From Cyanobium sp. M30B3 (GTDB lineage: Bacteria > Cyanobacteriota > Cyanobacteriia > PCC-6307 > Cyanobiaceae): 64,000 nucleotides of DNA. Each line of letters opens with the position of its first letter. Positions within the stretch are counted from its first letter, which is position 1. This document shows, in pieces, positions 1 to 64,000 of this stretch. Position numbers and translations under genes: made by a program. The stretch spans positions 124,001-188,000 of the forward strand of contig CP073761.1 in NCBI GenBank assembly GCA_018399015.1, given 5' to 3'. Under the pieces are notes generated by a model that ran no database searches, was not told the DNA's origin, and saw nothing but the letters and a program-made list of their open reading frames with translations.

Positions 1-157
1 TCAGCTTGTTGCAGGTCTCCTCATTGAGCCGTTCCTCGTTGATCGGTCGCAGCTGGCCGTTGAACCGTCCATAGGGCGGAAGTCCCGCGCTGAGGTGCAG
101 GTCGCTGCCGCCATCGGCAACGAGCTGACTCATCAGATCCTCGATCATCACGGCCAT
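1..157 (-). CDS. pilT: Type IV pilus retraction ATPase PilT, N-terminal part only
   Basis: Only the first 52 codons are inside the window; the gene runs off the left edge. The visible peptide starts MAVMIEDLMSQLV and continues through GGSDLHLSAGLPPYG, the typical opening of PilT-family hexameric ATPases, which disassemble the pilus so that it retracts. The ATG at 157 is chosen because the family normally begins a few residues before IEDLM. The gap to the stop of pilB is 46 bp on the same strand, so pilB and pilT are probably co-transcribed, the usual cyanobacterial order pilB-pilT-pilC. The Walker motifs lie outside the window, so the assignment rests on the N-terminus and on context. Confidence 0.85.
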   Translation of the reverse strand, partial: MAVMIEDLMSQLVADGGSDLHLSAGLPPYGRFNGQLRPINEERLNEETCNKL

Positions 158-203
158 TGGGTCTATGCAGAGAAGAGAGTCGTCCGGTGGTCGTTGATCC
201 GCC

Positions 204-2033
204 TCAGCGACTGGTGAGGCAATAGGGGCATTCCAGCCAGTCCTCGTGCAGCCCGGCGCCGCAGCTTTCACAGCTGAGCATGGTCAGGGAGCGGGAGCGA
301 CGTTCGCTTTCCAGGCTGGAATCCGTGAGCAGCATCCGCTCCACTTCAGCCAGGGTGGTATGGCCTTCGCGAACCAGTTGCAGGCCATAGCCGAGCAGGG
401 TCTTCATGCCGTTTTCCAGAGCCATCCGGCGAATCACATCCGTGGTCTGGCGCTTGGCCACGGCTGCTGCGATCGGGTCGGTCATGCGCAGAATCTCGTA
501 CACACCCACCCGACCCTTGTAACCCGTGCCATTGCAGGCTGGGCAGCAGTCATCCACGGCATTGCCGGTGATATTGGCGCGATAGAAGGTCACCTCCGAT
601 TCCTGGCTGGCCACCAGACCGAAGCGGCTGAGTTCCTCCTGGCTGGGGCGATAGCTGATCCTGCAGTTGACACACACCCTGCGCACCAGTCGCTGCGACA
701 CGATGCCCAGCAGGGATGCGCTCACCATGAAGGGCTCCACCCCCATCTCATCGAGCCGGGCGATGGCGCTGGCCGCGTCGTTGCAGTGCAGCGTGGTCAT
801 CACCAGGTGGCCTGTGAGAGCGGCCTCGATGGCTGTTTTCGCCGTTTCCAGGTCGCGCGTTTCCCCCACCAGCAGCACGTCCGGGTCCTGGCGCATGAAG
901 GCCCGCAGGGCCGTGGCGAAATCCAGACCCTTGTCACGGTTCACCTGGGTCTGGGTGATGCCGTTGAGGGTGTACTCGATCGGATCCTCAACGGTGGAGA
1001 TGTTGATGCCGGGGTCGTTGCGTTCGGCCAGCAGGGCATACAGGGTGGTCGACTTGCCTGAGCCGGTCGGGCCCGTGACCAGCACCATGCCATAGGGCTT
1101 GGATCCCAGTTCCCGCAGGGTCTGCCGGGCGGGGATGTCAGTGATCAGGGTGTCCAGGCCGAGCTGGGTGGCGCCGCTGTCCAGCAGGCGCATCACCACC
1201 TTCTCGCCGCTGCGGCTGGGCAGGGTGCTGACGCGGAAGTCCATCTTGCGGCCCCGGAACATGCGCCGGATCCGGCCGTCCTGGGGCAGGCGCCGTTCGG
1301 CGATGTCCAGGTCGGCCATGATCTTCAACCTCGAGGTCACCGCTGGGGTGAGCCCCCTGGGCAGGTCCTCGAAGTGCTTCTGCAGCACCCCATCGATCCG
1401 AAAGCGGATTTCCAGGGCCTGCTCCTGGGGTTCGATGTGAATGTCACTGGCCCCGCTGGTGAGCGCCTCGATCAGGATCCGGTCCACCAGGCTCACGATC
1501 GGCGAGGTGTTGGCGCTGGAGCTGGCCTCGGCCGCGCTCACCTCCAGGTCCTCCAGGTCGTTCACCTTCTGGAGCTCGCTGCCGGTGTTGGGCAGGCTCA
1601 GGTCCCTGGTGAGGGACCGCTGCTGGCTTGCCCGGGCCGGCGCAGCGGGCGCGGGCGGTGCGCTGCTACCGGCTGACCGTGCTGGCTCCGGGGTGGCGAC
1701 GGCATGCTCGAGGGCCTGCTGGATCTCCCCGGCCAGGGCCAACTGGAAACGGGGCCGCAGATCGTGCTCGGCCAGTTCCAGGGTGAGCCGTTGTTTCTGC
1801 TCGTCGTTCCAGTGGTGGGGGATGGCCAGCGCGAGCTCGCCGGCCCGGGGCGCGGCCGTGGGACAGGCACCCAGCTGGCGCCAGCGCTGCAGGGGCAGGC
1901 CCAGTTCCGAGAGCAGGTCCGGTCTCAGCTGACTTGAGCTGAGCACAGGGAGCCCCAGCAGCAGTTCCAGTTCCAGGCGCTCCTGCTCCGCACTGCTCGG
2001 CGGAGGAACCGGTCTGGAGGGGGTGCGGGTCAT
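204..2033 (-). CDS. pilB: Type IV pilus assembly ATPase PilB (GspE family)
   Basis: A 609-residue GspE/PilB-type secretion ATPase that powers pilin polymerisation at the inner membrane. Seen: a poorly conserved proline- and alanine-rich N-terminal third, then the SDIHIEP segment of the N2 domain, Walker A GPTGSGKST near residue 320, the Walker B-like region with GETRD, and a CxxC pair (CVNC, then CPAC) near residues 450-495 that forms the family's zinc-binding insert. A second CxxC pair (CESC, CPYC) sits in the last 20 residues. In picocyanobacteria the pili serve competence or surface interaction, which is knowledge of the family and not visible here. It is divergent from grpE across about 100 bp. 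Confidence 0.95.
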   Translation of the reverse strand: MTRTPSRPVPPPSSAEQERLELELLLGLPVLSSSQLRPDLLSELGLPLQRWRQLGACPTAAPRAGELALAIPHHWNDEQKQRLTLELAEHDLRPRFQLALAGEIQQALEHAVATPEPARSAGSSAPPAPAAPARASQQRSLTRDLSLPNTGSELQKVNDLEDLEVSAAEASSSANTSPIVSLVDRILIEALTSGASDIHIEPQEQALEIRFRIDGVLQKHFEDLPRGLTPAVTSRLKIMADLDIAERRLPQDGRIRRMFRGRKMDFRVSTLPSRSGEKVVMRLLDSGATQLGLDTLITDIPARQTLRELGSKPYGMVLVTGPTGSGKSTTLYALLAERNDPGINISTVEDPIEYTLNGITQTQVNRDKGLDFATALRAFMRQDPDVLLVGETRDLETAKTAIEAALTGHLVMTTLHCNDAASAIARLDEMGVEPFMVSASLLGIVSQRLVRRVCVNCRISYRPSQEELSRFGLVASQESEVTFYRANITGNAVDDCCPACNGTGYKGRVGVYEILRMTDPIAAAVAKRQTTDVIRRMALENGMKTLLGYGLQLVREGHTTLAEVERMLLTDSSLESERRSRSLTMLSCESCGAGLHEDWLECPYCLTSR

Positions 2034-2132
2034 GGGCTTGGGGCGATCTCAGGAGGTGCGGGCTTCCGCCGCTTGTGGGAGGTGGCCGTGGAGATCCAAC
2101 ATGTCTAGAGCCAAAGCGTCGAGCTGTCAGCC

Positions 2133-2867
2133 ATGAGTGGAGATCCTGCGGTGGGCCCCGAAGCCGGTATCGGAGCGGACCAGCAGGCACCGCAACCAGC
2201 CCCCGAGCCTGTCGACCACCAGAGCGCCAACCACCAGAGCGCCGGCGATCAGGCGGAGGTTGCCCAGGTCGAGGGGCAGCCGCCTGCCGCTGAACAGGAG
2301 CCCGAGGCCCCCGCGTCTGAGGCGAGCCCCCAGAGCGTCGCCCAGCTGGAAGCGCAACTCACGGCCCTGCGCGCCGAGCACGACAACCTCAACGGCCAGT
2401 ACGTGCGTCTGGCGGCCGACTTCGACAACTTCCGCAAGCGCCAGAGCCGGGACAACGACGATCTGCGCCTGCAGATCACCTGCGGCACCCTGAGCGAGAT
2501 CCTGCCGGTGCTCGACAACTTCGAGCGGGCGCGCCAGCAGCTCAATCCCCAGCATGAGGAAGCCCAGACGCTGCATCGCAGCTACCAGGGCCTCTACAAG
2601 CAGCTGGTGGACGTGTTCAAACAGCTGGGAGTGGCCCCGATGCGCGTGGAGGGCGAACCGTTTGATCCCAACCTGCACGAGGCGGTGCTGCGCGAGGAAA
2701 GCGATGAGCACCCTGAGGATGTGATCGTGGCCGAGTTGCAGCGGGGCTATCACCTCAATGGGCGCGTGCTGCGCCATGCCCTCGTGAAGGTGTCGATGGG
2801 CCCTGGTCCAGGTGCCGCAGCTGGCGACGCCCCTGAACCGTCCACTCCGGCATCACCAGAGGCCTGA
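2133..2867 (+). CDS. grpE: Nucleotide exchange factor GrpE
   Basis: GrpE releases ADP from DnaK and so recycles the Hsp70 chaperone. The 244-residue protein has a long low-complexity N-terminal extension rich in Q, P, E and A (about residues 1-65), then a predicted coiled coil ([16 protein letters not shown]) and the conserved stretch [13 protein letters not shown], followed by the C-terminal beta domain with [14 protein letters not shown] and [12 protein letters not shown], the GrpE signature. It is 3 bp upstream of dnaJ and surely in one operon with it. The ATG at 2133 is the first in frame after the divergent pilB. Confidence 0.95.
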
Positions 2868-2870
2868 TCC

Positions 2871-3998
2871 ATGGCCGATTACTACGAGCTCCTCGGCGTC
2901 AGCCGGGATGTCGACGCCGACAGCCTCAAGCGGGCCTATCGCCGTCTGGCGCGCCAGTACCACCCCGACATCAACAAGGATCCCGGCGCTGAGGAGAGGT
3001 TCAAGGAGATCGGCCGGGCCTATGAAGTGCTGAGCGACCCCCAGACCCGGGCGCGTTACGACCAGTTCGGCGAAGCCGGACTGGGCGGTGGCGGCGGCAT
3101 GCCCGACATGGGCGACATGGGGGGGTTCGCGGACCTGTTCGAGACCTTCTTCTCCGGTTTCGGCGGTGGCGGCGGTGGGGCCGGACCGCGGCGCCGCGGC
3201 CCTCGCCAGGGCGACGACCTGCGTCTCGACCTGACGATCAGCTTCCAGGAAGCTGTGTTCGGCGTGGAGAAGGAGGTGCAGATCCGCCATCTGGAAACCT
3301 GCTCCACCTGCCAGGGCTCCGGTGCCAAGGCGGGCAGCGGTCCCACCAGCTGCGGCACCTGTGGCGGTGCCGGCCAGGTGCGCCGGGCCACCCGAACCCC
3401 CTTCGGCAGTTTCACCCAGCTGGCGGTGTGTCCGGCCTGTGAGGGATCGGGCCAGGTGATCGCCGATCCCTGCGGCGCCTGTGGGGGTCAGGGCCTGCAG
3501 CAGGTGCGCAAGAAACTGCGCATCAACATCCCCGCCGGGGTCGACACCGGCACCCGCCTGCGGGTGGCCAATGAGGGCAATGCCGGCATGCGCGGTGGCC
3601 CCACCGGTGATCTGTATGTGTTTCTGTCCGTCCAACCCCATGCCCAGCTGCGCCGGGACGGCATCAACATCAACTCCGAGGTGTCGCTCAACTATCTGCA
3701 GGCGATCCTGGGCGACACCATCGAGGTGGAGACGGTCGATGGTCACGAGCAACTGGAGATCCCCAGTGGCACCCAGCCCGGAGCCGTGCTCACCCTGCAG
3801 GGCAAGGGCGTGCCCCGGCTGGGCAACCCGGTGGCCCGCGGCAACCACCTGTTCACCGTCAAGGTGCAGCTGCCCACCCGTCTGAGCGACCAGGAGCGGG
3901 AACTGCTGGAGCAGCTCGCCGGTCACCACAGCAGCAAGGGCCAGAAACATCCCCACAAGAGCGGCCTGTTCGGCGGCCTGTTCGGCCATCGCGACTGA
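2871..3998 (+). CDS. dnaJ: Chaperone DnaJ (type I Hsp40)
   Basis: Hsp40 co-chaperone that stimulates the DnaK ATPase and delivers substrates. The 375 residues show the complete type I layout: J domain at 1-70 with the HPD triplet in YHPDIN, a Gly/Phe-rich linker (about 75-105), four CxxCxGxG zinc motifs (CSTCQGSG about 143, CGTCGGAG about 160, CPACEGSG about 187, CGACGGQG about 201) and the C-terminal substrate-binding domains. It follows grpE with 3 bp spacing. Cyanobacteria carry several DnaJ paralogues; the grpE linkage suggests this is the one working with the housekeeping DnaK. Confidence 0.97.
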
Positions 3999-4013
3999 TC
4001 GCCCCGCACAGCA

Positions 4014-4271
4014 TTGGCAGCCCCATCCCCTCCGCCCATCACCAGCCAGCTCGACCTCCGGGGCACCCCCTGCCCCGTGAACTTCATCCGGGCCCGGCTC
4101 ACCCTGGAGGAGCTGGCTCCCGGCCAATGGCTGCAACTAGACCTGGATCCGGGTGAACCGGAGCGGTCGGTGCGGGAGGGGCTTGAGCAGGCCGGCCATC
4201 GGGTGCAGAGCAGCCCCCATCCCCAGGCTCCGGCGGCCGTGCGGCTGCTGGTGCGACGCCATGCCGGCTGA
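4014..4271 (+). CDS. TusA-like sulfurtransferase family protein
   Basis: An 85-residue protein with the TusA/SirA/YedF fold signature: LDLRGTPCPVNFIRARLTLEEL, read here as LDLRGxPCP with the single conserved Cys, then a second half with PGQWLQLDLDPGEP. TusA proteins hold sulfur as a persulfide on that Cys and pass it on, for example in tRNA thiolation or molybdenum cofactor synthesis; the acceptor in this organism cannot be told from the sequence. The likely start is TTG at 4014, 15 bp after the dnaJ stop, as no ATG precedes the conserved part. Its last codons overlap the rsgA start (ATG at 4261), indicating translational coupling. Confidence 0.85.
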   Translation: MAAPSPPPITSQLDLRGTPCPVNFIRARLTLEELAPGQWLQLDLDPGEPERSVREGLEQAGHRVQSSPHPQAPAAVRLLVRRHAG

Positions 4272-5361
4272 CTCCCACCAGCGCTTCGGTCTGGTGGTGG
4301 CCCTGCAGGCCAACTATTGCTGGGTGGAACTCGCTCCCGCCGCTGACCAGGCGGACCAGCCCCAGCGCCTGCTCTGCACGCGCCGCACCCGGTTGGCCAA
4401 GAGCGGCCAGACCATCTGCGTGGGCGATCGGGTGCGCCTGGAGGGGATCGACTGGCCCTCGGGGCGGGCCGCCATCGCTGCCGTGGCAGCCCGCAGCAGC
4501 CTGGTGCGTCGGCCCGCCGTGGCCAATGTGTCGCTGGTGGTGGTGGCCGTGGCCGTGGCGGAGCCGGCCCTCGACCCCATCCAGCTCACCCGCTTTCTGA
4601 TCACGGCCGAGGCCACGGGCCAGCCCGTGCTGCTGGTGTTCTCCAAGGCCGATCTGTTGCCGGAGGCTGCTGTGAGCCGGTGGTGTGCGCGGGCTGCGGC
4701 CTGGGGCTATGGGGCCCTGCCGGTGTCCTGTCGGAATGGCCGGGGGCTGGAGGCCCTGCGGGAGCGGCTCAGCCAACCGGGCCTGGCCGTGGTGTGCGGC
4801 CCTTCCGGCGTGGGCAAGAGCAGCCTGCTCAATGGTCTGCGCCCCGGGCTGGAGTTGCAGGTGGGGGCTGTGTCGGGTCGCCTGCAGCGGGGCCGTCACA
4901 CCACCCGCCACGTGGAGCTGTTTGCCCTGGCTCCCGGGGCCCTGGTGGCCGATACCCCGGGGTTCAACCGACCTGAACTCCCTGCTGATCCAGCTCAGCT
5001 GGCCGGGCTGTTCCCCGAGGTGCGCCAGCGGCTCGCCCGCGCCTCCTGCCAGTTCCGCGACTGCCTGCATCAGGGGGAGCCCGGCTGCGCCGTGGGCAGC
5101 GACTGGGAGCGCCATCCCTGGTACAGCCTCTGCCTGCAGGACCTCTGCGCGCAGCAGGACCGCGTTCAGCGTCAGCAGCGTGGTGCCGAGCCGGGGATCC
5201 GTCAGCGGGGCGACCGCCTGGAACCCCGGCTCTCCCGCCAGCTGCGCCAGCCCTCAAGACGACGCCAGCGGCAGCTGCTGCGCGGCGAGGACAGCAGGGT
5301 TGAGGAGGGGGGCGGCGAAGATGGTGCCCCTGGCTTCAGCCCCCCAGACCCGGCAGGTTGA
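4261..5361 (+). CDS. rsgA: Ribosome small-subunit-dependent GTPase RsgA
   Basis: RsgA (YjeQ) is a circularly permuted GTPase that proofreads late 30S subunit maturation. The 366 residues show an N-terminal OB-fold region ([16 protein letters not shown]), then G motifs in permuted order: G4 as FSKAD near residue 126, G1 as GPSGVGKSS near 179, G3 as DTPGF near 231, and the zinc knuckle [14 protein letters not shown] near 262. The ATG at 4261 overlaps the preceding stop and gives the usual N-terminus; the frame extends further upstream but that part has no RsgA character. The C-terminus overlaps the 3' end of the convergent YbaB/EbfC gene by 26 bp. Confidence 0.95.
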
Positions 5362-5677
5362 GGTTGAGGCCGCCGGTGAGCTCTTCCATGCGGCCCTTCA
5401 TGGTGCCGGTGGAGGCCTCATAGGCCGCCTGCAGGGCCTCCAGCACGGCGGCTTCACAGGCTGCGGCGCCCTCGCCCACCAGCTCGGGGTCGAGACGCAC
5501 CCGCAGGGGCTGCTGGTTGCCGGACAGCCAGACGCTGGCGCGGCCGTCGCCACTGCGGCCTTCCAGCTCCATGCTGTCCAGCTCCTCCTGGAGCTTCTGG
5601 GCGTTCTGCTGCAGTTCCTGGGCCTTCTTGAAGGCTTCGGTGAGCTGACCGAAGTTGGGAAGTCCGAAGCCAGCCAT
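5336..5677 (-). CDS. YbaB/EbfC family nucleoid-associated protein
   Basis: A 113-residue protein beginning [20 protein letters not shown], with the family's helical stretch of Q, K and E residues ([20 protein letters not shown]) followed by a small beta region with [18 protein letters not shown]. YbaB/EbfC proteins are dimers that bind DNA without strict sequence specificity. In cyanobacteria this gene commonly sits beside murB-murC, as it does here (45 bp downstream of murB, same strand). Its end overlaps rsgA tail to tail. Confidence 0.9.
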
Positions 5678-5722
5678 GCCTGAGGAGATGTTTGCCGCAG
5701 GCTAAGCGCTTGCCGGAGAGCC

Positions 5723-6616
5723 TCAGAACCCCAGGCGCTTCACTTCCGGATGGAGGGCGATGCCGCGTGCCTCGGCCACCTGGCGTTGAACGGCCCTGAT
5801 CAGGCTGTCGATGTCGCTGGCCGTGGCCTCACCGCTGTTGACGATGAAGTTGGCGTGCATCGCTGAGACCTCGGCACCACCGATGCGCAGGCCCTTCAAT
5901 CCGAGCTCCTCGATCAGCCGTCCGGCCTTGGCCGGTTCGGGATTGCGAAACACGCTGCCGCAGCTCGGTTGCTGGTAGGGCTGGGTGCTGGTGCGGCTGT
6001 GCAGGTTGGCGCTGGTGCGGGCGCTGACCGCGGCGGGGTCGTGGCCGGGCTCCAGCCGGAAGCGCACCGACAGCACCACCAGGGGTTCCTGCTGCAGGCG
6101 GCTGTGGCGGTAGGCGAAATCCAGCTCGCCGGCGGTGAGCTGGAAGGGATCCCCGGGCCGGCGGGGATCCACCACCCGCACCGAGTGGAGCCATTCCGCC
6201 GTGCAGCCCCCCTGGGCGCCGGCATTCATCACGGCCGCCCCGCCGGCGGTGCCGGGGATGCCCACGGCCCATTCCAGGCCCGCCAGACCCGCCCGCCCCG
6301 CCTTGCGGGCCAGGGTGGGGATCGGTTCGCCGGCCGCGGCCTCCACCCAGCCCTCGCTGGAATCCAGCTCGCTGCCCTGCAGGCGCCGCAGGCAGAGGCA
6401 GAGCCCGTCCAGGCCGCCATCGGCGATCAGCAGGTTCGAGCCTGCGCCGATGCACTGCAGGTCCAGGGCCTGGCGCTGGGCCCAGTGGAGCAGCACCAGC
6501 AGCTCTTCAGCAGTGCCGGGTTCGGCGAACCAGTCCGCCGGGCCACCCACCTTCCAGGTGGTGTAGTCCCGCAGGGCGACGGCCTGGCGCAGGCCGAAGG
6601 GCAGATCAGCGGTCAT
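5723..6616 (-). CDS. murB: UDP-N-acetylenolpyruvoylglucosamine reductase MurB
   Basis: MurB reduces UDP-GlcNAc-enolpyruvate to UDP-MurNAc using FAD and NADPH in cytoplasmic peptidoglycan precursor synthesis. Seen in the 297 residues: the early [12 protein letters not shown] segment, the FAD-binding GAGSNLLI motif near residue 60, the [21 protein letters not shown] stretch, YRHSR, and the catalytic region [10 protein letters not shown] near the C-terminal third. This is a type II-like length. The ATG at 6616 (MTADLPFG) lies 10 bp after the murC stop; the frame extends upstream into murC, but that part is unlike MurB. It is co-transcribed with murC. Confidence 0.95.
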
Positions 6617-6626
6617 GCCAGGTGCC

Positions 6627-8063
6627 TCAGGCCACCAGCTGCCGATCGGCCTGGCGCAGGCCGGCCAGCCGATCCCAGAGGCCATTCACATCGCCGGCTC
6701 CCATGGCCAGCACCAGGTCCCCGGCAAGGCTGGTGCTGGCCACCTGCTCGGCCAGTTCGTCCAGGCTGCCGGCCACCTGAACCGGCAGATCCGGGGCCAG
6801 GTTCTGAATCGCCTCCCCCAGGGTCTGGCTGCTGATCCCTTCGATCGGCTCCTCGCCGGCCGTGTAGAGCGGGGCGATCAGCACGGCGTCCGCCTGGCTG
6901 AGGGCCTGGGCGAAGCCCTCGAGAAACTGGGCAGTACGGCTGTAGCGGTGGGGCTGGAACACCGCCACGATCCGTTTGGGCTGGCTGGGCAGCGGACTGC
7001 GGCCGCTCTCCAGCATGAGGCGTGCCATGCCCAGGGTGGCGGCCACCTCGCTGGGATGGTGGGCGTAGTCATCCACCACCTGGCGGCCGTGCCAGTCGCC
7101 GCGGAAATCAAAGCGTCGGCCGGGGGGCTTCAGGTTGGCCGCCGCCTCCCGCAGGGCAGCGAAGGGCACCCCCTCCAGGCGGCAGGCCGCCAGCGCGGCG
7201 GCGGCGTTGCTGAGGTTGTGGCGGCCGGGCAGGGGCAACTCCAGGCTGCCCACCAGGCAGCCTGCTTCGTAGAACTCCACCGTGCTGCCGTCGCCGCGTT
7301 CCACCGTGGCGATGGCGGCGAAGTCCACCCCCTCCGGAGATACCACCGACCACCAGTGGGTGGCTTCAAAGTGCTCCCGCAGGATCGGGCAGTCGCGGTT
7401 GGCCAGCAGCCGGGTCGAGCCGCTGGCGAACCGTTTCAGCGTGAGGATCAGGGCGTCGAGGTCGCTGTAGTGGTCGGTGTGGTCGAGTTCCAGGTTGGTG
7501 ATCAGGCCCAGCCGGGGACGGAACTTCACCAGCGACCCATCGCTCTCATCGGCCTCGGCCACCAGCAGAGCCCCTTCGCCGTGGTGGCCATTGCTGCCGA
7601 AGGCCGGCACCACACCGCCGATCACGGCGGTGGGATCCTGGCCGGTGGCCGCCAGCAGGGTGGCCACCAGCGTGCTGGTGGTGGTCTTGCCATGGCTGCC
7701 CGCCACGGCGATGGAGGCCTGACTGTTGATCAGGGCAGCCAGCACATCGGAGCGGTGGCAGATGGGCAGCCCGAGTCGGCGGGCCTCCAGCAGTTCCGGA
7801 TTGGTCGCAGGTACGGCGGAGCTGGTCACCACCAGCGGCAGCTGGGCGGTGCCACTGAGGATGGCGGCCACCGTGTCGGCGGTCTGTTCGTTGAACACCC
7901 GCACCCCCAGGTGGCGCAGATGGTCCACCACCTTGCCGCCGCGCGGGTCGGACCCGCTCACCGCGTGGCCCCGCTGGGCCAGGATGCCGGCCAGGGCTGA
8001 CATGCCGATACCCCCTACGCCGATGAAGTGAAGCGGTTGCTGGCGATCGAGCGTGGGGATCAA
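6627..8063 (-). CDS. murC: UDP-N-acetylmuramate--L-alanine ligase MurC
   Basis: ATP-dependent ligase adding the first L-alanine of the peptidoglycan stem peptide. The 478 residues show the N-terminal [14 protein letters not shown] nucleotide-sugar loop, the Mur-ligase P-loop GSHGKTTT near residue 121, the central EADESDGS motif and the C-terminal DDYAHHPSE motif, all standard for MurC. The start is a TTG at 8063; no ATG or GTG lies between it and the conserved region. It is the promoter-proximal gene of murC-murB-ybaB, divergent from gap2. Confidence 0.96.
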
Positions 8064-8261
8064 AGGTCGACTCCGGTCCGAGGGAGGTGGGCCAGCGCGG
8101 GAGTGGCCGGAATGCTGACTGTGGTGAAATTAGACCCTATGGGGCGCTTGGCTACATCATTCCGCAACGAACTGCTGGGCCCGTTGCCACGCCCGCCTTC
8201 CCCGTTGCTCAGCGCCCGCTTGCGCCCTCGGGCCAGCCGGAATGCCGGCAGACGATTTCTG

Positions 8262-8267
8262 TATGAT
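8262..8267 (+). promoter_or_regulatory. Candidate -10 box for gap2
   Basis: TATGAT preceded by TG (TGTATGAT) lies 48 bp upstream of the gap2 ATG in the murC-gap2 divergent interval (8064-8314). No convincing -35 hexamer stands 17 bp upstream, so this would be an extended -10 promoter. Inference from sequence only. I see nothing else recognisable in this 251-bp gap. Confidence 0.35.
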
Positions 8268-8314
8268 CGGCGCCCAAATCTCCCTTGCCGGCGGGCCCCA
8301 CCCGCCCTGATGCC

Positions 8315-9337
8315 ATGACGCTGAAGGTTGCCATCAATGGCTTTGGTCGCATTGGCCGCAACTTCATGCGCTGCTGGCTCAGCCGCGGGGAGAACACCGG
8401 CATCGAGCTGGTGGGCATCAACGGTTCCGGTGACACCAACACCAACGCCCACCTGCTCAAGTACGACTCGATGCTCGGCCCCCTGCGCAACGCGGAGGTG
8501 TCCACCACGTCGGACACGATCATCGTGAACGGCAAGACGATCAAGACCTTTTACGACCGCAACCCCGCCAACCTGCCCTGGAAGGAGTGGGGCGTGGATC
8601 TGGTGATTGAGTCCACCGGCGTGTTCAACGACGATGTGGGTGCCAGCAAGCACTTCGAGGCTGGTGCCAAGAAGGTGATCCTCACCGCCCCCGGCAAGGG
8701 CGCCAAGGTGGGCACCTTCGTGGTGGGCGTGAACGCCGACCAGTACCGCCACGAGGACTGGGACATCCTCAGCAACGCCAGCTGCACCACCAACTGCATG
8801 GCGCCGGTCGTCAAGGTGCTCGACCAGGCCTTCGGCATCGTCAAGGGCACGATGACCACCACCCACAGCTACACGGGTGACCAGCGCATCCTCGATGCCG
8901 CCCACCGCGACCTGCGCCGCGCCCGCGCCGCCGCCGTGAACATCGTGCCCACCAGCACCGGCGCCGCCAAGGCCGTGGCTCTGGTGTACCCGCCGATGAA
9001 GGGCAAACTCAGCGGCATCGCCTTGCGGGTGCCCACCCCGAACGTGTCGGTGGTCGACATGGTGCTCGAGATGAGCCGCGACACCAGCGCCGAGGAGGTG
9101 AACGCCGTGCTCAAGGGCGCGTCTGAAAACGGCATGAAGGGGATCATCAAATACTGCGATCTGCCCCTGGTGTCGAGTGATCATGCCGGCACCGACGAGA
9201 GCACCATCGTCGATTCCGACCTCACCCTGGTGATGGGCGGCAACATGGTGAAGGTGATCTGCTGGTACGACAACGAGTGGGGCTACAGCCAGCGCGTCGT
9301 CGACCTGGCTGAGATCGTGGCCAAGAACTGGAAGTGA
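8315..9337 (+). CDS. gap2: Glyceraldehyde-3-phosphate dehydrogenase (Calvin-cycle type, Gap2)
   Basis: GAPDH with an N-terminal Rossmann fold ([15 protein letters not shown]) and the catalytic SNASCTTNC motif near residues 152-160, whose first Cys is the active-site nucleophile. The 340-residue length, cyanobacterial context and murC neighbour favour Gap2, the enzyme that uses NADPH or NADH in carbon fixation and gluconeogenesis, over the glycolytic Gap1; this paralogue choice is an inference. The ATG at 8315 is preferred to an in-frame TTG 30 bp upstream because it starts right at the family N-terminus. A strong rho-independent terminator follows. Confidence 0.93.
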
Positions 9338-9374
9338 TCGGCGTTCCGATCTGAATCGCTGTCGTCTTCAGTGC

Positions 9375-9399
9375 AGCCGCCCCAAGTGGCGGCTTTTTT
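9375..9399 (+). terminator. Rho-independent terminator after gap2
   Basis: AGCCGCC (9375-9381), a 6-nt loop, then GGCGGCT (9388-9394) make a perfect 7-bp GC-rich stem running into six T residues. It sits 38 bp past the gap2 stop. It is the clearest intrinsic terminator in the window. Confidence 0.9.
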
Positions 9400-9420
9400 G
9401 ATGGTGCCTGACCTGCTGGA

Positions 9421-10470
9421 TCAGCCCCCGGCAGGGGATGCGGGGTTGAAGTGCTGAAAGCCCCCGCCGCCGCTGGCCCTCGGCCGATCGCCATCGAGCC
9501 AGCCCAGGGGCTCGCCGGCTGAAGCATCGGCTGCCTCCAGCCGGCCGATCACGCTGCTGCCCGGCAGCTCGGCCACCAGGGCCCGGGCCCAGTTGGCCTC
9601 CAGGGCCAGCACCAGCTCGAAGTCCTCCCCTCCGCTGACACACCAGTCTTCGGCCTGGGCCAGTGCGGCCATGGCCGGGTCGAGGGGCAGCCGCTGCCGG
9701 ATCAGCTGGGCCCTGCAGCCGCTGGCCCGGGCGATGGCCGTGGCGGCAGCCAGCAGCCCGTCGCTGCTGTCGGTGCCGCCCACCCGCCAGCCGGTGCCCG
9801 CCGGGCGGCTGCTGTGCAGGTGCCGCACGGCATCAAAGCGGGGAGAGGGCCGCTGGTGGCGCTCGATGGCCCGCTGGCTCAGCGGCTCGGCCAGCAGTGC
9901 GTGCTCCACAGCCGGGCTGGCCTGCAGCAGGGCCAGCCCCAGGGCGCTCAGCCCGTGGTTCCCGCTGCTCACCAGCAGATCGCCGGGACGGCCATCCTGG
10001 CGCCGGATCGCCAGGGCTTCGCCGCCCTCGCCCCGCGGCAGGCTGCCCAGGGCGGTGACCGCCAGCATCCGCTGCTGGCCGCAGCTGCAGTCCCCCCCCA
10101 GCAGCACGCCGCCATGGCGCTCCAGGCAGGCCCTCAGCCCGCTGTATACCGCCTCCACCCAGGACCAGCGGGTGCGGCCCGGCGCCACCAGCCCCACCGT
10201 GATCCCCAGGGCCCCAAGACAGCCCATGGCTGCCAGGTCGGAGAGGTTGGCGGCCGCGGCGCGCCAGCCCACGTCGAATGCCGCGGTGGTGGCCTCGCTG
10301 AAATGCACGCCTTCCACCAGCACATCGGTGTTCACCACCAGGGTGCCGGGCGCGGCGAGCAGGGCCGCATCGTCCTGAAACTGGCCGGGCGGAGCGAAGG
10401 CGGCCAGCCGCTCGATCAGGCGCCATTCACCCAGCTGGGCCAGGCAGGGATCCTCAGGCGCCGCAGCCAT
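9421..10470 (-). CDS. thiL: Thiamine-monophosphate kinase ThiL
   Basis: ThiL phosphorylates thiamine monophosphate to the active cofactor thiamine diphosphate. The 349-residue protein has the AIR-synthase/PurM-type layout: DDAALL near residue 37, NTDVLVEGVHF, a glycine-rich GALGITVGL stretch, and GTDSSDGLLA followed by SGGEDFELVLAL, all hallmarks of ThiL. Its ATG overlaps by one base the TGA of the upstream cyclophilin gene (TGATG), a coupling that is often seen between thiL and this cyclophilin in cyanobacteria as I recall them. Confidence 0.93.
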   Translation of the reverse strand: MAAAPEDPCLAQLGEWRLIERLAAFAPPGQFQDDAALLAAPGTLVVNTDVLVEGVHFSEATTAAFDVGWRAAAANLSDLAAMGCLGALGITVGLVAPGRTRWSWVEAVYSGLRACLERHGGVLLGGDCSCGQQRMLAVTALGSLPRGEGGEALAIRRQDGRPGDLLVSSGNHGLSALGLALLQASPAVEHALLAEPLSQRAIERHQRPSPRFDAVRHLHSSRPAGTGWRVGGTDSSDGLLAAATAIARASGCRAQLIRQRLPLDPAMAALAQAEDWCVSGGEDFELVLALEANWARALVAELPGSSVIGRLEAADASAGEPLGWLDGDRPRASGGGGFQHFNPASPAGG

Positions 10471-11579
10471 CAGGCATGGGCGCGCAGGTTCTCGGCTCCC
10501 TCCTGCACCGTGGCCTTGACGATCGCGTCATCCACCCCGAGCTCCTCGAGCACATCAAAGCCGTCCACCACGTAGCCGAAGGCGGCGTAGCGGCCGTCCA
10601 CCAGGTTCAGCCCCGCCGGGGTGAGTTCCGGTTCGTAGAGAAAAAAGAAGAACTGTGACGATCCGTCGTCGAGCTGTTCGTCGGAATGGGCCCAGCCCAG
10701 GGTGCCGAAGGTGGCGAAGGGCAGGATCGCTTCGGCCTTGAACCGGCCCAGATCCTCAAAGGTCTGGTTGTACACCGGCGCCGGGTCGCCGGGGATGCGG
10801 ATCTCCAGGGGCACGGTGCGTTCCTGGCCGCTCTTGGCGTCCACATAGCCCTGGGCGGGGCCCTTGGGATCGCCGGTCTGCAGCACATAGAAGTCTTCGG
10901 CCCTGGTGAAGGGCAGACCGTCGTAGAAGCCCTTCTGCACCAGATCCACAAAGGCACCGGCGGTGAGGGGTGCGTTGAAGCCGTCCACCACCGCCGTGAG
11001 ATCGCCCCGGGTGGTGCTGATGGTCACGGTGGCCCGGCCCAGCAACCTCGGCAGGGCGTCGTACTCACTGGGAATCGCATAGGGGAACTCGCCCACCAGC
11101 AGGCCTTCCGCCTCGCCGATGCTGCTCAGGGCCTGGCGGCGGGCCTCGAGGAAGGGATCCCGCAGGCGGCTGTCAGCTGCTGCTGACAGCTCCTGGAGCT
11201 GTTCCTGCAGCTGGTCGAGCAGGGAGCCGGCCCGTGGCTGGTCGGCGGCGCTGAACTGGCTGAGAATCTCGTTGCGGCGGCTGGCCAGCAGCGACTGGCT
11301 GCGCCGCACGCTGTTGGCCAGCGACGACCAGCGCTTGGCGCGCAGATCGTCGCTGGTGGCCTCCAGCCGGTGCTGCAGGTCCTGCAGCTGGGGTGCCTCC
11401 ACCGGCAGGGCATTGCGCAGGATCGCCGCCGGATCCTTCACCGCGTTGCCCTGGGGCAGGGCGGCCTGGGCCGGGGTGGCCAGGACCAGGCTCAGCAGGA
11501 TGCAGATCGCGGCCATGACGGCTGCCCCCGGCCTGCTGGGGATGGGTCGCTCTGCAGCGCGGACGTCCCGTTGTGCCAT
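10470..11579 (-). CDS. Secreted/lumenal cyclophilin-type peptidyl-prolyl isomerase (CYP38/TLP40-like)
   Basis: The 369 residues comprise a signal peptide (hydrophobic [12 protein letters not shown] ending in TPAQA, about residues 22-39), a helical N-terminal domain with repeated heptad-like Q, L and R stretches, and a C-terminal cyclophilin domain starting near residue 190 ([17 protein letters not shown], then [15 protein letters not shown] and GDPKG). This order matches the chloroplast CYP38/TLP40 family, which acts in the thylakoid lumen during photosystem II assembly; function here is inferred. The ATG at 11579 is chosen over upstream in-frame codons because these overlap efp; ATG 11516 is an alternative, right at the signal peptide. 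It is divergent from efp and coupled to thiL. Confidence 0.88.
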
Positions 11580-11640
11580 GCCCAAGACACCTCTCTGGCC
11601 GGACTTTGGCACAGCTGCCCCGCTCCTGCCTGCTGCCCGG

Positions 11641-11669
11641 TTGGGGGCATCGGTAGCCAGTTCTACAAT
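11641..11669 (+). promoter_or_regulatory. Candidate sigma-70 promoter for efp
   Basis: TTGGGG (11641-11646), a 17-bp spacer and TACAAT (11664-11669) lie 22 bp upstream of the efp ATG. The -10 box is near consensus and the spacing ideal; the -35 box is weaker. The transcript leader would be very short. Confidence 0.5.
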
Positions 11670-11691
11670 CCGCCGGATCCGACACGCCGGA

Positions 11692-12252
11692 ATGATCTCC
11701 AGCAACGACTTTCGTACCGGTACCTCGATTGAGCTGGATGGCCAGGTCTGGCGGGTCGTTGAATTCCTGCACGTGAAGCCCGGCAAGGGCTCCGCCTTCG
11801 TGCGCACCAAGCTCAAGGCGGTGCAGAGCGGCAACGTGGTGGAGAAGACCTTCCGCGCCGGCGAGATGGTGCCCCAGGCCGTGCTCGAGAAGAGCACCCT
11901 GCAGCACACCTACATGGAGGGCGACGACTACGTGTTCATGGACATGGCCACGTACGAGGAGACCCGCCTCACCGCCAAGCAGATCGGTGACAGCCGCAAA
12001 TACCTCAAAGAAGGCATGGAGGTGAATGTGGTGGCCTGGAACGGCAAGCCCCTGGAGGTGGAGCTGCCCAATTCCGTGGTGCTGGAGATCACCCAGACCG
12101 ATCCCGGCGTGAAGGGCGACACGGCCACCGGTGGCACCAAGCCCGCCATCGTGGAGACCGGTGCCCAGGTGATGGTGCCCCTGTTCCTCTCGATCGGCGA
12201 GAAGATCAAGATCGACACCCGCACCGACAGCTACCTGGGTCGGGAGAACTGA
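11692..12252 (+). CDS. efp: Translation elongation factor P
   Basis: EF-P relieves ribosome stalling at polyproline stretches. The 186-residue protein has the KOW-like N-terminal domain with the tip loop KPGKGSAF (Lys32, the position modified in some bacteria), then two OB domains ending [10 protein letters not shown], full family length. The ATG at 11692 gives the standard N-terminus [10 protein letters not shown]. It is followed after 5 bp by accB; this efp-accB pair is a common cyanobacterial arrangement. Confidence 0.97.
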
Positions 12253-12257
12253 TCGCC

Positions 12258-12752
12258 ATGCAGCTCGACCACAGCCAGCTTGAGAAGCTCCTGGCCCTGC
12301 TGGGGGACAGCGACATCCAGGAATTCAAGCTGGAAGGCGACGACTTCCGGCTGGAAGTGCGCCGCAACCTGCCGGGTCCCATGGCCGCTGCCGTGATGGC
12401 GGCGCCGCTCCCGGCGGCGTTGCCCGCTCCCCAGCCAGCGGCAGCGGCTCCTGCCGCGATGGCCGAGGTGCCCTCAGCGCCACCACCGGTGGCGGCGGCC
12501 AGCCGCGGCGATCTGGTGGAGATCACCGCCCCGATGGTGGCCACCTTCTACCGCTCCCCGGCTCCGGGTGAGCCTGTGTTTGTGGAACCAGGCACCCGCA
12601 TCAGCGTGGGCCAGACCGTGTGCATTCTCGAGGCGATGAAGCTGATGAATGAACTCGAGGCCGAGGTGAGCGGCGAGGTGGTGGAGATCCTGGTGGAGAA
12701 CGGCACTCCCGTGGAGTTCGGCCAGGTGCTGATGCGGGTGCGTCCGGTCTGA
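12258..12752 (+). CDS. accB: Biotin carboxyl carrier protein of acetyl-CoA carboxylase
   Basis: AccB carries the biotin that is carboxylated by AccC and passes CO2 to acetyl-CoA at the first step of fatty acid synthesis. The 164 residues show a short N-terminal region, an Ala/Pro-rich mobile linker (about 40-80) and the biotinyl domain with EAMKLMNE, where Lys128 is the biotinylation site. It is 5 bp downstream of efp. A 19-bp tandem duplication lies just after its stop. Confidence 0.96.
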   Translation: MQLDHSQLEKLLALLGDSDIQEFKLEGDDFRLEVRRNLPGPMAAAVMAAPLPAALPAPQPAAAAPAAMAEVPSAPPPVAAASRGDLVEITAPMVATFYRSPAPGEPVFVEPGTRISVGQTVCILEAMKLMNELEAEVSGEVVEILVENGTPVEFGQVLMRVRPV

Positions 12753-12760
12753 TCGGAGCC

Positions 12761-12798
12761 AGCCTGATCCGCAGCATCCAGCCTGATCCGCAGCATCC
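12761..12798. repeat. Tandem 19-bp direct repeat, two copies
   Basis: AGCCTGATCCGCAGCATCC occurs at 12761-12779 and again, perfectly, at 12780-12798, in the short gap between accB and the convergent pdxA. It looks like a recent slippage or unequal duplication; no function is visible. Confidence 0.9.
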
Positions 12799-12816
12799 AG
12801 TCTGGGCTGCGTTGGC

Positions 12817-13842
12817 TCAGCCCAGTTCCCAGGCGGTTTCGATCGCCGCCACCATGCTCTCGGCCCGCGCCACCCCCTGGCCGGCGATGGTGAAGCCGGT
12901 GCCGTGGTCCGGGGAGGTGCGCAGGAAGGGCAGGCCCAGGGTGGTGTTCACGGCCGCGTCGAAGGCCAGCAGCTTCACCGGGATCAACCCCTGGTCGTGG
13001 TACAGCGCCAGATAGCCGTCTGGCCCTCCTGCTCCGCCCTGCCAGGCGGCTCCGGCGTCGAGCCAGCAGGTGTCGGGGGGGCGGGGGCCTTCCAGCACCA
13101 CGTCTGGATGGGCGACTCTCCAGGCGTCGAGGGCCGGCTCCAGCCACTCCAGCTCGTCGCGGCCCAGGCTGCCGGCCTCGCCGGCATGGGGGTTGAGGGC
13201 GGCCACCACCAGCCGCGGTGAGGCCTTGAACCGTCTGCAGAAGGCCAGCAGCAGCTCCAGCTTGCGCGCCACCAGCTCCGGACTCAGCTGCCGCGGCACC
13301 GCTGCCAGGGGGATGTGGGTGGTGGCCAGCAGGGTGTTGAGCCGCCAGTGGCCTGCGGGCGAGCGGGCGGTGAACAGCATGGCGGCCTCCGCCGCCCCCG
13401 CCAGCTCGGCCAGCCGTTCCGTCTGGCCCGGGTAGTGGTGGCCGGCGCGATGCCAGCTGGCCTTGGCGATCGGCGCCGTCACCAGGGCCCGGCAGTCCCC
13501 CCGTTGCACCAGGTCGGCTGCGGCACTGAGCCAGCGAAAGCTGGCCGCTCCGGCCACCGCAGTGCTGCGGCCGGAGCGCACCGAGTGGTCCAGGGGCAGG
13601 TCCACCATCTCCAGCTCAGCCGGATCGCGCAGGGGGGCGGTGGTGTGGGGACGCAGCTGGGCATAGCACTCCTCCAGCCAGTGCCGACAGCCCACCAGCA
13701 CCGGCTGCAGCGCGGCGGGCCAGGGCCGGGCCAGGGCCTTGAGCACCACTTCGGCGCCGATCCCGGCCGGGTCGCCCAGGCTGATGGCCAGCCGGGGGTT
13801 GATCGTGTTGGATGGGCTCTGGCTGCCGCTGGTGACTCCCAT
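12817..13842 (-). CDS. pdxA: 4-hydroxythreonine-4-phosphate dehydrogenase PdxA
   Basis: PdxA oxidises 4-phosphohydroxy-L-threonine in the DXP-dependent pathway to pyridoxal phosphate. The 341 residues include the opening LAISLGDPAGIGAEVVLKAL, the metal/substrate histidine regions (ALNPHAGEAG), and the C-terminal YHDQGLIPVK and GLPFLRTSPDHGTGFTIAG motifs that are diagnostic for the family. The ATG at 13842 shares two bases with the ATG of the divergent small gene at 13841. Confidence 0.95.
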   Translation of the reverse strand: MGVTSGSQSPSNTINPRLAISLGDPAGIGAEVVLKALARPWPAALQPVLVGCRHWLEECYAQLRPHTTAPLRDPAELEMVDLPLDHSVRSGRSTAVAGAASFRWLSAAADLVQRGDCRALVTAPIAKASWHRAGHHYPGQTERLAELAGAAEAAMLFTARSPAGHWRLNTLLATTHIPLAAVPRQLSPELVARKLELLLAFCRRFKASPRLVVAALNPHAGEAGSLGRDELEWLEPALDAWRVAHPDVVLEGPRPPDTCWLDAGAAWQGGAGGPDGYLALYHDQGLIPVKLLAFDAAVNTTLGLPFLRTSPDHGTGFTIAGQGVARAESMVAAIETAWELG

Positions 13843-14050
13843 GCTGCGCTGGTTGCTGCTGGTGGGGATGGTGCTGGGTCTGGCGACGGGTGTGCGCCGT
13901 GGCTGGATCGAGGTGCGCTGGGGCCGGTTTCTCCAGGATCTCGGCGTTCCCTTCGTGGCCGATCCTGGCCCGCCCGAGTGTCCGCCCGCTCAGCCTGGCT
14001 CCCCGGCCCCCTCCTCTTCGGCCAGGGAGGCACGGAACCCCTCCCTGTAG
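13841..14050 (+). CDS. Small membrane-anchored hypothetical protein
   Basis: A 69-residue reading frame: hydrophobic N-terminus MLRWLLLVGMVLGLATGV, then RRGWIEVRWGRFLQDLGVPF and a Pro/Ser-rich tail. I do not know a function. The RRGWIEVxW segment after a single membrane helix resembles a short conserved cyanobacterial hypothetical I recall beside pdxA, but this is memory and not a search result. Its 3' end overlaps the convergent epimerase-like gene by 61 bp, and its ATG overlaps the pdxA ATG, so the region before it is coding on the other strand. Confidence 0.5.
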   Translation: MLRWLLLVGMVLGLATGVRRGWIEVRWGRFLQDLGVPFVADPGPPECPPAQPGSPAPSSSAREARNPSL

Positions 14051-14910
14051 CTGGGGTAGCGCAGGCGGTAGCCGAGCTGCCGGCAGAGCAGGCGGTTGCT
14101 GGCCCGGCGGTTTTCGATCCAGAAGCTGCGGGCCATCGGGCTGAGCCTCGCCTCGATGTCCCGGTAGCGCTGCACCTCCGGCAGGCGGATCCCGAGCAGA
14201 TGGGCCGCGAACCCCAGGGATTCCGTCGAGGGGCAGGGGCAGTCGTCGCAGATGTTGACCACCGGCGGGCGTTGCGCTTCCGGCAGGGCGATGCAGTGGA
14301 GCAGGGCACCCACGATGTCGTCCACGTGCACCCGCGAGAACACCTGGCCGGGCTTGTGCACCAGCCGGCTGCTGCCCTGGCGCAGGCTCTCGAACGGGCA
14401 GCGGCCGGGGCCGTAGATCGCCGGCAGGCGGAACACCTGCAGCGGCAGCCCCGTGGCCTGCCAGGCCCGCTCGGCCGCCAGGCGGTGCTGGCTGCGGCCG
14501 GGGCGAGGCTTGAGGGGGCTGGTCTCGTCCACCCAGGCGCCGCCGCTGTCTCCGTAGACCCCGGTGGTGGAGAGGTAGCCGAGCCACTGCAGCGGCTGGC
14601 GGCGCAGCATGGGCTCCAGCAGGGGCAGCAGCGGATCGCCGCCCGGGCCATCGGGGCCGGCCGTGACCAGCACGTGGCTGATTCCCTCCAGCGCACCGGC
14701 GTCGCCGGCGACGCCGGTGGCGCTGTCCAGCTGCAGCCAGCCCAGCCCCGGTTCGGGCTGCCGCTGCTGGCGGCTGGTGAGCAGCACGTCAAACCCCTGG
14801 CGGGCCATGGCCCGGCCGAAGCGCAGGCCCGTGAAACCGCCGCCCAGCACCAGCAGCCGACCGGCGGGCTTGACAGTCGCCGGATTTAGGAGTACACCTG
14901 TATCACTCAC
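13990..14910 (-). CDS. NAD(P)-dependent epimerase/dehydratase-like protein (atypical SDR)
   Basis: The 306 residues begin with a Rossmann dinucleotide-binding loop (LLVLGGGFTGLRFGRAMARQG, glycines at about residues 23-28) and include the YLSTTGVYGDSGG region typical of extended SDR epimerases of the YeeZ type, and RLPAIYGPGR. The classical YxxxK is not evident; the AxERAW stretch stands in its place, as in YeeZ-like atypical SDRs. Substrate unknown. It lies between pdxA and the HNH gene on the minus strand. Confidence 0.8.
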   Translation of the reverse strand: MSDTGVLLNPATVKPAGRLLVLGGGFTGLRFGRAMARQGFDVLLTSRQQRQPEPGLGWLQLDSATGVAGDAGALEGISHVLVTAGPDGPGGDPLLPLLEPMLRRQPLQWLGYLSTTGVYGDSGGAWVDETSPLKPRPGRSQHRLAAERAWQATGLPLQVFRLPAIYGPGRCPFESLRQGSSRLVHKPGQVFSRVHVDDIVGALLHCIALPEAQRPPVVNICDDCPCPSTESLGFAAHLLGIRLPEVQRYRDIEARLSPMARSFWIENRRASNRLLCRQLGYRLRYPSYREGFRASLAEEEGAGEPG

Positions 14911-14933
14911 GTCTGTTCGTCATGGTTGGTCTG

Positions 14934-15170
14934 ATGCTCGCAGCTGGATCGATCCCGCTGCGCTCCCCGATCCCCGCGCTGCGGGCATGCCCCGCCGGTG
15001 GCGCCCTCCGCCTGCCGGCCCGCCGCCTGCGCCGCAGTGGGGGTCTTGTCCCTGCCCTGGTCTGCGGCGGGTTGCTGGCGGCAGCCCTGTGGATGGCCCC
15101 GGAAGCGCCCCAGGATCAGGCGGCCATCTGCCAGCGCCACAACGGCATGGCGGCCTGCCGGGTGTGGTGA
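14934..15170 (+). CDS. Short conserved hypothetical protein with C-terminal CQRHNGxxACRVW
   Basis: A 78-residue frame from ATG 14934 (an in-frame ATG also stands at 14922). It has an Arg/Pro-rich N-terminus, one hydrophobic helix (LVPALVCGGLLAAALWMAP) and a C-terminal tail AAICQRHNGMAACRVW with two cysteines. The tail pattern recalls a family of short cyanobacterial hypotheticals ending in ICxRxNxxxACxVW; function unknown. It is divergent from the epimerase-like gene and its 3' end overlaps the convergent HNH gene by 55 bp. Confidence 0.55.
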   Translation: MLAAGSIPLRSPIPALRACPAGGALRLPARRLRRSGGLVPALVCGGLLAAALWMAPEAPQDQAAICQRHNGMAACRVW

Positions 15171-15568
15171 GCACCGGCCTCGGCCGCCATGGGGTTGGCC
15201 GGCTGGCTGGCGGGATGCACCAGCTCCAGCAGCTTGAGGGCGAGGCGCAGATCCCCCTCGGTCCAGGCCCGGATGGCCATGGCGCGGCGAGGGTCGTAGA
15301 AGCTCTGCTGGCGATACCAGAAAAAGGCGTCGCAGTCGCTCTTGTGGCCATTGCAGGCCAGGCAGGCCGGCACACAATTTTCTGTCACGCTTGGCCCGCC
15401 CTGGCATTTGGGCCGCACGTGGTCGATCGATTCGGAGCGCTGGCCGCAGTAGATGCAGCAGTGGTTGGTGAGCTGATGCAGAGATTGGCGCCAGCGGCGC
15501 AATCGGAACTTGGGACAGAGATCTTCCAGGAAAACCCCATCGGAGGTTCGTCCGTCCATGGCCTGCAT
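15116..15568 (-). CDS. HNH endonuclease family protein
   Basis: A 150-residue protein with a zinc-stabilised HNH (beta-beta-alpha metal) fold: CIYCG near residue 38, SIDHVRPKCQGG with the general-base His, and NCVPACLACNGHK with the second CxxC and metal-binding Asn/His. The C-terminal 50 residues are not recognisable. Stand-alone HNH proteins of this type are common in cyanobacteria; the target is unknown. Its start is 50 bp from the divergent SNF2-type helicase. Confidence 0.85.
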   Translation of the reverse strand: MQAMDGRTSDGVFLEDLCPKFRLRRWRQSLHQLTNHCCIYCGQRSESIDHVRPKCQGGPSVTENCVPACLACNGHKSDCDAFFWYRQQSFYDPRRAMAIRAWTEGDLRLALKLLELVHPASQPANPMAAEAGAHHTRQAAMPLWRWQMAA

Positions 15569-15618
15569 GCACGTTGCTCGGCTGGTGCCAGTGTGGCGGC
15601 ATCTCCGCTGGTGACACT

Positions 15619-17232
15619 GTGTCGGCGGCTGCTATTTCGCCGCTGCGCTGCCTGTTGCGGCTAGGCCCCACCGGCCGCATCGAGGTGATCAGTCCCTACG
15701 ACGCCGTCACCCAGGCCCAGCTGCGCAGTGTGCGGCCGCGGGGCCGGTGGAATGGCCTGTCCCGCCACTGGGAGTTTCCGCTGGAGGCGGCGCCGGCGTT
15801 GCTGGGTCAGCTGGCCGGCCGCTTTCCACTGGATCCTGAGCTGGCGCAATGGCTGGCCTGGATGCGGCAGCCCCTGCCGCCGCTGCCGTCCCACCGGCAG
15901 CTGGTGAGGGCCGCCCAGCTGGAGCAGCCCCTGGAGGATGGCCGGCGGTTGTTCGCCCACCAGCGGGCCGCCGTGCGGTGGCTGCTGGCCCGCCGGGGGG
16001 CTGTGCTGGCCGATGCCATGGGCCTGGGCAAAACCCTCTCCGCCCTGGTGGCAGCCCGGGCCATGGTGCGTCTGGCGGACTGCCGCGTTGTGGTGCTGGC
16101 TCCCGTGGGCCTTCATGGCCACTGGCGCAGTGAGGCACTGGCCCTGGGGCTGCGGCTGGAGCTGCACAGCTGGGCTCGCCTCCCTGGGCACCTCCCCCCC
16201 GCCGGCACGGTGTTGATCGCCGATGAGGCCCACTTCGCCCAGAACCAGCGCACCCGCCGCTGCCAGGGGTTGCTGCGGCTTGCCCGCCACCCGCGGCTGC
16301 GGGCGATCTGGCTGCTCACCGGCACGCCGATGAAAAACGGCCGGCCCGTGCAGCTGTTCCCCCTGCTGGCGGCCATCGGCCATCCCCTCGCCCAGGACCA
16401 GCGCCGCTACGAGGAACTGTTCTGCCAGGGCCATTGGCGTGAGCGGGGCGGCCGCCGGCTGTGGCAGGCCAGTGGAGCCAGCCAGCTCCCCGAGTTGCAG
16501 CGTCTGATCCGGCCCCTGGTGCTGCATCGACGCAAGCAGGACTGTCTGGACCTGCCGCCCAAGCGGCGCCTGCTGCACCCCGTGGAGCTCGATCCCGACC
16601 AGGCCCAGGGCTTCGACCACCGCCTGGAGCGCAAGGTGCTCGACTACCGCCGCCGGGCGGCCCTGGGGGAGGTGCGCCGGGACGCCGAGGTGCTGGCGGT
16701 GTTCACGGCCCTGCGCCAGATCAGCTCCAGTTACAAACTGCCGGCCGCCGAGGCCCTGCTGGGGCCGCTGCTGGCCGCGGGTGAGCCCGTGGTGGTGTTC
16801 ACTGCCTTTCTGGCCAGTGCCCGGCTGCTGGTGGAGCGGCTGGGCCGCGGCTCGCTGCTCAACGGGGCCGTGCCGGTGGAGGAGCGCCAACGGCTGGTGG
16901 ATCGCTTCCAGGCCGGAGGCAGCGATCTGCTGGTGGCCACCTACGGCACCGGCGGCCTGGGGTTCACGCTGCATCGGGCGCGGCACGTGCTGCTGCTGGA
17001 GCGCCCCTGGACCCCGGGCGATGCCGAGCAGGCGGAGGACCGCTGTCACCGCATCGGCATGGCCAGCGGTCTCACCAGCCACTGGCTCCAGTTGGGTGTG
17101 GCCGACCAGCTGGTGGATTCCCTGATTGCCAGCAAGGCGGAGCGGATTGCCCTGGCCCTGCACCGGGGAGAGCAGCAGTTGCGGCGGCGGTCGCTGCCGG
17201 CCATGGTGCGCGAGCTGCTGCAGCGCTGGTGA
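15619..17232 (+). CDS. SNF2-family DNA helicase/translocase with HARP-like N-terminus
   Basis: About 537 residues. The N-terminus (SPYDAVTQAQLRSV, then GRWNGLSRHWEFPL) resembles the HARP substrate-recognition domain of SMARCAL1-type annealing helicases. It is followed by a SNF2 ATPase: motif I DAMGLGKTLSALVAA near residue 131, motif II DEAHF near 201, motif III LTGTPMKN, and C-terminal helicase motifs ATYGTGGLGFTL and ERPWTPGDAEQAEDRCHRIG. Such enzymes translocate on branched DNA and rewind it. The start is uncertain: GTG at 15619 is preferred, since TTG 15574 would lie 5 bp from the divergent HNH start. Confidence 0.85.
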   Translation: MSAAAISPLRCLLRLGPTGRIEVISPYDAVTQAQLRSVRPRGRWNGLSRHWEFPLEAAPALLGQLAGRFPLDPELAQWLAWMRQPLPPLPSHRQLVRAAQLEQPLEDGRRLFAHQRAAVRWLLARRGAVLADAMGLGKTLSALVAARAMVRLADCRVVVLAPVGLHGHWRSEALALGLRLELHSWARLPGHLPPAGTVLIADEAHFAQNQRTRRCQGLLRLARHPRLRAIWLLTGTPMKNGRPVQLFPLLAAIGHPLAQDQRRYEELFCQGHWRERGGRRLWQASGASQLPELQRLIRPLVLHRRKQDCLDLPPKRRLLHPVELDPDQAQGFDHRLERKVLDYRRRAALGEVRRDAEVLAVFTALRQISSSYKLPAAEALLGPLLAAGEPVVVFTAFLASARLLVERLGRGSLLNGAVPVEERQRLVDRFQAGGSDLLVATYGTGGLGFTLHRARHVLLLERPWTPGDAEQAEDRCHRIGMASGLTSHWLQLGVADQLVDSLIASKAERIALALHRGEQQLRRRSLPAMVRELLQRW

Positions 17233-17234
17233 AC

Positions 17235-17648
17235 TCAGGATCCGGAGGCAGCGGCCCTGTTTCCGTCCTCCCTGCAGAGCTGGGCTCTCACCGTCAGGTC
17301 GCTGCGCAACTGTGCGTCCAGGGCCCCTGCGGGCATGGAAGCGGCCAGTTCGATCGCCCTGCGCAGATCGGCGCAGGCTGCCCGGTCATCGCCCGCCAGG
17401 CTGTGCAGCAGATAGCGGTCGTTGAGGGGACCTGGATCCTTCGGGAACGCCGCCACCACCGCATTGCAGCTCTTCAGGCGCTCGTTGAGGTTGGCGAGGC
17501 TCAGCTCCCGCAGGCAGTCATCCCGGCGAAGGCCCTGCTCGGGCAGCGGGGCCTCCGCGCAACCGGTTCCCAACAGCGCCACAGCCAGCAGCAGCCAATA
17601 GCGCGCGCAGGCCTGCCGCCGCCCGGGATCAGGTGCCGTAGCGCTCAT
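17235..17648 (-). CDS. Putative lipoprotein with TPR-like region
   Basis: The 137 residues start with a lipoprotein signal (YWLLLAVALLGTGC, lipid-modified Cys near residue 30), then a helical region containing LNERLKSCNAVVAAFPKDPGPLNDRYLLHSLAGD that reads like a TPR-type hairpin pair. No recognised function. ATG 17648 is chosen because it places the signal peptide properly; its first codons overlap the 3' end of the upstream secreted-protein gene by 20 bp, suggesting one operon. Its stop is 2 bp from the convergent helicase stop. Confidence 0.75.
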   Translation of the reverse strand: MSATAPDPGRRQACARYWLLLAVALLGTGCAEAPLPEQGLRRDDCLRELSLANLNERLKSCNAVVAAFPKDPGPLNDRYLLHSLAGDDRAACADLRRAIELAASMPAGALDAQLRSDLTVRAQLCREDGNRAAASGS

Positions 17649-18069
17649 TGCGGGTGAGGCCTCCGGTCGGTTTGGCTGCTTCACCACTGCCCTCAGGCTG
17701 CTTGAAGAGGTCGCCCAGGTACCGGCCGCAATCCGGGAATTCCGTGGGGTTGTCCACCACGGCTTCCGTGATCAGCACCGCCGCGTGCTGGGGAGAGGTT
17801 CGGAACGGTCCATCCCCCTGGCGCTTGATCACGGCATAGGCGGCATCCCAGCTCACCAGGTGGGTGTTGCCGTTGTTGCGCATGAAGCAATAGATCTGGG
17901 CTCCTTTGGAGCCGACTTCCGACTGTCGGGTCCGGGCCTCCGCCCCGGCGGGCAGCAGCGGGCCTGCCATCAGGGCCAGGACCAGCGCCGTGACCACCTG
18001 CCGGTGCCAGGGGCGGCCTGCTCCGGCGGCATGGGGACGGTTGATCGACGCGGTGAGGCCCTGGCCCAT
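17629..18069 (-). CDS. Secreted conserved hypothetical protein
   Basis: About 146 residues: signal peptide (VVTALVLALMAGPLLPAGAEA), then a compact domain with YCFMRNNGNTHLVSWDAAYAVIK, TSPQHAAVLITEAVV and FPDCGRYLGDLF, containing two Cys that could pair. The YCFMR...SWxAAY pattern is familiar from a cyanobacteria-restricted family of unknown function (I believe DUF6554, not verified). ATG 18069 is preferred over a TTG 21 bp upstream. It overlaps the lipoprotein gene that follows on the same strand. Confidence 0.75.
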   Translation of the reverse strand: MGQGLTASINRPHAAGAGRPWHRQVVTALVLALMAGPLLPAGAEARTRQSEVGSKGAQIYCFMRNNGNTHLVSWDAAYAVIKRQGDGPFRTSPQHAAVLITEAVVDNPTEFPDCGRYLGDLFKQPEGSGEAAKPTGGLTRNERYGT

Positions 18070-18159
18070 GGCTTCAGGATCTGGAAGCAAGGCCCAAGCT
18101 ATCGATCGGGCCGGGCGGCGTCGAGGGTGTGATGGCCGGTCGGCGCTGGCGGGTGTCGT

Positions 18160-18675
18160 TCACCCCGGGGGACCGGCCTGGGGCACCACCAGCCGAACCA
18201 GCAGAGGCAGCACGATCAGCACGGTGATCAGGCGGATGGCGTGCAGGGCGGCCACGGAGGCGCCCACGCCGAATTCCGCCCCCACCAGGCTCATGCCACT
18301 GATTCCTCCCGGGGCGGCTCCGAGCAGGGCCACCACCGGATCGATGCCCAGCAGGCGACTGCAGAGCAGGGCAATCCCCAGGCCGGCGATCACCAGCGTC
18401 AGGGTGATCAGTAAGGCCGGTTTCCAGAGGTGACGCAGTTCCTGGAGGGCCGTTGCGGTGAGGCTGGTGCCGATCACGGTGCCGATGGCGATTTCCAGCA
18501 CGGTGCGAGTGCCCGCAGGCCAGGTCACGGGCTCCACCCGGCCACTCAGACTCAGGGCTCCTGCTGCCAGCAGGGCGCCTGCCAGCGGGGCGGCGGGAAT
18601 GCCGGTGCGCATGGCTAGCAGTCCCCCGCCGATGCCCGCCAGGAGCACGAACGGTAAGTTCCAGGGTGTGGTCAT
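18160..18675 (-). CDS. AbrB-family membrane protein (PF05145-type)
   Basis: A 171-residue integral membrane protein with five or six hydrophobic segments and the glycine-rich signature LLGAAPGGISGMSLVG. This is one half of the AbrB/'ammonia monooxygenase' membrane family; the E. coli AbrB has a duplicated version of this module, so this is a single-module, short form. No transport substrate can be named. The family name is unrelated to the AbrB DNA-binding regulators. Confidence 0.8.
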   Translation of the reverse strand: MTTPWNLPFVLLAGIGGGLLAMRTGIPAAPLAGALLAAGALSLSGRVEPVTWPAGTRTVLEIAIGTVIGTSLTATALQELRHLWKPALLITLTLVIAGLGIALLCSRLLGIDPVVALLGAAPGGISGMSLVGAEFGVGASVAALHAIRLITVLIVLPLLVRLVVPQAGPPG

Positions 18676-18805
18676 CCACCCATTCTCGCCGCGATCCAGC
18701 TGCGAGGGAGCTGGGATGCAGCTGCGATCAAGGGGAGGTCAGTGCAACTCCCATCTTGGCCGGGGTCGAAATGTGTGTTGTCATCGGCATCATGTCCCAT
18801 CTGCC

Positions 18806-19111
18806 ATGGCAGCGGAATCCGTTTCCTTCCGGATCACTCGCAATACCGAGGATCTGGCCCAGACCACCCATGCCCTCTCCCAGAGGGTCGTGAAGCTGGA
18901 ACAGCGTCTGCAGGCATTGGAGTTGCAACTGGCCCAGTGGTCCGATCAGGGCAACCACCAGGAGTCGGAACAGCTCGACAGTCTGGAGAACGTGGAGCGT
19001 CTGCTCCACGACTGTCGCTGTCTGCTTGGCGTTGAGGAGCAGCCGGTTCACCCGAGCGCCGAGGTCGACGACGACGACTCCCAGGGCGGTGATCAGCCCA
19101 TGGCCGCCTGA
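18806..19111 (+). CDS. Conserved hypothetical coiled-coil protein
   Basis: A 101-residue acidic protein: SVSFRITRNTEDLAQTTHALSQRVVKLEQRLQALE forms an obvious heptad coiled coil, followed by ESEQLDSLENVERLLHDCRCLLGV and an Asp-rich tail. I do not recognise a function; similar short proteins occur in marine Synechococcus as I recall them. It is the first of three small plus-strand genes in a row. Confidence 0.7.
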   Translation: MAAESVSFRITRNTEDLAQTTHALSQRVVKLEQRLQALELQLAQWSDQGNHQESEQLDSLENVERLLHDCRCLLGVEEQPVHPSAEVDDDDSQGGDQPMAA

Positions 19112-19138
19112 TCGCTGCCTCTGGTCAGCGGTGGCACA

Positions 19139-19423
19139 ATGGAAAGAAAGTCAGCCATGGCCTTCCCCGGTTCGTCCACTGCTGCCTCTGCCCACGGGCT
19201 CACCCCAGCTGCCAGCCCGGTTCTTCGCCGCCCGGCCACCAGCCCCTGTGCCCCCCCGTCTCCAGGCTGTTCCTCGCCGCGCAGCAGCGACAATGACCAT
19301 CAGCTGGAAAAGCTGGAATTTGCCCTCGCTGTGGCCATCACCCGCGGAGACCTTGCCCGTATTCAGACCCTGCGGGAACAGATCGCGGCCCTGGGTGGCA
19401 ATTGCGAGGAACCCGGCACCTGA
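19139..19423 (+). CDS. Small hypothetical protein
   Basis: A 94-residue frame, 27 bp after the coiled-coil protein stop. The first half is Ser/Pro/Ala-rich and probably disordered; the second half (QLEKLEFALAVAITRGDLARIQTLREQIAALGG) is a helical hairpin pattern. Function unknown. ATG 19157 is an alternative start. A long overlapping frame in another phase (19026-19457) is judged to be a shadow. Confidence 0.55.
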   Translation: MERKSAMAFPGSSTAASAHGLTPAASPVLRRPATSPCAPPSPGCSSPRSSDNDHQLEKLEFALAVAITRGDLARIQTLREQIAALGGNCEEPGT

Positions 19424-19526
19424 GGGCCCAGCGTTTTTTGATCACCACATCGGCTGATCACGACCCAACAAACTGCGCGAATTCCCCCATCTCCTTGAAG
19501 CGCTGTTGCGCTTTTACCAATACCCC

Positions 19527-19778
19527 ATGACCGCCACATTCAGCACCCACCCCAGCAGCAACGCATCTAAGGGGAGCACGGCTGTAACGCCAGCAGGCAG
19601 TGATCTCCGTCCGCGTCTCCAGGCAGAACTGGCCCTGTGGGACACACGAACTGCCAGCGCCGTTGCTGCTGGTGATCTTGATCAGGCAGGCAGGGCCATT
19701 CTGGCTGCCCTGGATTGTGAGCGGCGCCTGGCAGGTTTCGGTCCCCAGGTGCTGCAACTGATCAAGCCCCGTCGTTGA
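19527..19778 (+). CDS. Small hypothetical protein
   Basis: An 83-residue frame from ATG 19527: Ser/Thr-rich start, then RLQAELALWDTRTASAVAAGDLDQAGRAILAALDCERRL, a two-helix pattern that loosely parallels the A..xxGDLxxA part of the protein just upstream. Function unknown. An in-frame TTG at 19506 is a less likely start. Confidence 0.5.
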   Translation: MTATFSTHPSSNASKGSTAVTPAGSDLRPRLQAELALWDTRTASAVAAGDLDQAGRAILAALDCERRLAGFGPQVLQLIKPRR

Positions 19779-19809
19779 CCGGAGCAGGTTTCTGATTCAC
19801 TTCTGCGAT

Positions 19810-20094
19810 TCACTTCGATGTTTGGCGAAAGAACTGGATTCGCCAGCGACCCGACTCTCCAGCCCAGGGCCAATGATTACCCTGGAGATCCCAGAGACTT
19901 GAGCGCAATGTATCCACGGAGATCGAATAGCCGAATTCTGAGGCAATGGCGACAATCTCCTCAGGCGTTCCGGAGGCCCTGACGCGATCGGCTGCCTGAG
20001 CATCGCTGGAAAGATGGCTGCTGAACGCCGCGAGTTCACGAAGCTGTTCGCGATTGGCTTCACCCTCAGGCGGCCGAGAGGACTGCTCAGGCAC
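19810..20094 (-). CDS. Nif11-domain small protein (RiPP-leader-like)
   Basis: The 94 residues contain a Nif11-like region: REQLRELAAFSSHLSSDAQAADRV followed by GTPEEIVAIASEFGYSISVDTLR, the helix typical of Nif11 leaders in cyanobacteria. The C-terminus, HWPWAGESGRWRIQFF, resembles the aromatic tail I recall from stand-alone picocyanobacterial Nif11 proteins rather than a Cys/Ser/Thr-rich lanthipeptide core, and there is no double-Gly cleavage site. No LanM-type synthetase or peptidase-ABC transporter is in the window. The start is GTG at 20094. Role unknown. Confidence 0.7.
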   Translation of the reverse strand: MPEQSSRPPEGEANREQLRELAAFSSHLSSDAQAADRVRASGTPEEIVAIASEFGYSISVDTLRSSLWDLQGNHWPWAGESGRWRIQFFRQTSK

Positions 20095-20269
20095 GGATAA
20101 CTGCAGGTTGCAAGATTTTTTCGCCAGGTTAGCGCGCGAAATCTGGTTGTTGGTTGAAATCGCTTAGTTCCGAGTGGCCTCTTTGGCAGGCTGAGATCGC
20201 TGCATCAGTAGTACTACTTGGCCTCTCCTTCGGTATCGCGGCCCACTGCTCCAGGATTGTTGTCTTGGC

Positions 20270-21268
20270 TCAGCTCAGGGAGCCGCCACAGCTCGAACCC
20301 GACCCTGCCGTGCAGCCGAAGCAGTGGTCGGCCACGGCGATCGGTTCGCCACTGGGGTCGTGTTCCAGCAGATCGCGCAGATGGCGGTGGGGGCGCAGGC
20401 CACCGGCCGCCAGAGCGAGCATCTGGTTGAAGTCGCAGTCGTACAGGAGGCCCTGCCAGTCCACGCTGATGGTGGAATGGCACATCACCTGCGCCAGGTT
20501 GGCCGGGTTGTGGCTGGCCTGCAGCAGCTCCTGATAACGCTCCAGCTGGCCGCTCTGGCGCAGCACGGCGGCAAAGCGCTGGATCGGCATGTTGGCGATC
20601 GTGAACAGCCGGTTGAAGCGGATGCCGAAGTGGGCGGCCAGCTCCCGCTTGTAGTCGGCTTCCAGGGCTGCCTGGGGCGGCGGCAGGCTCGGACCCTGGG
20701 GGTTGTACACCAGATCCAGCTCCAGGCCGGAGCCCTCCCGGCCATAGCCGAGTGCGTTGAGCTGGCGGAGGCCGGCAATGCTGCGCTCGAACACCCCCTC
20801 GCCCCGCTGTTGGTCCACGTTGGTGGCGCTGTAGCAGGGAAGGGATGCCACCACCGTCACCCCCTGGCCGGCCAGGAAGCGGGCGAGATCCTCCTGGCCG
20901 GGTTCCGTGAGGATGGTGAGGTTGCAGCGGTCGATCACCCTGGCCCCCTCACACCCGGCCTGGCGCACCAGCTCCCGGAAGCCGGGGTGCAGCTCCGGTG
21001 CCCCACCGGTGATATCAAGGGTGGTGATGCCCCGGGCCCGCAGCACCTCCGGCACCAGGACGATGGTGGGCCCATCCATCATCTCTGTGCGGGTGGGGCC
21101 GGCATTCACATGGCAGTGGCTGCAGCTCTGGTTGCAGCGGTAGCCCAGGTTCACCTGCAGGGTGCTGGGGGCGCCGCGGCGCAGGGGCGGGAACGCGGTT
21201 GGCTGAACTGGGCTGGATGGGGACAACGCCGCTGCCGATGAACTGGACACCTGCGGCGATGCTGCCAT
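20270..21268 (-). CDS. arsS: Radical SAM protein, arsenosugar biosynthesis ArsS type
   Basis: About 332 residues. The radical SAM cluster motif is CNQSCSHC (CxxxCxxC) near residue 50, with GGAPELHP as the SAM-binding glycine motif. The C-terminus carries further cysteines (CHSTISVDW, YDCDFNQML, HCFGCTAGSGSSC), the layout of the ArsS/DUF3641 group that attaches the 5'-deoxyadenosyl group to dimethylarsenite on the way to arsenosugars. No arsM is nearby, so the role rests on family resemblance. ATG 21268 is preferred; a GTG two codons upstream overlaps the MazF-like fragment. Confidence 0.85.
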   Translation of the reverse strand: MAASPQVSSSSAAALSPSSPVQPTAFPPLRRGAPSTLQVNLGYRCNQSCSHCHVNAGPTRTEMMDGPTIVLVPEVLRARGITTLDITGGAPELHPGFRELVRQAGCEGARVIDRCNLTILTEPGQEDLARFLAGQGVTVVASLPCYSATNVDQQRGEGVFERSIAGLRQLNALGYGREGSGLELDLVYNPQGPSLPPPQAALEADYKRELAAHFGIRFNRLFTIANMPIQRFAAVLRQSGQLERYQELLQASHNPANLAQVMCHSTISVDWQGLLYDCDFNQMLALAAGGLRPHRHLRDLLEHDPSGEPIAVADHCFGCTAGSGSSCGGSLS

Positions 21269-21270
21269 GG

Positions 21271-21501
21271 TCACTGCCCTGAGATCAGTGCATACCCCAT
21301 CACCCCCAGCAGCGCTCGCTCCAGTTCCGCCAGTTCTGCCCGGCTGAGGGTGGTGAGGGGGCCGTTGCCTAGGCGGGAGCGATCCAGAGAGCGCGGCTGA
21401 TCCGCCATCGCGAAAGAGTCACAGAGCAGGCGGTCGCGGGCGCGGATCGGCACGCGCAGTGCCCGGGCGCCGAGGCGGCTCAGGGAGCTGGCGTTGCTCA
21501 T
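21271..21501 (-). pseudogene. N-terminally truncated MazF/PemK-like toxin fragment
   Basis: A 76-codon frame whose C-terminal 50 residues, DSFAMADQPRSLDRSRLG then LTTLSRAELAELERALLGVMGY, match the end of PemK/MazF mRNA interferases (the strand with a D-Q-x-R-x-x-D-x-x-R pattern and the last helix ending in LG). The first two-thirds of the family, including the active-site strands, are absent; translating the other minus-strand frames up to 21780 showed no MazF start. I read it as the remnant of a toxin gene. It abuts the arsS start. Confidence 0.55.
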
Positions 21502-21798
21502 GGGTGGGGCCCGGGACCTGCCGGAGCTTGTTCCAGAGGGGGCGCCGGTGCAGAACCTGCCTGATGTCGTTTCCTGCGTAACCCACGCCCATGGGTGGGA
21601 GCCGGTCGGGGGGGTTCAGCTTGGCAAGCTTCTCGATTCGTTGGCCGGACCGACTGAGCTGCAATCAGTCTCAGGAGTCAGCAGGTCTGGATGTGAGAAG
21701 GTCTGTGAGAGGGTTTGGGCCTGTGACCATGGCCCTCTTTGCTCAGCAGGGAGCGGCTCACCAGGCGTAGAGTCGTGTATCTACTGCGCTGCGACCCC
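21502..21798. other. Intergenic stretch without recognised genes
   Basis: 297 bp between the MazF remnant and vapB. No reading frame with family resemblance was found on either strand. It presumably holds the vapBC promoter, but no clear -35/-10 pair or palindrome was picked out. Confidence 0.5.
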
Positions 21799-22095
21799 GT
21801 GACTTCTTCCAGGTCTCAGGCCGGATCCCCGGATGCAGGCAAGCACTTCCACCAGGCGATCCGCCGTTGGGGCAACAGTCTGGCCGTGCGGCTCCCCGCT
21901 GATTGCCTGCGTCAGGCCGGCCTGCGGGAGGGCGACCAGATCGAGATCGTGGTTGCCCCCGATGGACGGCTGCGTCTCGAACCCCTGCGCCAGCTTGATC
22001 GATCGGCTCTGGTTGATGATCTGCGCGAGCTCCAGGCCACCATGCCCCTCACTCCCTCAGTGATGGAGGAATGCCGCTCCAGCGAACGCTGGTGA
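21799..22095 (+). CDS. vapB: VapB-type antitoxin (SpoVT/AbrB-like fold)
   Basis: A 98-residue antitoxin: the core AIRRWGNSLAVRLPADCLRQAGLREGDQIEI is the swapped-hairpin MazE/SpoVT-AbrB DNA-binding fold, and the C-terminal part (LVDDLRELQATMPLTP) is the toxin-neutralising tail. It should bind its own promoter and mask the PIN toxin downstream. The GTG at 21799 is the probable start; the frame is open 60 bp further upstream, so the N-terminus is uncertain. It is 13 bp ahead of vapC. Confidence 0.8.
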   Translation: MTSSRSQAGSPDAGKHFHQAIRRWGNSLAVRLPADCLRQAGLREGDQIEIVVAPDGRLRLEPLRQLDRSALVDDLRELQATMPLTPSVMEECRSSERW

Positions 22096-22108
22096 GTCCG
22101 TCCGCTCG

Positions 22109-22594
22109 ATGATCTACCTCGATACAAGCGTGGTGGTGGCGCTGCTGACCCCGGAGGAGCGCAGCGCATCCGCCCTCGACTGGTTTGAGCAGTGCCGCGA
22201 ACCCCTGACCAGCAGCGACTGGTTGATCACCGAGACCCACAGCGCCCTAGGCATCAAGCAGCGCCATCACGGTCTCAGCCCCCAGGCCCGCCAGGCCGCC
22301 GGGGAGCAGTTCGAGCGCCTGCTGCAGAGTGGTGTGGAACTGCGCTCGCTCGAACGCGATCGCTTCCGTCAGGCAGCCGAGCTGCTTGAGGATCCAGCCC
22401 TCGGCCTCCGTGCCGGTGATGCGCTGCATCTGGCGGTGGCGCTGTACAGCCACTGCACCCAGCTGGCCAGCTTCGATGGCCGGATGCTGCAAGCCGCAGC
22501 CTCCCTGGGGATGAGGCCAGCACTGGAGTCATCCACCAACCATTCAAGGCAAGGTCTCCAGAGGGAAGCTGAACTTAGGGGGCATCAAGGCTGA
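22109..22594 (+). CDS. vapC: VapC-type PIN-domain ribonuclease toxin
   Basis: A 161-residue PIN protein. All four expected acidic positions are present: Asp5 in IYLDTS, Glu in LITETHS (about residue 43), Asp in LRAGDALHLAVA (about 104) and Asp in LASFDGRM (about 122), so the nuclease looks intact. VapC toxins cut tRNA or rRNA when VapB is degraded. The last 25 residues (after LGMRPALESS) extend beyond the usual family length and overlap the convergent antitoxin fragment by 20 bp. Confidence 0.88.
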   Translation: MIYLDTSVVVALLTPEERSASALDWFEQCREPLTSSDWLITETHSALGIKQRHHGLSPQARQAAGEQFERLLQSGVELRSLERDRFRQAAELLEDPALGLRAGDALHLAVALYSHCTQLASFDGRMLQAAASLGMRPALESSTNHSRQGLQREAELRGHQG

Positions 22595-22766
22595 TCCGCA
22601 CTGGCTCCTGCCGGTCCGACAGGCGAGCATCAGCGAGGTGACTAAGTTTCAGGTCATCCACCAAGTCCGTCAGTTCTTCATAGGCCTTGGCCGGCACGCA
22701 GTAGAAAGCTGGCTTGTTGCGGCTGAGCACTGCGACGGCCATTCCTCCTCCCGCTGCCGTCGCCAT
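22575..22766 (-). CDS. Truncated orphan antitoxin of the Phd/YefM (StbD-like) family
   Basis: 63 residues reading MATAAGGGMAVAVLSRNKP, then AFYCVPAKAYEELTDLVDDL and ADARLSDRQEPVRISLD. This is the StbD/Phd-type antitoxin pattern, but the first 15 or so residues of the family (the strand before PMAT) are missing: a TAG stands three codons before the ATG. No RelE/ParE toxin gene follows; vapC lies there on the opposite strand. It is probably a relic, though the remaining DNA-binding hairpin could still fold. Confidence 0.65.
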   Translation of the reverse strand: MATAAGGGMAVAVLSRNKPAFYCVPAKAYEELTDLVDDLKLSHLADARLSDRQEPVRISLDAP

Positions 22767-22940
22767 GGGGGTCTATCGACGTGGCCCGTCGTAGCGGTCA
22801 TGGTTGCGCCACCGATGTTGATATTGATTGACTTGTGTGAGCCTGGACGGCAGAGTCCGGAGCTTCGCGGCGAGGGGGCCTGTGATCCGCGTTTGCCATC
22901 GGGCCTGAATACGACTCAACACACGACCTTGCCTGAGGCC

Positions 22941-23587
22941 ATGATCACGAATGAACTGAGCCAGATCGCTTCGCAGGCGGGAACCGTGGCGTTTACTGCC
23001 ACAGCCGTTTTGGCTATGGCACCGTTTCGGGTGGATCTGCTCAAGGCCCTCGTGATGGGCCTGATGACGGCGATCGGAGGCGGTACGGTTTGGGATCTGA
23101 TCCTGCAGAGTCGGTGTTCTGGGCTGACGACCTCTCCTACATCTGGATCTCACTTCTGGCAAGTGCGCTTACGTTTTTGGGCTATCGCCTGATCTCCAGG
23201 CGCAGCATTCTGGCTGTATTGCTCTATCTTGATGCCTTGGGGATTTCTCTCTTCACCATTCAGGGGACGGCGAAGGCCTGGGGGCTGGGATTTGGACTGC
23301 CGTTGGCCCCGACCATCTTGGGAATCATCACGGCGTCCGGTGGAGGGTTGATAAGCGATCTGCTGGCAGGACGTGAGAATCTGCTGATCTAACGTGAGCT
23401 CTATGCCATTCCTGACACTCTCGGCTGTCTCCTCTATGCCGTGTTGATGTCGACAACATCAATCCAGCGGAATTTCGTTGCTTCCATCTGCATGGGCCTT
23501 ATTTTGGGCTCCCGCGCCCTGGCCATTCATTGGCGGCTCAGGGTTCCCGACTGGTTCCGGTTGCCGCACGATCCGGCTGGTGACTGA
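22941..23587 (+). pseudogene. Broken TRIC/UPF0126 family membrane protein gene
   Basis: From ATG 22941 the frame reads TAVLAMAPFRVDLLKALVMG and LMTAIGGGTVWDLIL, the first repeat of UPF0126 (bacterial TRIC-type channel) proteins. Around 23103-23111 the homology passes to the -1 frame (ESVFWADDLSYIWISLLA) and continues through GIITASGGGLISDLLAGRE. A TAA at 23390 interrupts it, after which ELYAIPDTLGCLLYAVL and LGSRALAIHWRLRVPDW carry on to TGA 23585-23587. One frameshift plus one in-frame stop in an otherwise full-length family member indicates an inactivated gene. Confidence 0.75.
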
Positions 23588-23751
23588 ATCATCATCAATG
23601 ACTGGCCTGATTCGGGAAAATGGCGAAGGGTCATTGACCTAGAGGCTGGTGCTCTCTGTGGTGTAAGAGTCGTGCTCCATTCCTGGAAAGTTAAGGTGCG
23701 GCGGGTAGCATTGTGCTACTGTTATGAACAGATCTCTTTAGCCGCAAAGAT

Positions 23752-25191
23752 ATGTCTGATTATTTGCATCTTGAACAAGAAATTGATAGCATCTCCGGCC
23801 TAATCTGGGATGTTGCGTCGCATGTTTGGGAGTATGCTGAGGTTGGGTATAAAGAGTACAAGAGTTCGGCCTACGTCTGTGAGGCCTTCGAGTCGCAGGG
23901 GTTTTCGATCTCGGATCGAGGCATCGGCGGGCTGGAAACCTCCTGGATTGCGACCAGTGGAATGGGCGGGCCCTGCCTAGGCATTCTCGTTGAGTTCGAC
24001 GCACTGCCTGGGCTTGGCAATGACACTGTGCCAAGACAGGCGGCAGCCGCAAGTGGTCATCCCGATGGTCATGGATGCGGCCATAACCTGATCGCCTCCT
24101 CCTCCTTGGGAGCGGCGATCGCCATCAAAAACCAGATCGAAGCGTTAAGGATTCCAGGCACGATCAAGGTCTTTGGGTGCCCTGCCGAGGAAATGCTTAA
24201 TGGTAAGAATTATATGGCTTCTGCAGGTGCGTTCTCTGGTGTCGACGTCTGCCTGCATAACCATCCCGCGATGGTAAACACGGTCTGGAATTTCCACTCC
24301 ACTGCCTCCATTGATCTCTGGGTCGAGTGGCACGGGACCGCTGCGCATGCCGGAGTTGCCCCATGGGAGGGGCGCAGTGCCCTTCATGCAATGGAGATTT
24401 TCCTTGTGGCTGTCAACATGATGCGTGAGCAGATGCTCCCCCAAGCGCGGTTGCACTACCAGATTCTGGATGGAGGCATGGCCGTGAATGTGATTCCTGA
24501 TCATGCCAAAGTGCTGATTCGCTATCGCGGGCCCAGTGCTGATGATGTGATAAAGCACAAGGACTGGTTGCTCGATATCGCGCGAGGAGCTGCCCTGTGC
24601 ACACAGACGAGGGAGGTTGTCACCAACCTTGGTGGCATCTATGACTGTCTGCCCAATGACGTGCTGGCCGAATGCATGACCAGACATATGAATCGTTATT
24701 TCCCCATTCAATGGTCCGATGAAGAGCAGGCTTTTGCTCGTTCGATTCAGAGAGAGATGGGCAAGCCTGAGGATGGGCTCGCGACCACCGTGAATCCCGT
24801 CCCTTCCGGCGTTGAGGTGGGTGGTTCCTCGGATGTCGGTGATGTGAGCTGGCTGACCCCCACGATGGGCGCTGTTTATAGCGCCTGGCCCCTGCACATC
24901 CCGCCCCACCAGTGGGGCTGCACCGCCTGCCATGGAATGAGCATCGGTCGCAAGGCGACCCAACAGGCGGCCAAGGTGATGGCCGCGACCGGATGGGAAC
25001 TGCTCAGCAACCCTGCGTTGCTGGAGGCTGTCAAAGCCGAATTCACCCGACAGCTCAACGGCAGAACCTACCAATCTCTCAATGACTCACCATCCAATTC
25101 AGGAGGCCGGTTGGATGATGCCGAGCGCCATCAGTACGATTGCTGTATCCATGCAGCGATTGAGCATTTCGGGATCAAAGAGCACATCTAA
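23752..25191 (+). CDS. M20-family amidohydrolase, AbgB-like
   Basis: A 479-residue metal-dependent hydrolase of the M20D group. Seen: LVEFDALPG, the metal-binding DGHGCGHN near residue 105, PAEE near 145, the dimerisation-lid start HGTAAHAGVAPWEGRSAL, and HIPPHQWGCTACHG near the C-terminus. Length and motifs are closest to AbgB, a subunit cleaving p-aminobenzoyl-glutamate, although no abgA or abgT is adjacent. The gene is visibly AT-richer, with codons such as TAT, ATT and AAG used far more than in its neighbours, and it lies 75 bp from tRNA-Gly, which suggests acquisition by transfer. Confidence 0.85.
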   Translation: MSDYLHLEQEIDSISGLIWDVASHVWEYAEVGYKEYKSSAYVCEAFESQGFSISDRGIGGLETSWIATSGMGGPCLGILVEFDALPGLGNDTVPRQAAAASGHPDGHGCGHNLIASSSLGAAIAIKNQIEALRIPGTIKVFGCPAEEMLNGKNYMASAGAFSGVDVCLHNHPAMVNTVWNFHSTASIDLWVEWHGTAAHAGVAPWEGRSALHAMEIFLVAVNMMREQMLPQARLHYQILDGGMAVNVIPDHAKVLIRYRGPSADDVIKHKDWLLDIARGAALCTQTREVVTNLGGIYDCLPNDVLAECMTRHMNRYFPIQWSDEEQAFARSIQREMGKPEDGLATTVNPVPSGVEVGGSSDVGDVSWLTPTMGAVYSAWPLHIPPHQWGCTACHGMSIGRKATQQAAKVMAATGWELLSNPALLEAVKAEFTRQLNGRTYQSLNDSPSNSGGRLDDAERHQYDCCIHAAIEHFGIKEHI

Positions 25192-25266
25192 TGTGCCGGG
25201 CTGGTTGGCCCCAGCTTGTGTTGCTGTGGCCACGCGTTGACAACATCCCCAATGGCCTGGACTAGA

Positions 25267-25338
25267 AGCGGGTGACCGGACTCGAACCGGCGACGTTCAG
25301 CTTGGGAAGCTGACATTCTACCACTGAATTACACCCGC
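25267..25338 (-). tRNA. trnG: tRNA-Gly(CCC)
   Basis: On the minus strand a full cloverleaf reads GCGGGTG acceptor strand, D arm with AGTGGTA, anticodon stem-loop TCAGC-TTCCCAA-GCTGA, T arm GCCGG-TTCGAGT-CCGGT and closing CACCCGC plus T discriminator, 72 nt. The 7-nt loop puts CCC at positions 34-36, decoding GGG glycine codons. CCA is not encoded. No partial copy of its 3' end was noticed elsewhere in the window. Confidence 0.95.
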
Positions 25339-25345
25339 AAGATAT

Positions 25346-25369
25346 AGAGAACTGGATGGCCAGTTCTCT
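25346..25369 (-). terminator. Perfect 10-bp hairpin between aminotransferase gene and tRNA-Gly
   Basis: AGAGAACTGG (25346-25355), a 4-nt loop, and CCAGTTCTCT (25360-25369) form a perfect inverted repeat 13 bp beyond the stop of the minus-strand aminotransferase. There is no long T-run after it, so it may be a weak terminator or a processing hairpin that separates the gene from the tRNA. Confidence 0.55.
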
Positions 25370-25382
25370 GCTCCTGCCCAGG

Positions 25383-26534
25383 TTAGCCGGCCAGGGCGGC
25401 GGCGCAGGCGGCCACGCCGGCACCGGGGGTGCCCTTGTGCAGGCCCAGATCCGCCAGGGTCGCCTCGATGGCAGCCACGGCGGTGAGCACGTCGCGGTCG
25501 CAGACGAAGCCCAGGTGGCCGATGCGGAACACGTGGCCCTTGAGCTGGTCCTGGCCGCCCGCCAGCAGGATGTCGAACTTCTGCTTCACGGCCTTGCGCA
25601 TCGCCTCGGCGTCGATGCCCTCGGGGGCCACGGCGGTGATGGCGGGGCTGCCATGGCCTTCAGCGGCGTAGAGGGGCAGGCCGATCGCCTTCATGCCCGC
25701 CTGGGCTGCGGCGCGGTGGCGGGCATGGCGGGCGAAGATCGCCTCGAGGCCCTCCTTCTGCATCATCTCCAGGGCCGCTTCCAGGGCGAAATAGAGATTG
25801 ATCGCCGGGGTGAAGGGGTTGCTGTCGGCCTTGGCGGATTTGCGGTACTTGCCGAGATCCAGATAGAACTTCGGCAGATCCGAGCGCTCGTAGGCCGTCC
25901 AGGCCCTCTCGCTCATCGCCACGAAGGCCAGCCCTGGCGGCATCATGTAGCCCTTCTGGGAGCCCGAGCCGATCACGTCGATGCCCCAGGCATCCATCGG
26001 CACGCTGCAGGCCCCCAGGCTGGTGACGCAGTCGGCAATCGTGAGGGCGGTGCCGTGGGCGCGCACGTGCCTGGCGATGGTCTCCAGGTCGTTGATCACG
26101 CCCGTGGAGGTTTCCGAGTGGGTGAGGATCACGGCCTTGATCGCCTTGGCCGTGTCGGCCTCCAGGGCGGCGCGGAAGGCCTCGGGATCGAGGGGCTGGC
26201 CCCACTCGGCCTTCACCACCTGCACGTCCAGCCCGTAGGCCTGAGCCACCTTCACCCAGCGCTCGCCGAACTTGCCGTTGTCGCCGCAGAGCACCCGATC
26301 GCCCTTGCTCAGCACGTTCACGATGCCGGCCTCCATCGCCGCCGTGCCGCTGCCGGTGATCACCAGCACGTCGCCAGTGGTTTGGTGCAGCCACTGCAGC
26401 TGCTCGGTGGTGCGCTTGACGATCGTCTGGAAGTCGGCGCTGCGGTGGCCGATCGGATGGCGCCCCATGGCCTGCAGGACGGTTTCCGGCACCGGCGTGG
26501 GACCGGGAATCATCAGGGTGAGCTTGTCCTGCAT
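25383..26534 (-). CDS. Class V aminotransferase, alanine/serine--glyoxylate type
   Basis: A PLP-dependent class V aminotransferase of 383 residues. The start MQDKLTLMIPGPTPVPETV is typical of the alanine-glyoxylate/serine-glyoxylate aminotransferase group; GSGTAAMEAGIVNVLSKGD, the Asp of ADCVTSLGA, and the PLP lysine in SGSQKGYMMPPG (about residue 196) are all visible. In cyanobacteria this enzyme fits photorespiratory glyoxylate metabolism. ATG 26534 is chosen because upstream in-frame sequence overlaps divergent cbiD without any family character. Confidence 0.9.
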   Translation of the reverse strand: MQDKLTLMIPGPTPVPETVLQAMGRHPIGHRSADFQTIVKRTTEQLQWLHQTTGDVLVITGSGTAAMEAGIVNVLSKGDRVLCGDNGKFGERWVKVAQAYGLDVQVVKAEWGQPLDPEAFRAALEADTAKAIKAVILTHSETSTGVINDLETIARHVRAHGTALTIADCVTSLGACSVPMDAWGIDVIGSGSQKGYMMPPGLAFVAMSERAWTAYERSDLPKFYLDLGKYRKSAKADSNPFTPAINLYFALEAALEMMQKEGLEAIFARHARHRAAAQAGMKAIGLPLYAAEGHGSPAITAVAPEGIDAEAMRKAVKQKFDILLAGGQDQLKGHVFRIGHLGFVCDRDVLTAVAAIEATLADLGLHKGTPGAGVAACAAALAG

Positions 26535-26616
26535 GGGGGTGGCGAGGCGGTGGGCGAGTGGGTGCGCGGGCGGTTGGCAGATCGCCCGACGGCAGCGCAA
26601 TCCACCAACATAAAAA

Positions 26617-27846
26617 ATGGCCTTCGCCGCTCCGGCCCCGGTGTCCAGCTCCGTTCCCTCCGCCGCGGCGTCCCGCCCCGACCACTCCAGCGCCGGGGGC
26701 GGATTCACCCTGCCGGTTTGGCTGGCCGCGGCGGCCCGGGCGGCCCTGCAGCAGCTGCGCGCTGAGCCGGTGCAGCGGCCCCAGTCCCTGCAGCTGGAGG
26801 CCGGGCTCGTGCCCGTGCCGATCGAGGCGGTGGCGCCCCTGGAGGATGGCTGCGCCCTGGCGATGGTGCGCTGCGATCCTGGAGAGGCGGTGCTCGATCT
26901 CACCCGCGGGCTGCTGCTGTGGGTTCAGCTGCGCTGGCTCGATGGGCCCGGGGACTGGCTGGAGCTGGTGGCGGGCCACGGGGTGGGCCGGCTGGCGGCC
27001 AGCGGCGAGGCCTGTCTGTCGGGCTATGCCAGGGAGCTGCTGGAGTGGAACCTGCGGCCCCTGCTGCCCCCGGGCCGGCGCCTGGCCCTGCGGATCGTGA
27101 TCCCGGAGGGCGCACGCCTGGCCGCCCGCACCAGCAATGCCGCCTTCGGGGTGGTGGACGGTCTGGCCCTGATCGGCACCCAGGCCACGGTGCAGCGCAG
27201 TGCCGCGCCCGAGCAGCTGGAGGCGGCCCTGGCTGAGCTGCGCCGGCGGGCTGCTGCACCGGGCTTCGGCGGTGAGCTGGTGCTGGTGATCGGTGAGAAC
27301 GGTCTCGACCTGGCACCGCGCCTGGGCCTGCCGCCCGAGCTGCTGCTCAAGGCGGGCAACTGGCTGGGGCCGTTGCTGGTGGCGGCGGCCGAGGCGGGCG
27401 TGCGGCGCCTGCTGCTGTTCGGCTACCAGGGCAAGCTGATCAAGCTGGCCGGCGGCATCTTCCACACCCATCACCACCTGGCCGATGGCCGCGCCGAGGT
27501 GCTCACCGCCCTGGCGGCCCTGGAGGGGCTGGCGGGTGCCGACCTGGAGGCCCTGCACGGCGCCGCCACCGTGGACCAGGCCATGGCCCAGCTCAGCCGC
27601 CACCAGCCGGCCCTGGCCGGCCGTCTGCAGGGGCGGATCGCCGCCGCCGTCGAGCGGCGCAGCAGCGCCTATCTGGAGCGCCACGGTCAACCGGCGATGG
27701 CGGTGGGGGCGGTGCTGTTCGATCGCGATCGGCGGGTCTGTGCAGCCGGACCGGTCGGTGCCCTGCTGCGGCAGGACCTCAGCGCGGGTGTTTCCGGCAA
27801 CCCTGGGGGTGTGCCCGCTGCAGAGGCGGCAAAGGGCGACTCCTAG
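26617..27846 (+). CDS. cbiD: Cobalt-precorrin-5B C1-methyltransferase CbiD
   Basis: CbiD methylates C1 of cobalt-precorrin-5B in the anaerobic (early cobalt) cobalamin pathway. The 409-residue protein has the N-terminal [15 protein letters not shown] region, [31 protein letters not shown], and [25 protein letters not shown], in which GKLxKLAxGxxxTH is the family signature. Start ATG 26617, after an A-rich TAAAAA. It is divergent from the aminotransferase and runs 37 bp ahead of guaA. Confidence 0.94.
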
Positions 27847-27883
27847 GCTGGCCCGAATGCCCCTGGGCCGTCCGGCCTGCTCC

Positions 27884-29473
27884 ATGCCCGTTCTTGACGC
27901 CGCCTCCCAGTCGACCCGCCATCCGGCGATCGTGATCCTGGATTTCGGCTCCCAGTATTCCGAGCTGATCGCCCGGCGCGTGCGCGAGACCGAGGTGTTC
28001 TCGCTGGTGATGGCCTACACCACCACGGCGGAAGAGCTGAAGGCCATCAAGCCGAAGGGGATCATCCTCAGCGGCGGCCCCAGTTCGGTGTACGAGCCCG
28101 GTGCGCCGGTGTGCGACCCGGGCATCTGGGAGCTGGGCATCCCCGTGCTCGGCGTTTGCTACGGCATGCAGCTGATGGTGCAGCAGCTGGGCGGGGCCGT
28201 GGTGGCGGCCGGCAAGGCCGAATACGGCAAGGCGCCGCTGCATGTGGACGACCCGATCGATCTGCTCACCAACGTGGAGTCGGGCTCCACGATGTGGATG
28301 AGCCACGGCGATTCGGTGGAGCGCCTCCCCGACGGATTCGTGCGACTGGCCCATACCGACAACACGCCCGAGGCGGCGGTGGCCGATCATCAGCGCCGGC
28401 TCTATGGCGTGCAGTTCCATCCGGAGGTGGTGCACTCCACCTGCGGCATGGCCCTGATCCGCAACTTCGTTTACCACATCTGTGGCTGCGAAGCCGACTG
28501 GACCACCGCCGCCTTCATTGAGGAGGCAGTGGCCGATGTGCGCGCCCAGGTGGGCGACAAACGGGTGCTGCTGGCCCTCTCGGGCGGCGTGGATTCCTCC
28601 ACGCTCGCCTTCCTGCTGCACCGGGCGATCGGTGATCAGCTCACCTGCATGTTCATCGACCAGGGCTTCATGCGCAAAGGCGAGCCCGAGTTTCTCACTG
28701 ATTTCTTTGACAAGAAATTCCACATCCGCGTCGAATACATCAACGCCCGCGAGCGCTTCATCAGCAAGCTCGCAGGCATCACCGATCCGGAGGAGAAGCG
28801 CAAGCTGATCGGCACCGAGTTCATCCGCGTGTTCGAGGAGGAGAGCAAGCGCCTCGGCCCCTTCGACTACCTCGCCCAGGGCACGCTCTATCCCGATGTG
28901 ATCGAGAGCGCCGGTACCAACATCGATCCCAAAACGGGCGAGCGGGTGGCCGTGAAGATCAAGAGCCACCACAACGTGGGCGGCCTGCCGAAAGACCTGC
29001 AGTTCAAGCTGGTGGAGCCCCTGCGCCGCCTGTTCAAGGACGAGGTGCGCAAGGTGGGCCGTAACCTGGGCCTGCCGGAGGAGATCGTGGGCCGTCACCC
29101 CTTCCCGGGCCCGGGCCTGGCGATCCGCATCCTGGGCGAGGTCACCAGCGAGAAGCTCAACATCCTGCGCGATGCCGACCTGATCGTGCGCGAGGAGATC
29201 CGCGATGCCGGCCTCTACAACGAGATCTGGCAGGCCTTCGCCGTGCTGCTGCCGGTGCGCAGCGTCGGGGTGATGGGTGACAAGCGCACCTATGCCTTCC
29301 CGGTGGTGCTGCGCTGCGTCTCCTCGGAGGACGGCATGACGGCCGACTGGTCCCGCCTCCCCTACGACCTGCTGGAGACCATCTCCAACCGCATCGTCAA
29401 CGAAGTGAAAGGGGTGAACCGGGTGGTGCTGGACATCACCAGCAAGCCCCCCGGCACCATCGAGTGGGAGTGA
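27884..29473 (+). CDS. guaA: GMP synthase (glutamine-hydrolysing)
   Basis: GuaA aminates XMP to GMP. The 529 residues show the class I glutamine amidotransferase domain ([19 protein letters not shown], catalytic Cys in GVCYGMQ near residue 92, FHPEV His) and the ATP pyrophosphatase domain with PP-loop [11 protein letters not shown] near residue 231, ending KPPGTIEWE. Two in-frame ATGs exist (27857 and 27884); the second gives the usual cyanobacterial N-terminus length. Confidence 0.97.
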
Positions 29474-29525
29474 TGGCGGGAGTGGGATGGGTCCGTTACC
29501 CTCGGGTCCCCGGTTTCACACCGCC

Positions 29526-30152
29526 GTGACCGCCGCCCCAGCCCCATCCAGCGACCCTGATCTGCAGCGCCGGCTGCAGCAGGACAGCATCCAGCTGGGC
29601 AGCAAGACGATCTACCTCAATCCCTTTCTCTACTGGCGTCGTTTCGACGCCAACACCGACCGCTGGCTGCGCGAGCCCGGCCAGCTGAGCGAGGAGCAGA
29701 TCCAGGCCAACCGCGGCCGCTTCTACCCCGAGGTGGCCTGGGATCTGCTCAGTGACGAGGAGCGCACCGCCAAGGACGGCGCTGTGGAGATGTTCCTCAA
29801 GAGCCTGGAGTTGATCAGCACCTTCAACCCCGAGCTCACCGCCGGCCAGCTGCTGGAGGTGGAGCGCAAGATGGCCGTCACCAAGAAGCAGGCCTTCGAG
29901 CGCTGGGTGGCCCGTTCCCTGCGGCGGCGGGAGCAAAGCGAGCAGCGTGAGCGGCGCCGTTTCGATCGCCAGCGCAGCCTGCTGGCCTGGCGCGAGTGGT
30001 GCGGCCTGGAGGTGACCCGCCAGGCGCTGGTGCCCCTGGCCAGTCTGCTGGTGCTCGCGACTGCTGCTGGCTGGTGGTGGGGCAGTCAGCAGGCCTGCCG
30101 TGCGTCCTTCAGTGGCACCCCGGTCCCCAGCCAGGCGATCGGTACCCCCTGA
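29526..30152 (+). CDS. Conserved cyanobacterial hypothetical protein with C-terminal membrane helix
   Basis: About 208 residues from the GTG at 29526 (an in-frame ATG at 29487 is possible). The body carries QLGSKTIYLNPFLYWRRFDANTDRWLREPGQLSEEQI, a helical charged middle (RSLRRREQSEQRERRRFDRQRS) and a single membrane segment near the end (LVPLASLLVLATAAGWWW). I recall homologues beside guaA in marine Synechococcus, without any assigned function. It probably forms an operon with guaA and the next two genes. Confidence 0.75.
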   Translation: MTAAPAPSSDPDLQRRLQQDSIQLGSKTIYLNPFLYWRRFDANTDRWLREPGQLSEEQIQANRGRFYPEVAWDLLSDEERTAKDGAVEMFLKSLELISTFNPELTAGQLLEVERKMAVTKKQAFERWVARSLRRREQSEQRERRRFDRQRSLLAWREWCGLEVTRQALVPLASLLVLATAAGWWWGSQQACRASFSGTPVPSQAIGTP

Positions 30153-30202
30153 CGCCGTCGCGGCGATCTCCCTGCAGACTGGAGTGTCCCGCGTTGCGGT
30201 CC

Positions 30203-30595
30203 ATGGCGCCTGATCCCCTCGATGCCCTGCGGCTCTCGTTGATGCAGGAGGTGCTGCCGGTGGGCCTGGCTGCATTGGAGCGGGTGCGCCGCGGCGGACC
30301 CCAGGAGCTGATCGCGGCCTTCGACGGTGCTGAGCCGGATCCCCTCGATCGCCTGCGCCAGGAGGGGGAGCCCGCCGCCAGCCGGGTGCGGGAGCAACTC
30401 GATCAGGTGAGTCCCGGCCTCGGTAATCCGGTGATGAAGGTGGAGGTGCGCGATGTGCCGGCGGACCCTGACCCTGCCCAGGCCCCCGAGTCCCAGGTTG
30501 CGGATTTCACAGACCTGCAGGCCAGGTTGCGGAGCATTGAGCAGCGGCTGCGGCTCCTGGAGCAGCGGACGGTCCAGTCGGCGGAGACCCCCTGA
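30203..30595 (+). CDS. Conserved hypothetical protein with C-terminal coiled coil
   Basis: A 130-residue protein: MAPDPLDALRLSLMQEVLPVGLAALERVRRGGP at the start, then an acidic Pro-rich linker and a C-terminal coiled coil (LQARLRSIEQRLRLLEQRT). No function known to me. It is 2 bp before the pbp2 start, so it is very likely translated with it; a role near the cell wall machinery would be a guess. Confidence 0.75.
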   Translation: MAPDPLDALRLSLMQEVLPVGLAALERVRRGGPQELIAAFDGAEPDPLDRLRQEGEPAASRVREQLDQVSPGLGNPVMKVEVRDVPADPDPAQAPESQVADFTDLQARLRSIEQRLRLLEQRTVQSAETP

Positions 30596-30597
30596 GC

Positions 30598-32331
30598 ATG
30601 GGCCTGGCAGCGGGTGCCCGGCACAGCGGCATGGGCCGGCAGCCCGCCTGGCTGCTGTGTGTGGTGCTGCTGTTCAGTGGCGCGATGGTGCTGCGCCTGG
30701 CCTGGTTGCAACTGCATCAGGGCGCTGAAAACCGCCAGCGGGCCGATGAGAACCGGATCCGCCTGGTGCCGCGCAACCCGATCCGCGGCCGCCTGCTCGA
30801 CCGTCAGGGTCGGGTGCTGGCCTCCAGTCGTCTCACCTACAACCTCTACATCCAGCCCCGCCAGGTGAGCGAGCAGAGCTGGCCAGGCCTGCGTGATCGC
30901 CTGGCCACCCTGCTCGCCATCCCCGCTGCCCGGCTGGACCAGCAGCGCCGTCAGGGGGATAACAGCACCGGCTTCCGCATCCAGCTGGCCGAAGGGCTCA
31001 AGCCCGATCAGGTGCTGCGCTTCCGGGAGCAGGCCGGCAATCTCCAGGGGGCGGAGGTGGATGTGGATGTGCTCCGCCACTATCCCCATGGCCGCCTGGG
31101 TGCCCACGTGCTGGGCTACACCAGCGGCATCACTGAGGAGGAGTACGACCGTCTGCGGGAGCACGGCTACCGCATCCGCGACCGGGTGGGGCGCAGCGGG
31201 GTGGAGAAGGCCTTTGAGGCCCATCTGCGCGGCGAGTGGGGCGGCCAGCAGGTGGAGGTGAACGCGGCCGGCGATGTGCAGCGGGTTCTCGGCGAGAAGC
31301 CCGCCAGCGCCGGTAAGGACCTGCGGCTCACCCTGGACCTGCCGCTGCAGCAGGCCGCCGAGCGCGCCCTCGATGGCGTGCGCAAGGGGGCGATCGTGGC
31401 CATGGATGCCCAGACCGGGGCGATCCGGGCCCTGGCCAGCCGTCCCACCTACGACCCCAATCTGTTCTCGCCAGCCCCCAGTCTCAGCCAGTGGCGGGAC
31501 CTGAATTCCCCGGATGCCCCCCTGCTCAATCGCGCCCTGCAGGGCTTTCCACCCGCCAGCACCTTCAAGATCGTCACCAGCATCGCCGCCCTGGAATCGG
31601 GGAAGTACGCCCCCGATTCCAAAGAGCTCACCACGGCCAGTTTCTGCTACGCGGGGCTCTGCTATCGCGACCACGTGAGCATGGGATCCATCGGTTTCCC
31701 CTTGGCCCTGGCGCTGAGCAGCAACAGCTTTTTCTATCGCGCCGCCCTGAAGATGGGGCCCGATCCGCTGTTCAAGGCGGCCCGCCAGCTGGGCTTTGGC
31801 AGTCCCACCGGCCTGGAGCTGGAGGAGGAGGAGAGTGCAGGCCTGCTGGGCGATCAGGCCTGGAAGAAGAGCGTGCTGGGCGAGTCCTGGACCGCCGTTG
31901 ACACGATCACCGCCTCGATCGGCCAGGGGGCCGTGCTGGTCACGCCCCTGCAGATGGCCCGCATGTACGCGGCGGTGGCCAATGGAGGCTGGCTGGTGAC
32001 CCCGCACCTGGTGGAGCGGGCCCCACAGCGCCGGTGGATCGGCTTCCAGCCGCAAACCCTGGCCACTGTGCGGCAGGGTTTGCGCAAGGCCGTGCAGGAG
32101 GGTACCGCCAAGGCCCTCAATGAGTCCGGCCTGCCGCCGGCAGCGGGCAAGACCGGGACGGCCGAGGATCCGCCGCGGCCCGTGCATGCCTGGTTCGGCG
32201 GCTATGCCCCAGCCGACCAGGCCCAGCTGGTGGTGATCGCCCTTGGGGAGAATTCCGGCGGCTACGGGGGCACGGTGGCCGCTCCGATGGCCAAGACGCT
32301 GATGCGTACCTGGTTCCGGCCGCAGCCTTGA
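30598..32331 (+). CDS. mrdA: Penicillin-binding protein 2 (class B transpeptidase)
   Basis: A 577-residue class B PBP: an N-terminal membrane anchor (WLLCVVLLFSGAMVLRLAWLQL), the pedestal domain with NPIRGRLLDRQGRVLA, and the transpeptidase domain with the nucleophile Ser in PASTFK near residue 321, SSN near 375 and KTG near 518. Class B enzymes cross-link peptidoglycan; the PBP2 type works with RodA in elongation, which I infer from the overall resemblance since no rodA is adjacent. Its stop codon is immediately followed by the convergent sqdX stop. Confidence 0.9.
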   Translation: MGLAAGARHSGMGRQPAWLLCVVLLFSGAMVLRLAWLQLHQGAENRQRADENRIRLVPRNPIRGRLLDRQGRVLASSRLTYNLYIQPRQVSEQSWPGLRDRLATLLAIPAARLDQQRRQGDNSTGFRIQLAEGLKPDQVLRFREQAGNLQGAEVDVDVLRHYPHGRLGAHVLGYTSGITEEEYDRLREHGYRIRDRVGRSGVEKAFEAHLRGEWGGQQVEVNAAGDVQRVLGEKPASAGKDLRLTLDLPLQQAAERALDGVRKGAIVAMDAQTGAIRALASRPTYDPNLFSPAPSLSQWRDLNSPDAPLLNRALQGFPPASTFKIVTSIAALESGKYAPDSKELTTASFCYAGLCYRDHVSMGSIGFPLALALSSNSFFYRAALKMGPDPLFKAARQLGFGSPTGLELEEEESAGLLGDQAWKKSVLGESWTAVDTITASIGQGAVLVTPLQMARMYAAVANGGWLVTPHLVERAPQRRWIGFQPQTLATVRQGLRKAVQEGTAKALNESGLPPAAGKTGTAEDPPRPVHAWFGGYAPADQAQLVVIALGENSGGYGGTVAAPMAKTLMRTWFRPQP

Positions 32332-33480
32332 TCAGGCGGCCAGGGCTGGCTGGTCCTGCTCGAGCAGGCGGGTATAGAAGCGCCGCAGCTGGGCAGTGGC
32401 CCCGGCCCATCCCCAGTGCTCGGCTTCGGCCCGGGCGGCCTGGCGCAGGGCCTGGCGCTGCTGGGGATCTCCCAGCAAGCGCTCCACCGCTGCCGTGAGG
32501 CTGGCGGCCCCGCCGTCCTTGCCGTCCGGCTCGTAGAGGCAGCCGTTCACGCCGTCGGTCACGATGTCGGGGATGCCGCCCCGGTTGGCACCCACCACCG
32601 GGCAGCCGGCGGCCATGGCTTCCAGCAGCACCAGCCCCAGGGTTTCGGTGCTGGACGGGAACACGAAGGCATCGCCACTGGCGTAGGCGCTGGCCAGCTC
32701 CTCACCGGCCAGATAGCCCACAAAGGTGGCCGGCAGGCCACGGAAATGGGCTTCCAGTTGCTGGCGGTGGGGGCCATCACCCACCAGGGCCAGGCGGGCA
32801 TCGGGGATGGCCTCCAGCACGGGCCGGATCCGCTCGATCTGTTTTTCGGCCGAGAGCCGGCCGATGTAGAGCAGCAGCTTGCCGCTGTCGCTGTGGCCGC
32901 CCAGCAGCTTGTCGCGGGTGGCCTGCTGCCGCAGCTCGGGCCGGAACAGCTCGGTGTCCACCCCCCGCTGCCAGAGGTCGGTGTGCTGGATGCCCTTCTC
33001 GCTCAGTTCCTGCACCATGGCCGTGGAGGTGCAGAGGTTGAGGCGGGCCTGGTTGTGGGCGGCCTTGAGCAGCTCCCACAGCAGGGGCTCGAGCATGCCC
33101 ATGCCGTAGTGCTCCAGGTACTTGGGCAGATGGGTGTGGTAGCTGGCCACCAGCGGATAGCCCCGGGTCCTGGCCAGCCAGATGCCGCCCAGCCCGAGCA
33201 CGGCCGGGTTCACCACGTGCACCAGGTCGGGCTGAAAGCGCTCCAGGGCCTCGGCCACGGCTGGGCGAGGCAGGGCCAGTTTCAGCTCGGGGTAGAGGGG
33301 CAGCGGCATGGCCGGCACGCCCACCACCCGTGCACCCATGTAGGTGTCCGGTGCTCCCTCGGGACAGAACACCACCACCTCATCGCCCCCTGCCACCAGG
33401 TGCTGCACGGTCTTGGTGAGCCGGGTCACGATCCCGTCCACCTTGGGCAGGAAGGTTTCGGTGAAGAAGGCGATCTTCAA
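32332..33480 (-). CDS. sqdX: Sulfolipid sulfoquinovosyltransferase SqdX
   Basis: GT4 glycosyltransferase moving sulfoquinovose from UDP-SQ to diacylglycerol to make SQDG, a thylakoid lipid. The 382 residues begin MKIAFFTETFLPKVDGIVTRL, include PDLVHVVNPAVLGLGG and SYHTHLPKYLEHYGMG, and carry the donor-binding PSSTETLGLVLLEAMAAGCPVV motif (E-x7-E) near residue 280. Adjacent sqdB makes the donor, confirming the role. The genes are 23 bp apart on the same strand. Confidence 0.95.
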   Translation of the reverse strand: MKIAFFTETFLPKVDGIVTRLTKTVQHLVAGGDEVVVFCPEGAPDTYMGARVVGVPAMPLPLYPELKLALPRPAVAEALERFQPDLVHVVNPAVLGLGGIWLARTRGYPLVASYHTHLPKYLEHYGMGMLEPLLWELLKAAHNQARLNLCTSTAMVQELSEKGIQHTDLWQRGVDTELFRPELRQQATRDKLLGGHSDSGKLLLYIGRLSAEKQIERIRPVLEAIPDARLALVGDGPHRQQLEAHFRGLPATFVGYLAGEELASAYASGDAFVFPSSTETLGLVLLEAMAAGCPVVGANRGGIPDIVTDGVNGCLYEPDGKDGGAASLTAAVERLLGDPQQRQALRQAARAEAEHWGWAGATAQLRRFYTRLLEQDQPALAA

Positions 33481-33503
33481 GGGTGAGGGCCGCGGCGCTG
33501 GGG

Positions 33504-34697
33504 TCAGACGGCCTGGATGGCCTGGGCCTGCCTGCTGGTCCAGGCCGACACGCAGGGGATGCGGCTGCGGTCGCAGCGGTCGGCCCAGCGGCGGGCCACA
33601 TCCACCACCTCGGCCAGCAGGCCATCATCGAGGGTGGTGGGATTGAGGCCCAGCTCGATGAAGCAGCGATTGTCCACGATCAGGTCGTTTTCCACTGCCT
33701 CATTGCGGGGATTGGGCAGGTAGTTGATCTCGGCGCCGGTGAGGGAGGCCACCTTGCGGGCCAGTTCGCCCACCTGGTGGCTCTCGGTCATCTGGTTGAA
33801 GATCTTCACCCGCTCGCCCCGGCTGGGTGGGTTCTCCAGGGCCAGCTGCACACAGCGCACGGAGTCGCGGATGTGGATGAAGGCGCGGGTCTGGCCGCCG
33901 GTGCCGTGCACCGTGAGCGGGTAGCCGATCGCCGCCTGCATCAGAAAGCGGTTGAGCACGGTGCCGTAGTCACCGTCGTAGTCGAAGCGGTTGGTGAGGC
34001 GCGGGTCGCGCTCGGTGGCCTCGGTGTTGGTGCCCCACACGATCCCCTGGTGGAGATCGGTGATGCGCACCTGATCATTCTTGTTGTAGTAGAGGAAGAG
34101 CAGCTGATCCAGCGTCTTGGTCATGTGATAGACGCTGCCCGGGCTGGCCGGGTGCAGGATCTCCTCCTCGAAGCGGGAACCATCCGGCTGGGGCACCTCC
34201 ACCTTGAGGTAGCCCTCCGGGATCGTGGCCCCGCGGTGGGAGCCGTAGCCGTACACCCCCATCGTGCCCAGATGCACGATATGAATGTCGAGCCCGCTCT
34301 CCACGATGGCGGCCAGCAGGTTGTGGGTGCCGTTGACGTTGTTATCAACGGTGTAGCGCTTGGTGGCGCTGCTCTTCATCGAGTAGGGCGCGGCGCGCTG
34401 CTCGGCGAAGTGCACCACGGCATCGGGACGCTCCGCCAGCAGCAGGTCGAGCAGGCGCTGGTATTCGTGGGCGATGTCCAGGTGAACGAAGCCCATCGGC
34501 CTGCCGCCGGTCTGCTCCCAGGCCCGCAGCCGGTCGGGCATGGTGGCGATCGGCGTGAGGGATTCCACCGCCAGATCGATGTCGATCTTGCGCCGGCTGA
34601 GGTTGTCAACGATCAGCACCTCATGGCCCTGATCGGCCAGGTTCACGGCGCAGGGCCAGCCGCAGAAGCCGTCGCCACCCAGAACGAAGATCTTCAT
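33504..34697 (-). CDS. sqdB: UDP-sulfoquinovose synthase SqdB
   Basis: SqdB converts UDP-glucose plus sulfite to UDP-sulfoquinovose. The 397-residue SDR starts with the NAD loop MKIFVLGGDGFCGWPCAV and shows VDNLSRRKIDIDLAVESLTPI, HFAEQRAAPYSMKS and the catalytic YHMTK near residue 189, all typical of SQD1/SqdB. It is the first gene of sqdB-sqdX. Confidence 0.97.
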   Translation of the reverse strand: MKIFVLGGDGFCGWPCAVNLADQGHEVLIVDNLSRRKIDIDLAVESLTPIATMPDRLRAWEQTGGRPMGFVHLDIAHEYQRLLDLLLAERPDAVVHFAEQRAAPYSMKSSATKRYTVDNNVNGTHNLLAAIVESGLDIHIVHLGTMGVYGYGSHRGATIPEGYLKVEVPQPDGSRFEEEILHPASPGSVYHMTKTLDQLLFLYYNKNDQVRITDLHQGIVWGTNTEATERDPRLTNRFDYDGDYGTVLNRFLMQAAIGYPLTVHGTGGQTRAFIHIRDSVRCVQLALENPPSRGERVKIFNQMTESHQVGELARKVASLTGAEINYLPNPRNEAVENDLIVDNRCFIELGLNPTTLDDGLLAEVVDVARRWADRCDRSRIPCVSAWTSRQAQAIQAV

Positions 34698-34807
34698 TGC
34701 TGCAAACCCTTGGCCATCACCCTGAATGCGGCTGGAGATCCCAGCTGGTCGCAGTCAGGCTCGCGAGATGCAAGCTACTACAGGCGTTAGGCCCGCCTCG
34801 CCGCCCC

Positions 34808-34978
34808 TCAGTGGCTGATTCCGGCCGACACGGCGATCAGCACGGCCACCAGCAGGGCACCACCGATCAGCAGCACACTGCTGCTCTGGCTGGAGCGCTC
34901 ACCTGCTGCCATCACCACCATCCGGGGCTCTCGAGCGAAGGCGTTCAATTTGCCGCCGTCTTCCTGGGTGACCTGCAT
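34808..34978 (-). CDS. psb34: Psb34-type (ssl1498 family) small light-harvesting-like protein
   Basis: A 56-residue protein: QEDGGKLNAFAREPRMVV followed by a linker and a single membrane helix, VLLIGGALLVAVLIAVSAGI. The DGGxLNxFAxEP motif is the hallmark of the ssl1498 family, whose Thermosynechococcus and Synechocystis members (Psb34) bind photosystem II assembly intermediates. It is related to the HLIP group but lacks the full chlorophyll-binding motif. The ATG at 34976-34978 is the only sensible start. It stands alone, 110 bp before sqdB on the same strand. Confidence 0.85.
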   Translation of the reverse strand: MQVTQEDGGKLNAFAREPRMVVMAAGERSSQSSSVLLIGGALLVAVLIAVSAGISH

Positions 34979-35058
34979 GGGGAGCGTTTCCGGTGGACGT
35001 CACCCTATGGATCCCGCTTGGTGGCGGCCAGCCGCAGCGCCCCAGCCGGCACGGAACT

Positions 35059-35937
35059 TCATGGGGCCTGGCCGCCGACCCGACCGTCCAGGGGGGAACT
35101 GGCACTGGCCTGGGACCGCACCGGCAGGCGCCCGGCCTGAAGGGCGGCGCGCCCGGCCTGGCAGGCCTGGGCCATGGCGCGAGCCATGGCGGCGGGATTG
35201 CCGGCCAGGGCGATGGCGCTGTTGATCAGCAGGGCGTCCGCTCCCATTTCCATCGCCTGGGCGGCCTCGCTCGGCACGCCGATGCCCGCGTCCACCACCA
35301 CCGGCACCGTGGCGTTCTCGATGATCAGGGCGATGTTGGCGGCGTTGCGGATGCCCTGGCCCGAGCCGATCGGCGAGCCCAGCGGCATCACCGTGGCGCA
35401 GCCCGCCTGCTCCAGCCGCCTGGCCAGCAGCGGATCGGCATTGATGTAGGGCAGCACCGTGAAGCCCTCCTTCACCAGCTGCTCGGCCGCCTCCAGGGTG
35501 CCGATCGGATCGGGCAGCAGGTGGCGGGTGTCCGGAATCACTTCGAGCTTGATGAAGGTGTTGTCCTCCTGGCCGGCCAGCTTGGCCAGCTCCCGCCCCA
35601 GCCGCGCCACCCGAATGGCCTCCTCGGCGGTGGCGCAACCGGCGGTGTTGGGCAGCATCCAGATCCGCGACCAGTCGATCGCCTCCATCAGCCCCTGGTG
35701 GCCGGCGGCCTGGCTCTGCACGCGCCGCACCGCCACGGTCACGATCTCGCAGGCGCTGGCGGCGATGCTGGCCTGCATCGCCTGCAGGCTCGGGTATTTG
35801 CCGGTGCCGGTCATCAGCCGGCTGCGGAAGCTGCGGCCGGCGATCACCAGGGGGTCGGCGCCAGCGGGAGTGCCTGGGGTGCTGGCGGGAGCAGGGGCCA
35901 GGTCTTGGCAGACGACATCCACGGCTTGGTCCGGCAT
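35059..35937 (-). CDS. thiG: Thiazole synthase ThiG
   Basis: ThiG forms the thiazole phosphate of thiamine from DXP, the ThiS thiocarboxylate and dehydroglycine. About 292 residues of TIM barrel: [37 protein letters not shown] with the DXP-binding Lys, [12 protein letters not shown] and [27 protein letters not shown]. The N-terminal 30 residues and the last 35 are low-complexity extensions. The frame starts with GTG then ATG (35937), the latter chosen. No thi box was recognised upstream. Confidence 0.93.
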
Positions 35938-35995
35938 CACGGGATCTACGGCTCTAGCCTCCCATCACACCAACCCTCATCCTGTCTGTCCTGCC

Positions 35996-36592
35996 GTGTT
36001 CCGCATCGCTGCCCCCACGCTGCTGTTCTGCGGCCTGCCCCTGCTCACCAACGCTGCCCTGGCCGCCACCCCCCTGGGCAGCGACGCGTTCATTCCGTTC
36101 AATCCTCCGGTGGCCGGCCTGCTCGGCGGTGACGGCATCGTGGGCTCAGACGCCGTGGAGACGTTCGATCCGGTGGCCCGGGCCCAGCTGCTTTCCCAGG
36201 AGATCAGCCGCACCTGGAGTGGCACCTACCAATCCTTTGATACCGGGGCGGTCGTGCCGGTGGAGCTGCAACTCTCCTCCCTGCAGGCCATGGGCCAGAT
36301 CGTCAACGTGCGCGGCACGATGACGATCGCCGGTGTGGCGGTGCCTGTGCAGGGCAATCTCAATGCCGAATCCGACCAGCTGGAGCTGCTGGTGCTGTGC
36401 GACTGCAAGGATGTCGCCGGCCTGGAAATCGGTGGCTCCTTCTCCGGGCTGCAGGGTTTCCAGCTCTCGGGTTGGCAGGCCCCCCGCCTCACCAGCCAGG
36501 GCGGTCGCTTGGCCCTGTTGCCGATCGCCGCACCTGCTGCCGCCTCGGGCGGCCAACCCGCTGTGGGCACTCCGGTGCGTGGCCTGTGGTGA
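35996..36592 (+). CDS. Secreted hypothetical protein
   Basis: About 198 residues from the GTG at 35996: a signal peptide (TLLFCGLPLLTNAALA), then a beta-rich domain with SRTWSGTYQSFDTGAVVPVELQL, GQIVNVRGTMTIAGVAVPVQGNL and VLCDCKDVAGLEIGGSFSG. No function recognised; a periplasmic or thylakoid-lumen location is likely. It is divergent from thiG across about 58 bp. Confidence 0.7.
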   Translation: MFRIAAPTLLFCGLPLLTNAALAATPLGSDAFIPFNPPVAGLLGGDGIVGSDAVETFDPVARAQLLSQEISRTWSGTYQSFDTGAVVPVELQLSSLQAMGQIVNVRGTMTIAGVAVPVQGNLNAESDQLELLVLCDCKDVAGLEIGGSFSGLQGFQLSGWQAPRLTSQGGRLALLPIAAPAAASGGQPAVGTPVRGLW

Positions 36593-36636
36593 GGGCGGCT
36601 GGGGAAGAGCGGCAGCGGAAGAGCCTTGGAGATCGA

Positions 36637-37209
36637 TCAGTTCACCTTCCCCTCTGACCCTGGCAGCTTGGCTCCAGGGCTGATGCCCAGGGTGCGTTCC
36701 AGCCGCTGCAGGCGCCTGCGGGCGGTTTTGTTGCTGCCGTCGAGGGCCAGGACCTGTTGATAGGCCTCCTTGGCCTCATCCAGCTTGCTCTGCTTTTCGA
36801 GGGCGAAGGCCAGGTTATTGAGGGCCACCGGGTAGTCGGCCTTGGCGGCCAGCGCTGAACGGTAGTGACGCACCGCTGCCTTGTAGTTGTTCTGGGCCGC
36901 CAGTCCAAAGCCCAGGGCGTTCTGGATCAGCGCCCGGGCTTCGCCCGGCTCGTTGCTGGCTTCGGCCAGCTTCAGGGCCCGCTTCAGGTTGTCGACGGCC
37001 TGGCCGTAGAGCCGTTTGCGCAGCTGGACGGAGGCCAGTTCATAGAGGCTGGCGGCATCGCCGGGCGAGCTCTCCCCTGGCCGGTCAAGGCGGGCCAGGG
37101 CCAGCTCATCACGCCGTACGCGCCAGATCTGTCGGCCCACCAGCACGGCGACCACAAACAGAATCGCGACCAGCCCGAACAGGTAGGCCTGGGGCAGGAG
37201 GTTGTCCAA
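36637..37209 (-). CDS. ycf37: Ycf37-like TPR protein
   Basis: A 190-residue protein with an N-terminal membrane helix (YLFGLVAILFVVAVLVG) and three TPR units: ASLYELASVQLRKRLYGQAVDNLKRAL, ALIQNALGFGLAAQNNYKAAVRHYRSAL and PVALNNLAFALEKQSKLDEAKEAYQQVL. Layout and length fit Ycf37, which supports photosystem I assembly or stability in Synechocystis. The assignment is by architecture, so a generic TPR protein cannot be ruled out. It follows rplT on the same strand. Confidence 0.8.
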   Translation of the reverse strand: MDNLLPQAYLFGLVAILFVVAVLVGRQIWRVRRDELALARLDRPGESSPGDAASLYELASVQLRKRLYGQAVDNLKRALKLAEASNEPGEARALIQNALGFGLAAQNNYKAAVRHYRSALAAKADYPVALNNLAFALEKQSKLDEAKEAYQQVLALDGSNKTARRRLQRLERTLGISPGAKLPGSEGKVN

Positions 37210-37267
37210 CGGGACCGAGCGGGTTAGCGGGGTGGATTAACGGGAGCGGGGGGGTGAGGGAACGGGA

Positions 37268-37615
37268 TCAGGAGCGGGCTGCGCCCGCCACGCTCGTGAA
37301 GCTGCCAGGGTCCACCACGGCCAGCTGGGCCAGCATCTTGCGGTTCAGGCGGACATCCGCTCGCTTCAGGCCGCCCATCAGCTTGCTGTAGCTCATGCCG
37401 TTGAGCCGGGCAGCGGCGTTGATCCGGGCGATCCACAGCCGCCGGAAGTCCCGCTTGCGGCGACGGCGGTCGCGGTAGGCGTTGCAGAGCGCCTTCATCA
37501 CCCGCTGGTTGGCGGTGCGGAACAGGGAGCCATTGCCGCCGCGGAAGCCGCGGGCCAGGCGCAGGATCTTGTTACGGCGTTTGCGGGCGACGTTGCCCCT
37601 CTTGACGCGGGCCAT
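37268..37615 (-). CDS. rplT: 50S ribosomal protein L20
   Basis: 115 residues with the signature [26 protein letters not shown] and [27 protein letters not shown], standard L20. L20 is needed for early 50S assembly and binds 23S rRNA. The rpmI-rplT order is conserved; infC is not adjacent here. Confidence 0.98.
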
Positions 37616-37668
37616 GGCAGGGAATCAGTTGGGATCGGGTAGGGGTCGGATCGGCGGAATGGCCGTGC

Positions 37669-37866
37669 TCAGGCGTAGGGGAGCATGGCGCTGACGTTGT
37701 CGGCATCGCGCTCGTCAACGACGGCCATGGTGCCCAGGTAGCGCTTGCGCTTGGGGCTCTTGTGATCGAGCAGGTGGCTGCGGAAAGCCCGACGGCGCAT
37801 GAATTTGCCGCTGCCCGTGGCCTTGAACCGCTTGGCGGCTGCTTTGCGGGACTTGAGCTTCGGCAT
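37669..37866 (-). CDS. rpmI: 50S ribosomal protein L35
   Basis: 65 residues beginning [20 protein letters not shown] and continuing [22 protein letters not shown], the L35 signature. ATG 37866 starts exactly at the family N-terminus; six extra in-frame codons upstream are not used. It is 53 bp ahead of rplT. Confidence 0.97.
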
Positions 37867-38024
37867 GTCTTCCGGCGCGGGCACAAGCGAACAGAGTACG
37901 ACGTCACTGCCCCTCCCCCCTCAGTCCTCCTGCAGGATTGGGCCAGTCCTGTTCCCTGGCCTTGCCCCTTCTCCCTTCGCTGACGTCGGCTGGGCAGTGC
38001 CGCCGCCGGCCGTCGTTTTCACCG

Positions 38025-39575
38025 GTGGCTCTTCTCCACTCCACGCTGTTCAGAACGGCCTGCGTGCTGCCCGTGCTCCTGGCGGGCGGCTGTCAGGCCG
38101 CCACCCCGCCCCTGGTGCCGGGCCTGGCTCCGCCGGACCCCCTGCACTGGCCCGTCAGCGCCGCTCCCCGGGTGGATCCGGCCCAGCCGGTGCTCTGGGT
38201 GGCCCTGGCCTCCCGCCTGCGGCCCCCGACGCCGTTGCAGCTCACCGCCGCCGCGGGGATGGTGACCCTGGTCACCGCCGACGGCGCCCGCTACCAGGCA
38301 CCCCAGCTCGCGCTGCACTGGCGCCAGCAGCCGCTGGATACCCCCCTGCGCCTGCGGCGTCAGGTGCTGGGTCCCTTCGCCAGCTACGAGAGCGCCGACG
38401 AGGCGGCCGCCCGCTGGCGGCAGGCCGGGGTGGCAGCGGTGATCGCCTATCCGAGGGACTGGGAGGTGTGGGGACCTCTGGACGCTCCCCTGCCCGAGGG
38501 GCTTGGACCCGCGCGCCGGCTGGAGCAGGATCTGGCCGAGCGTTCGGTGCTGGAACTGCGCCGCTCCAGCGGACCAGTGCTGTTGGAGGGTCCCGTGACC
38601 CTGGAGGCTCCCCAGGGTCTGCGCTGGCAGGGTGGGGTGTTCGCCGGCCCGTTCACGCTCCTGCCGGACGCCTATGGCGGCTGGACCCTGGTGGAACAGG
38701 TGCCCCTGGAGCGGTACCTCCAGGGGGTGGTGCCCCATGAGATCGGCGCCGGTTCGCCGCCGGTGGCCCTTGCCGCCCAGGCGGTGCTGGCCCGCACCTG
38801 GGCGCTGCGCAACATCCAGCGCTTCGCGGTGGACGGCTACCACCTCTGTGCCGATACCCAGTGCCAGGTGTACGCCGATCCGCGCCACGCCGGTGCCGCG
38901 GTGCGCCAGGCCATCGCCAGCACCCGCTATCAGGTGCTCACCTGGGAGGGAGTGCCGATCCACGGGGTGTACCACGCCACCAATGGCGGGGTCTCCGCCG
39001 GCTTCCAGGAGGTGTGGAGCGGGGCGGCCCTGCCTTACCTGCAGCCCCAGGTCGATGGGGTCGCTGCCGTGCAGGCGCGCTTCCCGTTGCCACTGCCAGG
39101 CGGTCAGCTGCCCGCGTTGCTGGCCGGCAGGGAGTTCCATGGTGCCGACCATCCCCGCTTCCGCTGGACCCGAAGCCTGGACGCTGCCCAGATCCGCCAG
39201 TCCCTGCAGCGGCTGGCACCCCAGCTGGGAACGCCCCAGCAGGTGAAGGTGCTGGAGCGGGGCCCCAGTGGCCGGGTGCTGGCGCTGGAGATCCGCGATG
39301 GCAGCGCGCAGCCCGTGGTGCTGCGCCTGGATGCGATCCGCCGCAACCTCACCCAGCTGCCCAGCACCCTGTTCGTGGTGGCGCCCCAGGGCCCCGGCCG
39401 CTGGAGCTTCGTGGGCGGGGGCTTCGGCCACGGTGCCGGCCTGTCCCAGGCGGGGGCCATCGAGCTGGCCCGGCGCGGCTGGACTCTGCGGAGGATCCTG
39501 GATCACTATTACCCCGGTACCCAGCTCCAGCCCCTCTCGGCCCTGGATGCCAAGGCCCTGGGAGGTGCCCCTTAG
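38025..39575 (+). CDS. SpoIID/LytB-domain lipoprotein
   Basis: About 516 residues from the GTG at 38025. A lipoprotein-type signal (VLPVLLAGGC) precedes an N-terminal region with a possible SPOR-like element (LGPFASYESADEAAARWRQAG), and then a SpoIID domain: VEQVPLERYLQGVVPHEIG, ALAAQAVLARTWAL, DTQCQVYAD, GVYHATNGGVSAGFQEVW and GFGHGAGLSQAGAIELARRG. SpoIID proteins cleave denuded glycan strands, so a role in cell wall remodelling is likely. A TTG 87 bp upstream would lengthen it without a better signal peptide. Confidence 0.85.
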   Translation: MALLHSTLFRTACVLPVLLAGGCQAATPPLVPGLAPPDPLHWPVSAAPRVDPAQPVLWVALASRLRPPTPLQLTAAAGMVTLVTADGARYQAPQLALHWRQQPLDTPLRLRRQVLGPFASYESADEAAARWRQAGVAAVIAYPRDWEVWGPLDAPLPEGLGPARRLEQDLAERSVLELRRSSGPVLLEGPVTLEAPQGLRWQGGVFAGPFTLLPDAYGGWTLVEQVPLERYLQGVVPHEIGAGSPPVALAAQAVLARTWALRNIQRFAVDGYHLCADTQCQVYADPRHAGAAVRQAIASTRYQVLTWEGVPIHGVYHATNGGVSAGFQEVWSGAALPYLQPQVDGVAAVQARFPLPLPGGQLPALLAGREFHGADHPRFRWTRSLDAAQIRQSLQRLAPQLGTPQQVKVLERGPSGRVLALEIRDGSAQPVVLRLDAIRRNLTQLPSTLFVVAPQGPGRWSFVGGGFGHGAGLSQAGAIELARRGWTLRRILDHYYPGTQLQPLSALDAKALGGAP

Positions 39576-39599
39576 AGTCCGGGGGCTTCCGGGATTGCC

Positions 39600-40997
39600 A
39601 TGGCCGGGATTGGTCCTGCCACCGATCACCCCCCGACCAGTGCCCAGGTGGTGAGTGCCAGCCAGCGCAGGCGCGGCAAATCGGCCCTGTTTCTGGTGGC
39701 CTGCGGGGTGGCTGGGCTCGGCCCCCACTGGCTGGAGCCCGGCCTGCGGTTGATGCCCGCCAGTGCCCTCGCCCTGCTGCTGGGTGGTTACAGCATTCGC
39801 ACCGTTCTGGTGCCTGCCCTCAGCCGCAACAGGGGGTCTGCCCGGCCGGACAGTGCGGCCTTCGCCCCTGCGCAGGGTGGGCCCGTGCCCCCCACCCCGG
39901 CCGTGAATCCCGCCGTGGATGTGGTGGTGGCTGCCCGGGATGAGCAGGCGGTGATCGGCCGGCTGGTGGAGGGCATCGCCCAGCTGCGCTATCCCAGCGG
40001 GGCCCTGCGCCTCTGGGTGATCGATGACGGCAGCAGTGACCGCACGCCCCAGGTGCTGGCCGAGCTGCAGGCGGACCATCCCTTTCTGAGGGTGCTGCGG
40101 CGTGAGCCCGATGCCGGTGGCGGCAAGTCGGGGGCCCTCAACCTGGCCCTGCAACATGTTGAAGCTCCCTGGATGCTGGTGCTGGATGCCGATGCCGATC
40201 TCCAGCCCGACACCCTGGAGCGCCTGATGCCCCTGGTCGAACAGGGGGGCTGGGCGGCCCTGCAGCTGCGCAAGGCAGTGGCCAATCCCGATGCCAACTG
40301 GCTCACGCGGGCCCAGGCGATGGAGATGGCGCTGGACACGGTGGTGCAGGAGGGACGGCTGAGCGTGGGCGGTGTGGTGGAGCTGCGGGGCAATGGACAG
40401 TTGCTGCGCCGCAGTGCCCTGGAGCAGGTGGGGGGCTTCAACGAGGACACGGTCACCGACGATCTCGATCTCAGCTTCCGCCTGCTGCTTCACCGGCAAC
40501 CCCTGGCCGTGGTGTGGGATCCACCGGTGAGCGAAGAAGCCGTGCTGGGCCTTCCGGCCCTGTGGCGCCAGCGCCAGCGCTGGGCCGAGGGGGGCCTGCA
40601 GCGCTTCTTCGACTATGCCCCAGGGTTGCTCTCCGACCGGCTCAGCCCGGGCTGCAAGCTGGATCTGCTCTGCTTCTTCCTGCTCCAGTACGTGCTGCCG
40701 GTGGTGGCGGTGGCCGATCTCCTCGGGGCCCTGATCACCCGCAGCCTGCCCACGATCTGGCCCCTCTCGTTCGTGGCCTTCGGCCTCTCGGGGATCTCGA
40801 TCCTGCAGGGGTGTCGCCGCGGCGGTGAGGGCCCCCAGCTGCCCAGGATGCACCCCGCCAACCTGCTCCTGGGCATCCTCTACCTGGGCCATTGGTTCCT
40901 GGTGATTCCCTACACCACCCTGCGCATGGCGCTGTTGCCCAAGCGGCTGGTGTGGGCCAAGACGCTCCACCTCGGCGAGGATCCGGCCACTGCCTGA
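39600..40997 (+). CDS. Family 2 glycosyltransferase, probable monoglucosyldiacylglycerol synthase
   Basis: A 465-residue membrane GT2 enzyme: two hydrophobic segments near the N-terminus, then VDVVVAARDEQAVIGRLVEG, VIDDGSSDRTPQVL, a GGGKSGALNLAL motif, LDADAD (DxD metal site), TDDLDLSFR and QRQRWAEGG, followed by several membrane helices. Motif order and length resemble cyanobacterial Slr1377 (beta-monoglucosyldiacylglycerol synthase), the first step of thylakoid galactolipid synthesis. Because picocyanobacteria have related GT2 paralogues, the family is sure and the product only probable. Confidence 0.75.
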   Translation: MAGIGPATDHPPTSAQVVSASQRRRGKSALFLVACGVAGLGPHWLEPGLRLMPASALALLLGGYSIRTVLVPALSRNRGSARPDSAAFAPAQGGPVPPTPAVNPAVDVVVAARDEQAVIGRLVEGIAQLRYPSGALRLWVIDDGSSDRTPQVLAELQADHPFLRVLRREPDAGGGKSGALNLALQHVEAPWMLVLDADADLQPDTLERLMPLVEQGGWAALQLRKAVANPDANWLTRAQAMEMALDTVVQEGRLSVGGVVELRGNGQLLRRSALEQVGGFNEDTVTDDLDLSFRLLLHRQPLAVVWDPPVSEEAVLGLPALWRQRQRWAEGGLQRFFDYAPGLLSDRLSPGCKLDLLCFFLLQYVLPVVAVADLLGALITRSLPTIWPLSFVAFGLSGISILQGCRRGGEGPQLPRMHPANLLLGILYLGHWFLVIPYTTLRMALLPKRLVWAKTLHLGEDPATA

Positions 40998-41017
40998 GGG
41001 GCCCTCTTCTGAGCTGC

Positions 41018-42819
41018 TCAGGCGGCTTCAGTGCCCGCGATCTCCTCGAGGGGGCCTTCGATCTCCACCACTTCGCCGTTGAAGAACTCGGCGAGTTGCC
41101 GGGTCTTTTCATCCAGGTGGGATGGCGGTTGCTGGCGCTGGCTGCCGGCTGGTGGGCGCGACTGCGGGGCCGGTGTGGGGGGCTGCGGGGCCGCGGCTGC
41201 CTGAGTCGCTGTTTCTGCCTGCGGGGCTTGTTCTGACGGCGCAGGCGGAGCTGGCGGTGGAGGCGCGGGAGCGCTTGCCGCGGCTGGTGGATTTGGCGGT
41301 GGGGGGACAGGCGCGCGGGAGAGCTGGGGCAGGGCCGGCGCTGGCTGGCTGGAGGTCGGCGGCGGCTCCCCGGCAGCTTCGAGGGTGAGCTGGCGGCTGC
41401 CGCCAAGGGCCCGGCTGATCGCCTGCTCGACCAGGGCCTGACGGGTCTGCACCATCGCCATCCAGGTGCTCGCCACCTGCACCACTGCCCTGTGGTCGTC
41501 GAGCCGCACCAGCCGGGCCTGCTGGGAGAGCAGCATCCGGGTGGACGGCAGTTCCAGGCTGGCCAGGATCCGGGCCCACAGCTCGGGCAGGTCGGTGGCA
41601 TCCGGCGCTGGAGACGACGGGGCGGCGGCAGCCACGGCACTGGCCATGGGCTGGGGGGCAACCGCTGCCGGAGCCGGCACTGCCGCTGGCGAGGGGTCGC
41701 TGCCGCTGCGGGGACGGCGGCCGCGGCGTCGTGCAGCAGCCCCAGCAGCAGCACCTCCAGCCACAGCCGGGGGTTCACGCTGTGGCGCAGCTGCTGCTCG
41801 CTGCCGCGCAGCTGGGCCTGCCAGTGCAGCAGGCGGGCCTTGCCGGTGCTGCGGGCGAGGCCGGGCAGGTGCTCGCGCAGCTGGGGTGACACGCTGGTGA
41901 GCTCCAGGCGATCGGGCGCCACGCCAGCCAGCACCAGATCCCGCAGCAGGCTGGCCAGACCCTGGAGCAGCGCGGCCGGTTCCCGGCCCCGCTCCAGCAG
42001 TCCCCGACAGGTTTCCAGCAGCCCGAGGGGCTCGCGGTCGGCCAGGGCCCGGGCCAGCTCCAGCAGCTCCTCCTCCGGCACTGCCCCCAGCAGCTCCCAC
42101 ACGGCTGCCGCCTCCACCGGAGGCGGCAGCAGGCTGAGCTGATCCAGCAGGCTCTCGGCATCGCGCAGCCCGCCCTGGGCCCGCTGGGCCACCACGTGCA
42201 GGGCCTCGGCCGTGATCGCGATCGACTCCTGTTCAGCGATCCAGCCGAGGTGCTGCTCGAGAGCGGCCAGGGGGATGCGGCGGAAGTCGAAGCGCTGGCA
42301 GCGGCTGAGGATCGTGGGCAGCACCCGCTGCGGGTCGGTGGTGGCCAGCACGAACACCACCCGCGGCGGCGGCTCCTCCAGGGTTTTGAGCAGGGCGTTG
42401 AAGGCCGCCGTGGAGAGCATGTGGCACTCGTCCACCACATACACCTTCCAGCGGGCCTGCACCGGCGCGAAGCGCGAGCGCTCGATCAGCTCGCGGATGT
42501 TGTCGACGCCGGTGTTGGAGGCGGCGTCGATCTCGATCACATCGAGGGCGTTGCCGGCGGCGATGCTGGTGCAGAGCTCGCACACGCCGCAGGGCTCAGG
42601 CGTGGGGCCATCTGCTCCGATGCAGTTGAGGGAGCGCGCCAGGATGCGGGCGCTGGAGGTCTTGCCGGTGCCGCGGGGACCGCTGAACAGGTAGGCCGGT
42701 GCAATCCGGCCCGAGCGCAGGGCATGGCCCAGGGTGGCGGCGATCGCCTCCTGTCCCACCAGCTGGTCGAAGCGCTGGGGCCGGTATTTGTGGTGGAGGG
42801 GCTGGTAGGCCGAGGACAT
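41018..42819 (-). CDS. dnaX: DNA polymerase III subunit gamma/tau, with a -1 frame change
   Basis: DnaX loads the sliding clamp. From ATG 42819 the frame reads YQPLHHKYRPQRFDQLVGQE, Walker A GPRGTGKTSS near residue 46, zinc cysteines (CGVCELC), the DEAH-like DECHMLS, and sensor SRCQRFDFRR, ending the AAA+ and collar domains near codon 369. There the coding sense passes to the -1 frame at a CCCC run (41710-41713), and that frame holds the tau-like C-terminal domain (DLPELWARILASLELPSTRMLL) and the tail RQLAEFFNGEVVEIEGPLEE, stop 41018. Total about 600 residues. The zero frame stays open to 40735 but is Arg/Pro nonsense. Slippage, mutation or a sequencing error are all possible. Confidence 0.85.
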
Positions 42820-42879
42820 GGGGGCCGCGGCGCGGGCGATTGCCTCGAGGAGGCGTAGAGGAATGAGGCTACCGGGCCT

Positions 42880-43602
42880 TCAGGGCGTACCCGTGTCTTG
42901 ATCGTGCCGGTCGCCGCTCCCTTCCGCCGCCCCGAGCAGACCCTGCAGGCGCTGATCCATGGCGGCTTCCAGGTCTTCCACTTCCGCCAGCTGATCGGCC
43001 AGTTTCTGGGCCGCTCGGCGCAGTGCCTCGAACTGCCCTTCCCCCCAGCGGGCTTCCGCCCGCCCCAGTTCCTCATCCAGCTTCGCCTGCAGGGTCTGGC
43101 GCAGGCCCTCGAGCTGCTCCATGCTGCGGCGGGCCAGATCCACGCCCTGCTCCAGTTGCTCCCGGTCGATGCGCAGGGCATCGAGGCGCACGCCCTGGCG
43201 CAGCAGCAGCCTGGCGCCGCTCAGCACGGCCGCCGGCAGCCACTGGCCGAAGGCCAGGGCCCCCAGGCTGCCGGTGTGCAGCCACTCCTCCACCTGGCTG
43301 CTGCGATGGCGTCCCGTCTTGCACCAGTGGGCGAAATGCTCGCAGTTGTTGAACAGCAGGTTGTAGTCCTGCTCCCCCAGCCGGCCCATGGCCCGCCGCA
43401 GGGTCACCCCCGTGGGCGAGCAACTGCCCTCGGGGTAGGCGACCACGCTCAGGGGCTGGTCGCGGCTGAACTCCGGCAGGGGGCTGCGCAGGATCTCCCG
43501 GCCCTCCAGGTAGTGGGCCACGGTGCCGTCGCCCAGGTCGATGCCGTGGTGGTTGAACAGACCGTGCTGGCGCGGAACCTGCAGGTGATCGGCGGCGGCC
43601 AA
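42880..43602 (-). CDS. LRAT-like NlpC/P60-superfamily protein with coiled coil
   Basis: A 240-residue protein. The first 110 residues show the LRAT signature: HHGIDLGDGTVAHY (His18/19 as catalytic His) and NNCEHFAHWCKTG (nucleophile Cys about 86). LRAT-like enzymes are thiol acyltransferases or thioesterases in the NlpC/P60 superfamily. A hydrophobic stretch (GALAFGQWLPAAVLSG) and a long coiled coil (LEQGVDLARRSMEQLEGLRQTLQAKLDEEL) follow. Substrate unknown. It sits between dnaX and clpX on the minus strand. Confidence 0.8.
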   Translation of the reverse strand: MAAADHLQVPRQHGLFNHHGIDLGDGTVAHYLEGREILRSPLPEFSRDQPLSVVAYPEGSCSPTGVTLRRAMGRLGEQDYNLLFNNCEHFAHWCKTGRHRSSQVEEWLHTGSLGALAFGQWLPAAVLSGARLLLRQGVRLDALRIDREQLEQGVDLARRSMEQLEGLRQTLQAKLDEELGRAEARWGEGQFEALRRAAQKLADQLAEVEDLEAAMDQRLQGLLGAAEGSGDRHDQDTGTP

Positions 43603-43636
43603 GGGTTGGGGTTCGGGAGCGGAGAGGGGGGCCGGA

Positions 43637-45004
43637 TCAGGCGCTGGCCTGCTGGGCTCCCTCCATGCTGCCGCCCAGCTGCACCACCTGGCCGCGGGTG
43701 CGCTGCTCCACCAGGTCGCGGGTGATCGTGAAGGTCTTCACGTCCCCGCGGGAGGGCAGGTCGTACATCACGTCCAGCATCAGCTCCTCCACGATGCCGC
43801 GCAGGGCCCGGGCACCGGTCTTGCGGCGGTGGGCCTCGTTGGCGATGGCCTCAATGGCGTCGGGTTCGAAGTCCAGGGCCACTTCATCCATGCTCAGCAG
43901 GGTCTGGAACTGCTTCACCAGGGCATCGCGCGGTTCGGTGAGGATCGCCTGGAGGGCCTGGCTGTCGAGCGGTTCCAGCACCGCACTCACCGGCAGCCGA
44001 CCGATGAACTCCGGGATCAGGCCGTACTTCACGAGATCGTCGGGCTCCAGGTGGCGCAGCACCTCAGCGGCATGGCGTTCCTTGTTGCCGCGCGGCCGAC
44101 CCGTGCCCTCGGGGTTGATGAAGCCGATGGCGTTGCGGCCCATGCGCTTCTGCACCACCTCCTCCAGACCCACAAAGGCGCCGCCACAGATGAACAGGAT
44201 CTGGCTGGTGTCGATCTGGATGCAGTCCTGGTAAGGATGCTTGCGTCCCCCCTGGGGGGGGACATTGGCCACGGTGCCCTCCAGCATCTTCAGCAGGGCC
44301 TGCTGTACGCCCTCGCCTGACACATCGCGGGTGATGGAAGGGTTCTCGCTCTTGCGGGCGATCTTGTCGATTTCATCGATATAGATGATTCCCCGCTGGG
44401 CCTGCTCCACATCCATGTCGGCCTTCTGCAGCAGCCGCAGCAGGATGTTCTCGACGTCCTCGCCCACATAGCCCGCCTCGGTGAGCGTGGTGGCGTCGGC
44501 CACGGCAAAGGGCACCTCCAGCATCTCGGCCAGGGTCTGGGCCAGGAGGGTCTTGCCGCAGCCGGTGGGGCCGATCAGCAGGATGTTGCTCTTGTGCAGC
44601 CGGGTGGCGGTCTCCGCCGCCTCACCGTTGCCATCGCCCTGCCAGGCCAAGCGCTTGTAGTGGTTGTAGACCGCCACCGAAAGCGTTTTTTTGGCCTCGT
44701 CCTGGCCCACCACCTGGCGATCGAGGAAGGCCTTGATCGCCTGCGGTTTGGGCACTTCGGCCAGAGTTGGCGCCGGCTTGGCGGCCTTCTTGGCGGGCGT
44801 TTTGCTGCGGCTGGGCTCCGGTGCATGGCGGCCGCCCGCATGCCCGTGGCCGTGGCCGTCGACCAGTTCCTCGTCGAGGATCTCGTTGCAGAGGTCGATG
44901 CACTCGTCGCAGATGTACACCCCTGGGCCGGCAATCAGTTTGCGCACCTGGTCCTGGGACTTGCCGCAGAACGAACACTTCAGGTGGGCGTCGAACTTGG
45001 CCAT
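43637..45004 (-). CDS. clpX: ATP-dependent Clp protease ATP-binding subunit ClpX
   Basis: Unfoldase that feeds ClpP. The 455 residues begin with the ZBD zinc finger [15 protein letters not shown]...CDECIDLC (residues 10-40), a linker with [11 protein letters not shown], Walker [12 protein letters not shown] near 147, Walker [10 protein letters not shown], the pore loop with GYVGED, and the sensor GRLPVSAVL region. It is co-directional with clpP and tig upstream (131 bp between clpP and clpX), the usual tig-clpP-clpX order. Confidence 0.97.
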
Positions 45005-45135
45005 CGGCGGAGTGGGCCGGAGCGGGATCCGGGTCAGGTGAGCAGGAAGGCCGCGGCGGGCCTGAAGGAAGCATTGCCCCGAACCCGGGGATCGTCAGTC
45101 GACCTTAACGATCAAATCGAGGGGGAGCCCCATGA

Positions 45136-45855
45136 TCAGCCCGCGACGTCGGTGTGGGCGGTGTCGGTGACCACCCGATCGATCAGGCCGTATTCAACCG
45201 CTTCGGCCGGGGAAAGGAAGTGGTCGCGGTCGGTATCTTCGGCGATCTTCTCCAGCGGCTGGCCGGTGTGCTCGGCCAGCAGGCCATTGAGGGTGTCCTT
45301 GAGATACAGGATCTCCCTGGCCTGGATCTCGATGTCCACGGCCTGGCCCTGGGCGCCGCCGAGGGGCTGGTGGATCATGATCCGGGCATTGGGCAGCGCC
45401 AGACGCTTGCCCTTGGTGCCGCCGGAGAGCAGGAAGGCTCCCATCGAGGCCGCCAGTCCGTAGCAGATGGTGACCACATCGGGGGCCACCTGCTGCATCG
45501 TGTCGTAGATGGCCAGGCCGGCTGTGACAGAGCCACCCGGGGAGTTGATATAGATCTGAATGTCCTTCTCGGGATCTTCCGCTTCCAGGAAGAGCAACTG
45601 GGCCACCATGGCATCGGCGACGGTGTCGTCGATGCCGGTGCCGAGAAAGATGATCCGCTCCCGCAACAGGCGCGAGTAGATGTCAAAGGCCCGGTCCCCC
45701 TTGCCGGACTGCTCCACCACGGTGGGGAGGACACCCGGCGCCGCCGTGGGGTAGCCGGCTGCCGTTGCCTCAGGACGGCAACCCAGCCAATGGCTCTGCA
45801 CCGGATGGCAGCGCAGGGCCGTTGGTTCGGGCATCGGCGGAAGGGCTTGGGACAC
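45136..45855 (-). CDS. clpP: ATP-dependent Clp protease proteolytic subunit ClpP
   Basis: Serine peptidase with [39 protein letters not shown], the nucleophile Ser in LAASMGAF (about residue 138) and the catalytic His in [11 protein letters not shown] (about 162). The 239 residues include about 45 residues before the conserved core ([12 protein letters not shown]), longer than usual; a GTG at the VVEQ position could be the real start. In Synechococcus the clpP linked to clpX is clpP2, which this likely represents. Confidence 0.95.
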
Positions 45856-45932
45856 GCGCAGCGGCGGGGGGTCGAACCAATCTATGGGGGACGAAGCCCA
45901 CTGGGGACCGGTTCGGAGCCAGGGGACCCGCT

Positions 45933-47312
45933 TCAGGCCTGGTCGTCGGCTTTGCTGGGGCCCTTCTCGCTGATCGTGCTGTTGCTCTCCAGCCAGTCGA
46001 GCAGCTTCTCCTGCAGCAGGTCGTCGCCCACCACCTGGCGCAGCCGCTGGGGGTCGATGTTGCCCTGCTGGCTGATGCCCCGGCTCACCTCCTTCACCTT
46101 GGCCTCCAGCTCAGCCTCGGCCACCTCGATCGCCTCTGCTTTGGCCAGGGCCTGCAGGGCCAGGCTGCGGCGGAGCCGCTGTTCCGCTTCCGGCCGGGAG
46201 GTGTCCATCAGCGAGCGCACCAGGTCGGGCGTGAACAGCTTCTTCACGTCCATGCCCTGCTGGGCGATCTGGCCGGCGGTCTGCTCGATCAGGTTGCGGA
46301 TCTCCTGCTGGATCAGGGTTTCCGGCAGTTCCACCTCCAGCTCCTCCACCAGGGCGCCCAGCAGGGCGTCGTGGCGGGCGGCCTTGGCGCGGCGCTCGGC
46401 GTCGTCCTTGAGGCGGCTCTCCAGCTCCTCGCGCAGTTCCGCCAGGGTCTGCTTGTCGCTGGCCTGCTGGGCGAAGGCGTCGTCGAGGGCGGGCAGCTCG
46501 CGGGTCTTCAGCTCCTTGAGGCTGATCTCGAAGCGCGCCTTGCGGCCGGCGGCATCCTCCTGCGGATAGCTCTCGGGGAACTGGCAGTCGACCGTTCTGG
46601 TGTCGCCCACGGCCATGCCGATCACCCCCTCCACGAAACCGGGGATCATCCGGCCCTCCTCCAGCTCCACCTCCATGGCGTCGCTGCTGCCGCCGCTGAT
46701 CGCCTCGTCGGTGTCGGCGTAGACGCCGCTGAAGCTGAGCACGGCCACATCGCCGTTGGCGGCGGGCCGGTCGTCCACCGGCACCAGGGTGGCCAGCTGC
46801 TTGCGCGACTGATCGAGCAGCTCATCCACCCGGGCCGGGTCATAGACGATCGATTCAGCCTCAGCCTTGAGGCCCTTGGTTTTCTTCAGGCTCGGGCTGG
46901 GCTCCACGTCCAGCTCCAGGGTGATGGTGAGGTCGCTTCCGGGCTGGAAGCGCTCCAGCACCACCTCGAAGCCCTCGCTCAGTTCCGGCCGGCCCAGGGC
47001 GGCCACCTTCTCGATGTCCAGGGCGTCCCGGCAGGCGCCATCCACCAGATCCTCCAGGGCGGTGGCGCGGATGCGCAGGGGTCCGATCTGCTGGAGCAGC
47101 ACGGGCCGCGGCACCCGGCCCTTGCGGAAGCCGGGCAGCTTCACCGTGCGGCTCAGCTTCTCCAGAGCCGCGTCGTAGCTGGCCTGGCTGCGGCTGCCGG
47201 GAATGGCCACCTCCAGGGCGACGCGGCTGCCGGGCCTGGGGCTGGCCTTGACCTGGAGCGATGCGGGCGAGGAGGACTGGGCCGCAGGGGCGGCTTGGGC
47301 AGCTGGACTCAT
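45933..47312 (-). CDS. tig: Trigger factor
   Basis: Ribosome-associated chaperone and prolyl isomerase. The 459 residues contain the ribosome-binding signature [14 protein letters not shown] near residue 80 (GFRxGxxP), a central FKBP-like PPIase domain (about 180-270) and the long helical C-terminal arms ([21 protein letters not shown]). The first 25 residues are an Ala/Ser-rich extension. First gene of tig-clpP-clpX, transcribed from within the 449-bp gap before asd. Confidence 0.95.
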
Positions 47313-47761
47313 GGGAAGGCTCTGCAGCCCCCGATCCTAAGAAAGTGCTTGTCCGGCTCTGGATCGGCAGTATTGTGCTCTCAACTACGGATCCCTGTTT
47401 GCGGGATGCCGATCCCGGTGAACCGAAATGGGCTGAGCCCAGGGCCATCGGACACCAGCCGTCGTTCAGCTGAACCGCTTTCCACAAGGCCGTTTCCCAC
47501 AAGGCCGCTTTCCACGAGGCCTTCCAATCCCTGACCCCATGGGTTGATCCACCGGCTGCATCCAACCGCCTGCAACCCGCTCCATCCCTGTCGACTTCCG
47601 CTTCCCGATCTCCGTACACGCCTTGATCTCCCATCCCGGCCCGTCCTGATCCTGTTGCGCCTCCGTCGTGACCGCTGCGGAGGCGCCGCTGACCCTGGCC
47701 TTCCCCACCACCACCAGTTCCAGTCAGCCCCTGCCTCAGCGCACCAGCCCCTCCCCAGCCG
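47313..47761. other. Long divergent intergenic region between tig and asd
   Basis: 449 bp without a credible gene. It should hold promoters for tig (minus) and for asd-dapA-rnj (plus). The only structure I see is a three-copy 15-bp tandem repeat at 47476-47520. Short open frames on both strands lack cyanobacterial protein character. Confidence 0.6.
47476..47520. repeat. Three tandem 15-bp repeats
   Basis: CGCTTTCCACAAGGC, CGTTTCCCACAAGGC and CGCTTTCCACGAGGC follow one another without a gap, differing at one to three positions. They lie in the divergent tig/asd interval. They could be regulator-binding repeats or simple slippage products. Confidence 0.85.
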
Positions 47762-48865
47762 TTGTTGTCCTTGACCGCCGCCCAGACCGAAACTGTCCCC
47801 AGCCCTGCTTCAGGCCAGGTCTTTGCTGGTCTGCCCAGGCGCCCGCTGCGCGTGGCCGTGCTCGGTGCCACTGGGGCGGTGGGTCAGGAGCTGCTGGCCC
47901 TGCTGAATGAGCGCGGTTTTCCGGTGGCGGAGCTGGTCCCGCTGGCCTCGCCCCGCTCCGCTGGCCAGAGCCTGGCCTGGCGTGAGCGCGAACTCACGAT
48001 CCAGGCGGTGGAGGCCTCAGCGTTTGCCGGTGTGGATCTGGTGCTGGCCTCGGCCGGGGGCTCGGCCTCCAGGCAGTGGGCCCCGGTGGCCGCCGCCGCC
48101 GGCGCCGTGGTGATCGACAACTCCAGCGCTTTCCGCATGGATCCGTCGGTGCCCCTGGTGGTGCCGGAGGTGAACCCCGAGGCGGCCTTCAGCCATCAGG
48201 GGATCATCGCCAATCCCAACTGCACCACGATCCTGCTCACCCTGGCCCTGGCGCCACTGCAGGCCCGCAGGTCGATCCGTCGGGTGGTGGTGAGCACCTA
48301 CCAGAGCGCCAGCGGCGCCGGTGCCCGCGCCATGGAGGAGCTGCGCCAGCTCAGCCGCACGGTGCTCGATGGCGGCGAGCCGGTGAGTGAGGTGCTGCCC
48401 CACTCGCTGGCCTTCAATCTCTTCCTGCACAACTCCCCCCTGCAGGCCAACGGCTACTGCGAGGAGGAGCTGAAAATGCTCAACGAGACGCGCAAGATCA
48501 TGGGATTGCCCGATCTGCGCCTCTCGGCCACCTGTGTGCGGGTGCCGGTGCTGCGGGCCCATTCCGAGGCCGTGAACATTGAATTCAGCGAGCCCTTCCC
48601 GGTGGCCGAGGCCCGGGAGCTGCTGCAGGCCGCGCCTGGCGTAGAGCTGCTGGAGAACTTCGAGGCCAACCGCTTCCCGATGCCCACTGACGTGACGGGA
48701 CGGGATCCGGTGGCGGTGGGCCGGATCCGCCAGGATCTCAGCGATCCCAACGCACTGGAGCTCTGGCTCTGCGGCGACCAGATCCGCAAGGGGGCCGCCC
48801 TCAACGCCGTGCAGATCGCCGAGCTGCTGCTCCAGGATCCGCCCAGCGGCGGAGGTGCCGCTTGA
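47762..48865 (+). CDS. asd: Aspartate-semialdehyde dehydrogenase
   Basis: Asd reduces aspartyl phosphate on the way to lysine, threonine and methionine. The 367-residue frame shows [20 protein letters not shown] (NADP loop), [22 protein letters not shown], catalytic Cys in NPNCTTI near residue 153, and the late [16 protein letters not shown]. The start is uncertain: TTG at 47762 precedes about 28 non-conserved residues and no ATG is available. The stop overlaps the dapA start (TTGA), so asd-dapA-rnj is one operon. Confidence 0.94.
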
Positions 48866-49776
48866 GCAGCGCCGTGCCGCAGCCCTGGAGCCAGGCCCCC
48901 TTCGGCCGGGTGGTCACCGCCATGGTGACCCCCTTCCAGGCTGATGGAAGCGTGAACCTTGAGCTGGCGGCCCGGCTGGCCGATCACCTGGTGACCAACG
49001 GCTCCGATGGCCTCGTGATCTGTGGCACCACCGGTGAATCGCCCACCCTCAGCTGGGATGAACAGCATCGCCTGTTCGCCGCCGTGAAGGAGGCCGTGGC
49101 CGGCCGGGCTCGGCTGGTGGCCGGCAGCGGCAGCAACTGCACCGCCGAGGCGGTGGAGGCCACCCGCGAGGCCTTCTCCCTGGGGGCTGACGGTGCCCTG
49201 GTGGTGGTGCCCTATTACAACAAGCCTCCCCAGGATGGCCTGCAGGCCCACTTCCGCGCCATCGCCCAGGCGGCACCGGAGCTGCCGCTGATGCTCTACA
49301 ACATTCCGGGCCGTACCGGCACCAGCCTGGCCCCGGAAACAGCGGCCCGCCTGCTCGATCTGCCCAACGTGGTGAGCTTCAAGGCTGCCAGCGGCACCAC
49401 CGAGGAGGTCAGTGCCCTGCGCGCCCTCTGTGGCGAGCGCCTGGCGATCTATTCCGGCGACGATGCCCTCACCCTGCCGATGCTGGCTGTGGGGGCCGTG
49501 GGGGTGGTGAGCGTGGCCAGCCACGTCGCCGGTTCGCAGATCAGCGCCATGATCGAAGCCTTTCTGGCCGGCGACCTGGGCACGGCACTGGCCCTTCATG
49601 AGCAACTGTTGCCCCTCAGCAAGGCCCTGTTCTGCACCACCAATCCGATCCCAGTGAAAGCTGCTCTTGAGCTCAGCGGCTGGCCGGTTGGTGCCCCCCG
49701 TCTTCCCCTCTTGTCCGCAAGTGACATCGTGAAACAACACCTCTCTGAAACCCTCGCCGCCCTGCGTCCCACCTGA
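48862..49776 (+). CDS. dapA: 4-hydroxy-tetrahydrodipicolinate synthase
   Basis: DapA condenses aspartate semialdehyde with pyruvate, the first committed step to lysine and diaminopimelate. The 304-residue TIM barrel has [14 protein letters not shown], the active-site Tyr in [11 protein letters not shown] and the Schiff-base Lys in VVSFKAASG near residue 174. The TTG start at 48862 overlaps the asd stop and implies translational coupling. Confidence 0.96.
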
Positions 49777-49825
49777 CGCCAAGGCTGATCCGGTTCACGT
49801 TTTCAAGTTCTTTTTCAGTGTTTGC

Positions 49826-51817
49826 ATGTCCAATTTCAATCAGAGTTCCAACGGTGCCAAGCAACCAGCCCTGCGGGTGATCCCCCTCGGCGGCCTCCAC
49901 GAGATCGGCAAGAACACCTGTGTGTTCGAGTTCGGCGATGACATCATGCTGGTGGATGCCGGCCTGGCCTTCCCCAGCGACGGTATGCACGGCGTCAATG
50001 TGGTGATGCCGGATACCAGCTATCTGAAGGAAAACCAGAATCGCATCCGCGGCATGATCGTGACCCACGGTCATGAGGATCACATCGGTGGCATTGCCCA
50101 TCACCTCAAGAACTTCAACATTCCGGTGATCTATGGGCCGCGTCTGGCCCTCTCCCTGCTCACCGGCAAGATGGAGGAGGCTGGTGTGATGGATCGCACC
50201 GTGCTGCAGACCATCGCCCCCCGCGACGTCGTGAAGGTGGGGCAACACTTTTCAGTGGAGTTCATCCGCAACACCCACTCGATGGCAGACAGCTTCTCGC
50301 TGGCCATCACCACTCCTGTGGGCACGGTGATCTTCACCGGAGATTTCAAGTTCGACCACACCCCGGTGGATGGCGAGCATTTCGACATGGCCCGCCTGGC
50401 GCACCACGGCGAGCAGGGCGTGCTGTGTCTGTTCAGCGATTCCACCAATGCCGAGGTGCCTGGGTTCACCCCCAGCGAGCGGGCGGTGTTTCCCAACCTG
50501 GACCGCCACATTGCCCAGGCTGAGGGCCGGGTGATCATCACCACCTTTGCCAGCTCGATTCACCGCGTGGCGATGATCCTGGAGCTGGCCCTCAAAAATG
50601 GCCGCAAGGTGGGCCTGTTGGGCCGCTCCATGCTCAACGTGATCGCCAAGTCGCGGGAGCTGGGCTACATGCGCGCCCCCGACGAGCTGTTTGTGCCGAT
50701 CAAGCAGATTCGTGATCTGCCCGACCGTGAGACCCTGCTGCTGATGACCGGTAGTCAGGGGGAACCGTTGGCCGCCCTCAGCCGCATATCCCGCGGCGAG
50801 CATCCCCAGGTGCAGGTGAAGCCCAGCGACACGATCATCTTTTCGGCCAGCCCGATTCCGGGCAACACGATCTCGGTGGTCAACACCGTCGATCGGCTGA
50901 TGATGCTCGGCGCCAAGGTGGTGTACGGCAAGGGCGAGGGCATCCACGTGTCCGGCCACGGCTGCCAGGAAGACCAGAAACTGATGCTGGCGCTCACCAA
51001 ACCGAGGTTCTTCGTGCCGGTGCACGGCGAGCACCGCATGCTCCAGTGCCACAGCAAGACCGCCCAGTCGATGGGCGTGCCGGCCGACAACATCCTGATC
51101 ATCGACAACGGTGATGTGGTGGAGCTCACCGCCGATTCGATCCGCAAGGGGGATCCGGTGAAGGCCGGCATCGAGCTGCTGGATGCCTCCCGCAACGGCA
51201 TCGTCGATGCCCGGGTGCTCAAGGAGCGCCAGCAGCTGGCCGAGGACGGCGTGATCACCCTGCTGGCTGTGATCAGTACCGAGGGCGTGATGGCGGCGCC
51301 GCCGCGGGTGAATCTGCGCGGCGTGGTCACCACCGCCGATGCCCGCAAGCTCAGCCTCTGGGCTGAGCGCGAGATCACCTGGGTGCTGGAGAACCGCTGG
51401 AAGCAGCTCTGCCGCAACAGCGGCGGCCAGGCTCCTGACGTGGACTGGGTGGGTGTGCAGCGGGAGGTGGAGCTGGGCCTGCAGCGCCGCCTGCGGCGGG
51501 AGTTGCAGGTGGAGCCCCTGATCATCTGTCTGGTGCAGCCCGCCCCTGCCGGCACCCCTGCCTACAAGGGCCGGGCCGATGCCGAGCCGGACAGCCGTCC
51601 GGCCCCCCGGGGCGCGCGCGGCGGGGGCCGCGGACCGGGCGACCGTCAGCCCCGTCCCGAGCGCCAGGAGCGCAGCTCCCAGCCCCAGCGCCAGCTGGCT
51701 GCTGTCGCCGCCACGCCCGCACCGGTTGCTGCTGCGGCCACCGCAGCTCCAGCCGCTGCACCGGAACCGGAATTCGCCGGCCGCACCCGCCGTCGCCGTT
51801 CGGCTGCCGCGGGCTGA
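49826..51817 (+). CDS. rnj: Ribonuclease J
   Basis: A beta-lactamase-fold exo/endoribonuclease in mRNA decay. The 663 residues include LGGLHEIGKNTCVFE, the metal motif THGHEDHIGG near residue 82, FTGDFKFDHTPVDG, the beta-CASP region and VHVSGH-like HVSGHG. The C-terminal 80 residues are a Pro/Arg/Ala-rich tail with GARGGGRGPGDRQPRPERQE, probably disordered and RNA-binding. It follows dapA after 49 bp, as is usual in cyanobacteria. Its stop is directly adjacent to the next convergent stop. Confidence 0.95.
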   Translation: MSNFNQSSNGAKQPALRVIPLGGLHEIGKNTCVFEFGDDIMLVDAGLAFPSDGMHGVNVVMPDTSYLKENQNRIRGMIVTHGHEDHIGGIAHHLKNFNIPVIYGPRLALSLLTGKMEEAGVMDRTVLQTIAPRDVVKVGQHFSVEFIRNTHSMADSFSLAITTPVGTVIFTGDFKFDHTPVDGEHFDMARLAHHGEQGVLCLFSDSTNAEVPGFTPSERAVFPNLDRHIAQAEGRVIITTFASSIHRVAMILELALKNGRKVGLLGRSMLNVIAKSRELGYMRAPDELFVPIKQIRDLPDRETLLLMTGSQGEPLAALSRISRGEHPQVQVKPSDTIIFSASPIPGNTISVVNTVDRLMMLGAKVVYGKGEGIHVSGHGCQEDQKLMLALTKPRFFVPVHGEHRMLQCHSKTAQSMGVPADNILIIDNGDVVELTADSIRKGDPVKAGIELLDASRNGIVDARVLKERQQLAEDGVITLLAVISTEGVMAAPPRVNLRGVVTTADARKLSLWAEREITWVLENRWKQLCRNSGGQAPDVDWVGVQREVELGLQRRLRRELQVEPLIICLVQPAPAGTPAYKGRADAEPDSRPAPRGARGGGRGPGDRQPRPERQERSSQPQRQLAAVAATPAPVAAAATAAPAAAPEPEFAGRTRRRRSAAAG

Positions 51818-52639
51818 TCAGGTCAGCCTGATCCGCAGCAGACCCCGGGAGAGATCGTCGATCTGATCGGCGGTCAATTCCCGGGGATCGTCACTGGCCG
51901 GGGTGCTTGGCTCGGCAGCATGGCCGAGCTCCACGAGGACGAGCTCCTGCCGCAGCAGGGGATCGGCCTGGGCCACGGCGATCTGTTCGGGTTCGTTCAC
52001 GATCTCGCCCACCGGTTCAGCTTCGGACTCGCTCACCAGTTCAGGTTCAGGTTCAGGTTCGCTTAGCCGTTCAGGCATCGCCGCCAGCCCAGGCTTCTGT
52101 TCCGGGGCAGAGGACTCGGGTTCGGGCTCCGCTGGTGGGGCGATTGCCGGAGGATCAGCGGCAGGCGAAGCACTCCCCTGCATCTCCACGGCCTGCTCGC
52201 TCTCCTGCCCAGCCTCAGCCAGTTCGCTGAGCCAGGGCGAGGCGTCGTCGCTGGCGGCCGGATTCGTCGCAGCCCCTGCCGCAGCGGGAGCGCTGTCGGC
52301 CAGCCAGGGTGCCGCTGCCTGGGTGATCGGGGCCTGTGTTTCAGCCTCCCGGTCGCATTGGGCCAGTCCCTGTTGGGCGATGTCCCGCAGGGTGGGCTCC
52401 TCGCAGTGCTCGAGCACGCTGGCGTAGTAGTGCCGGGCTCCTGAGGGGTCTGTCAGGCCGTAGAGCCGGGTGTGGCCCAGCAGCAGCACCAGCCGCAGCT
52501 GCAGCGGGTCGGCCGGGTTGGGCTCCAGCTCCGCCAGCAACCCCTCGCTGAGGCTCTCCACCTCGGGCCAGCGCCGTTCGCTGTAGGCCCGTTCGATGGC
52601 GCTGTAGCGCTCTTGCAGCTTCTCCGGCGGCAGGCTCAT
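51818..52639 (-). CDS. Conserved hypothetical protein with acidic low-complexity tail
   Basis: A 273-residue protein. Residues 1-95 form a helical, TPR-like domain (LQERYSAIERAYSERRWPEVESLSEGLLAEL and GLTDPSGARHYYASVLEHCEEPTLRDIAQQGLAQC). The rest is rich in E, P, A and S (repeated SEPEPEPELVSESEAEP) up to a short C-terminal helix (LTADQIDDLSRGLLRIRLT). I recall the N-terminal domain in other picocyanobacteria next to rnj and tilS; function unknown. Confidence 0.75.
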   Translation of the reverse strand: MSLPPEKLQERYSAIERAYSERRWPEVESLSEGLLAELEPNPADPLQLRLVLLLGHTRLYGLTDPSGARHYYASVLEHCEEPTLRDIAQQGLAQCDREAETQAPITQAAAPWLADSAPAAAGAATNPAASDDASPWLSELAEAGQESEQAVEMQGSASPAADPPAIAPPAEPEPESSAPEQKPGLAAMPERLSEPEPEPELVSESEAEPVGEIVNEPEQIAVAQADPLLRQELVLVELGHAAEPSTPASDDPRELTADQIDDLSRGLLRIRLT

Positions 52640-52648
52640 GGGCTGGGC

Positions 52649-53557
52649 CTAGACCTCACGACTCAGCCACAGTGTGCGGGCCCGCCAGTGCAGCTGCCAG
52701 CCATCCCCGAGATCGCTCCGGCCCGCACTGCCCGTCTCCCGCAGCCGATCGAGCACGGCCTCCAGGATGGGGCTGGCAGAACGGCGTCCGCTCAGCCGCT
52801 CCAGCCAGGCCTGGATCAGCTGGCCCTGGTTGGCCCGCTGCAGTGGCTCCAGGCCCCTGCGGTCCAGGGCCGGCTCCAACCCCCCCGCCGGGGCCCGGAT
52901 TTCCAGAGTCTTCAAGGCCAGCACCAGCAGTTCCTCCTGGGCCAGCTCCGCTTCGGCCAGCTGCTGGGCCGAGCGGGCCATGCGCCGGGCGGCCCCGGGG
53001 TGGAGGCTCTCCAGCACCGGGATCACCTCCTGGCGTACCCGGTTGCGGCTGAAGTGGGACTCCAGGTTGCTGGAATCCAGCCACAGCGGCAGGTTGAGCG
53101 CGCGGCAGATGCGGGCGGTGTCAGTCCGGCTGAATGCCAGGAAGGGCCGCACCAGCTCGATCCCCGGAGCCAGCACCCGGCTGCGCCCCAGGCTGGCCAG
53201 GCCGCGGCGGTGGCTGCCCCGGGCCAGGTGGAGCAGCAGGGTTTCAGCCCGGTCGCTGGCGGTGTGGCCACTGACCACCCGCCGGCAGGCCAGCTGGCGG
53301 GCCCGCTGCGCCAGGCAGCCGTAGCGCCACTCCCGGGCGGCCGCTTCGCTGGGCCGCTCACCCTCGCCGCGCTCCCAGCTGTCGAGCAGCAGGGGCAGCT
53401 CCTTGCTTTGGGCCCAGGCCTGCAGCTCCAGGGCCTGGGCCGTGGAGTCCCGGCGCCAGCGGTGGTCGCCGTGCCAGAGCACCAGCCGCCAGCGGTGCTG
53501 CGGCTGCAGGTCCAGCAGCAATCCCACCAGGGCCATCGAGTCCTGGCCTCCGGACAC
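52649..53557 (-). CDS. tilS: tRNA(Ile)-lysidine synthetase TilS, N-terminus unclear
   Basis: TilS makes lysidine at C34 of tRNA-Ile(CAU), an essential reaction. The N-type PP-loop SGGQDSMALVGLLL stands at the very start, followed by WHGDHRW, VVSGHTASDRAETLLLHLARGS and WLDSSNLESHFSRNRVR, all TilS motifs. The annotated start is GTG 53557 (302 residues), but homology-like sequence (RYPQLLPAGEPLLLAV) continues upstream in frame to 53668 and ends at a TGA with no ATG, GTG or TTG available, so the true start may be non-canonical. Confidence 0.88.
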   Translation of the reverse strand: MSGGQDSMALVGLLLDLQPQHRWRLVLWHGDHRWRRDSTAQALELQAWAQSKELPLLLDSWERGEGERPSEAAAREWRYGCLAQRARQLACRRVVSGHTASDRAETLLLHLARGSHRRGLASLGRSRVLAPGIELVRPFLAFSRTDTARICRALNLPLWLDSSNLESHFSRNRVRQEVIPVLESLHPGAARRMARSAQQLAEAELAQEELLVLALKTLEIRAPAGGLEPALDRRGLEPLQRANQGQLIQAWLERLSGRRSASPILEAVLDRLRETGSAGRSDLGDGWQLHWRARTLWLSREV

Positions 53558-53693
53558 CGCCAGCAGCAGGGGTTCCCCCGCGGGCAGCAGCTGGGGATAG
53601 CGCCGCAGCAGGCGGTGCAGGCGGTGGTGGTCGCCGGTCCAGGCCGTGGCGGACCTCGGGTGGGAGAATCACTCCACTGTGCTTTCTTCCGGT

Positions 53694-54464
53694 ATGTCGC
53701 GCTTCGATCGCCTGCCCGCCCCGCTGCGCTCGGCCCTGCTGCAGCGCCGACTGCTCAAGGTGATCGCCGGTCTCACCAATTTCGATGCCGGCAGCGTGGA
53801 GCGCATCAGCCGGGCCGCGGGCCTGGGCGGCGCTGATTTGCTGGACATCGCCTGCGACCCCGCTCTGGTGCGCCTGGCGGCCGAGGCGAGCGGCCTGCCG
53901 GTGTGCGTGAGCGCCGTGGATCCCGAGCTGTTCCCCGCTGCCGTGGAGGCCGGTGCGGCGCTGGTGGAGATCGGCAACTACGACGCCTTCTACCCCCTGG
54001 GCCGCCTCTTCGATGCGGCTGAGGTGCTCGAGCTCACCCGCCGCACCCGCCAGCTCCTGCCCGAGGTGGTGCTCAGCGTCACCGTGCCCCACGTGCTGCC
54101 CCTGGATCAGCAGGAGCAGCTGGCGGTGGATCTGGTGGCAGCCGGAGCCGACCTCATCCAGACCGAGGGTGGCACCAGCGCCCGTCCCTTCAGCGCGGGC
54201 AGCCTCGGTCTGATCGAGAAGGCCGCCCCCACCCTGGCTGCCGCCCACAGCATCAGCCGGGCCCTTGCCGCCGCTGAGCTGCAGGCCCCGGTGCTGTGCG
54301 CCTCCGGCCTCTCCGCCGTCACCGTGCCGATGGCCATCGCCGCCGGCGCCAGCGGCGTGGGGGTGGGCTCGGCGGTGAACAGGCTCAGCGACGACCTGGC
54401 GATGGTGGCCGTGGTGCGCGGCCTGCGCGAGGCCCTGGGCAGCAGCCAGGGGGTGGCCGTCTGA
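53694..54464 (+). CDS. ycf23: Ycf23 homologue (DUF561)
   Basis: A 256-residue TIM-barrel-like protein: LLKVIAGLTNFDAGSVERIS and GGADLLDIACDPALV are the Ycf23/DUF561 signature, with EIGNYDAFYPLGRLF, VSVTVPHVLPLDQQEQLAVDL and TEGGTSARPFS further on. Homologues occur in cyanobacteria, red-algal plastids and plants; a regulatory or enzymatic function has not been settled to my knowledge. ATG 53694 gives the usual N-terminus. It is divergent from tilS. Confidence 0.85.
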   Translation: MSRFDRLPAPLRSALLQRRLLKVIAGLTNFDAGSVERISRAAGLGGADLLDIACDPALVRLAAEASGLPVCVSAVDPELFPAAVEAGAALVEIGNYDAFYPLGRLFDAAEVLELTRRTRQLLPEVVLSVTVPHVLPLDQQEQLAVDLVAAGADLIQTEGGTSARPFSAGSLGLIEKAAPTLAAAHSISRALAAAELQAPVLCASGLSAVTVPMAIAAGASGVGVGSAVNRLSDDLAMVAVVRGLREALGSSQGVAV

Positions 54465-54534
54465 AACCAGGCGGCGCGGGGAACCCATCCCGCTGAGGCT
54501 TGATTAGCTTGCGTAGGCCTGCCTCAGCCTGGTG

Positions 54535-54912
54535 ATGGGTTCTCTGCTGTGGTTGCTGCAGTGGCCGGTGCGGGCCGCTGTGCTGTTGATGGTGGCGGCA
54601 TTGCCCCTGGGGGTGGAAATCGAGGGCTACGGCGTGGCCCTGCTCTCGGCCGTGGTGATCGGCCTGCTGGGCACCCTGCTGATCTGGCCCCTGCGGGTGC
54701 TGCTCGGGCCACTGTGGGCGGTGACCAGCCTGGGCGGTTTGATCAGTCCGGTCACCCTGCTGTTCAACTGGCTGATCAGCGTGGCGCTGTTCGCCCTGGC
54801 GGCCTGGCTGATTGAGGGCTTCACCCTGCGCCGGGGCCTGTTGAGTGCCGTTCTGGGCTCGGCGGTGTACGCGCTGATCTCCACGGCACTGCTGCGCTTT
54901 TTCGGCCTGTAG
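54535..54912 (+). CDS. Phage holin superfamily IV-like membrane protein
   Basis: A 125-residue protein made almost entirely of four membrane segments (LLWLLQWPVRAAVLLMVAAL, ALLSAVVIGLLGTLLIWPL, LFNWLISVALFALAAWLIEG, LLSAVLGSAVYALISTALL). The pattern, with GVEIEGYG between the first two, matches the PF04020-type four-helix family found widely in bacteria and called phage holin although usually unrelated to phage. An in-frame GTG precedes the ATG at 54535. Confidence 0.8.
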   Translation: MGSLLWLLQWPVRAAVLLMVAALPLGVEIEGYGVALLSAVVIGLLGTLLIWPLRVLLGPLWAVTSLGGLISPVTLLFNWLISVALFALAAWLIEGFTLRRGLLSAVLGSAVYALISTALLRFFGL

Positions 54913-55046
54913 GAGCTCCTCACCCGGGTGGCTGCCGCCATCGGAGCCTGGAGCGGGGCTGGCCCCAGCCTCCCTGATCCCTGTCCACAGGTCCTGCATG
55001 GCTGCCGAGAACCACGGCCCAGCCATCGGCCAGAGAGAATGGCCCC

Positions 55047-57056
<2,010 letters not shown>

Positions 57057-57082
57057 GCCAGGCCAGCCCAGGCCGCTCCGCT

Positions 57083-58915
<1,833 letters not shown>

Positions 58916-58953
58916 GGCGGGGCGGGTGGCGACGGGCAGATCGGAGCTGTTGA

Positions 58954-59988
58954 TTATCCGCCGCCAGGGGCCGTGAGCAGGAAGCCGTCACGGAAGGCAT
59001 CGCCGGGGTCCTGGCCGCGTTTGAGGGCGGCCTCCACCTCGAGCAGCTGGCCCAGCAGGCGCAGGAACAGGGCGGGCCGTTTGCCGCGGATCTGCTTGCG
59101 CATCACGTAGATGCGCTTGGGGTTGCCGATGCCGGCGGCCTTGGCGATCACGGCCACGTCGCTTTCGCCGTTCTGGTCGAGCAGGGCCACCCACAGCCAG
59201 CCGCGGATCTGGCTGGTGAGCGACGCCACAACGCGCAGAGCCGGCTCGTTGGCGGCCAGCAGGGCGTCCACCCGGGCGATGGCGTCGGCGGGTTTGCCGG
59301 CCAGCAGGGCGTCGCCCACCGCCAGGGCGCTGGTGCTCTGGCCGCCCACCAGGGCCTGCACGGCGGCCAGGCTGATCGGGCCGCCCCTTCCCTGGGCGCT
59401 GTCGTTCCGTTGCTGGCCTGCCGGAGCCGCTGCGGCGTAAAGGCTCAGCTTCTCCAGTTCACTGGCCAGCCGGGCGCTGTCGCTGCCGATCGCCTCGGCC
59501 AGGGCCTCGGCGGCGGCGGGCTCCAGCTGCAGATCCAGCTCGCGGGCGGTGCGCGCCACCAGCTCCACCTGGCCTGCCCCATCCCAGATCGCCGGCAGGG
59601 CGAAGCTCTGTTCGCTGGCCAGGCCGGCCTTGATCAGTTTCTGCAGGGTCTTGGTGGTGCGCAGCCGCGCATCGGGCTTGCCGGCGCTGACCAGCAACAG
59701 GTGGCAGCCGTCGGCCACCTGGGTCAGGGATGCCTCGAAGCCCTCGGCCAGGTCGGCTGGGCACTGGCTGCAGAAGGGGCTGCGCTGCAGCACCACCACC
59801 CGGCCGCCACTGCCGAAGGGCGGGGTGCGGGCCTCCTCCAGGGCCTGGGCCGCCTGACTGGCGTCGTGGCCATCGAGACGACTGAGGTTGAGGCTGGCCC
59901 AGGCGGGATCCAGCTGGGCCTGCACCAGTGCTTCGACGGCGCGGTTGCGGGCCGCCTCGTCGTCGCCCCAGAGCAGGTGGATCGGCAT
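58954..59988 (-). CDS. holA: DNA polymerase III subunit delta
   Basis: HolA opens the sliding clamp within the clamp loader. The 344 residues start MPIHLLWGDDEAARNRAVEALV and include LNLSRLDGHDASQAAQALEEARTPPF and GGRVVVL, then the central LASELEKLSLYA and the C-terminal ALRVVASLTSQIRGWL and RKQIRGKRPALFLRLLGQLLEVEAALKRG typical of bacterial delta subunits. ATG 59988 is selected; in-frame upstream codons have no family resemblance. It lies 38 bp before lysC on the same strand. Confidence 0.9.
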   Translation of the reverse strand: MPIHLLWGDDEAARNRAVEALVQAQLDPAWASLNLSRLDGHDASQAAQALEEARTPPFGSGGRVVVLQRSPFCSQCPADLAEGFEASLTQVADGCHLLLVSAGKPDARLRTTKTLQKLIKAGLASEQSFALPAIWDGAGQVELVARTARELDLQLEPAAAEALAEAIGSDSARLASELEKLSLYAAAAPAGQQRNDSAQGRGGPISLAAVQALVGGQSTSALAVGDALLAGKPADAIARVDALLAANEPALRVVASLTSQIRGWLWVALLDQNGESDVAVIAKAAGIGNPKRIYVMRKQIRGKRPALFLRLLGQLLEVEAALKRGQDPGDAFRDGFLLTAPGGG

Positions 59989-60040
59989 GGGCGGGATGAG
60001 GAGCTGCCTGGAGGGCGGCGGAATGCGGGCTGCGGGTCGC

Positions 60041-60814
60041 TCAGATCCGCAGAGCGCTGAGCACGGGGTGCAGACCAGTCTGGGCCAGGGCTGGATGGTT
60101 GGTGACCAGGATCGCCGCATCCGCCTGGATGGCGGTGGCCAGTTCAATGGCGGCGCTGTCGTCGAGCTGGGGCTCCTGGCGGCGCAGACGCACGGCCGCC
60201 GCCGCGATCACGCCATTGGCGGGAATCAGCTGCCAGATCTGCGGGTTCTCGAAGGCTTTGGCGTAGCGCTGAGCCAGGGCTTCATCGCCCTGGGCCAGGG
60301 GCCCTTCCAGCACCCGGATCAGGCTCAGGCAGCTCACGACCCCGATCCAGTGGCCCGACGCAATTCCCTGCAGCAGGGGCTCGAGGTGCTTGCCGGTGCC
60401 CTTGGCGTCCGCCAGAAAGGCCACCAGCGCCGTGCCATCGAGGGCGATCCGGGAGCCCTGGGCCAGCCCGTGGGGAAGGAAGCCGGACTGCTGGGGCAGC
60501 TGTTGCACCGGCTGCACGAAGGCCGGTGCCGCCGGTGCCGGCCGGGCCGGATGGCGTTGGTTGGCGTCCCAGCAGCTGCGACCGCTGCCCCGCAGGGCCA
60601 TCAGGCTCTGCACCTGCCGCTGCCGGAGACGGGGATCGGTGGGTGCCTGCCCGGCCAGAGGCACCAGGGCGGCCATGGGGGTGCGGTGTCGCTGGATCAC
60701 GAAGCGTTCACCAGCCGCAGCCCGCTCCAGCAGTTCCGGCAGTCGTCGCCGGGCCGCCTCCACGCCCAAGGGGGTGTCAGGGGTGGGGGCCGAGCCGCGG
60801 TGGGGGGTGTTCAC
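60041..60814 (-). CDS. Fused Phd/YefM-type antitoxin and PIN-domain protein
   Basis: A 257-residue protein from the GTG at 60814. Residues 10-55 (GVEAARRRLPELLERAAAGE then RFVIQRHRTPMAALVPLAG) have the Phd/YefM fold pattern. After an Ala/Pro linker, about residues 125-257 form a PIN domain (SRIALDGTALVAFLADAKG, LDDSAAIELATAIQADAAILVTNHPAL). Aligned by eye with VapC, the first Asp (ALDGT) and third acid (LDDSAA) are kept, but the usual Glu in the LxxxE helix reads Arg (LSLIRVLEGP) and the final Asp of TND reads His (TNH). Antitoxin and toxin in one chain is unusual. The four TGTAC boxes upstream argue for the GTG start and for autoregulation. Confidence 0.78.
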   Translation of the reverse strand: MNTPHRGSAPTPDTPLGVEAARRRLPELLERAAAGERFVIQRHRTPMAALVPLAGQAPTDPRLRQRQVQSLMALRGSGRSCWDANQRHPARPAPAAPAFVQPVQQLPQQSGFLPHGLAQGSRIALDGTALVAFLADAKGTGKHLEPLLQGIASGHWIGVVSCLSLIRVLEGPLAQGDEALAQRYAKAFENPQIWQLIPANGVIAAAAVRLRRQEPQLDDSAAIELATAIQADAAILVTNHPALAQTGLHPVLSALRI

Positions 60815-60829
60815 CCGCCTCCTTGATTC

Positions 60830-60861
60830 TGTACAGACTGTACGACTTGTACAATATGTAC
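60830..60861 (-). promoter_or_regulatory. Operator of four TGTAC motifs at 9-bp spacing
   Basis: TGTAC begins at 60830, 60839, 60848 and 60857, exactly 9 bp apart, 16-47 bp upstream of the Phd-PIN start. GTAC is palindromic, so both strands show it. YefM/Phd antitoxins are known to bind TGTACA-type palindromes in their own promoters, so this array is most simply the gene's autoregulatory operator; that is inference. Confidence 0.75.
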
Positions 60862-60879
60862 GGAATTCGGAACGCTGTC

Positions 60880-60911
60880 GCTCCGGCTCCAGCTCCAGCT
60901 CCAGCTCCGGC
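60880..60911. repeat. Hexanucleotide repeat GCTCC(A/G), five copies
   Basis: GCTCCG, three times GCTCCA and GCTCCG follow in tandem, just upstream of the TGTAC operator on the minus-strand view. Probably slippage DNA. If translated from an upstream start it would give alternating Glu-Leu. Confidence 0.9.
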
Positions 60912-60970
60912 GTTTCCTTGGCTTGCCTGGACTTGAGCCTGGTTGCCGGTTGGCAGTTGGCCATTTCCTC

Positions 60971-61053
60971 CTGGCTGCTGGCTGCTGGCTGCTGGCTGCT
61001 GGCTGCTGGCTGCTGGCTGCTGGCTGCTGGCTGCTGGCTGCTGGCTGCTGGCT
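60971..61053. repeat. Heptanucleotide microsatellite (CTGGCTG), about 12 copies
   Basis: The 7-bp unit CTGGCTG is repeated perfectly for 83 bp, 96 bp upstream of cobH and 157 bp upstream of the divergent Phd-PIN gene. Since 7 is not a multiple of 3, all frames through it read the same LLAAGCW peptide, which explains misleading open frames here. Copy number should be unstable through replication slippage. Confidence 0.95.
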
Positions 61054-61148
61054 ACGTCCTGGTTGCGGACTGCGGATCAGTTCGGCCCAGCTTGCCGGGG
61101 GGTGCCGGCAGGCGTGCGCCAGGGTGGGCGGGTGGCTGAGGATGTTCC

Positions 61149-61853
61149 ATGGCGGTTGCCGGCGCTGACTTTGATCACCCGATCTTTTGCGAGAGCCTGC
61201 GGATCATCCGGGCGATGCCGGGCATCGAGGCAGCCCTGGGGCCGCTCACAGCGCTGCAGCAGGACGTGGTGCTGCGCCTGATCCACAGCAGCGGCGACCC
61301 TGAACTGGCCGGCGCGGTGCGCTTCTCGCCGGGGGCCTGCGAGGCCGGCCTGGCGGCCCTGGCGGCAGGGGCGCCGATTCTCACCGATACGGTGATGGCG
61401 GCGGCGGCCGTGGGGCCGATGGCGCGGCGCACCTTCGGCAACCGGGTGCGCAGCGTGCTGGATTGGGCTCCTGAGCAGGCCCCGGCCGGATCGACCCGCG
61501 CCGCGGCGGGTATGGCGCTGGCTCTGGCGGAGGTTGGGCAGGCCAGTGGGGAGGATGGCGCGGCGCCGGTGGTGCTGATCGGCAGCGCGCCCACGGCCCT
61601 GGAGGTGTTGCTGGAGCAGGTGGGCAGCGGCGCGGCTGGGGTTGGGGCTGCACCCGGACGGCTACCGGCCCTGGTGATCGGCATGCCGGTGGGGTTTGTG
61701 GGGGTGGCGGAGAGCAAGCGCCACCTGGCTGCGAGTGGCCTGGCCCACATCGGGCTCGCGGGCTCCAAGGGCGGAGCCGGACTGGTGGCCGCGGCCTGCA
61801 ACGCCCTGCTGCGGGCGGCCTGGCTTCAGGCGGCGAGCGCGCCGTCCTGCTGA
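61149..61853 (+). CDS. cobH: Precorrin-8X/cobalt-precorrin-8 methylmutase CobH/CbiC
   Basis: CobH moves the methyl group from C11 to C12, giving hydrogenobyrinate or cobyrinate in cobalamin synthesis. The 234 residues show [14 protein letters not shown], the catalytic His in [11 protein letters not shown] near residue 45, [32 protein letters not shown] and [14 protein letters not shown], the family signature. Together with cbiD in this window it indicates corrin synthesis. The 3' end overlaps mutS tail to tail by 28 bp. Confidence 0.94.
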
Positions 61854-64000
61854 TCCACCCGCACGACGCTGTTGGCCTCGATGCGGGCCAGCACCTGGCG
61901 GGCGCGCTGCAGCACGGGGGCGGGCACGCCGGCGAGGCGGGCGGCCTCGATGCCGTAGCTGCGGCTGGCGCCGCCGCTCACCACCCGGTGCAAAAAGCGC
62001 AGGCTGTCGCCGGTCTCCTCCACCAGCACCTGGGCGTTGGCCACGTTGGGGAGCTGCTCGGCCAGGGCGTTGAGCTCGTGGTAGTGGGTGGCGAAGATGC
62101 TGCGGGCACCGAGGCCGCCGCGTGCCGGCGGGGTGGCCAGGTGCTCGGCCACGGCCCAGGCGATCGAGAGGCCGTCGAAGGTGGCGGTGCCGCGGCCGAT
62201 CTCATCGAGCAGCACCAGCGAGCGCGGCGTGGCGTGGTGCAGGATGTTGGCCGTCTCGGCCATCTCCACCATGAAGGTGGACTGGCCGGCCGCCAGGTCG
62301 TCGCCGGCGCCGACGCGGGTGAAGATGCGATCGGCGATGCCCAGGCGGGCGGCCTTGGCGGGGATCCAGCTGCCCATCTGGGCCATCAGCTGCAGAAGGC
62401 CGCTCTGGCGCAGGTAGCAACTCTTACCGCTGGCGTTGGGGCCGGTGAGGATCACGAGGTCGGGGAGGGGCCCGGAGTCGCCGGCGGTGAGCGCTGCTGC
62501 TGAACCCAGGCCCACGCTGTTGGGCGTGAACGGCTCCTCCACCAGCAGCTGCTCCACCACCGGGTGGCGGCCGGCCTCGATGTGGAGCAGGCGGGCCTCC
62601 GGGCCGGCGGGGTCGGTGAGTTCGGGGCAGCAGTAGCCGCCGGTGGCGGCCACCTCGGCCAGCGACGCGATGGCGTCGAGCTCGGCCACCAGCCGGGCGG
62701 CGCTGCGGATGGCGGCGGCCTGCTCGCCCACCCGCGCCCGCAGGCCGCAGAACAGCTCGTATTCCCGCTGGGCAGCGCGGGCCCGCAGCTGCTGGATCTG
62801 GCCCTCGCGGGCCTTGAGCTCGGGGGTGACGAAGCGCTCCTCGTTGGCCAGGGTCTGGCGGCGGATCCAGTGCTCGGGCACGGCGCCCGCCTTGGCCCGG
62901 CTCACCGCCAGGAAGTAGCCGAAGGTGCGGTGGTATTGGAGTTTGAGGGTGCTGATGCCGCTGGCGCGGCGCTCGGCGGCCTCCTGCTGGGCCAGCCAGG
63001 CGTCCTGGTCGTCGAGCTGGTTGCGCAGGCCATCCAGCAGGGGATCCACGCCGTCGTGGATCAGGCCGCCCTCGCTGAGGGAGAGGGGCGGGGCATCCAG
63101 CAGGGTGTGGCGCAGCTCGGCGGCCAGCTCGGCCAGCTCCGGCCAGGGGCGGACCAGGGCCTGCAGGGGGGCGCTGCCGGCCTGGGCCAGTTGGGCCGCC
63201 AGCTGCGGCAGCCGCTCCAGACCATCGGCCAGGGCCACCAGATCCCGCGCCGAGGCGGTGCCGGCACCGGCCCGGCCGGCCAGGCGTTCCAGGTCGCCCA
63301 TCGGGCGCAGCAGCCGGCGCACCGCCAGGCGCAGGGGCCTCTGGGCCACCAGCTCGCTCACGCCGCCCTGGCGCCTGAGGATCGCCTCGCGCTCCACCAG
63401 CGGCGCCTCGATCCAACGGCGCAGGCAGCGGCCGCCCATGGCGGTGTGGGTGCGGTCGAGCGCCCCGAGCAGGGAGCCCTGCAGCTGGCCGCCCAGCTGG
63501 GTGCGGGTGAGCTCCAGGTTGCGGCGGGTGGCGGCATCGAGCACCAGGGCATCGCCGGCGTGCCAGCTGGTGGGCAGGTCGAGGGGCACCCGGGCCAGGG
63601 TGGTGGCGGAGGCGTCGCTCGGGCCGCGATTGGTGTCGTCGAGGTAGTGCACCAGGCCGCCGGCGGCCCGCAGGGCCAGGGGCAGCTCGCCCAGCCCCAG
63701 GCCGTCGAGGCTGGCCAGGCCAAAGCGCGCCTTGAGGGTGGCGCTGGCCTCCGGGGTTTCAAAGGGCGTGCGGGGCAGGGGCGTGAGCAGCAGGCCGGCA
63801 GGGCACCAGGCGGGGGCGGCGGTGGGGCCGGCATTGCCGGTATCGGCGACCGCCAGCCCCCCGGGCCAGAGCACCTCGGCGGCCTCCACCTGCAGCAGCT
63901 CCTGGTGGAGGGCATCACTGCCCGCGCGCTCGGTGACCCGGAATTCCCCGGTGCTCACATCGGCCACCGCCAGGCCCCAGCGGGCGGCCGAGTGGCCGGC
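61826..64000 (-). CDS. mutS: DNA mismatch repair protein MutS, N-terminus outside the window
   Basis: About 724 residues are visible and the frame is open through the right edge. It begins inside domain I with [14 protein letters not shown], then the connector and lever domains ([22 protein letters not shown]), and the ATPase with Walker [14 protein letters not shown], the [18 protein letters not shown] motif, Walker [19 protein letters not shown] and THYHEL. This is the MutS1-type mismatch-recognition ATPase; the mismatch-contacting Phe-x-Glu motif is beyond the window. Confidence 0.96.

Follow-up and report, generated by a model that had tools for sequence, protein, structure and literature searches.

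Results

A single-chain Phd/YefM-PIN gene between cobH and holA

The window, by which we mean the whole 64,000-nucleotide stretch of Cyanobium sp. M30B3 DNA that was analyzed, contains at 60041-60814 on the minus strand a single open frame of 257 codons with a GTG start, in which a linker joins a Phd/YefM domain to a PIN domain. The gene is defined by this open frame and by its orthologues. Its parts, all on the minus strand, are a putative Phd/YefM DNA-binding domain at about residues 16-53 (60656-60769), a segment reading LRGSGRSCW at residues 74-82 (60569-60595), a variable proline-rich linker (60470-60568), and the PIN domain at about residues 117-257 (60044-60466). Alignment and gene junctions place the linker where, in related two-gene forms, the antitoxin ends, its stop codon lies, and the toxin starts. 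An AGGAGG sequence lies just 3 nt before the GTG, and other relatives begin further in; the GTG start is supported by three close relatives whose aligned codon is also a start (TTG in L014, ATG in L017, and GTG in L019).

The next gene, in the same direction and 52 bp after the fused gene, occupies 58954-59988 (minus strand); we take it to be holA, encoding the delta subunit of DNA polymerase III. holA is an essential gene. The divergent neighbor at 61149-61853 (plus strand) is presumably cobH, encoding precorrin-8X methylmutase. A perfect tandem array of the heptamer CTGGCTG (11.9 copies, 60971-61053) is found between cobH and the predicted operator described below. With the holA starts of relatives taken from alignment to the window holA, the fused gene overlapped holA in 26 of 46 fused sequences (by 1 bp in 23) and was followed by a gap of 0-52 bp in 20.

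Identity of the two halves

Residues 18-53 of the window protein matched PF02604 (Phd/YefM) with an E value of 2e-4 and 21.5 bits, below the curated cut-off of 29.8, and the protein matched TIGR01552 with an E value of 0.0045 and 16.3 bits, below the curated cut-off of 20.8. The profile search and the PF02604/PF01850 scan were run with 28 of the 46 fused sequences, the window protein included, and PF02604 was matched at E ≤ 0.01 by all 28. A profile built from these members gave an E value of 0.0011 against the N terminus of VapB46 (6jqy) and of 0.62 against Phd (4zlx). An AlphaFold2 model of the full-length protein (seven sequences) had a mean pLDDT of 40.4 and no confident fold for the N-terminal half, whose assignment as a Phd/YefM domain rests on sequence. 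The LRGSGRSCW segment that follows, present as a strict motif in 41 of 46 fused sequences and in all three two-gene antitoxins, is presumed to be the antitoxin's toxin-binding tail. In the 3.18-Mb genome (G000 contig C1) there were 14 Phd/YefM matches, nine of them over the cut-off, and the fused gene was the weakest; PIN-domain matches numbered 27, with 26 over the cut-off.

The window protein gave no PF01850 (PIN) match in the profile scan, let alone one over the curated cut-off, and 15 of the 28 scanned members matched at E ≤ 0.01. The PIN identity of the window protein itself rests on intact relatives and on structure. Its PIN half matched those of the intact two-gene relatives with E values of 1.2e-19 to 1e-24. 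The best of five PIN-only models (residues 106-257) reached a pLDDT of 78.6 and a pTM of 0.74; it was the only good one, the others ranging from pLDDT 62.0 to 39.1. A Foldseek search with this model ranked Mycobacterium tuberculosis VapC (5x3t) first (E value of 1.9e-4), and VIA-align superposed the model on 5x3t_B with a Z score of 12.4 and an rmsd of 3.4 over 127 aligned residues. The model supports a PIN fold for the C-terminal half. Profiles, intact relatives, and the PIN model thus confirm what had been read from the letters alone, a Phd-like N-terminal and a PIN C-terminal domain in one frame.

Distribution and origin of the fused gene

Among 400 genomes of the family, 55 gave matches at E ≤ 1e-5 and 345 gave none. 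We analyzed 46 fused sequences from 45 genomes, three two-gene loci (G011, G173, and G223), and three broken copies. Short or weak matches (G231, G245, G280, and G341) and second matches in G277, G249, G209, G180, and G261 were left out, duplicate loci from the same genome entered the analysis once, and the broken copies were excluded from alignments and motif counts. One genome, G306, contributed two sequences; its two fused cassettes lie on separate contigs (L018 and L045), each with its own holA, and it may be a mixed bin. The cassette occurs in Cyanobium-like picocyanobacteria, and a collection of named genomes held six fused loci, including those of Cyanobium usitatum, Cyanobium sp. T1B-Tous, Cyanobium sp. 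FACHB-13342, and Synechococcus sp. 8F6. The sequence-only reading had suggested a search for the same two-domain architecture in relatives, and these single-frame orthologues in 45 genomes are its outcome. Recurrence of the single-frame form in so many genomes at one conserved place makes the fused frame more than chance, and the same recurrence ruled out a frameshift or assembly artifact. Three of 51 cassette-bearing genomes carry broken copies (a frameshift in G004 and deletions in G017 and G188), which, together with the 345 genomes without a match, indicates that the gene is dispensable.

The fused gene was located between divergent cobH and co-directional holA in 46 of 46 cases. The two-gene forms of G011 and G223 occupy the same site, and the contig of G173 ends before cobH. 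For comparison, we hand-picked 27 genomes that had given no match. All but one (G007) yielded holA, and cobH and holA were divergent neighbors, -10 to 162 bp apart, in 26 of these 26. Since both empty and filled states occur, the cobH-holA interval looks like a single insertion site. A mobile element was considered and rejected, there being no match at an E value of 1e-3 in 72,556 plasmid and 50,697 phage records; viral contigs scanned twice with the intact PIN relatives yielded no confirmed match.

In the three two-gene relatives, adjacent antitoxin and toxin genes precede holA, all four PIN acids are intact, and all three toxins score over the PF01850 cut-off. In G011 and G173 the stop codon of the antitoxin gene overlaps the start codon of the toxin gene in a TGATG, and the toxin stop overlaps the holA start likewise; G223 has gaps of a few bases at these junctions instead. 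As an outgroup we used 21 free-standing PIN toxins from other families of the same class (30 loci, among the matches listed, minus nine that are the cassette itself), all of which keep the four acids. In a PIN tree rooted on these toxins, the 46 fused sequences formed one clade with support of 100/99, or 100/97 after removal of seven acid-site columns. The two-gene sequences branched at the base of this clade in an order that is weakly resolved; for its number of sequences the tree rests on few columns, and some branches are long. Since the fused sequences form one clade, the simplest account is that an intact pair fused once. The possibility had been raised earlier that the frame is a frameshifted version of two separate genes with intact acids. 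Such separate genes do exist; there is no frameshift, and the fusion is old and conserved.

Loss and gain of acids in the PIN half

In alignment with the two-gene relatives, three of the four canonical PIN acids are gone from the window protein (E167R, D221A, and D240H) and D126 alone stays (all codons given here are on the minus strand). D126 (60437-60439) is the first acid, with Asp in 43 and Glu in three of the 46 fused sequences. The place of the second, a Glu in 3/3 two-gene and 21/21 outgroup toxins and in 3/46 fused sequences, is taken by R167 (60314-60316). A221 (60152-60154) stands at the third, where Asp is found in 24 of 24 other sequences and in none of the fused ones, and H240 (60095-60097) stands at the fourth, where fused sequences have Asp in 23 cases and His in 17. 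The Asp pair of LDDSAA just upstream does not correspond to the third acid in this alignment. Two replaced acids had been counted by eye, Glu to Arg and the last Asp to His; both substitutions stand, and the count rises to three with A221. As to whether the substitutions are conserved, loss of the third acid is universal in the fused clade and loss of the Glu nearly so, and the fourth Asp is still present in half of the sequences.

Two other positions of the PIN half carry new acids in the fused clade. E170 (60305-60307), three residues past the lost Glu, is acidic in 39/46 fused sequences and in 0/24 others, the two-gene toxins having Thr there. E224 (60143-60145), three residues past the lost third Asp, is acidic in 46/46 fused sequences and in 0/24 others (Gln or His; Gln in the two-gene toxins), while the old third-acid column takes 11 different residues in the fused clade. 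We defined acid gain as an acid in 80% or more of fused sequences and in no more than 10% of the 24 others, thresholds that were set after the pattern had been seen. Two columns out of the 134 that were well filled in the PIN half qualified, and each lies exactly three residues past a lost acid. The E178 column, which is not near any lost acid in the sequence, narrowly misses this definition (96% versus 12%). Both E170 and E224 fall in predicted helices of the PIN-only model, so that a shift of +3 would amount to about one turn. The simplest reading of the alignment is that the pocket would have been rebuilt once, at the base of the fused clade, and then kept. The gained acids might bind metal, pair with a basic residue of the protein's own antitoxin tail, or stabilize the fold.

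Conservation of E170 and E224, each three residues past a lost acid, leaves room for a shifted, working metal site. The PIN half could then still bind metal and cleave RNA, using acids displaced by one helical turn (E167 to E170, D221 to E224, and D240 to D239), and we consider this unlikely. The coincidence of both acid gains with the +3 places speaks for it, as does the constancy of position 224 beside a freely varying old column. L067 and L078, moreover, keep the old Glu with Gln at +3, as though either position could serve, and many relatives have Asp at 239. Against it, the thresholds were chosen afterwards and E178 comes close to them with no lost acid nearby, the window protein has N239 and H240 and so no acid at either fourth place, E170 is non-acidic in 7/46 sequences, and R167 would bring a positive charge into the pocket. 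A protein of this kind might be held in check in cis by its fused Phd tail, as in EzeT, and retention of the tail motif in 41/46 sequences would agree with that; we regard this part, too, as unlikely. It seems to us rather improbable that, through a metal site rebuilt one turn away on two separate helices, the protein acts as a nuclease, self-inhibited or re-targeted, while also repressing an operon containing holA.

A predicted operator upstream

Four TGTAC cores 9 bp apart lie upstream of the fused gene at 60830-60861 (unstranded), with an exact palindrome, GTACAGACTGTAC, at 60831-60843. We scanned 150 bp before the Phd core at 49 cassette loci (the 46 fused and the three two-gene ones). The palindrome GTACAGNCTGTAC was present with at most two mismatches at 44 of 49 loci versus 0.21 expected from Markov resampling, and TGTAC/GTACA half-sites numbered 180 versus 8.1 expected. 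The palindrome was absent at five loci, three of which had no half-site (G129, G195, and G055) and two of which had two or three (G306b and G329). By eye, an array of another heptamer, CAGCAAC, precedes the fused gene of G055 (L074). In the 250 bp before holA of cassette-free loci, the palindrome was found in 0 of 26, and half-sites numbered two in total across these loci. YefM operators are described, in the parts of PMC7730913 and PMC4803016 available to us, as palindromes whose TGTACA cores are spaced 12 bp apart and on which YoeB acts as co-repressor; the spacing at the fused gene is 9 bp. The inverted repeats are predicted to be a YefM-type operator. A simple scan of 60700-61160 found no sigma-70-like promoter, and no terminator was found nearby.

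Elsewhere in the genome, the exact operator occurs at one site, 902152 (L080:1501-1513), about 80 bp after an ORF that appears RES-like by eye; sites with at most one mismatch to the palindrome numbered six, its own included, versus two for a reversed control pattern. An intact PIN gene of 161 amino acids is also present in the window (22109-22594, plus strand), preceded by an ORF at 21739-22095 whose product by eye resembles an AbrB-type antitoxin. The idea that the fused protein senses other PIN/VapC systems, such as this vapBC pair, found no support: the ORF before the intact PIN gene looks AbrB-like rather than Phd-like, and the exact operator recurs at just one other place.

Allele exchange and selection at the cobH-holA site

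In a holA tree, G012, which carries a fused gene, is sister to G011, which carries the two-gene form (SH-aLRT 96, short search). On the holA-lysC side, their loci (L062 and L072) share 97% DNA identity over 2,399 bases, starting about 40 bases before the holA start, and their cobH genes are 90% identical over 345 bases. Within the cassette a single 167-base stretch aligned, at 69%. Because the flanks match and the cassettes differ, at least one exchange between an intact and a fused allele has taken place at this site among near relatives. Such an exchange would agree with an anti-addiction or guard allele, one that replaces, represses, or neutralizes the intact phd-vapC allele circulating at the same site. 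The two kinds of allele share a palindrome class, and the tail motif is strict in G011 and has Thr for Ser in G012. We nevertheless think this explanation rather unlikely, as one clear recent swap alone was seen, few genomes have two-gene alleles at the cobH-holA site (3 of the 400 searched), and the fused protein's own PIN half may occupy its tail.

Over 331 close pairs, the median dN/dS was 0.46 for the fused gene and 0.30 for holA, and dN was below dS in both halves of the fused gene among the 40 closest pairs. The fused gene is under purifying selection; dN/dS and the motif counts are not independent, because close relatives dominate both. That the gene is a decaying remnant without present function is improbable: the broken copies, a dN/dS above that of holA, and the many genomes without a match would suit a remnant, and frames that are open in 45 genomes, a dN lower than dS in each half, the invariable acid at position 224, and the operator retained at 44 of 49 loci weigh against one.

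Discussion

We favor, at a probability of about 0.55, the explanation that the fused gene is a domesticated phd-vapC module encoding an autorepressor that is non-toxic, permanently assembled, and in one operon with holA. The module would have begun at the cobH-holA site as two intact genes that fused once into a single chain, whose PIN half was left without its canonical catalytic acids. What remained would be an antitoxin-toxin complex permanently assembled in one chain, in which the Phd half would bind the TGTACA-core palindrome in front of the gene and the PIN half would serve as a built-in co-repressor and dimer platform. The chain would thereby repress its own operon, which now includes holA. 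We infer DNA binding, repression, lack of toxicity, and an effect on holA; the last would follow from repression of the promoter by the Phd half, unless holA has a promoter of its own. Since the usual cutting site is lost, the DNA switch is kept, and a replication gene lies directly downstream, the gene is now probably a regulator rather than a poison. The earlier suggestion of a tamed toxin, acting as co-repressor to the antitoxin domain in its own chain, appears to fit best with the lost acids, the kept operator, and purifying selection. Conservation of E170 and E224 would seem to exceed the need of a purely structural PIN half and counts against the autorepressor, as do the five loci without the palindrome, the broken copies, the failure to find a promoter, and a dN/dS above that of holA.

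The PIN domain of SMG5 is degenerate. A composite SMG5-SMG6 PIN domain has been reported (in the accessible part of PMC12923823), which suggests that a degenerate PIN domain need not be idle.

The closest known system is bicistronic phd/yefM-vapC, which has the same two domains in the same order and the same TGTACA-core operator as the fused gene and which occurs at the same chromosomal site in G011 and G223 and on the holA side in G173. It consists of two adjacent genes, whereas the fused gene encodes one chain in which three of four PIN acids are replaced in the window and the third is lost throughout the fused clade. Fused toxin-antitoxin (TA) proteins are known as a kind, and a described Phd-PIN fusion was not found in the literature searched. 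The Phd-RelE fusion yb_293189 of Ralstonia eutropha likewise joins Phd to a toxin thought inactive, but its toxin is RelE and not PIN, its inactivation is ascribed to truncation, and the available portion of the source leaves undecided whether it is a dead end or functional (PMC4826407). The fused Phd-PIN gene differs from yb_293189 in forming a conserved orthologous family. YefM-YoeB fusions also place an N-terminal Phd/YefM domain with predicted operator binding in a single-chain TA protein, but their toxin has a BECR fold and not a PIN fold; five prokaryotic and two eukaryotic cases are given in the excerpted text of PMC11980606. EzeT of E. coli has an antitoxin N terminus and a toxin C terminus on one chain, the toxin being a Zeta kinase that, according to the sections available of PMC4826407 and PMC4803016, is active once the N-terminal antitoxin part is removed. 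Slr1999 of Synechocystis, a HicA-HicB fusion, is a fused TA protein in a cyanobacterium; it belongs to other families and is reported, in the accessible passages of PMC4963859, without fused homologues elsewhere.

The sequence-only reading pointed to no described family with the Phd-PIN layout. Among the matches listed in the PMC literature, outside of which most subscription papers lie, we found no natural Phd-PIN or VapB-VapC fusion. The one mention of "phd-pin," in PMC2701414, belongs to a text that, in the part available, describes separate gene pairs and other fusions. The main text of PMC5498466, on TA pairs of Synechococcus CB0101, contains neither "fused" nor "PIN."

Domestication of TA modules is often claimed, and its steps are rarely seen. 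At the cobH-holA site, the empty, intact two-gene, fused and defused, and broken fused states stand side by side, with near-sister genomes carrying different alleles. This makes testable both a possible conversion of a TA module into an autorepressor controlling a downstream replication gene, holA, and a possible relocation of a PIN active site.
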